A stretch of DNA of 36,659 nt from Spirogloea muscicola (lineage: Eukaryota; Streptophyta; Zygnematophyceae; Spirogloeales; Spirogloeaceae), in the NCBI GenBank assembly GCA_009602725.1, contig WELB01000010.1:1231007-1267665 (forward strand), read 5' to 3'. Shown in pieces: positions 1 through 36,659 of this stretch. Below the pieces are notes generated by a model. It was not told the origin of the DNA, ran no database searches, and saw only the letters and a list, made by a program, of their open reading frames with translations. Position numbers and translations under genes: made by a program. Each line of letters starts with the position of its first letter. The first letter of the stretch is position 1.

Positions 1-109
1 GGCCCGGCGACGGCAGCGGCAGCGGTGGCGGCCAGGCGAGCACCGCGCTGTTCGCGAAGGAGATGGAGCGCGTGGCCGCCAAGGAGGGCCTCCTCCTCGC
101 CGTGAGCGC

Positions 110-140
<31 letters not shown>

Positions 141-2150
141 GCCTGCTGGCCCATATTCCTAAACCCTCCGCCGGGCCTCTGGCGATGAGGCTGCGGCGGC
201 CGCCAGCGGAGCCCCGCACGCCACAACGTCCGCCCGACGCCTCCGCGCCGTCGCCGCTGCTGTCCCGCCGCCGCCGCCGCAGATCCAGGACGCCGGCGGC
301 GTGGAGGCACTGGCGGCGGGCCGCGGCACCGACGCCGGCCGCCTAGTGGTTGCGGAGAAGATCCTCGCCCTCGAGCGCCTCAACCCCACGCCCCGCCCCA
401 CCACGTAAGGACGCCGCCGCCGCTGCGCTGCTGTACAATTCTCCGCCGTCTCATCCCGGGACTGATTTTTTCCTTAGCACCGGTGAATGTGGGCGCGCCG
501 TGGCTGATTCCCGAGCTCCGGCGCAGGTCGCCGCTGCTGGAGGGCCTGTGGGACTTCCAGTGGGCCGGGGCCACCAGCCCCGGCGTGCGCGCGGCCCGCA
601 TTCTCCTCCAGTCAGCTGCCGTCTAAACCCACCTCCAGACTGCTGCGACAACCAAATTTGACCTCTCAATCCCCAAATTCGTAGTCTGGTGCTCTATCTG
701 ATTGACTACAAGCGAGATAACATATTGCTGAGAGTCCCTATCGTCTAGGGGTTAGGTCAAGTCCACCTTGCGTTGGCCCACAGATTGCTTTGTGCAGAGG
801 AGTTATCTCGTCAATTGTTAGCTAATGACCCCCTTTGACGGTTGCAGACCTCAGTGATGGTGCCCATGTATTGGTGGCGGGCTGGTCTGCAGGCGATTCC
901 CCTCGCCGCTGGCGAAGATTGACAGCCTCACTCTGGAGATTTTGGGCGGCGGCACCAAGGCCACGGCGGCGCTCAAGTTCTTCGACTCGGTGAGCTCCGT
1001 TCTCAAGCTCACTTAGCATCTTTAGAGCGCAGTGCCAGAGCTACATGTCCTGGAATGTGCGACATGGTTGAGTGCTTGAAATCTTTAGAGGGTGAGCAAG
1101 ACCACTTTCATTGCGCAGGTGGAAGCAACCTTCACTCTGACGACCAGGCTTACTGTTGAAGGGCCGCTGAAGTGAGCACTTCCCACCAAGCGCCCGCATC
1201 AGCTTGAACAGCTGTTAGACTGTTGCTGACGTGAATCTTGAGCAGCACCATGACAGCTCCGCGATCATAACGATGCGACTCACTTCAAAGCACGCGCTAC
1301 TCACGAGGACTGCTGTGCAGTTTCAGATGTCTAGACCATCTGCCATACATGGCATGTTGACATGACACTCAGGGTGTGAGTGTTGTGAGCGTCGCAGGCT
1401 GAAGGAGGAGTATGTGGAGGGCCTTCTGTCATCACCAAACGTCAGACAGGCGGACATCCCTGCAGGCCTCAAGGGCCTCTACGACCAGCTCTACTCTGCC
1501 GCGCAGCAGCTCCCACCTTCGGTCCGGGAGTCTCTGTCCCGAGGTGTCCGGCTGCCACTGAGTACGTTGCAAACTCTTCCAGACCTCTGTCTTGCCAGAC
1601 CTCTAGCTTGTATGTGATGACAAACTTCATCATCGCATGTGGTGCAGCATAATCATTGCATCAATATTGTGTTCATTCCAGACAAAGCTGGTTTCAAGAG
1701 TTGTCACAACTACTTAATAGTGGGTTCCAAAACCTAAACCTAGGGTCTAGGAACTAGGATGCTTGTGCTGTACGCTGTAGCTAGATAGCTGAGGGTGACA
1801 TCTGCTTGAGTTTGGGCAGACAATTTTTTCTCGCGAGGAGTGCTCGTTTCCTATCTTGATGACGAAATCCTGGTAGGTCCACTCCACTGAATAGTTGCCA
1901 GCTTTGCAGGCTGCGTTTTTGTGCATAGGCATTTCAGCAACCACTGCTACTTCACAATCACGTTGAGGCGACTTGTACAGGCTGCCACTTGCCTTCTCAA
2001 TAGTACATGGACCAAGAAGTCTCGTAATTGGTGCTGAGGGCAAATTCTGCTGCAGTCAAGGATGATGCTGGTCTACTGGGCACACTGAGCACTGGTAGCC
2101 TCGTGGGCTGCAGGTGGCACGCGATCAGTATGGTGTGCCAGACGTACTGA
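1..2150 (+). CDS. Plastid lipid-associated protein / fibrillin (5' partial)
   Basis: This is a fibrillin (PAP) family protein, a plastid lipocalin-like protein of plastoglobules and thylakoids that binds lipids or isoprenoids. Joined exons are 1-101, 283-404, 527-610, 893-989, 1119-1171, 1398-1561, 1820-1876 and 2056-2150. All introns are GT-AG and the frame stays open through every junction to the TGA at 2148-2150. The signature segments appear in family order: LERLNPTPRPTTSPLLEG, then LWDFQWAGATSPG, then VEATFTLTTRLTVEGPLK, then LKEEYVEGLL, then SRGVRLPL, and finally SYLDDEILVVKDDAG, the usual PAP C-terminal motif. The first exon runs off the left edge, so the start codon and plastid transit peptide are missing. 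The last coding stretch after KDDAG is less typical, so a further intron near 2095 is possible. Family assignment is firm; the exact subfamily is not determined. Confidence 0.88.
112..146 (+). repeat. GCC trinucleotide microsatellite in fibrillin intron 1
   Basis: A near-perfect run of GCC units lies inside the first fibrillin intron (102-282), and a second short run precedes its 3' splice site at about 264-282. Similar tracts occur at 7860-7895, 8635-8670, 16780-16800, 16970-16998 and 25710-25745. Confidence 0.9.
735..756 (+). repeat. tRNA-Glu/Asp-like 5' fragment (A-box) in intron
   Basis: TCCCTATCGTCTAGGGGTTA and the next two bases closely match the acceptor strand and D-arm (A-box region) of eukaryotic tRNA-Glu/Asp. 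No anticodon arm, no B-box (GGTTCRA) and no matching 3' acceptor strand follow. It is therefore not a functional tRNA gene. It is a tRNA-derived fragment, possibly the head of a SINE, inside fibrillin intron 3 (611-892). Confidence 0.5.
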
Positions 2151-3306
2151 GGCGCTCTTTGATACCGGCCATTGATCGAATTGAGGACGAGTTCATCCCT
2201 TACTCGGTTGTCGAGGCGCAGCTTTGATTCGCTACACTGAAGGACTGTCCTCTTCTGAAGCATGCTGAAGAAGATGTTTCAGCTACAATACCAGTCAGCT
2301 CCACAAGTTACACTCTTAGTGTGCTTGTATTTTGGAGTCCGCATTCCACTCCCATTCCTTGCCTGTGCAGGGCTTCAACTTACCCTCACGATTTTGAGAA
2401 GGCTCCTCTGCCATAAATTTAAGATGCTTTGTCAGGGTGGCCCCTTTCAGCCACCACAGCACAGGACTTCGAATTTTTGTTACGCTGTAGCCAGCATCTG
2501 ACACGTATACTGCACTCGTGGCCAGATTCATGAACCACTTCATTCAGCTGATGGAGTAACACTGCCAAGTCAATTGAGAACAAGCCTTTCTTGCCTTCGG
2601 ATAGCCCATTCAGGACCTTAATTTGCCCTGCCTTGCTGAGTTTGCTTTCCGGGTGCACCATGTTTAGCCACCGACTTGTTGCTTTCTAAAGACGAGTTAG
2701 ATTGTTACTCTCTTGCTTAGCCATCTAAAACAGCGGCACCCTTTGAGTGGCCAGGTTTTAGGCTGGGCAGATTTTGGGAGTCTAGATGGTTGAGGAGCTC
2801 CAGAATAGCTAATTGTTTGCCTCTTAGGTAGATGTGATAATGCAAGAGGACGATGACAACAACACAACCTCCACTTGACTTTTTCAAATATTCACACTTC
2901 AATCTGATAATCTGAACCGTTTCAGTACAGCAGTTGCAGGCGAGCACATCTTGGATATGCACAAGGCAGTAGGTCTGTGGTCATCCTTGTCTGCGACTGT
3001 CTCCTCCAGGTTGAGAGTACAAGACATTGGTGTCTGACGCATGTCTCCTCTAGGTCGGGCAGATGGTAATGATACAGAACCCTGGGCATCCACCAAGATG
3101 CAATCCCTGGGCAATCACCAAGAGTCATTGATATTTGGAGCCATCAATCCGGTGTACCTAGAGGAGAGCCAACAGAGCAGCCCAAATGAGACTGCTTACA
3201 ATTCATCCCAGCCTTCATGAAATGGTTGCTTACACCTGACTGTACGACATTGTAAATCACAAAGTGGTAAGCCTCTGCCTGAATCATCTTTTTCCTGGGC
3301 CAATAT
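2151..3306. other. Convergent intergenic region, 3' UTRs
   Basis: This lies between the stop of the fibrillin gene and the stop of the Vms1 gene on the other strand. No ORF here resembles a known family; the short ORFs are scattered and without coding character. On the minus strand, TGTAA (plus-strand TTACA at 3196-3200, again near 3227) falls about 110 nt past the Vms1 stop, where a chlorophyte polyadenylation signal would be expected. Confidence 0.6.
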
Positions 3307-6300
3307 TCACGCGCCCTCTTCCATTGCCAATCTGTGCACTCGGACGCAGGTGGTGCTGCAATACTTATAGTGCAGCCTGTGAAATGGAGTCCTGCCGACC
3401 ATTGACGCACTACAACAATCACATACTTTGCCCCCGCCGGTAAGCTGATGTGAGCTATCGCTCCTCTCTGACGCAGAGTCTGAACTGCCTGCTGCAGCCG
3501 CGGCTTGGCTGATGTGGCCACTGCCAGACGGCTGACCAGAGGGCAGCTCGAGCGCAGACAGCCTCCTCTCAGCGGCTGCGGCTCTCATGTCTCTTGCGTG
3601 CCTTTTCGCCTCATCCAAAGCCTGCTTGTTTAGCAAACCAATGAACACAGACAATCAGCGCTGAGCGAGTAAGAGTAGTCCAGAAGAACGACTATTTTCC
3701 ACACTTGCAGTGAGCCCATGAGCCCACAATGATCACTCTGATACGCTTGCTAGCATGCTATAGCAGACTTGCAATTCATCCAGCAGTTACCAGGCACGGC
3801 CCCCACCTTAGCAATGTCTTCTTTGTTCGCCACTGTCTTTGCCTTCCCATGCTGTACTACCTCCCTAGCAGCAGCCTCAGCAGCAGCTGCCTGCACCCAA
3901 AACAGGACCAAATATTGGTTGACATTCGTGTGTCAGCATGCCATGACGACATAACCTGGCACAGAGTAGGCTGGCTATAAAAGCCCTCCTCCACAGGGTC
4001 CACCACTGCTGGCCCCAAAGCCAGCAGTGGTCCATGCATTGGGTCAGTGCTAGTCTTGGAGAGCAAAGCCAGGAGAGAAATCCCACCACGACAAAAAGCA
4101 GTTGCGATCTCAACATACACACGCCTGCAAAAGATGTCAGATCCAAACTGTCTGCCAGCTGTGCTCACAACCACAATCAATCAGATTGGCAGTCTTACCT
4201 TGCAGGCCTTCTCGTGTGCTTGCCTCTCCTTCTTGCGCTCCTTCTCTATTGCCCTCCTCTTGCCATCCTTCTCCGCCTGCATAAAGAGGACAGGATGCAA
4301 CATTTGGCAGTCTCATCAATACCTGTAACCAGATAACCAAGACTTAACAAGGATAAGACTCTGACCAGGCCAGCATTTGCCATTGACAGCGCAATTGATT
4401 GGTTGCTTGCTAGCTTATCAGCTTTTAGCTCCCTGAAACTAATACCTTCTTTGCAGCCTGTGCAGCCTCCTGCTCCTCAGTCAACGGGCTCGGGATGTCG
4501 GCAGCATGCCAGTCCCACTTGCCCTCATTGGCTGCCATGAACCTTCGAAACACGTTCCGCACAGCCTTCTCCAGAGCAACCACATACGGCGTCCGGCCTC
4601 GAGCGTCATGCACAGTAGGGTCTGCTCCCTCCTCCAAGAGCGAGGCAACAAGGACCTCGTTTCCTGCAAGCAGCCATAAGCTGCTGATGGCAGGTCAGCG
4701 GAGCTCCTAGCAGGACTAGATGTGACGATTGCAGCAAGAGTTGACCTTAACTGGACCTCTAAGCGACTCCCAAGCTTCAGCACTGACCTTCTGCAGCTGC
4801 TCGGTGAAGAGGCGATGCCTCCTCTGGAGTCCCGGCCTCCTCGACCGCAGCAGTGGAAGGAGCCACTGCACTGTCAGCATGGCCCTGGTCCCGTGCTCTT
4901 GACTTGCGCAGCGCTTGCTTGAGCTGCTCCGCCCTCCCGGCAAGAGCAGCCCTGGCGCAAGCATTGGCGCTTTGCCTCTCTCTGTCAAGAGCTGCCAGGC
5001 CGTCCACGTCGAACTCCACCCTGGCGAGGGCCTCTGCGACCCTCTTGGCCTCCTTCAAGGTGGGCCTCCGGACGGTGAATGGCACAGGCCTCAGGCGCGG
5101 GTCAGCTTTGGCTAATGGCGGCCTATCGCCACCAAACAGCACGCGCCCATTTGACGAGGGAGCGTGCACGAAGATGAGCATCGATGCAGTCAGGTGTGCC
5201 TGCCAAGAGTGCAAGAATTCCAGTATTTCCTGTCAAAGAGGCAGCGGTGAGTAGAAGTTTTTTAGTATGTAACAAGTCAACAAAAAAGTAAGACAATTGC
5301 TACCCTGCATAGCACAAGATCGAAGAAAACAAATCTTGGGTCCAAATGAGAGTACCATGGCAGGACAACAAAGAGATTCAATTTAATATAGTGAAACAGC
5401 GTGAGGTCAAGAGAATTTGACTGTTCCAATCGTCTTGAGGAAGTATTCCTGGTTGTGACAAGTATCTAAAGATGGAGAACCAAAACAACCTTCTCTAGAG
5501 CAGCTTCATTGTAGCGACGCAAGGAAGATCCTGCCGACTTGATGGATTTCCCCATGGCGTCCTTGGCTGATTGTCGACCTCCAGCCTTTGCTCGCACAAC
5601 GTATCTGAAAGTGACATACACAGCAAAAGGCACCCCTCATGACTGCTCTGACATTGTACGGGAACTTCCTTTGCAGCGCTGGACAGGCTGTAGGGAGCTA
5701 GCTCCACCAGGAACCTCAATTAATATGCAGCAAACATTAGGTGTACCTGCCGCTGCAAAGCATGCAGACCTAAATAGATGCATGAATTTGGAAGTGATCT
5801 TATCTCAGCAACGAGAAAAGATAACTTCAAGTACAATACTATTGGAATGCTAAAACAACAGTCTTCAGAGTAATAGTTTGTGACCTCAAGAACTTAGCCC
5901 CCGTACTCTCCTGACCCACTAGCACTAAGAGCACTGAGTAAGACAAAGCACGTTCCGCCACAATCCTGAACCATGACTATCTATGCCAGTTGCACTTATT
6001 TAGAAGTGTGCTTCTCGCATTGACAAACCACAGTGCCCATACCAAGACTTCCCCATGTCTTTGTGCTGAAGAGATGTTGCATCATCCAGGCCCTCACCTA
6101 GGCTACCACCGCAGTGACCTGGCGTGGTGTCATTGTGACCGAGCACGAACCGGTGGAATGTCTGATGCGCAACCACTCCACCGCCAGCAGGGTCCATGAC
6201 GACGGCTGCGAAGTGACCACCGGTAGATAGAAGCACAGTCCAAAGGCGACCGCTTGCATTCCCACCGGCTTTCGTGCTGTCTGTAAGCAAGCGCAACCTC

Positions 6301-7830
6301 TGCAGCATTTCCTCCTCCATCACATCCTCCTTGGGCCCTGCGCACCGTGCGGCTGGTCATTTCGGAAGAACAATGCACTCAACGAGGAGTATGTACGGGC
6401 ATTGAAAGAATGTACAGGCTTGGTGAGCACTCAGGAGGAGCAGAACATCAAGTGAAACTGGATTTGTATTTGGAATCAACAAACATGAATGGCATCAAAA
6501 AGCATCACAAAGCAGGAGAATGAAGCAAGGGTTAGTGCAAAGATTGGAGGCCAGGAACTAGAGTCTATTTGAGGTATGAAGACTCTAGCTCAGAAAGCAG
6601 GCTCGAAAATTTGACTCGACGTAATGCAGGTGCTCAGCTTGCGCAGGTTAAAGCTGCAGCCGAGCACAATTAGCCGCGCTCACCAGCGAGCAAGACCCGT
6701 GAGATAGCAAAGGGCTGTCCAGAGTTGCGCAGCACGAAGAAGACGTGCGACTTCTTGGAGCTGATGGGCGCCACGCCCATGCTGTCATGGGCCTCGTCGC
6801 CTGACAGTTCGCCCTCCGAGCCCGAGATGCTGGAGACATCGCTGTTGTCCAGCCCTGCTGGCCGCTTTGCCGCAGCATGTGAGACGAGCTCCTCAAATTC
6901 GTCCTCTGACAGGGGCCGCTTCTGCGCCAGCCGGCGCTTGACCTGCATCAAGTGCAGCAGCGCTAGAAACAACATGAAGCCAAACCCTTAAAGTGTAACC
7001 CTAAACCCTTAAAGCCCTCGTTCAAATTCCATATTTTGAAGTCAACCCTAAACCATCAAAGCCCTGATTCTTTACTGGCAAATTGCACAAAGTAGAAGGC
7101 GAAATCTATCACGCCAAGGCCTAGAGCGTGAAGCATCAAGCCTCTCCCTTACTCATGCTCTCTGGTTTATACTAGTGTTATTCTGCTTCATCGTAGTACC
7201 AACTTCAATCGAGGAACATCGCCAGCTGAAGACCAACTTGTGAAGCTTGTCTTGACACAATTGACACTAGTCGCTGTCAACAGCGACTAGTGCTTGGTAA
7301 TGAGGTGATGAGGGGCCTCTCTATCTGTGAGAGTGAGCTGAGCGATCTGCCGCCTTTGACAGGGACAGCCTGACCGACCAAACCCCACAGCTTGGGTCCC
7401 AGAGGACGTCTCTGGCAATCGGCCAGCGGCACAAGGACTAGCGGGCGCAGTGACACGCCAGAACGACGGCGCGGTGAGGCAAAGGGCAGCTCACATTGAG
7501 GCGGTGCCAGTCAGTGCGGAAGTGCGCGCGCTGCTCCGCAGCGGCGGCGAAGGCTGCCCCGCAGGCGTGGCAGGTCAGACGCTGCGCAGACGGCGGGGCC
7601 CCCTCGGAGCCGCCGCCACCGACGGCGGCGACGAAGCCTGCGGCGAGAACGGCCTCGGGCGGCGGCGCCGGAGGAGGCACCGCCGCTTCCGCTCCCGGCG
7701 GCGCTGCAGGCGGCGATGGCGATGCCTGCTCGCTCCGCCAGAGCTCCGCGCCTTCAAAGAACCGCGCCGGGAGGCGGAAGATGCTGTCTGGGCCCGGCGC
7801 CAGCGGCCGCGCCGGCGGCGCGGCCGCCAT
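3307..7830 (-). CDS. Vms1/ANKZF1 peptidyl-tRNA endonuclease
   Basis: Homolog of yeast Vms1 and human ANKZF1, which release nascent chains from stalled 60S-peptidyl-tRNA in ribosome-associated quality control. Exons in transcript order: 7830-7495, 6942-6684, 6337-6151, 5604-5490, 5229-4788, 4663-4446, 4276-4199, 3890-3807 and 3621-3307. They total 2034 nt, giving 677 residues and a stop, all with GT-AG introns. Domains: SIFRLPARFFEG near the N-terminus; a C2H2 zinc finger, CHACGAAF...HFRTDWH (about 87-109); the VLRF1 domain with VFFVLRNSGQPFAI and GGHFAAVVM...HQTFHRYVVRAK; and the catalytic GGRQSAKDA loop, whose glutamine is at about residue 271. FIFVHAP-like and FTVRRPTLKEA segments follow, then ankyrin sequence (ASPLHRAAAEG, LLEEGADPTVHDARGRTPY), a charged coiled coil, and the VATC zinc treble clef (CDCCSAS...YCSTTC) at the end. 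The ATG at 7830 was chosen because MAAAPPARPLAPGPDSIF leads directly into the conserved N-terminus. All key residues are present, so the gene looks functional. Confidence 0.93.
6985..7060. repeat. Degenerate telomere-like tract in Vms1 intron 1
   Basis: Several CCCTAAA and AACCCTTAAA units stand close together in Vms1 intron 1 (6943-7494). This is the plant/green-algal telomere heptamer in degenerate form. Confidence 0.7.
7265..7292. repeat. Perfect 12-bp hairpin in Vms1 intron 1
   Basis: CACTAGTCGCTG and CAGCGACTAGTG are exact reverse complements separated by a 4-nt TCAA loop. The hairpin lies inside the intron between Vms1 exons 1 and 2. Function is unknown; it could be a transposon remnant or an RNA hairpin. 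Confidence 0.75.
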
Positions 7831-8634
7831 AGCCGGCCACCGGGGCAGCGCTTGGCGGCGGTGCCGGCGGCGGCGGCGGCGGCGGCGGCGGCAGCGGCAC
7901 TCGCAAGCTAACGTGAAGCTAGCTGACTTGTCGGGGGCTGGTTTTAGCAACAACTTAGCGGCACAACTTAGGGGTCGGGGCCAGAGCGGCAGCCCTCCCT
8001 CCCAGGCGGCCACGTGGGCTCCCCCAGGACAGGCGGGGGGTGGGGCGCCTTCCTGGCCGCAAGACTGGGCGTTACTCAAAATGGCCGCTAGGGCCTCGCG
8101 GTCTGACCCGTCGATGCCGGCAGGCATCGGACGGCAAGGAAGCACGTGTGAGAAGGTGGGGGGGGGGCCCTTACTGGCCGCTCGTTGATCACCATCGACG
8201 GGTGCTATGTCGTTGGGATTTCCGTCGTCGATACAGCGCATCGAACGGCGAGGAAGGGGGTTGCGGGCGGGTGGGGTGCGCTTTTTCCAGCCGCTTCCTT
8301 GGACGGGAGGGGGTGTGCGCCGCCGCCACGCGGCGCTCGCGGGGCCGCGGGCGACGAGCGGGCCTTGCGACCCGCCGCCGTGCGACGCGGTGCGACGCCG
8401 CGTGACGGCTCCGCCCGCCGACGACTCGCTCGCTAGCTTCCCGGCCAGGCTTTCCCGCCTGCCCCCCGCCTGCCCTCGCGATTTAAATCGACCGCTTGTG
8501 CTCGGCAGCTTTGCGCGGCCCGCATTCGACGACCGATTTGCCACAAGAAACCCTCCCCCCTCCACGACTTTGCGGCGCAACCCCTGCGACCGCCCCCCCA
8601 TTCCTCCCCCACCCCCGCTTCATACCCTAGCCCG

Positions 8635-8665
<31 letters not shown>

Positions 8666-9332
8666 CGCTCTGCCCTCACCGCCGGCCCGCACCGCGTCTC
8701 CTGCCTCGCACCCTTCGTTGTAGCCGCAGCGCACGCTGAGGAACCAACCCCCGCGTGCCAAAGTGAGTCATACAACCCACTGCTCTGCCGGCTGTTCGGC
8801 GTCTGTGTGCTTCTGATACACGGCAGTCGAGGACTGTCTGAGAGTGGGTTGATTCGCCGCTTCGCTCCGGCAGTCTTTGACTCCATGTGCACACCTTTGT
8901 CGCTGTGCGCTGCTATTGCGCACAGCGCTTATCAAGTTGCTGTGCTGCTAGGTGACAGGAGCAGGTCATTGCTGAGCAATAACCTGCTCACAGTCTAAGT
9001 TGCAGGATAGTTGTCATAAGTACTATAATCAGCAAGCGCTGAGCTTTTCCTTTAGGACGTCGTGGTCACTCTTTAGCCTTTGCAACTGCGTCAGATTGTC
9101 AAAATTGTTTGCAGTACCTACTTTGGCCTTGTCATGAGCCCCTCAGCTTGAGCAGTTGCGCGTCTTGGATGTGCATCTTGTGACCTCTCCTTGTCATGCA
9201 CCATTGATATTGTCAAACATGCATGAGTCCTTGTGGTTTGACCGTCACTGTCGCAGGTCAATATGTATAAGTGGACTTGTCATGCTCTCTGACTATCTTG
9301 CCCGTTTGATACTCTTTGACAACAGGAACTGA
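7831..9332. promoter_or_regulatory. Divergent promoter of Vms1 and the polyamine gene
   Basis: This 1.5-kb interval lies between two divergent genes. It holds GCC/CGG tracts near both ends (about 7860-7895 next to the Vms1 start, and 8635-8670) and a 12-bp palindrome, CGATTTAAATCG, at 8479-8490. A plausible 5' UTR intron for the + strand gene has a donor GTGAGT at 8763 and an acceptor CAACAG ending at 9325, just ahead of the tiny uORF. Long ORFs here on both strands are GC-repeat artefacts. Transcription starts are not determined. Confidence 0.55.
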
Positions 9333-9341
9333 ATGACCTAA
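9333..9341 (+). CDS. Tiny uORF of the AdoMetDC mRNA leader
   Basis: ATG ACC TAA encodes Met-Thr. Its stop overlaps the start of the next ORF by one base (TAATG). This is the one-nucleotide-overlap arrangement known in land-plant AdoMetDC mRNAs, where the tiny uORF is translated when polyamine is low and thereby bypasses the inhibitory small uORF. The overlap is read directly; the regulatory role is transferred from plants. Confidence 0.82.
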   Translation: MT

Positions 9342-9891
9342 TGGAGTCAGTTTCAAGCGAAAAGGACTCTAGTAGCAGTAGTTCCATGCAGTACGAGCTG
9401 CCTCTTGGGTATGTCATTGAGGACGTACGCCCTGACGGAGGAGTAGACATCTTCCGTTCGGCTGCTTACAGCAACGTAAGCTGTCCTCACACTGCTGTGC
9501 ATGTATGCTATTTGAGTAGGCTGATAGATCCATTAGCTGCTACATAAGCAATTGTAAGAGATAGTTGAGAAGCATGAGATGCAGCTGTTATGGTTGAGAA
9601 GCATGAGATGCAGCTGTTGTAGGCGTCTCACCTAGGAGTGGTCATGTACTTTAGTATCTGATGTTCTTGCATGATACTCTTGCTCATGGAGTCAGTTTTA
9701 AGACTTGCCACTGTTGCAAGTTGACAAGCTGTTGTGCTGGTGGTAAATCTGTTTTGGGCGTGGGTGGTCATGGCGCATGATGCTTTGTCTGCACAATCAT
9801 AGTCAGGAGAAGCTGAGTGACAGAGCCTTATACATGTTCTTGCTAACAACGTGTCTTCATTCACTTGCAGTGCGTCCGCAAGCCATCCTGA
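9341..9891 (+). CDS. Conserved small uORF (AdoMetDC leader peptide)
   Basis: Exons 9341-9475 and 9871-9891 are joined by a GT-AG intron and give 51 codons plus TGA. The peptide starts MESVSSEKDSSSSSS, continues with ELPLGYVIEDVRPDGG, and ends RSAAYSNCVRKPS. Land-plant AdoMetDC small uORF peptides share the serine run, the PLGYSIEDVRPNGG core and the FRSAAYSNCARKPS end. In plants this peptide stalls ribosomes when spermidine or spermine is high and represses the downstream ORF. The intron interrupts the uORF between SN and CVRKPS, so the conserved end exists only in spliced mRNA. The main ATG follows 100 nt after the uORF stop, with no other ATG between, which suits reinitiation or leaky scanning. 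Confidence 0.93.
9564..9620 (+). repeat. Two-copy 29-bp tandem repeat in the uORF intron
   Basis: GTTGAGAAGCATGAGATGCA and the following nine bases occur twice in direct tandem (9564-9592 and 9593-9620), nearly identically. It looks like a recent local duplication within the intron of the small uORF. Confidence 0.85.
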
Positions 9892-9991
9892 TATCCAGCT
9901 AGTGGTGTAAAACTTCTTGCTCACGTGCCGAGGGCATACCTAGGCGCCCCCCCTCCCACACCTGTGGGGTCCTCCATTTGCTGCCTCAGAT

Positions 9992-12900
9992 ATGGGGATC
10001 CTATCACAGCAGGACGTGGAGGGGGGCGCTGCTCATGCGCCATGCTCGCTACCCTGCTTCGGCTTTGAGGGCTTTGAGAAGCGGTTGGAAGTGGAGTTTT
10101 CTCCTGCGCCCTTCTTGAGCAACAACAATAAGGCCGGCCTGCGGGCGCTGTCTCGCGCAGCCATTGATGGCTTCCTCGCGGCTGCTGAGTGCACCATCGT
10201 CTCGCAGCTTTCCAACGATCTCATGGACTCGTATGTCCTTTCTGAGTCCAGCCTCTTCATCTACCCTCACCGGGTCATTGTCAAGACCTGCGGCACCACA
10301 CGGCTTCTGCAGAGCATCCCATTGCTGCTGGAGAGTGCAGCGGACTTGGGCATGGCGGCCATGCGATGCAAGTATACGCGCGGCTCCTTCCATTTTCCCG
10401 AGGCGCAGCCATATGGTGGCAATTTTGCAGAGGAGGTGAAGGTCCTGGAGGAGCATTTTGGCCACTTGGGGTCCGGTGGTCAATCATATGTGCTGGGGAA
10501 CACACTTCAGTTTCCCAATTGGCATGTGTATGAGGTCAGTGCTGAGCAGGCGGCAGGCTGCAAGCCCCTGTACACCTTGGAGATTTGCATGACCAAGCTG
10601 GACCGCAAAGTGGCCAGCCAATTCTACCAGGGTGCAGGCTATGACTCCCCGGCGGCACTCACCAAGGCCTCGGGGATTAGGGACCTGCTCCCACTATCGG
10701 ACATCAACGACTACTGCTTCGAGCCCTGCGGTTACTCCATGAATTCGATCGAGCAGGCGTCTCACTCAACCATCCACATCACGCCCGAAGAAGCATTCAG
10801 CTATGCTAGCTTCGAGACCCAGGGGTACGATGCGGAGAATGTGCAGCTGGGGAAACTTGTCAAGCAGGTGGCTGAAACTTTCAAGCCGGACTGCTTCTCG
10901 GTGGCCTTGCATGCTGCTGGCCTTTCCAGTACCACAGTCAAGGGTGCCTCCTGGGCCAAAGCTGTTCCTGTTCCTGAGCCCTATGTGTGTGATGGGACTA
11001 GCCGGCAAGATTTACCTTGTGGAAGTGCCGTGGTCTTTCACAACTTCAAGCTGCGCAAGTTAGTGGAAGCAGGGCAAGAGTGTGTGCCACTGTCTTTGGC
11101 CCTCCCAGAGCCACTGTCTTTGAAGTCATTGCCACAGCCTACTGAGCCGTTCGGTAAGTCTATGAAATATGGCTGTGTTGTGCGAACGTTTGTATATGAA
11201 ATCGAGGCCATAGTTGTTGCTGATTCTTTCTGGCTTTGTGCTTTACTTGTTTCTCCTACTTGTTACTTTGAGCAATTTGTTATCCTATTACCCTTCTATT
11301 TAGCTATACGCAATCCCGTCAGCCTCAATAGTTCTTTCTGTGTATAAGCAGTAGGCAGTCTATTCTCATGTGACAGTTGGTCGTGCGCTCTTCTCTTCTT
11401 TATGTGGCTTAGCTTGGCATGCCACCTTTTGATTTCTAATTGGGCCACACTTACTTCGTCACTCATGTCTTGTTGCCTTTGCAGGTAAAGCCAGGTTTGA
11501 TGCGATTGGCTCAACCTTGACTGACATGGACTCGTACGTACGAGCCGTCGTGAAATCAACCAATTCCGAGGATGCATTCTACGTGCTGGACATTGGCCTG
11601 CTGGTCCGCCTGTACCACCAGTGGCAGGAGGCTCTACCGCGCGTGCAGCCCTTCTACGCAGTCAAGTGCAACCAGGACGCAACACTCCTTGCCGTCCTAG
11701 CATCGCTGGGTTCCGGGTTTGATGTTGCCAGCAAGGCAGAGATGGCAGCTGTGATGGCTATGGGTGTGCAGCAGGGCAACATCATCTACGCCAATCCCTG
11801 CAAGCTCCCCTCCCACATTGAGGAGGCTCAGGATAGGGGCATACGCCTGACAACATTTGACAGTGAGGACGAGCTCTACAAGCTGAAGAAGATCTACCCC
11901 GAAGCCCATGTAGTGCTGCGCCTGCGGGCCGACGACCTGAATGCACGCTGTCCCCTGGGGACGAAGTACGGGGCAAACATGGATGAATGTCAGGGGCTCC
12001 TTGCCGTGGCAGCCTCTCTGGGCCTGCATGTTGCTGGGGTCGCCTTCCACGTCGGCTCGGGAGCATCTGATGGTCGCTCGTATTTTGATGCCATTGCTGC
12101 TACCAAGGACATCTTTGATATGGCTGAAAGCATGGGCCTTCCCAAGATGACCATTCTGGATATTGGCGGAGGCTTTACCTCAGCTGGCGGCCACGGAGCA
12201 AGCTTTGAGAATGCCGCTGCTGCTATAAATGAAGCACTTGAGAAGTTCTTCCCTGAAGATACGGGAGTGAAGGTGAGCAAGTCAGCAGTTTTTGCAGTCA
12301 GAATCTTTGGTCTACGTGTTTGAATGTATCATGGTATGTGGTTTGCTTATTTAGCACTAAACCTGCTGTTTGTTGACAAATCACATTCTCTGGCCTTTGC
12401 AGGTGATTGCAGAGCCAGGCCGTTACTTCGCTGAGGCACCAATTACTCTGGCAGCACAAGTTTTTGGCCGCCGCATGCGGGGCAGGTCCCATGCTCGCTC
12501 CGCCGAGTACTGGATCAACGACGGGATCTATGGGTCCATGAACTGCTTGCTCTACGACCATGCTGAGTTGACAGTCAGGCCCCTGCAGTGTGCTGCCGTG
12601 CTCTCGGCTGCACCTGCACCACCCATCAAGTCCACCATATTCGGGCCAACCTGCGACGGCCTTGATACGGTGTTGCGGGATGTGTGGTTGCCGCAGCTTG
12701 AGTGCGGTGACTGGCTTGTGTTCCCTCGTATGGGCGCATACACAAAGGCCGCAGGATCAAGCTTCAACGGTTTCAACACAGCCGATATTCGCACCATGTA
12801 CGTCTACTCGGAGGAGCAGGGCAGTGATGATGAGGCAGCAGAAACGTGCGAGTCAGATAGCGAGGGGACAACAGATGATGATGATGACTGTCGCGCAGGA

Positions 12901-13008
12901 CTGAGTGATGATGCGAACCCATCAGATTCATCGCATGCAGTGGGGCTATCTGCGTACCATGCTGGCAGCAGCAGCGAGGAGGATGACGATGCATATGACC
13001 TGCCTTAG
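9992..13008 (+). CDS. Bifunctional S-adenosylmethionine decarboxylase-ornithine decarboxylase fusion
   Basis: Exons 9992-11153, 11485-12272 and 12403-13008 total 2556 nt, giving 851 residues and a stop. The N-terminal half is AdoMet[14 protein letters not shown] (E26, E29), the self-processing site YVLSESS (cleavage expected at E85|S86, making the pyruvoyl group), KTCGTT (C100), and [13 protein letters not shown]. After a linker of about 50 residues comes eukaryotic-type [11 protein letters not shown] (PLP lysine near K448), [38 protein letters not shown] (D690), GPTCDGLD (catalytic C734), MGAYT and FNGF. A strongly acidic Ser/Asp/Glu tail of about 65 residues ends the protein. ODC makes putrescine and AdoMetDC makes decarboxylated AdoMet, the two substrates of spermidine synthase. 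The intron joining the halves is GT-AG and keeps frame (phase 1), and no TGTAA signal is seen inside it. If that intron is retained, the ORF ends at 11347, giving AdoMetDC alone with a hydrophobic tail. A separate ODC gene starting at the ATG at 11526 cannot be excluded without transcripts. Both active sites look intact. Confidence 0.85.
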
Positions 13009-13738
13009 CTTAGTCCAGGCATAGGCTCCTCGTGCACCTGGCCTGCTCGGTGCTCCTTAGGAGCCAGTCCTTCTAGCCTAATTACATGTGTGGCTTTCAA
13101 ATATTGGTGCTGGCTCCCTTGCCCTTTTGGGAGGGATGCTGCACATTTGCATCTGAATGATTACGGAAATCTGCTCATCTTTGCTACATTGCCAGTGCTT
13201 GAACACATTTCAATGATGCAATGCATTTTGGCATTGTAGTGCTGGGCTTTGACACCCCCCATCTTATTCGTGGAGTCCTGCAAGAATCTCCTTGTGCTGG
13301 TCTTAATTCATGTTCTGAAGATGACTATCCTTATTTGTAAGCTTGCAAGTAGATGGATGTAGTAGTGTGGTTAGTTCTCATCGGCTATGAGCACCTACAT
13401 CACGTACACTGCTTGTGCAGCATAGTAATCAGTTGCGTATATCAGTCCACTGTCAAGAGCATCCTTTCAATGTTGACCATGGAACATTGTAAAGCCATAC
13501 AGGCTAGAGAAGCGTCCTTTGGCTCCTTGGCTGTACAGGAAGTTCTCATTGAGTTGCTAGAAGGGAATAAATGGAATGAATCACTTTGAGAAAGAATAAT
13601 GAATGGTAAGTGCAGGCACAATGAAACAACACTCAGCATTTACGCAGCTTTCTTTTAAGCTGGTGCTTGAGCTGTAAGAGGGCAAGGGAGCAGATGAGGG
13701 CAAGGTCCATGAGCATGTGGCAGTATTCAGCTGGCGAC
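13009..13738. other. Convergent intergenic region, 3' UTRs
   Basis: This lies between the stops of the polyamine gene and the nucleotidase gene. No coding signal is visible. TGTAA occurs near 13336 and 13487, at distances plausible for 3' processing of the + strand transcript. Confidence 0.6.
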
Positions 13739-16700
13739 TCAAAACATGTCGGCTAGGAGGTCATTGACTGTGGTCATGGGGCCGTCATCCTGCGAGCATG
13801 CAACCCATGTCAGGGTTGAGCACATTGGCGAGCTGTGCAGCTCGAGCCCTTCCTCAAACCCTCGGTGCCAGTGCCTTCTAGAGCAGCGCATGAGAGCTAA
13901 GTGAAGCACATGGACTTGTTGTACATTCAGGACAGGTTTCGGCCATCTGAAATGCAGCTGCAGAGAGCTTGCTGGTGCCAGCACACGAGCAAGATAGAGA
14001 AAGAAAAGGCACGCCTGAGCTGGGGCATTGCCAATGACGTGTACAATACCAGGATGACGATGTCAAAGGAGGCCACATAGGTGTCGAACCACTTGTTGAC
14101 ATTGTCATTCCTGCATTGAAGGAGACATTGTGGCCCCTGCTTGAGTTCACAGCCGCAGTGCTGGCAGAGAAATGAAAGCGCTGGCAACATTATAAGCAAA
14201 TATTTGAGCAAATTCTTGTTAAGCTGCTATTTCGATGCCTGGCACCGTACAAATTCTGCAACTCTCTGGCTACATATGTCCTGCCAGAACTCTAGCTAAC
14301 CTTGTAGCCAGAACATGCGCTTGAAGATTGACATGCTTGATGGCAGGAGAGTGTAGGGGCGTGAAGAATGTCCTTACAGGAAGCCAACTGTGATGCGATT
14401 CTCGTATGGCACGCCATTGGACATGCCCAGGTCGCCGAGGTGGTCCCCAAGGAGCAGGACATTGGTCCGCCCCTTGACAATGGCAGTGCCGGTGTCATCA
14501 ATGTGGGTCCCCGTGCCATCAGCACAGCAGTCTGCTTCCTCGCCAGGGAGTGGCGCTGCCAGCTCAAGCGCGTGCTCGTTCTTGTTGAGCACGTGAATGA
14601 TCCGCCCTGCAAGTCAACAAGCCTCATCCTTAACATCAGGTATCATCTCTCAGGGCTTGGATACAATATTTACAAGACTCAAAAGCTACGGCTTGTCATC
14701 TGTTATCACTTCTAGTGTATGCAAGAATTGAATGCACCAAGACTTCATCACTGCTCCTTGACCAGTCCTGTCAAGCTTGTCAAAAGGCAACCTCCCTGTG
14801 GACATTATTGAGCGGCTGAGATGCAGCAGCTTGCATCAAGGTCGGCTGCCGCTTCTTACGGACCTCTGAAGGTGGTCAAGTTGCCAGCATCATCAAAAAC
14901 CATGCGGTTTGAGACTACGCGGATGTTGGGAAATGTGCGGTGCAACTTCTGCCGCACTACCTGCGACGCCTCGTTTTATGTACACTTTGAGGAAATAATC
15001 TAGAGCAGCATGCCCAGGCAGGCAGAGCAGACACTTTGGCACGATTTGCACGCCAGTGCTGCTGGCAGCTGTGCAGATTAGTCCAGGAAGGAGCTGCATA
15101 GAATTTGCCGCTCAGCATGAAGACTGAAGCCCTTGATCTGAAACCCACATCCCTAATCCCAAAGAGGCTGCAGCCTGAAGCGCACCTCTTCGATGACGTC
15201 GGCGAGCCCAGCTGAGAAAATAAGCAGCGGCACATCCCATGCCTGAAGCAGCCGCAGATTTGGGGTTTGAGAGTAGCAAATACAGTCAGGAGCAAATGAG
15301 TGCTGAACGCGTGACTGCTGGCGACCCTAAGCTCCACATTCAAGTGGCTACGGTGGTAGTAGGTGTGAACGTTGATAGACACACAGAACTGCTTAAGTGC
15401 TTGACAGACTTGACTAATCAAAGACTAATCAAAACAGCATAAGTCAGCTTGCAAGGATTAAAGCTCCATTGAGCAGTGGTCAAAGTAGTCAGTACCGCAA
15501 GGGCTTCAAAGAGGGCAACACAGTCGTCCCTGAACGCGATATTGCCGCCGGCCACGGAGCGCGCAATGGCCGCCCGTGTCAGGCCGCCCTCGAGCAGCAC
15601 TGCGTGGCAGGCCGACCACCTACAGCCTCCGAAGGCCAGGTGCAGATTGGAAACGTGAGCACAAGAAACTCAAAGCTAATCTCAGATCCTAACTCACTCT
15701 CTTGACTCCAAACCTGCCCTAATCCCTGACTTGTGTACTTGCCCTACAATCTCTGATTCTTGTACTTGCTGGTCTAGAATGGTCAATTAGAGTGGGGCTG
15801 CTCTGACAGAATCAATAGATTGGTCACAGATTCTGAGTGGTCGTACTGCTTAGCTACTCTGCGATCAGGGCTTGCTGGTGGAAGGGTGCAGAGCTCACCA
15901 CTCGTCCATGAGCCGGAACTTCTCGGCAAACGGGATGGCGGGGTCGACCTCCATGGGGTAGTACTTCTCGTTCAGCTCGCGCCGCCGGTCGTTGTAGCGC
16001 GCATCGCCCTGGTCGACCAGGGCATGGCTGCCTGGCAAGACAGCGGCGATGCGCCCGCGGCTGAACTCAGATGCTGTAGCGCGCACTCAAGCTAGACACT
16101 AGTCACCATAAGACAATGACATTCACAAGACACAGCCACTTGGACACAATTGAACACAGATCTAGCTATCGTTACTTCAGTTGAGGGTCCGGAGCCAGTC
16201 CCCAACCAGCTACTTGGGCTGCCTGAGAAGGAGAGATATGGTCGGGCAAGACTCACTCTGGCCTCGCCGGCCGCCGACCATGAACTTGGTCAGCGTCATG
16301 TCGAAGTCGGCAATCACCTGGCAAGGGCGGCTCGCGGTGGGCCTCAGTGGGTGCTCAGTGGGCAACGGCCGCTCCAGTCCAGCAGCACCTCGGCATGAGT
16401 GGTGGACCAGCCAGATGCTGCCTTCGCTCGTCCAGCGCCCCCAACGATTAGGGTTCATGGTTTAGATTAAGGATCTAGAAGGTTTAGGTCGTAGGGTTTA
16501 GGGCCAAGATTTAAGTGTCTAGGTTTCAGGATTTAGGATTAGGGGTTGACATCTAGGGTTTTGGGTTCGCGGCGAAGTGAAATCTGTGCCGGGTTGTGAC
16601 GCCTGAGCCATGATGCAGGACCCCTCGATCGCATGCCCGGTGACCCCGACCCATGTTGACCCAGACCCGCCTGCAGCTTGGCGGCGCCGGCGCGCCGGAA

Positions 16701-16846
16701 GGCAGCCTTCTTGCGCTCCAGCGCCGCGGGGTCGCCGACGACCACGCCGCCGGGCAGCCGCGGCGGCGCCACCGACGCCGCCGCCNNNNGGCGGCGGCGG
16801 CGGCGCGCGCGAGGCGCGACGGCGGGGGCGGGGGCGGCATCGCCAT
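13739..16846 (-). CDS. Cytosolic 5'-nucleotidase III / pyrimidine 5'-nucleotidase (UMPH-1 family)
   Basis: A HAD-superfamily enzyme that dephosphorylates pyrimidine nucleoside monophosphates. Exons in transcript order: about 16846-16671, 16317-16257, 16031-15899, 15619-15496, 15242-15186, 14960-14864, 14606-14378, 14110-14050 and 13789-13739. Key segments: DPAALERKKAAFRRAG; VIADFDMTLTKF (HAD motif I, DxDxT, with nucleophile Asp); GGRRGQSSHALVDQG; LNEKYYPMEVDP; LLEGGLTRAAIARSV; PLLIFSAGLADVIEE (motif II); VVSNRMVFDDAGNL; LLLGDHLGDLGMSNGVPY (the motif IV acidic pair); and FLNDNVNKWFDTYVASFDIV. The frame is kept across all junctions. Intron 1 seems to use a GC donor (CAG|GCGGGT). The start is uncertain because four N (16786-16789) in a GCC repeat break exon 1; the ATG at 16846 is the best candidate. 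It gives roughly 330 residues, near the family length, and is probably functional. Confidence 0.88.
16439..16565. repeat. Degenerate telomere-like tract (TTTAGGG) in nucleotidase intron 1
   Basis: About a dozen degenerate TTTAGGG-related units (TTAGGGTT, GGTTTAG, AGGGTTTAGGG, AGGGGTT, CTAGGGTTTTGGG) fill about 125 bp of the intron between exons 1 and 2 of the 5'-nucleotidase gene. This is the most extensive such tract in the window. Confidence 0.8.
16786..16789. other. Sequence gap (NNNN) in a GCC repeat inside exon 1
   Basis: Four N lie within a GCC/GGC repeat in the predicted first exon of the 5'-nucleotidase. The true length and frame across the repeat cannot be read. Confidence 0.95.
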
Positions 16847-16961
16847 GGATCCCCGGCCGGTCACGGCGAGCGCTGACAGCGGTGGCTGCCGTTTGTGCCC
16901 GCCGTTAAATGGCGTCGCTGCCATTCCACTCCTTCCTCCGCTTCTCGGCCACATTCTTCTC

Positions 16962-16996
<35 letters not shown>

Positions 16997-17135
16997 ATTG
17001 GGCGGCGGCGGCTCGGCCGCGGGACCTGCGGCCTCCGGCGGCGGCGGCCAAGGCCTGACTCGCGCCGGCCGCCTCTCCCGGACTCTCCGGGGGTCTCCCG
17101 GCCTGCGGGAGCGCCCGGAAGACTAGCCGGGGGCC
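16847..17135. promoter_or_regulatory. Short divergent promoter of the nucleotidase and sphingosine kinase genes
   Basis: Only 289 bp separate the two predicted start codons on opposite strands. The interval is GC-rich and contains about nine perfect GCC units at 16970-16998. A shared bidirectional promoter is inferred from this spacing; no defined factor site was recognised. Confidence 0.6.
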
Positions 17136-20100
17136 ATGGAAGCCGCGGGCGCGACGGCGGACGTGCGCGCCGACGGCGAGCCCGCGACGGCCACCCTCGG
17201 CCCGCGGAGCGTCCTGCGGCTCAGCGGCGGCCGGCGGCCGCCCGCCGAGATCAGCCTGCAGGTGCGCTGATCACGGCACTGTCGCCCTCGCTAGCAGGCA
17301 GCGAAACGGCCACGCTGATTGTGAGGCAATGTGCATCCGTCACGACGCCTCTGCGGCCTGCTTCAGCACCGCGAGGCTGCGATTCTTGAGACGATGGTTC
17401 AAGCCTCAGCTTATGCAGCTAACACCTTGGTTGGCTGTGGATATTGAGCAGGAGGACGTCCTGGGGTTCAAGCTCGACAAGGCGTCCCTGAGCTTGGCGC
17501 TGTTCCGGCTGGAGAGGCGGGCCTGCTTTGGCGGGCAGAGGAGAGTACGCAGGGACCTCCTGCTTGAGTTTGACAGCGCCAAGGCCGCCTCTGACTTCTG
17601 CGCCCAAGTGGAAAGCGTTTTTGAACGCTTTGGTGGGATTTCTCATCCTTATTGTCAGTGCAGGCGACAGTGGCAGAAAGTTGTTGTAGGCACAGGCTCA
17701 CTGCACTACTCTGTGTGCTTATGCCGCTGCATTGGTTGGGATACTGTGGATAATCGCAGTGATTTTGCAGCTAATATGGTGGTCATACAGGCCTGCACTC
17801 ACTATACGATCTATCAGATCACTTTGAGAAGACACATACTGTGCTGCAGATGAGTAGCTCATTTTCCGGCTTGTACGTACAAACTTGTATACGTGATGAC
17901 CTTAAGACAGGAAGTCATAGGTCTGACAGATATCCTTCTGTTACACTGCGTCAGGGCGTCCAAAGCGCTTGTATGTGATACTGAACCCAGAGGGTGGTCA
18001 GGGAAAGGCGAGACAAATCTTCAAGAAGGACGTGGAGCCCCTGTTCCAAGCTGCCAATATCGACTACACTATACAAGGCATTGCATCTCCCCTAAGCACC
18101 TATCCTGGACACGATTGCTTGCCGTGTGAGATGGCTGTAACTTTTCTAACTATCATCACCAGCCATCTTACTTCAGATCAGGTCAGTACTAACTGCGAAA
18201 GGTTAGATAGTCAAAAGGCCCCAGGTATTGCAAAACAGGAGGTGTCAGTCGCTTATCTCTTGCACATCCTACTTCTACTCTCTGAAGTCTCATCTGGGGG
18301 CTCACTGAGCAGCGATATGCTTGATCTGCAGAGACGCAGTACCACAGGCATGCCAAGGAGCTGGCAGAAGAGCTTGAGTTAGAGGCTTATGATGGGATTG
18401 TGTGCGTCAGTGGCGATGGCATCCCGGTGGAGGTCTGTATGACATTAATTACTGGGGCATGTTTCGCTTTTACTGGAGAGTAAATCGACTGTCTTTGCAT
18501 ATTGGTTTGGGAGTCCCCCACTGCTGTTCAGATCTTTATCGTTGCTGCAGTAATTGCCACTGTCAAGAGTCTGAATATGTACAAAGAACCCGTGATACTG
18601 GAGGTGCAGGTTGTCAATGGTTTGCTTCAAAGAGGTGACTGGGAAAGGGCAATCAAGATTCCCATCGGGCACATTCCTGCAGGCAAGGCCATTCTTTGAA
18701 GATTCTCAAGTTGAGGCACATGTATGTGTTCACTGAAGTTTGACACTTGGGCTTCTTTTCTGCTGGCCTGCACATCTGCGCTGCTCTGCTATACTGTATA
18801 TACTACAATGTACAATCGTTTGCATGTCTCATGGCAGGCAGAAGTGCAATAACCTTGCTTGCTGATGGTTCTGAGCTCGTGTGGTCTGAGCTCTGAGTTC
18901 TGAGACCTGAGCTCTTAGCTTGTGCCAGTCCTCCAACATGGGGCATGCTGTGGGCAGGTTCCGGCAACGGCTTGGCTAAATCTGCCTGTCACTTAAGTGA
19001 TGAGCAGTGCACACCAGGCAATGCTGCGCTCCTGGTCATAAGAGGTAAGTGCTTCCTAGCAATTTCTAGATGCTTTTGTGTACGCTACCTGCTAGATCTC
19101 AACAGGCATACTGTCTCAGCAGCCATAAGAACGGACTTTGTTAGCTGTTAGCAATTCACTAAATGTAAACCTCTTGGAAGCGCAGACAACTGCTTTGTCA
19201 CTGAGCCCTTGCAGCATATCATTCTTACAACAGGCAATACAAGAAGTATGGATGTGGCCACTGTTTCTCAAGGGGACATCAACTTTCGGAGTATTCTCAA
19301 TATCACGTGGGGTATGTAGTGGGCTGCCTTAAGCTCGCAAGCAATCTTGAATTCAAGAAATCCTCAGTAAGGGCTTCACAGAGGCTGTGAGCTTTATTGA
19401 GCTGCTTCATTGCTGCTGGAGTCGTCTGACTGGCTTAACCAATTAAATTTGACTCAAATTAGGATGCTGCAGGTTTGACGAGCGATGTTGATGTGGAGTC
19501 TGAGAAGTACCGATGGATGGGGGGCTTCCGCCTGACATTTCAAGCTATCATCCGAATCCTGTTTCTCAGGCGATACCGTGGTACCTTTACTTATATTCCA
19601 GCTGAAGATGCACGTGCAACAGAAGAAGTACGAGTTGACATGCCCTCAAGCCAAGGTCCGCATTGCATCTTCCTTTCAGTCGGAAATTATGCAGCTTCAC
19701 ATTTGCAGCTGTGCATGACATCCTTTATCAGTCACAACACCATCGAGCCTGAGGGCTTCTGTACTAGGGCCTTGGCAGGTGTGCTACGGGAGAGCCTGCT
19801 GGCAGGAGATAACGATCCATTTCGATCCGATTCAGCTCGAAGTCTTGGTCTGGACACGGACACAAGTCTCGCAGCAGAAGAGGGCGGCCAGTGGAAGACC
19901 ATAGGCGGCACTTTTGTCCTGGTCTGGTTGCAGAACACACAGTGGGCAGCAACAGACATGCGAGCAGCCCCTAATGCAGAGGTCTGCACACTCACTACTG
20001 TGCAGAGCAACCAGTTGTCAACTTCTGGCTGCAGAGGTGCAGCAGAAATTGAAGCTGGAGCAGCTTACTTTGAAGTCATTAACATGTGATGAAATTACAT

Positions 20101-20656
20101 GTACTCAGCAAATCAAGAGTATGCAGGGAGATATTTCTGAGTTCCATGCAGATAACGCATCACTTTTGATCATCCGCAGTTGTCAGATGGGTGCCTTGAT
20201 GTACTGGTTGTTCAAGACTGTAGCAGGCTACAGCTGCTTAGTCTTTTCTTGAAGATTGAGGCAGGAGACCATGTGAAGTCCAAGTTTGTGCAGTATTTCA
20301 AGGTGAGTCAGCAGTTACTTTTCTCAATAGCCACATTGTCCTGATTGTCTGGAGTTGCACCAAGTTGAACTCTTGCTGCTCTTCATGAAAAGTTTGCTGC
20401 TCTTGCATGACAAGCTGCAAGCATGTCGTATCATGTAGTCATATCTGTTGTTTATTTGTACCAGATTCGTGAGGCTAAGTTCCTGCCAGGCAACAGGCTG
20501 GGGAGCAGTGGGCACGGAGGGTACATCTCTGTTGATGGCGAAGTTGTGGCGCGGGGGGAGGGCCTGGCGCCCCATCTGCGCGACTTGATGGAGTACTCAG
20601 TGCCTTTGCAGGTCACTGTCAATCAGGGGGTTGCAGCTGTTTTCTGCTCAAGCTGA
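17136..20656 (+). CDS. Sphingosine (long-chain base) kinase
   Basis: Phosphorylates sphingoid bases at C1. Exons: 17136-17261, 17452-17632, 17955-18077, 18332-18432, 18610-18682, 18958-19044, 19234-19311, 19473-19981, 20180-20302 and 20465-20656, totalling 1593 nt and 530 residues. All phases agree. The sequence follows plant SPHK from end to end: ISLQEDVLGF; C1 LNPEGGQGKA (about 112-121); QETQYHRHAKE; C2 GIVCVSGDGIPVEVVNGLL with the DGK-type SGDG; C3 PIGHIPAGSGNGLAKS; SMDVATVSQGD; LTSDVDVESEKYRWMG (C4); WKTIGGTFVLVWLQNTQW; LSDGCLDVLVVQDCSRLQLL (C5); and VDGEVVARG near the C-terminus. The insert between FTYIPAE and GGQWKTI (residues about 305-380) is poorly conserved and could hide an intron. 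Introns 3 and 5 use apparent GC donors (CAAG|GCATTG and CAG|GCAAGG). TGTAA occurs near 20845 in the 3' region. Confidence 0.92.
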
Positions 20657-21384
20657 GCTGCTGCCACTTCTATGTTGCTGTTGATGTGTATACAGACTGC
20701 ATTGTGCGAGTGGCGGGGTACAGCAGTTGCCCTCGAGGTCGCTCTGATCCACCTGTGCACTGCGGACTGTAGAAGCTTCAAAAGCTGCCAATGTGGGTTC
20801 CTCTAAATTGCCTGTCGCGTGAAATTGGGTGGAGCATTCAAGAAGTGTAAGTTGGGGTACATCTTCAGTCGACTAAATTGTCAAAGCCTGTCAGTGATCT
20901 CACAGTCAAAGGCTTGAATGGTGGTGTAGTGGCTGTGCGCCTCAGCTGGAGCAGATGAGAGAATGTAGTCTACTTAAGCTACTTGGCTTGGGAAAGGTAG
21001 CAAGCGATTCACTGAAGTTTACAGACCTGGAACGGGTCGACCTGAAACGAGCAAAGCAGAGCCGGAGTCCCCGGGGCAGCTTTTGCCTCAAAACGCAAGG
21101 CCCGTGGTGATTAGCCCCCCGCGAATCAAGCCCTGGTCCCAAGAGCAGCCAACGTGAGTGCAAAAGCACAGTGCAGTGTTCTGGATGCCTGTCATGCTTA
21201 GGCAGTGCAAGCATGCGAATGCCAGTGCTTGTGATGAGCAGCTTATCTTTGAGAAGAGGTGAAGGGTCCGAGGCAGAACATGGTAATCTAAGATGGCAGC
21301 TATTCAATTGTGGGATAGAGGAAGTGGGACTGCAGACATGTAGCTTCTTCTTTCTTGCTTCCCTGGAAGTATCTATGATCCTCT
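20657..21384. other. Intergenic region between sphingosine kinase and the LINE
   Basis: No gene recognised. It contains the sphingosine kinase 3' UTR with TGTAA near 20845, and probably the 3' untranslated tail of the minus-strand LINE. No clear target-site duplication or poly(A) tail was found. Confidence 0.5.
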
Positions 21385-23520
21385 TCACAGATTGCCAATG
21401 TTCTCAACCAGGACAGAGAGCTCGCCCAGCTTTCTGGTGCAAAGCATTAGCCTGAGCACGCTGCAAACAGGCCGAAACTCGTCGTCGCAAGAAAAACAGA
21501 TATGCAGCTGGCAAGCCATCTCAATCGGGAACACATCTGCACATCTTGTGTACCTTAGATTGGCTATGTTTTGAAGGAGAATAAGGAAACGAGGACCTAA
21601 GCAGCCAAAGATGTCGATTGGCGCTGGCAGGAGCTGATCACATTGGGGGTACTCGGAGTAGTGCTGCAAGTTTCTTTGTTCAGCACTGCCCACTGCGCGG
21701 CCAGCGATGTGTGTCAATGCTGGACCTTTATAGGCCTCCGTAACCACAACATCGACCAAGGCCCGTGGTCCTCCACCAGGTTGCATGCCCACAATGTCAA
21801 GTGTGCAGCGATGATGACGTCCCTGGGCATCCGTGGTGATAGGCATGATGCTGTTCACTTCCACGACCGCACGGTACCTGGCGTCGCGCATCAAACCCGC
21901 CAGGGCATCACGGAGGAGGTTGTGGAGGCCCACCACTTCTGGTCCAGTGGGGCATCGCAGCATGTGAGGGGCGAGCTCAGCACCCTCTGCACGGAAGACG
22001 CCCTCACACTGGCGCACCCCAATCAGGCAGTTAGGTGGGAGGCTGAGGAAAAGTTGAAGCAACGTCCGAAAGGCCTCGGAGCTGATGCTGAAGGCGTTGG
22101 CCACGGCGTGTGAGGTGATCCAGTCTGTGGCTCCAGGTGTGGCGAGGGAAGTAAGTCTTGCCAGGCTCCTTGGATTGTTGTGAATCTCCGGCAGCCTCCT
22201 CAAGCTTCTGCGGCGCTCATCTTCCACTGCCGTAACCAGTCTGGATTGTGCCCCTCTATCCGAAGCTTGGGCGAGGGCGGAGAATGGCGTGAGTAGGGGT
22301 TGTGTAGAGGGGAAAGAGCCGATTGCCGAGTCATGGATGCTCCTCAGATCCGCTTGGAAGGGAAAGGAGCCTTCCTCCACATTGCGTACGGGATCGTAGA
22401 GGCAAGGGAAGCGCATGGGAAGCATAGAGGCGATCTGGTGCCAGCAGCCCAGGAAGGCTGCTTGCACCGTCTGCTCCAACGACCGGCAGCCAAGGCCGCC
22501 CATGCGAGTGGGGAGGGAAGCCTGGAGAGAAGATGAAGCGGAGGGGAAAGAGGATGATTGTAGAAGGGATGCCAGGGACTGCAGCAGGGAGTTGTCGAAC
22601 TCCTTGTAGAGCTCGCCCACCATGCCCATTGGGGCGACTGTCTGTTGCAGGTAGCATGCCCGTTGCCCGATGCAGCGGGTGAGAATGGCCAACGCCAGCT
22701 GTGTGTCCCCAAGGAGGGGAAGGGAAGGGAGGGGGGCGAGGTGTTTTTGGAGGCGTTCCCGCAAGTCCACACGCCACGTGAGCTGGTGTGCCGAGGGTGA
22801 CCTTGATAATGGCCAGCCCATTGGCAGGGGTCTGGCAGCCGTGGGGGAGCTGAAGGTTGGCGGGGAGACCGCGTGGGGACCATGCCACGCTCTTGGACAG
22901 GCAAACCCGCAGGCCCATCAGGTCCAGTTCACGAACGAGCAAGGGGTAAGCCGCCATGACTTCAGCTGGAGGTCCAATGATGTCTGTATCATGGAAATGA
23001 AATGAATGCGGCTGCTGATATCATGGGGAGGGGAAGAGGAGGTCTGGGTGTTGCCTCTGGGTGCGCCGTATAGCCCGACAATGTGCCAAGGCAAACAGGA
23101 TGGGCTAAGAGGATCCCCCTGGCGTGTGCCAGAAGATGACCACAGCGTCTTCCACGACTCTCCGGCTTGCCACAGCAGCCGCCCTGGGCGACCATAGGCC
23201 ATGAGGAAAACGGGTATAAGTGAAGGGAAGTGGTTGCGCAGCTCCTCCATGATGACGCTGCGCTCCACTGTGTTGAAGGCGTTACTATATCCAGCCCAAG
23301 GACCATTGTTGAAGGGTCCACGTCGAGAGCAGCGCGGATGCCGTGGACGAGGGCCTCCGCCCCGCAGGACATACCATCACCAATTGGTGGGGTCATAGGT
23401 GGCTGGTCAGCTGGGGTTTCAGCTTGCTGCACACGGCCTTTGATACCAGCCGCATGATAGCCTCCGTCATCGCAATGATGCGGGGACCGCCGCCGGGCGG
23501 GATGGCGACCAGGCCGGCGC
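21385..23520 (-). mobile_element. Non-LTR retrotransposon (LINE) copy B: RT domain and C-terminal region, decayed
   Basis: The minus strand carries a LINE reverse transcriptase spread over several frames. Segments in order: AMTEAIMRLVSKAVCSKLKP, DGMSCGAEALVHGIRAALD, NAFNTVERSVIMEELR, GTRQGDPLSP, and the catalytic box region read as FHDTDIIGPPAEVMAAYP, degenerate compared with the usual FADD/YADD. A long uninterrupted C-terminal ORF follows (22821-21385, 478 residues) with TRMGGLGCRS, FLSLPPNCLIGVRQCEG, a Cys/His cluster (ELAPHMLRC), HNLLRDALAG, and PGGGPRALVDVVVTEA, which resembles the C-terminal nuclease-like region of algal and animal LINE proteins. Frame changes across the RT domain show decay, while the C-terminal part is still open. 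The LINE class is firm; the clade is not. Confidence 0.8.
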
Positions 23521-24363
23521 GTCGGGTATGGAGCTGGCCGTCCGCACCCTGCTGGATGGGCACTATCGAGGAATTTTCCACGGCCACCTTGTAGCCTGCC
23601 TCTACGAACACCCCCTGCATGCCATCTCGCAGGAGGTCGTGGGAACCTCGTGGGAACCGGTCCTCTCGCCCCCGTGCGCGCAACGGAGCATGTGCGCAGC
23701 CAGCTCAGCAGGGTCGGCGTGACGGGCACCGCACTCGCACTGAGTGACGCCCACGATGCAGGGAGGGAGGAGGCCCAAGAGCAGGTGGACCGCCGTTCGG
23801 AAGACCTCATCTGGCATGGTGAGCGCCGCGTATAGTGGGAGCGCCGATGATAACGCCGCCGCCCCAGGGGAGGAGGCTGAGAGAAGCCGCGCGCGCGCGC
23901 CCGCGAAGGTTAGGCGGAGGGAGAAGCTCCACCACCTGGTCAAAGGCCGCTTTCTCGACCAGCGCCGTGTAGCATGCCTGGGCACGCAGGTCAGGGGTGT
24001 GGGCAAGGTGGATGAAAGGGGTGCCTGCTCCGACATGTTGGGGTGGACCGTCAGGAGCCCGTCGCGGGCAGAGCGGAGGGTAGCCTGGAAGGCAGCTGGC
24101 CGATCTCCACTTCAGCTGCCGCCCGCTCCAGGGCGCGCTGGCCGTGAACGATATACCGCTGGCACATCGGGGCCGCAACCTGAGCTCCAGCTGCCCAGGT
24201 AGGCCCGCCTCGCAGGCGCGGGCAACTGAGCGGAATCCCAAGCCGCAACGGCTGACCGGCAGGCTAGCCTGTAGCAGCGCAGGTGGTGAGGTGAGGAACG
24301 CGGGGTGCTGAATAAGGGTGGCCGCGAGAAGGGGCCAGGGGAAGCACTAAGAAAACCAAGCAC
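23485..24363 (-). mobile_element. Non-LTR retrotransposon copy A: C-terminal fragment, decayed
   Basis: Upstream of copy B on the same strand is a second, diverged C-terminal fragment of the same LINE family: AVAAWDSAQLPAPARRAYLG, FRTAVHLLLGLLPPCIVGV, CECGARHADPAELAAHMLRC, HDLLRDGMQGVFVEAGYKVA and NSSIVPIQQGADGQLHTRR. It aligns with copy B segments FRTLLQLFLSLPPNCLIGV, ELAPHMLRC, HNLLRDALAGL and NSIMPITTDAQGRHHR. Its end passes directly into the RT domain of copy B near 23485-23520. The fragment spans more than one frame and is not functional. Confidence 0.75.
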
Positions 24364-24509
24364 AATAAGAAACCAAGCAGCTACGGAACTCTCAGTAACC
24401 CCTGCTAAGCAGCCTCAAGTCAGAGATACTTGGCTTCTGGAAGCGGGTCCCCTGGCCAAGACCAGAGGCAGCAGCGAGGGCTCGTCCGGAAGGAGACGGC
24501 CGCGAGTCT

Positions 24510-24544
24510 GTAAACAGGCCCTAAGGGCCTAAGGGCCTGTTTAC
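24510..24544. repeat. Near-palindrome of two facing transposon termini
   Basis: GTAAACAGGCCC (24510-24521) and its exact reverse complement GGGCCTGTTTAC (24533-24544) flank an 11-bp spacer, TAAGGGCCTAA. The right arm is the left end of the TIR element at 24533-24923, and the left arm equals that element's outer right-end sequence. The structure therefore looks like the abutting termini of two related elements. Confidence 0.7.
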
Positions 24545-24923
24545 AATTGGTCGGCCGGTCGCGCTGAGGGGCACGTGTCGCGCGCTGCATGGAGCGACCG
24601 GCGTTAACAAACTTGCGGGCCCGGTCGTGGTCACACGCCACGGAGGCGCCACATCGGACGCTGACCAGGACGCCTTTTGCCCCCGTCAAGGAGCAAACGG
24701 GGCCGTTGGCCACGAGGGCAGCGGGAACTGGGCCCTCCTCCCGAGGAGGGCCCAGTTTTGACCACCTGCCCGAAAACAACCAGCTGGCACCCCCTTTCCA
24801 AATGCACGGAGATTCAAATACGGTACCGCACGAGCAGGCGGCCGTCGGCCTCCGTGGCCGCGACCCGCCCTTGACAAGGCGGTCAAGACGACCGTGACCA
24901 CTCGACCAAGTGTAAACAGGCCC
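24533..24923. mobile_element. 391-bp TIR DNA element (MITE-like) with internal hairpin
   Basis: The left end GGGCCTGTTTACAATTGGTC matches the reverse complement of the right end, GGGCCTGTTTACACTTGGTC, with one mismatch. Weaker similarity continues inwards for a further 10 bp or so. In the middle, AACTGGGCCCTCCTC (24726-24740) and GAGGAGGGCCCAGTT (24743-24757) form a perfect 15-bp stem with a 2-nt loop. No transposase is encoded. Flanks are TAA on the left and TAC on the right, so no exact target-site duplication is seen. GGGCCTGTTT ends are common in plant PIF/Harbinger and hAT MITEs, but the superfamily is not settled. Confidence 0.72.
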
Positions 24924-25930
24924 TACGTACCGCGTCAGGCGGCCTCCCACGCGCCCGCCGCCGTCAGCTTCGCCTCGTTCGCCGCTCCGGCCGGCGCCAT
25001 TTGGCGGGCATGCATTTCTTGGCCGCCTACTTTGTCGTCTTGCCTCGTGGCGGCTCGCTGATTTGCATATCGTTGAATACCAGCAGTACCGTGGCAGTGC
25101 CTCAAGGCGCCTCCGCAGCGGCGGACGGGTCGTGTTTCTGGCCCTGGCTTGAGGACCCGTAACCAGGAGCCCGGTTTTCCCGACATGCGGCGCGGCTGCT
25201 TAGCAGGGTTACTGATTGAGTATTTCGAAGCTGCTTCAATCCATATGTGCTAGCTTTCGCGATTTCCCTTGGCCCCTCCGACCTTTGTTCATTCCTTGAT
25301 TGGGGCTGGCCTCTCTCAGCTCCTCCCCCCTTCTGCCGTAGCCTCTTCAGGCCCCACAGTCGCTGCTTAGCTCGTAGTTTGGCCCCTTCGAACCTGTCAA
25401 TTCTTTTCGGGCTGGCTTCTCACAGCCCTTGCCCCCATTGGGAGAGCCACTTCTTCTCAGCCACCGCCCTCTTATGGAGGCGTCGTTCTCTTCTGGCCCT
25501 TCGCTGCTCAAGCTCAGCCCTACTGCATCCATTGTGAGATGTATTTACCGGGCCGGTATGTGTTGTAACATTGATTGTTGGTGGCCGCCCCCGTGGGCCA
25601 CGGCACCTGCATGCCCACAGCTTCCCGCCCGCCCGCCCGCCCCAAAGCTCTCTAGGACCAGGCCAGGCCCCCGCCGCGCCGCGCCCCCATCCCGTCACCT
25701 GCGCGGCANCGGCGGCGGCGGCGGCGGCGGCGACGGCGGCGGCGGTCGTGGCGGTACTCGTCTACCGCTAGAGGGTGGCTCGAGCGCAGCTCACGAGCGC
25801 CGGGCGCAGCCAGGTCTCGCGGCGGCGCAGCCCGCTGCGGCGTCGAGGCGACCGCCGTGCGCGTGTGGCTCAAACGAGGAGGAGCGGCGGCAGAAGGCGC
25901 GCAGGCTACCAGCCGGCCGTCTTGGCTGCC
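24924..25930. promoter_or_regulatory. Upstream region of the inositol-phosphate synthase gene
   Basis: No gene recognised. The 3' third is GC-rich, with a GGC/CGG tract at about 25709-25745 that includes one N at 25709; this is probably the 5' UTR and core promoter of the gene starting at 25931. The ORFs on both strands are low-complexity Ala/Arg/Pro-rich artefacts. Confidence 0.5.
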
Positions 25931-28806
<2,876 letters not shown>

Positions 28807-29864
28807 CATGCCGGACGGGCTTGCTGTCTGACATTCAGCTGACGCCTTAGGAAATCTGTAGGCCAGAGAAGTGTACGACGCCCACCCATTACTGGGCCTC
28901 CGGCGCTTGACATAGTGGACTGAGAGTAGTGGCATCTTGGCCAGGCTTGATCTGGTACAGACTCCGTCAGGCCTGCGCCAAGTCCAGCACGTCATGACAA
29001 GTTTGTGGAGTCCTGTGCACTTGCAGCTAGATGCCCTCCCCGTGCACGACCTCCCAGCTCTAGGTACATTGCTTAGATTGTCAGTGTTACAGAGTGCTGC
29101 TTTTTGCTGGCAGCCCGTGCAGATTGGTGATTTTGCGAATTTGAGTCGCAAATTTGAGTACTTTTTAAGCACTGGAAATATCTTCAGGTTCATGATAGAA
29201 CACATCATAGGTCTGCCAAATTGTTTATGCAATGGCCGTGTACAAGCCTTCGTTGGTGGACTCGGTTGGTCGCACGACAGCTCCCCGTGCAGAATCACAG
29301 CAGCTCTCCTGTTTGCTAACACGGGAGTACTAAGAGCGCCGTGTCTGCCTAGCCTGTGGCTCCCCTGCTCTACATATTTGCAACAGTTTTTGCCTGAACA
29401 ACGTATTGGCTTGAAGAGAGAGAGGGAGAAGGCGCGCGGTGCACATGAAATTGAAAGGGAGGCCAATCCTAGCCTTACAAATGTCCTGTCAACTGGGTAA
29501 CGAGCTGGCTAAGGTGGACACGGCTTGACTAGTCCTCCCTTCCATTGCCATTTCCACTTCCCTTTCCATTTGTACTTGGCCACACAGGCTCTCCATCTCT
29601 TAATACACACTCCATTTCATGCGCACCGCGGGCCTCCTCTCCTATTATGATCACTATTTATATATTATTGTTATTGTCAGGCTCTTTTTGCACCTGGCTG
29701 GCTTTAACAGCACCTCCTTAAGTATCAGCAGCCGCACTCCTCCCCCCGACAGTTGCAGGCAGCCGTGTTAGCACCCTCTCGCCAGCCTGCGCCGCCATTG
29801 TGTTGCACTCCCACTGACTCGGCTGCGGCAGTAAGGGGCGCGTAGTCGCGCCGCCGGCGGCGCG
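28807..29864. other. Intergenic region, no gene supported
   Basis: Two long ORFs are open here, one on + (28937-29500) and one on - (29466-28483, partly antisense to MIPS exons). Neither has recognisable domains or consistent codon bias. The stretch around 29640-29680 is AT-rich. The last ~150 bp, rich in GCC, is the likely promoter of the RCC1 gene. Confidence 0.55.
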
Positions 29865-32800
29865 ATGGCCGACGTGCGCTGCGCCGCTGCGGGCGAGGCG
29901 CACACGCTCGTCGTGACAGGTGGGACGATGCTCCCCCACGCTCGCCAGTGCTCCTCAAAGGCACCTTGGCGGCCGCCCCGCCGCTTGCCCTGTCGGCTGG
30001 TAGCCTCGAGCTGGCCCTCGGGCGTGCGATGACGAGAAGGCGGCGAGCGGCTCTGGCGCGTGTCTCCCCCGATGGCCGTGCTGCAGACGGGGGCCGCCTA
30101 GCCGCCTGGGGCCGCGGCGGCTTCGGCCGCCTCGGCACGGGCGTCTCAGAGGACGCCGCGCTCCCGCGGCTCGTCGCCCTGCGGAGTCCGGCGCCAGAGC
30201 GCCGGCCGCCTGCCGTTAGTCCACCGCCACCAGGTGCGCATTCCCATTTCTAATTGCGTTATCTCACACTAACTTTGCATGCAGGTCCTTACGCCAGAAT
30301 AAGGAACGTAATGTTTATAAACCTTAGGGGACGACCTCAGAGCTGCAATGCCAAGTGAGCCAGCAGATGGACCTGTAGGGGTTAGGATTTGATGGCTAGG
30401 AGTTTAGGTTTCATATTGTCTAGGGATTTGGGGTTTAGGTGACCTGTGCACGTTGCTCGCAGGGCCTGACCATCATCGGCTTGCTACAATCAGTGACGGC
30501 GGCTGGCGCGCTGAGCTCTGAAGGCAGGGCTAGAAGCTGCAGCAGAGGAGGAGGAGTGCGTCGTCGCTGCAGCCGCAGGCGCGTACCACGGCCTCGCTTT
30601 GACAGGCAAGCAGCCACCTCACGAACACCAGTGGTTGCACAGCTTTTGTCAACCCACAGCACTTGGCCTGTGCAATGACACGTGAGACCAGCATCAGCTG
30701 TACCTCAATCAAACCTAACATGATAAGTCCTGTACTCCACTCTACCGACTGATAACCTACTTGCGGCAGCTCGTGTCAGTGTGACAGTCTGATTAACATT
30801 GACTCAAGACCTCTGCTGGCGCTCTTTGCAGGGCGAGGCACGGTGTGGACTTGGGGTTATGATGCCTGTATCCTGCAGTCTGGGAGGACTGGATAATCAC
30901 TTGCTGCTCAGGCAACTCACTGCTTAAACAAGCTGCATATGTGCAGTTCCAATCCAAGCAACATCGCAAGCTTTTACAACAGCCACAAAGTGCTGTTTCA
31001 AGGCGGCTAAAATTCTGGCTAGTGTATGAGCCGAAAGTCGACTTGAAGTTCGGTATCTTATACAGCATCACGAGGTTCAAGAAAGTACAATGAACGGCCT
31101 TGCTCTGAGTTAAACTGTCAGGTCTGCATTGCACTCATTCGAGGATAGGTGTCATCAACTGTCAGGCATGTTTGCATTCGCGAGTCAATCCTTGATGTCG
31201 ATGTCATGCAGATGGACAGCTCGGGGGCGGCGAGCAGGACTCACCGTATTCCATACCCAATCCCGTCCAATTTATAGAGGCGGGCCAAGACGCGCACATT
31301 GCGGCCGTGGCGGCGGGAGGTATGATGTCTGCAGCCATTGACGCAGATGGCGGGCTCTGGTTATGGGGCCGCTGCCCTGCTCCTGTCCAACCACCACCCC
31401 TGGGAAGCCTGCACTGTCAGCGAGAGGCAGAGAATGCAGCCGAGGACAGCAGTCGAGCCGGCAGTGGGGAACAAATAGCAACTGCCTGTGACAATCAAGA
31501 GGCACTGTCATCATGCACCGATGCCAGCAGACAGCTTGTCGATGGCGTGGAGAGAACACTGATTGTCGAGGTGCTCCAGACAATCAACATCCCTAAGAGA
31601 CTCTGGCTTCCGCTCAGCACTACCATCCTGGCCGTGGCTTGTGGGAGCGAGCACGTGCTGGCCACAATGACGGTCCTTCCCAGCCGTGCGGTCCCTGCCG
31701 ACTTCAGTCTGACGGATGGAAAACATGGCGCAATGCCCGTGGAGCTCTATGCGTGGGGCTCGAACCAGCATGGCCAGCTGGGCTTGGGCGATACTGCAAA
31801 CCAGAGCACGCCCCAGCGTGTGTTGGAGCTGTGCATGCCTGCTTTCGGCCAGGTTGTGACCTTTGCTTGCGGCGCCTTTCACAGCGTGGTGGTGACCGGC
31901 CCTGCCAAGAGCTCCGCAGACACCCTGCTCGCAGGTCCCAGTACTCCGGACGCTGCGGCGCCCCAGCCAGCAGGGGGCTCGCGGGGCTCTGTGTGCTGGA
32001 CCTTCGGCCTTGGCTCAGATGGTCAGCTGGGCTTGGGAACATCGGCAAGGTAAGACTCAGATTAACAAGCTGGGTGCCAGTGCGTGACTTACATGTATTG
32101 TGAATCATTTTTGCGCTCATTAGCTGCTTTATCATCAGTGTGAAAGTCAAGTTTTTTTAACCTAATGAGTGCAGCCAAGCGCAGCCGAGGCAAGTGCAAG
32201 GCCTGCCAAGGGAGGAACCAATTGCTGCTGTGGCTTGCGGTCTCTTCCACTCCTGCGTTGTGGTGGGCGGCGGCGCCGTCTTCGCCTGGGGCATGGCGGG
32301 TGGCCTAGGCCTCTGCCCGGACTTGGGGCCTCCGGGGGCCGATGCCGGGCCGGCGTTTGTGCCAGTCCGTGTGCCATTGCCGTATGAATGGGGGCCCGTG
32401 CAGAGCATCACCTGCGGTGCTGCGCACACTGTGGCTGTTTGTGATGAGGTGGAGTCTCTAGCCTCTGATATGAAAGCCTAACCCTGAACCCTGAGGAGTA
32501 TCTGGCAGTCTCAAATGTCCACAGCTTTATTCCTGCAATCCCCTCAGCAGAGTGGCAACCTTCTGCAGAATCCATCAAGTGACTGAGAGTACGATTTGTT
32601 TGACTTACTGATGAGATGTATTTCCAGTAAGTCAAACAATTTATGCTTATAATGATTTCAACTGCAGGGAAGGACGTTGTTAGCCTGGGGCCGAAATCAG
32701 AGCGGGGAGCTGGGGAATGGGACCTGCCTAGACAGCTATCTCCCGCAACGCGTGGCATGGCCGCAGCCACAGGGTGCAAGCTGCCTGTACGCATCGGTGC

Positions 32801-34432
32801 TTTCTTGTCATCTGACCATCCTGGCACGGCAAGTGTTGGGCTTGAGAAGTTGCAACACTGGAAGACAGCTGCTTACATGGGCTAAACATAGCTGTTGTCA
32901 AGGTTGATAACGCAATGACCTGACTAAATTTGATGTTGTCACGATCAATGTAGGAGTATCTTTGACAAGAGCTCTGCCTACCACATCACTACCATCCCAT
33001 CCTCTTCTGGTGATCATCTCTGCAGGAACTTTTCTGAGGCAGTCCGGAACAAGGTGAATCCAGAGAGCGCGCCCGCAGCACAGGTACTCATTGTCACTGC
33101 AGACTGTAGTGCGTACCGAGTGCTCCTGCAGGGTCCTCGGTGGCAAGTGCGCTGAGCACAGCGAACTCGCTTTGCCACACTGGCGAGTAACAGTCCCTAT
33201 GTCGGCTCTAGCCTGGGAATACAAAGGTTGCAGAATGTAGGCCCGGATGTTACTCAGACTTGCAGTGTACCCAAGAATACTTCATTGACTCAATCTGACA
33301 GTAAGGGAGAGCACAGGCTGCAGATGCTGGGCGGCTGGAGAAGGCAGTGGCTGCTCTGACTCGTGAGCTGGAAGAGCTCAGCTCGCATCTAAGCATGCAG
33401 CAGCGCCAGCTTGCCACCATGCAGGCTGGTGAGCTCCCTTGGCTGCCTGAGCAGAGACTAGATGACATTGTCTTCCTCCTCCTATTCGAGACAATACAGC
33501 GAAGCTTGCCTTGGCCCGCAGCATTCAAAATTCCAGGATCTGCTTGTCAGGGTCAAGATGACTGCAAAGAAGGAGGATAGCATGACGTTGCAAATTGTTT
33601 GAAGTACGGGGACCTGAATGCTGCCCTCAACCTTTCTGGCGCCTCATCAGCACTCTTTGGCAAACCCGTGGACGGAGGCCCTGCTCTGCTCGAGGACTGG
33701 GCCAGGAGCTTGCGGGCTGCTTCTGTAGTGGACCTCGCCAAGCTGCAGGTCAGCATTGCAATTTGATGCAGCAAATAGAATTGAACGTGGATGACCCCTA
33801 AACCCTAAACCCTAAACGCCTTGATTGGGGTCACAACAAGTGACATCGCCAAGCTGCAGGTCAGCATTGCAACTTGATGCAGCAAATAGGATTGAACGTG
33901 AATGAACATGCCTTGGCTGGGGTCACAACAAGTGACATAGACTAATCCCTGTGGCTCTCTGATGCTGATACATGGTAAATTCATATCCATCCTTATGCCT
34001 TATGCCTGCAGTCTCTCAATCAATCAGTGCACATCAACAAGTCTGTACGTGCACAACTAGCTCACTGCTTCAATAAGCCTCTGCTTTCATTCTTGCTAGG
34101 CATTTTACCAGAACATGGCGCGGCAGGTGGATGATGAGATTCTGGATCGCAAGGTGCGCGGGCTCTGCCAGAGGCACCTGGCCGACCGCCTCCCCCTCGC
34201 CACCACTTCCGCCCTGCCTCCAGAGCTGTTGCCGACCATCTCCCCTTCCAGGGCCTCACCCTCGGCTACGCCGCTCGGCACCACTGGCTCAGCCTTGGAT
34301 AGATCTCCAGCAAGCTTCCAGCAATCTGGATTCCCTCCGAACACACCCATGAATCCGATGCTGGGCAGGACTGGCCCAGGGGTCCTGCCGCCGGAGCTGG
34401 AAGATCTCCGAAGGAAGATGCATGCGCTCTGA
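29865..34432 (+). CDS. RCC1-repeat (seven-bladed propeller) protein with C-terminal coiled coil
   Basis: Exons: 29865-29919, 30087-30233, 30528-30605, 30832-30867, 31212-32049, 32175-32448, 32668-32786, 32954-33083, 33317-33424 (or 33428), a region within 33522-33748, and 34100-34432. Seven RCC1 units are visible: WGRGGFGRLGTG, WTWGYDAYGQLGGG, LWLWGRC, YAWGSNQHGQLGLG, WTFGLGSDGQLGLG, FAWGMAGGLG and LAWGRNQSGELGNG, each paired with CG-x-HS-type blade sequence (ACGSEHVLA, ACGAFHSVVV, ACGLFHSCVV, TCGAAHTVAV). A Leu/Glu-rich coiled coil follows (RLEKAVAALTRELEELSSHL), then GDLNAALNLSGASSALFG and a Pro/Ser-rich tail. The propeller suggests a scaffold or a small-GTPase or ubiquitin partner; no exchange activity can be assigned. 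Intron 3 has a GC donor (ACAG|GCAAGC). Exon 3's acceptor and exon 7's donor are the least certain sites. Around 33580-33600 the two well-coding stretches are in different frames, so this part of the model is unresolved. Confidence 0.75.
30330..30440. repeat. Degenerate telomere-like tract in RCC1-gene intron 2
   Basis: GGTTAGG, TTTAGGTTT, CTAGGGATTT and GGGGTTTAGG units cluster within intron 2 (30234-30527). They are degenerate TTTAGGG relatives. Confidence 0.6.
33731..33933. repeat. Tandem duplication of an exon end and its donor site
   Basis: Two direct copies abut: 33731-33841 (111 bp) and 33842-33933 (92 bp). Each begins GACxTCGCCAAGCTGCAGGT and ends GGGGTCACAACAAGT. The unit includes the last 18 nt of an RCC1-gene exon and its GT donor (after 33748), so a spare exon end lies in the intron. 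The copies differ by a few substitutions and by a telomeric insert in the first. Confidence 0.85.
33796..33816. repeat. Perfect (CCCTAAA)3 interstitial telomeric repeat
   Basis: Three exact CCCTAAA heptamers lie inside the first copy of the tandem duplication at 33731-33933. At the corresponding place the second copy has only a few non-telomeric bases, so the heptamers look inserted. Confidence 0.9.
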
Positions 34433-34738
34433 GCCCTCGCGTGTTATTGCCCATCATGTTCTATGGTGCTGTTTCCAGTTCATTAAAATCAGTCGATGCC
34501 CCTTCTCTCCTTCTATGGTCGTGGGCCAGGGCTGGGCCAGGGCAAGGCCAGGTGCAAATGCTGCCTTTCGGCCAGCTTGGGTGCCTGAGTCTCACAGTGT
34601 GCACCTTGTGGCGGGCCAAGCAAAGCAGCGCAAGCTCTTTCGCTGAATGAGGACCTTGCAAGCACATGCGCTGAACAAGTGACCACATTTGGTTGCAACG
34701 ACTGGGTCGGTTGGGTCGAACAAGAGGGCAAGAGTCCT
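34433..34738. other. Convergent intergenic region
   Basis: About 300 bp between the stops of the RCC1-repeat gene and the glycosyltransferase gene. No coding signal or defined element seen. Confidence 0.6.
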
Positions 34739-36659
34739 TCAAGTCCCATCTTCAAAGCGCGGTTGCAAGCTCTTCACCACATCCACAACATCGGCCAAGG
34801 TGATGGTGAGCGGTGTGGTCTTAGTGCCGTTGCCATAGAGCAGAAGGTAGTCAAGCTGGCAGATTGCGGCAAGGAAGTGGAAGACGCCATTGTTGTAGCC
34901 ACGCGGTCGGAGCTCCAGGACAGCAGCGGCGGGCGGGAGGTAGAGCATGTTGGTCAGCGCGGAGCCGTGGACGCCCAGGAGGAGCCTCGCCCGCCCAAAC
35001 AAACGCCACGCATGCTCCACCGGTGTGAACCCATCGTGAAAGACCTGCAGAGCCAGCAAAACGACTGAAGCACTCCATCACTGATCTTGAAGGTACTGAA
35101 CTTAGTCCAATCTTATTACAACTTATAGAAGGAGTGGACTTAAGACTGTACGCTGGATAGGAGCTCTGAAGCGAACCTCGATGCGATGGGGAGGGATAAT
35201 CTTGGCTAACTCTCTCAGGAGTACGTCAAAGTCGACGAGCCGGCGTGACGTCGACGTGCGGTTGACAACGACAATGCACCACGACGGGAGCTCCTCGTCG
35301 CCACTGCCGCCGGGTGGTGCCTCGCCCTGCTCCCACGTCTCAATGACCCGCTCAGCAGCTTGCGCCCGTGCGTCCAGGATGGCCGCCGGCAGCCGGCTTG
35401 CCCGGTATCGGTGGCGGCCTGAGCCAGTGCCTGGGTTGCTCCGCGGCAGGATATAATCATCCCGCAGGTGAGATATGAGAGCGCGCGAGGGCCGCCCGCA
35501 CCGCGACTGCGCAGGTAGCACCAGCCGCTTTGTGAAAAAGAGCTCGCCAGGCTGGATGGCATACGTGTTCACCGTTTCTCGCGCAAATCCCACGATTCCA
35601 AATAGGTGGAAGTGCGCCTCCTGTCCAATGGAGCAAACAGAAAACCACGCGCGGGGAGCAAGGTAGCGTTAAGGGCTCAGAGACTCCTGTTTGCTCGCCC
35701 ACAGCTTGAGCCTGAGCAATATAACCAACCGACATCTGGATTAAGTGGCCGCCCAACCTGGCCAGTGCGGTGTGCAACTGGTATGCCGTGCTTGGCAGCG
35801 AGCACATCTCGAAGGAGCATCATCTGCAGTGTGGTCTCGGTGAAGGAGTGGAAGTAGACGGCGGCATTCCAATTGGCGATGCTGGCAAGGTCTTGGAAGG
35901 CCGTCACACGCGTCGCGTTTGGCGTGTACGTCCCCCAATCACACGGGCACGACCTGCATGCGCTCTTAGGGGTCCAGCCTTATGGGCTGGGGGAACTCGT
36001 TTGCCCTCAACTCTCAAAGCCCACAAGCTTGCACCCGCTGCTGCTGGTCACATGAGGTCCCTAGACTGCTGAATAGACTGCTAAAAGCCACAAAGAGAAG
36101 GCCAGCTATACTTCGGTGTTAGACCTGTCTTGGCGACTTCGGCGTTGGATCAACAAGAGATTCAGGCCGTCGGCGGCCGCATCAACGGCAAGTGGGCGCG
36201 CTGAAAAGGCGCGGCCCTCACTTGCAGACAAAGCCATGGATGTAGAGGTTCTGGTCATCGAAGACGCTCCCACGGTCGTTAACGTATACATCGTGCAGCA
36301 CGTATATCTAGCGGCGGCGACGGCGGCGGCGAGAGTGCTGCTGCATCAGCGCAGACTCCGGCTAGAATCGAAGCAGGACGGACAGAGTGTGTAACCTCCA
36401 GAGTTAAGTATAGAATTCTATCTATGTATGTGTAAGTATATATACATAACATAATTATGTAACATGTCCAAGATAAGGTTTGGCATTGGCGTGCCTGGCC
36501 AGCAAAGGGCTCCGCCTCCCAGTCGTCGTCGGCCGCGGCGGCGGCGGCGTCCACGGCGGCGGGGACGTTGAGCGGCCGCGGGGCGCGCACCGGCGCGGTG
36601 TCGACGAGGCCGGCGGTCCAGCACGCTGAGACGGGGCCGGCACCGCCGCCGCCGCCGAC
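34739..36659 (-). CDS. GT61 / EOGT-like glycosyltransferase (5' partial)
   Basis: A DUF563/GT61-family transferase, typically a type II Golgi or ER membrane enzyme that adds sugars (xylose, arabinose or GlcNAc). Exons in transcript order: 36659-36495 (runs off the right edge), 36307-36222, 35953-35758, 35620-35177 and 35044-34739, giving 398 residues in the window. Segments: IYVLHDVYVNDRGSVFDDQN; FHSFTETTLQMMLLRDVLAA; HFHLFGIVGFARETVN; WCIVVVNRTSTSRRLVDFDV; and the diagnostic nucleotide-sugar-site block RLFGRARLLLGVHGSALTNM followed by LYLPPAAAVLELRP, near the C-terminus. The first intron apparently uses a GC donor (CAG|GCACGC). A GT donor at 36463 is an alternative, but it would force exon 1 into a frame with poorer codon bias. 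The N-terminal membrane anchor would lie outside the window. Sugar specificity cannot be inferred. Confidence 0.85.

Follow-up and report, generated by a model that had tools for sequence, protein, structure and literature searches.

Over little more than 3 kb of its forward strand, a stretch of Spirogloea muscicola DNA carries coding sequence for AdoMetDC followed by coding sequence for ornithine decarboxylase (ODC). This arrangement raises the question of whether the two enzymes are made as one fused protein or from two adjacent genes. Analysis of the entire stretch (36,659 nucleotides of contig WELB01000010.1, hereafter the window) leads us to consider it very probable that the locus is a single nuclear gene, in which a plant-type AdoMetDC, a linker and an ODC form one bifunctional protein behind a plant-type polyamine-sensing leader.

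A spliced frame with two complete enzymes

Joining three exons on the + strand (Table 1) yields a reading frame that encodes an 851-residue protein and ends in TAG. The ATG at 9992 and the TAG at 13006-13008 are borne out in the spliced translation, as is the frame-preserving GT-AG intron at 11154-11484 put forward in the preliminary description. That description had drawn a single frame across one intron; the frame and the intron at 11154-11484 stand, but the count does not, as a second intron is present at 12273-12402 and the frame from exon 2 runs into a stop at 12321-12323 when this intron is left unspliced. In-frame stops at 9908 and 9941 place the main start at 9992 or later. The GC content of the three coding exons is 56-57%, and that of 2-kb windows across the whole stretch is 49-66%.

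Table 1. Features of the AdoMetDC-ODC locus, in window coordinates.
Feature	Position	Strand	Basis
Tiny uORF, ATGACCTAA, Met-Thr-stop, 9 bp	9333..9341	+	One-base overlap, as described for Arabidopsis SAMDC1/SAMDC2 in the available text of PMC5745906 and PMC7503886
Small conserved-peptide uORF, exon 1, 45 codons	9341..9475	+	Match to Arabidopsis uORF peptide
Small-uORF intron, GTAAGC...TTGCAG, 395 nt, phase 0	9476..9870	+	Peptide match continues across
Small uORF, exon 2, CVRKPS and stop	9871..9891	+	Peptide match
Coding exon 1: AdoMetDC domain (residues 24-353) and start of linker	9992..11153	+	PF01536, TIGR00535
Ser86, expected pyruvoyl-forming residue, cleavage Glu85-Ser86	10247..10249	+	Aligned to human position 68
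Junction intron between the enzymes, 331 nt, phase 1, GTAAGT...TTTGCAG	11154..11484	+	Donor/acceptor test, composition
Coding exon 2: end of linker and most of ODC PLP-binding domain	11485..12272	+	PF02784, residues 427-660
Lys448, PLP lysine	11664..11666	+	Aligned to Lys69 of T. brucei ODC
Second coding intron, within ODC, phase 0, GTGAGC...TTTGCAG	12273..12402	+	ODC alignments continue across once removed
Coding exon 3: remaining ODC with C-terminal sheet domain, acidic tail (residues 785-851), TAG	12403..13008	+	PF00278, residues 662-761
Cys734, ODC active-site cysteine	12652..12654	+	Aligned to Cys360 of T. brucei ODC

The first half of the protein matches the Pfam family SAM_decarbox (PF01536) over residues 24-353 (E 2.5e-99; 333.1 bits against a cut-off of 22.2), covering profile positions 3-343 of 343, and the AdoMetDC exon matches the NCBIfam equivalog TIGR00535 at 311.9 bits against a cut-off of 233.15. 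Known active-site residues were mapped onto both enzymes, with positions of our own choosing and catalytic roles that we assume for them. Thirteen of the 18 human AdoMetDC positions are identical (F7, E8, E11, E15, K80, C82, T176, E178, F223, S229, H243, E247 and E256) and four differ (13, 111, 174 and 285). At position 68 the Spirogloea protein has Ser and the solved mutant chain used as reference has Ala; we take the wild-type human residue to be the pyruvoyl-forming Ser. The pyruvoyl serine and active-site residues S86, E26, E29, C100, S249 and H262 are thus all present.

The earlier reading of this half as plant type agrees with the structural comparisons. With the alpha and beta chains of 1mhm, presumably potato AdoMetDC, the AdoMetDC exon reaches 232.1 and 65.3 bits, compared with 167.5 bits for 1msv, the best human chain, which we take to be human AdoMetDC; identity is 52% to the potato alpha segment and 41% to the human enzyme. 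At human positions 13 and 285 the protein has R31 and H307, the counterparts of potato R18 and H294; Lys127 replaces potato R114, and Leu193 stands at the position of human D174, so that the four differences from the human enzyme appear to fit a plant enzyme. Human positions E178 and E256, which we assume to belong to the human putrescine site, are retained. Plant AdoMetDC with these residues is active without putrescine, so putrescine from the fused ODC is probably not an activator of the AdoMetDC half.

In the second half, the Pfam families Orn_Arg_deC_N (PF02784, residues 427-660, E 8e-75) and Orn_DAP_Arg_deC (PF00278, residues 662-761, E 2.9e-18) both score above cut-off; AP_endonuc_2, the fourth Pfam family listed, falls below its own cut-off, and the bacterial and archaeal NCBIfam library gives matches to the ODC exons below cut-offs only. 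This half is 48% identical to T. brucei ODC and keeps 21 of the 22 positions mapped on that enzyme (among them K69, D88, R154, H197, G235-237, E274, R277, D332, C360, D361 and Y389), the exception being Thr in place of P239. Its substrate Asp is D702, and an Asp at T. brucei position 332 presumably favours ornithine over arginine. When the protein was compared with solved structures using phmmer (E <=0.001), the best 60 of 66 matches were headed by ODC chains for the second half and by 1mhm for the first; the ODC and AdoMetDC chains aligned are, we take it, those of T. brucei, mouse, human and potato. The identity of both enzymes is beyond chance at these domain E-values, and the notion of two complete enzymes in one spliced frame is upheld by full-length Pfam domains and by the mapped catalytic residues.

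At its C-terminus the ODC half carries a 67-residue acidic tail (12805-13005), 57% of which is D, E, S or T. Two stretches of this tail combine P, D/E and S/T with zero basic residues, and the tail could be a candidate degradation signal.

Elsewhere in the window, exons of a myo-inositol-1-phosphate synthase (27153-27524; PF07994, E 2.8e-40) and of an RCC1-repeat protein (31307-32053; PF00415, E 4.8e-19) were identified, together with a weak match to the diacylglycerol-kinase catalytic domain at 17969-18382 (E 3.1e-4, below the curated cut-off), sphingosine-kinase-like by eye. Open reading frames on the minus strand between 21385 and 24241 resemble pieces of a non-LTR retroelement by eye, and two of them (21385-22821 and 22989-23810) have no Pfam match. 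Scans for Rfam families and tRNAs gave no hits in the window. Runs of N occur at 16786-16789 (four bases) and 25709 (one base), outside the fusion gene.

The junction between AdoMetDC and ODC

The AdoMetDC profile match extends to residue 353. Of 12 ODC chains aligned, six show homology from residue 396 onward and the remaining six from 402, 403 or 412, which leaves a linker of about 40-60 residues containing the intron at 11154-11484. Only one GTRAG donor is found in 11041-11347. Eleven YAG acceptors were found, one of which was left out for lying within 60 bases of the donor; of the ten tried, a single one, at 11484, keeps the frame open. The intron has 41% GC and 40% T. With a coding score trained on this gene's own two domains, exon-1 codons 354-387 obtain +8.3 bits in the frame used, the other two frames giving -5.3 and -10.4, and exon-2 codons 389-411 obtain -2.3 bits in frame, which is below zero but the best of the three (-13.9 and -18.3 in the others). 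The intron itself, at -51.6 to -66.2 bits, is strongly non-coding.

These observations can be set against an arrangement of two adjacent genes, with AdoMetDC terminating at 11345-11347 and a separate ODC starting from the ATG at 11526. Reading through the intron does meet that in-frame stop, and the first in-frame ATG of exon 2 (Met402) lies near the start of ODC homology, half of the 12 chains aligning only from residue 402 or later. The other half, though, align from residue 396, six residues ahead of this ATG; the 64 residues added by read-through match neither Pfam nor any solved chain, even with E allowed up to 1, and the intron scores as non-coding. Two genes would also have to fit one 3' end and the next promoter into only 178 bases. 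TGTAA is the usual chlorophyte poly(A) signal, and neither it nor AATAAA occurs on the + strand inside 11154-11484 or anywhere between the flanking TGTAA sites at 9906 and 13336. The preliminary description had likewise seen no 3'-processing signal in the junction intron, an absence that is weak evidence since few would be expected in 331 bases. A scan of the junction for bacterial promoters and terminators was empty, and means little for a eukaryote. Taken as a whole, we regard two separate genes as improbable.

Even less probable, in our estimate, is that both forms are made by alternative splicing, removal of the intron giving the fusion and its retention giving AdoMetDC alone (451 residues), with a tunable ratio of the two activities. 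The read-through frame does stay open for 64 codons until the stop, but the splice sites match consensus, the coding score of the intron is negative, the added residues lack a homologue in Pfam or among solved chains, and RNA retaining the intron would, on general grounds, be a likely target of decay. The junction data thus favour one gene, and the sequence supports the single fused gene with AdoMetDC first that had been proposed, for which a fused mRNA and polypeptide are predicted.

Upstream reading frames and a possible shared switch

The leader of this gene contains a dual uORF arrangement of the plant AdoMetDC type (9333-9891), upstream of the coordinates first given for the locus. The last A of the tiny uORF ATGACCTAA is the first base of the small-uORF ATG. 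Once spliced, the small uORF has 51 codons (156 bp) and ends 100 bases upstream of the main ATG. Against a presumed Arabidopsis uORF peptide, its product scores 168, the maximum of 1000 shuffles being 53; without the serine run the score is 128 (shuffles <=38). When the unspliced window is scanned in all six frames with the same peptide, the small uORF comes first with a score of 109, the next best being 35. Further ATGs upstream, at 9219, 9223, 9263 and 9282, could matter if the transcript starts further upstream.

The available text on the Arabidopsis genes describes a one-base overlap, a small uORF of 156-168 bp, introns within the uORFs and an intronless main ORF (PMC5745906), and, for a tiny uORF of 12 bp preceding a small uORF of 156 bp, a switch between low and high polyamine (PMC7503886). 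The same peptide group is recorded from the green algae Ulva and Chlamydomonas in the accessible part of PMC2075485.

By analogy with Arabidopsis, ribosomes at low polyamine would use the tiny uORF and continue to the main ORF, and at high polyamine the small uORF would be translated and the main ORF repressed. Because the main ORF is here the fusion, ODC and AdoMetDC would be repressed together and both precursors shut down. In the predicted protein, self-cleavage of the AdoMetDC half between Glu85 and Ser86 would release a 9.0 kDa beta chain and leave an 82.7 kDa chain comprising alpha and ODC. The ODC half would dimerise and produce putrescine, the AdoMetDC half would yield decarboxylated AdoMet without putrescine activation, like plant enzymes, and spermidine synthase would combine the two products, placing both inputs of spermidine synthesis under a single feedback loop. 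If the Arabidopsis model carries over, the fusion should be subject to polyamine-responsive repression through the small uORF. A single nascent-peptide switch would then govern putrescine and decarboxylated AdoMet supply jointly, and the fusion would offer a natural test of why these enzymes fuse, with shared translational feedback as the candidate advantage.

Origin of the probable fusion and comparison with known systems

Relatives of the locus were sought in contig collections that are viral and prokaryotic by description and not meant to contain algae. No relative of the AdoMetDC exon, the uORF peptide, the ODC exon, or the AdoMetDC or ODC alignments was confirmed among the viral contigs. 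Among genome contigs, none of the 41 pattern matches to the AdoMetDC alignment proved to be a relative; five of the 114 to the ODC alignment did, all of them bacterial records with 27-38% identity in the best segment. These collections yielded no other genome with this junction. A viral or bacterial source was rejected, given the lack of AdoMetDC relatives and the 27-38% identity of the bacterial ODC matches against 48% to T. brucei ODC. Two features of the locus, its uORF peptide and its plant-type AdoMetDC, place it in the green lineage.

The succession of a uORF intron, an intronless AdoMetDC coding part and then the junction intron suggests two tandem genes that became spliced together. 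The gene thus probably arose by splicing AdoMetDC, with its intronless main ORF, onto a downstream ODC gene, and the fusion is likely independent of that in Plasmodium. A fuller reading, in which the fusion is independent of both Plasmodium and Micromonas, the AdoMetDC uORF circuit captured ODC, and one uORF pair governs both supply steps, is put forward tentatively, as we give it slightly less than an even chance.

An AdoMetDC-ODC fusion in Micromonas is reportedly mentioned in the abstract of Green et al. 2011 (Mol Microbiol 81:1109). The earlier view that green algae have these enzymes only as separate genes has to be abandoned, as a single Micromonas pusilla accession (XP_003057072.1) is listed under both ODC and SAMDC in Table 2 of PMC6356823. 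This class of fusion is therefore already known in green algae and is not new; its occurrence there is probably wider than Micromonas. That one accession stands for both activities would fit descent of the Spirogloea and Micromonas fusions from a common ancestor with loss elsewhere, an origin compatible with the single-gene reading; we hold it to be rather unlikely, as the same table gives Bathycoccus, Chlamydomonas and Volvox separate ODC and SAMDC accessions (PMC6356823). Chlorella variabilis has no SAMDC listed there.

The Micromonas protein is a close parallel in kind, both enzymes lying in one protein of a green alga, to judge from the accession listing (PMC6356823). The GC content of the window and its long introns are not what DNA of Micromonas itself would be expected to show. 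Fusions of AdoMetDC with aminopropyltransferase, from bacteria and diatoms, also join enzymes of the polyamine pathway but differ in the partner (PMC6356823 and PMC12803844, as far as their available text goes); an AdoMetDC-ODC fusion does not appear in the accessible parts of PMC12803844, PMC10407285 and PMC9992855. None of the literature matches listed, covered as titles and abstract openings with subscription papers mostly outside coverage, reports a dual uORF on an AdoMetDC-ODC fusion.

The single ORF and the position of AdoMetDC ahead of ODC are shared with Plasmodium, whose bifunctional enzyme also has AdoMetDC first. The accessible text on the parasite describes both enzymes in one open reading frame (PMC5004602) and, for P. 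falciparum, six parasite-specific inserts, hinge included (PMC1890295). Large inserts or a long hinge of this type were not seen in Spirogloea: alignment of the AdoMetDC half with the potato alpha segment, and of the ODC half with T. brucei ODC, shows no large insert. The linker is of about 40-60 residues, the AdoMetDC resembles that of plants, and the fusion is preceded by a plant uORF pair. With the plant AdoMetDC genes of conserved-peptide uORF group 3, as described in the available text of PMC2075485, PMC5745906 and PMC7503886, the Spirogloea gene shares the one-base overlap, the 156-bp small uORF, the uORF intron and the intronless AdoMetDC coding part. It differs from them in that the tiny uORF is 9 bp long, against 12 bp in Arabidopsis, and in that the main ORF extends into ODC.
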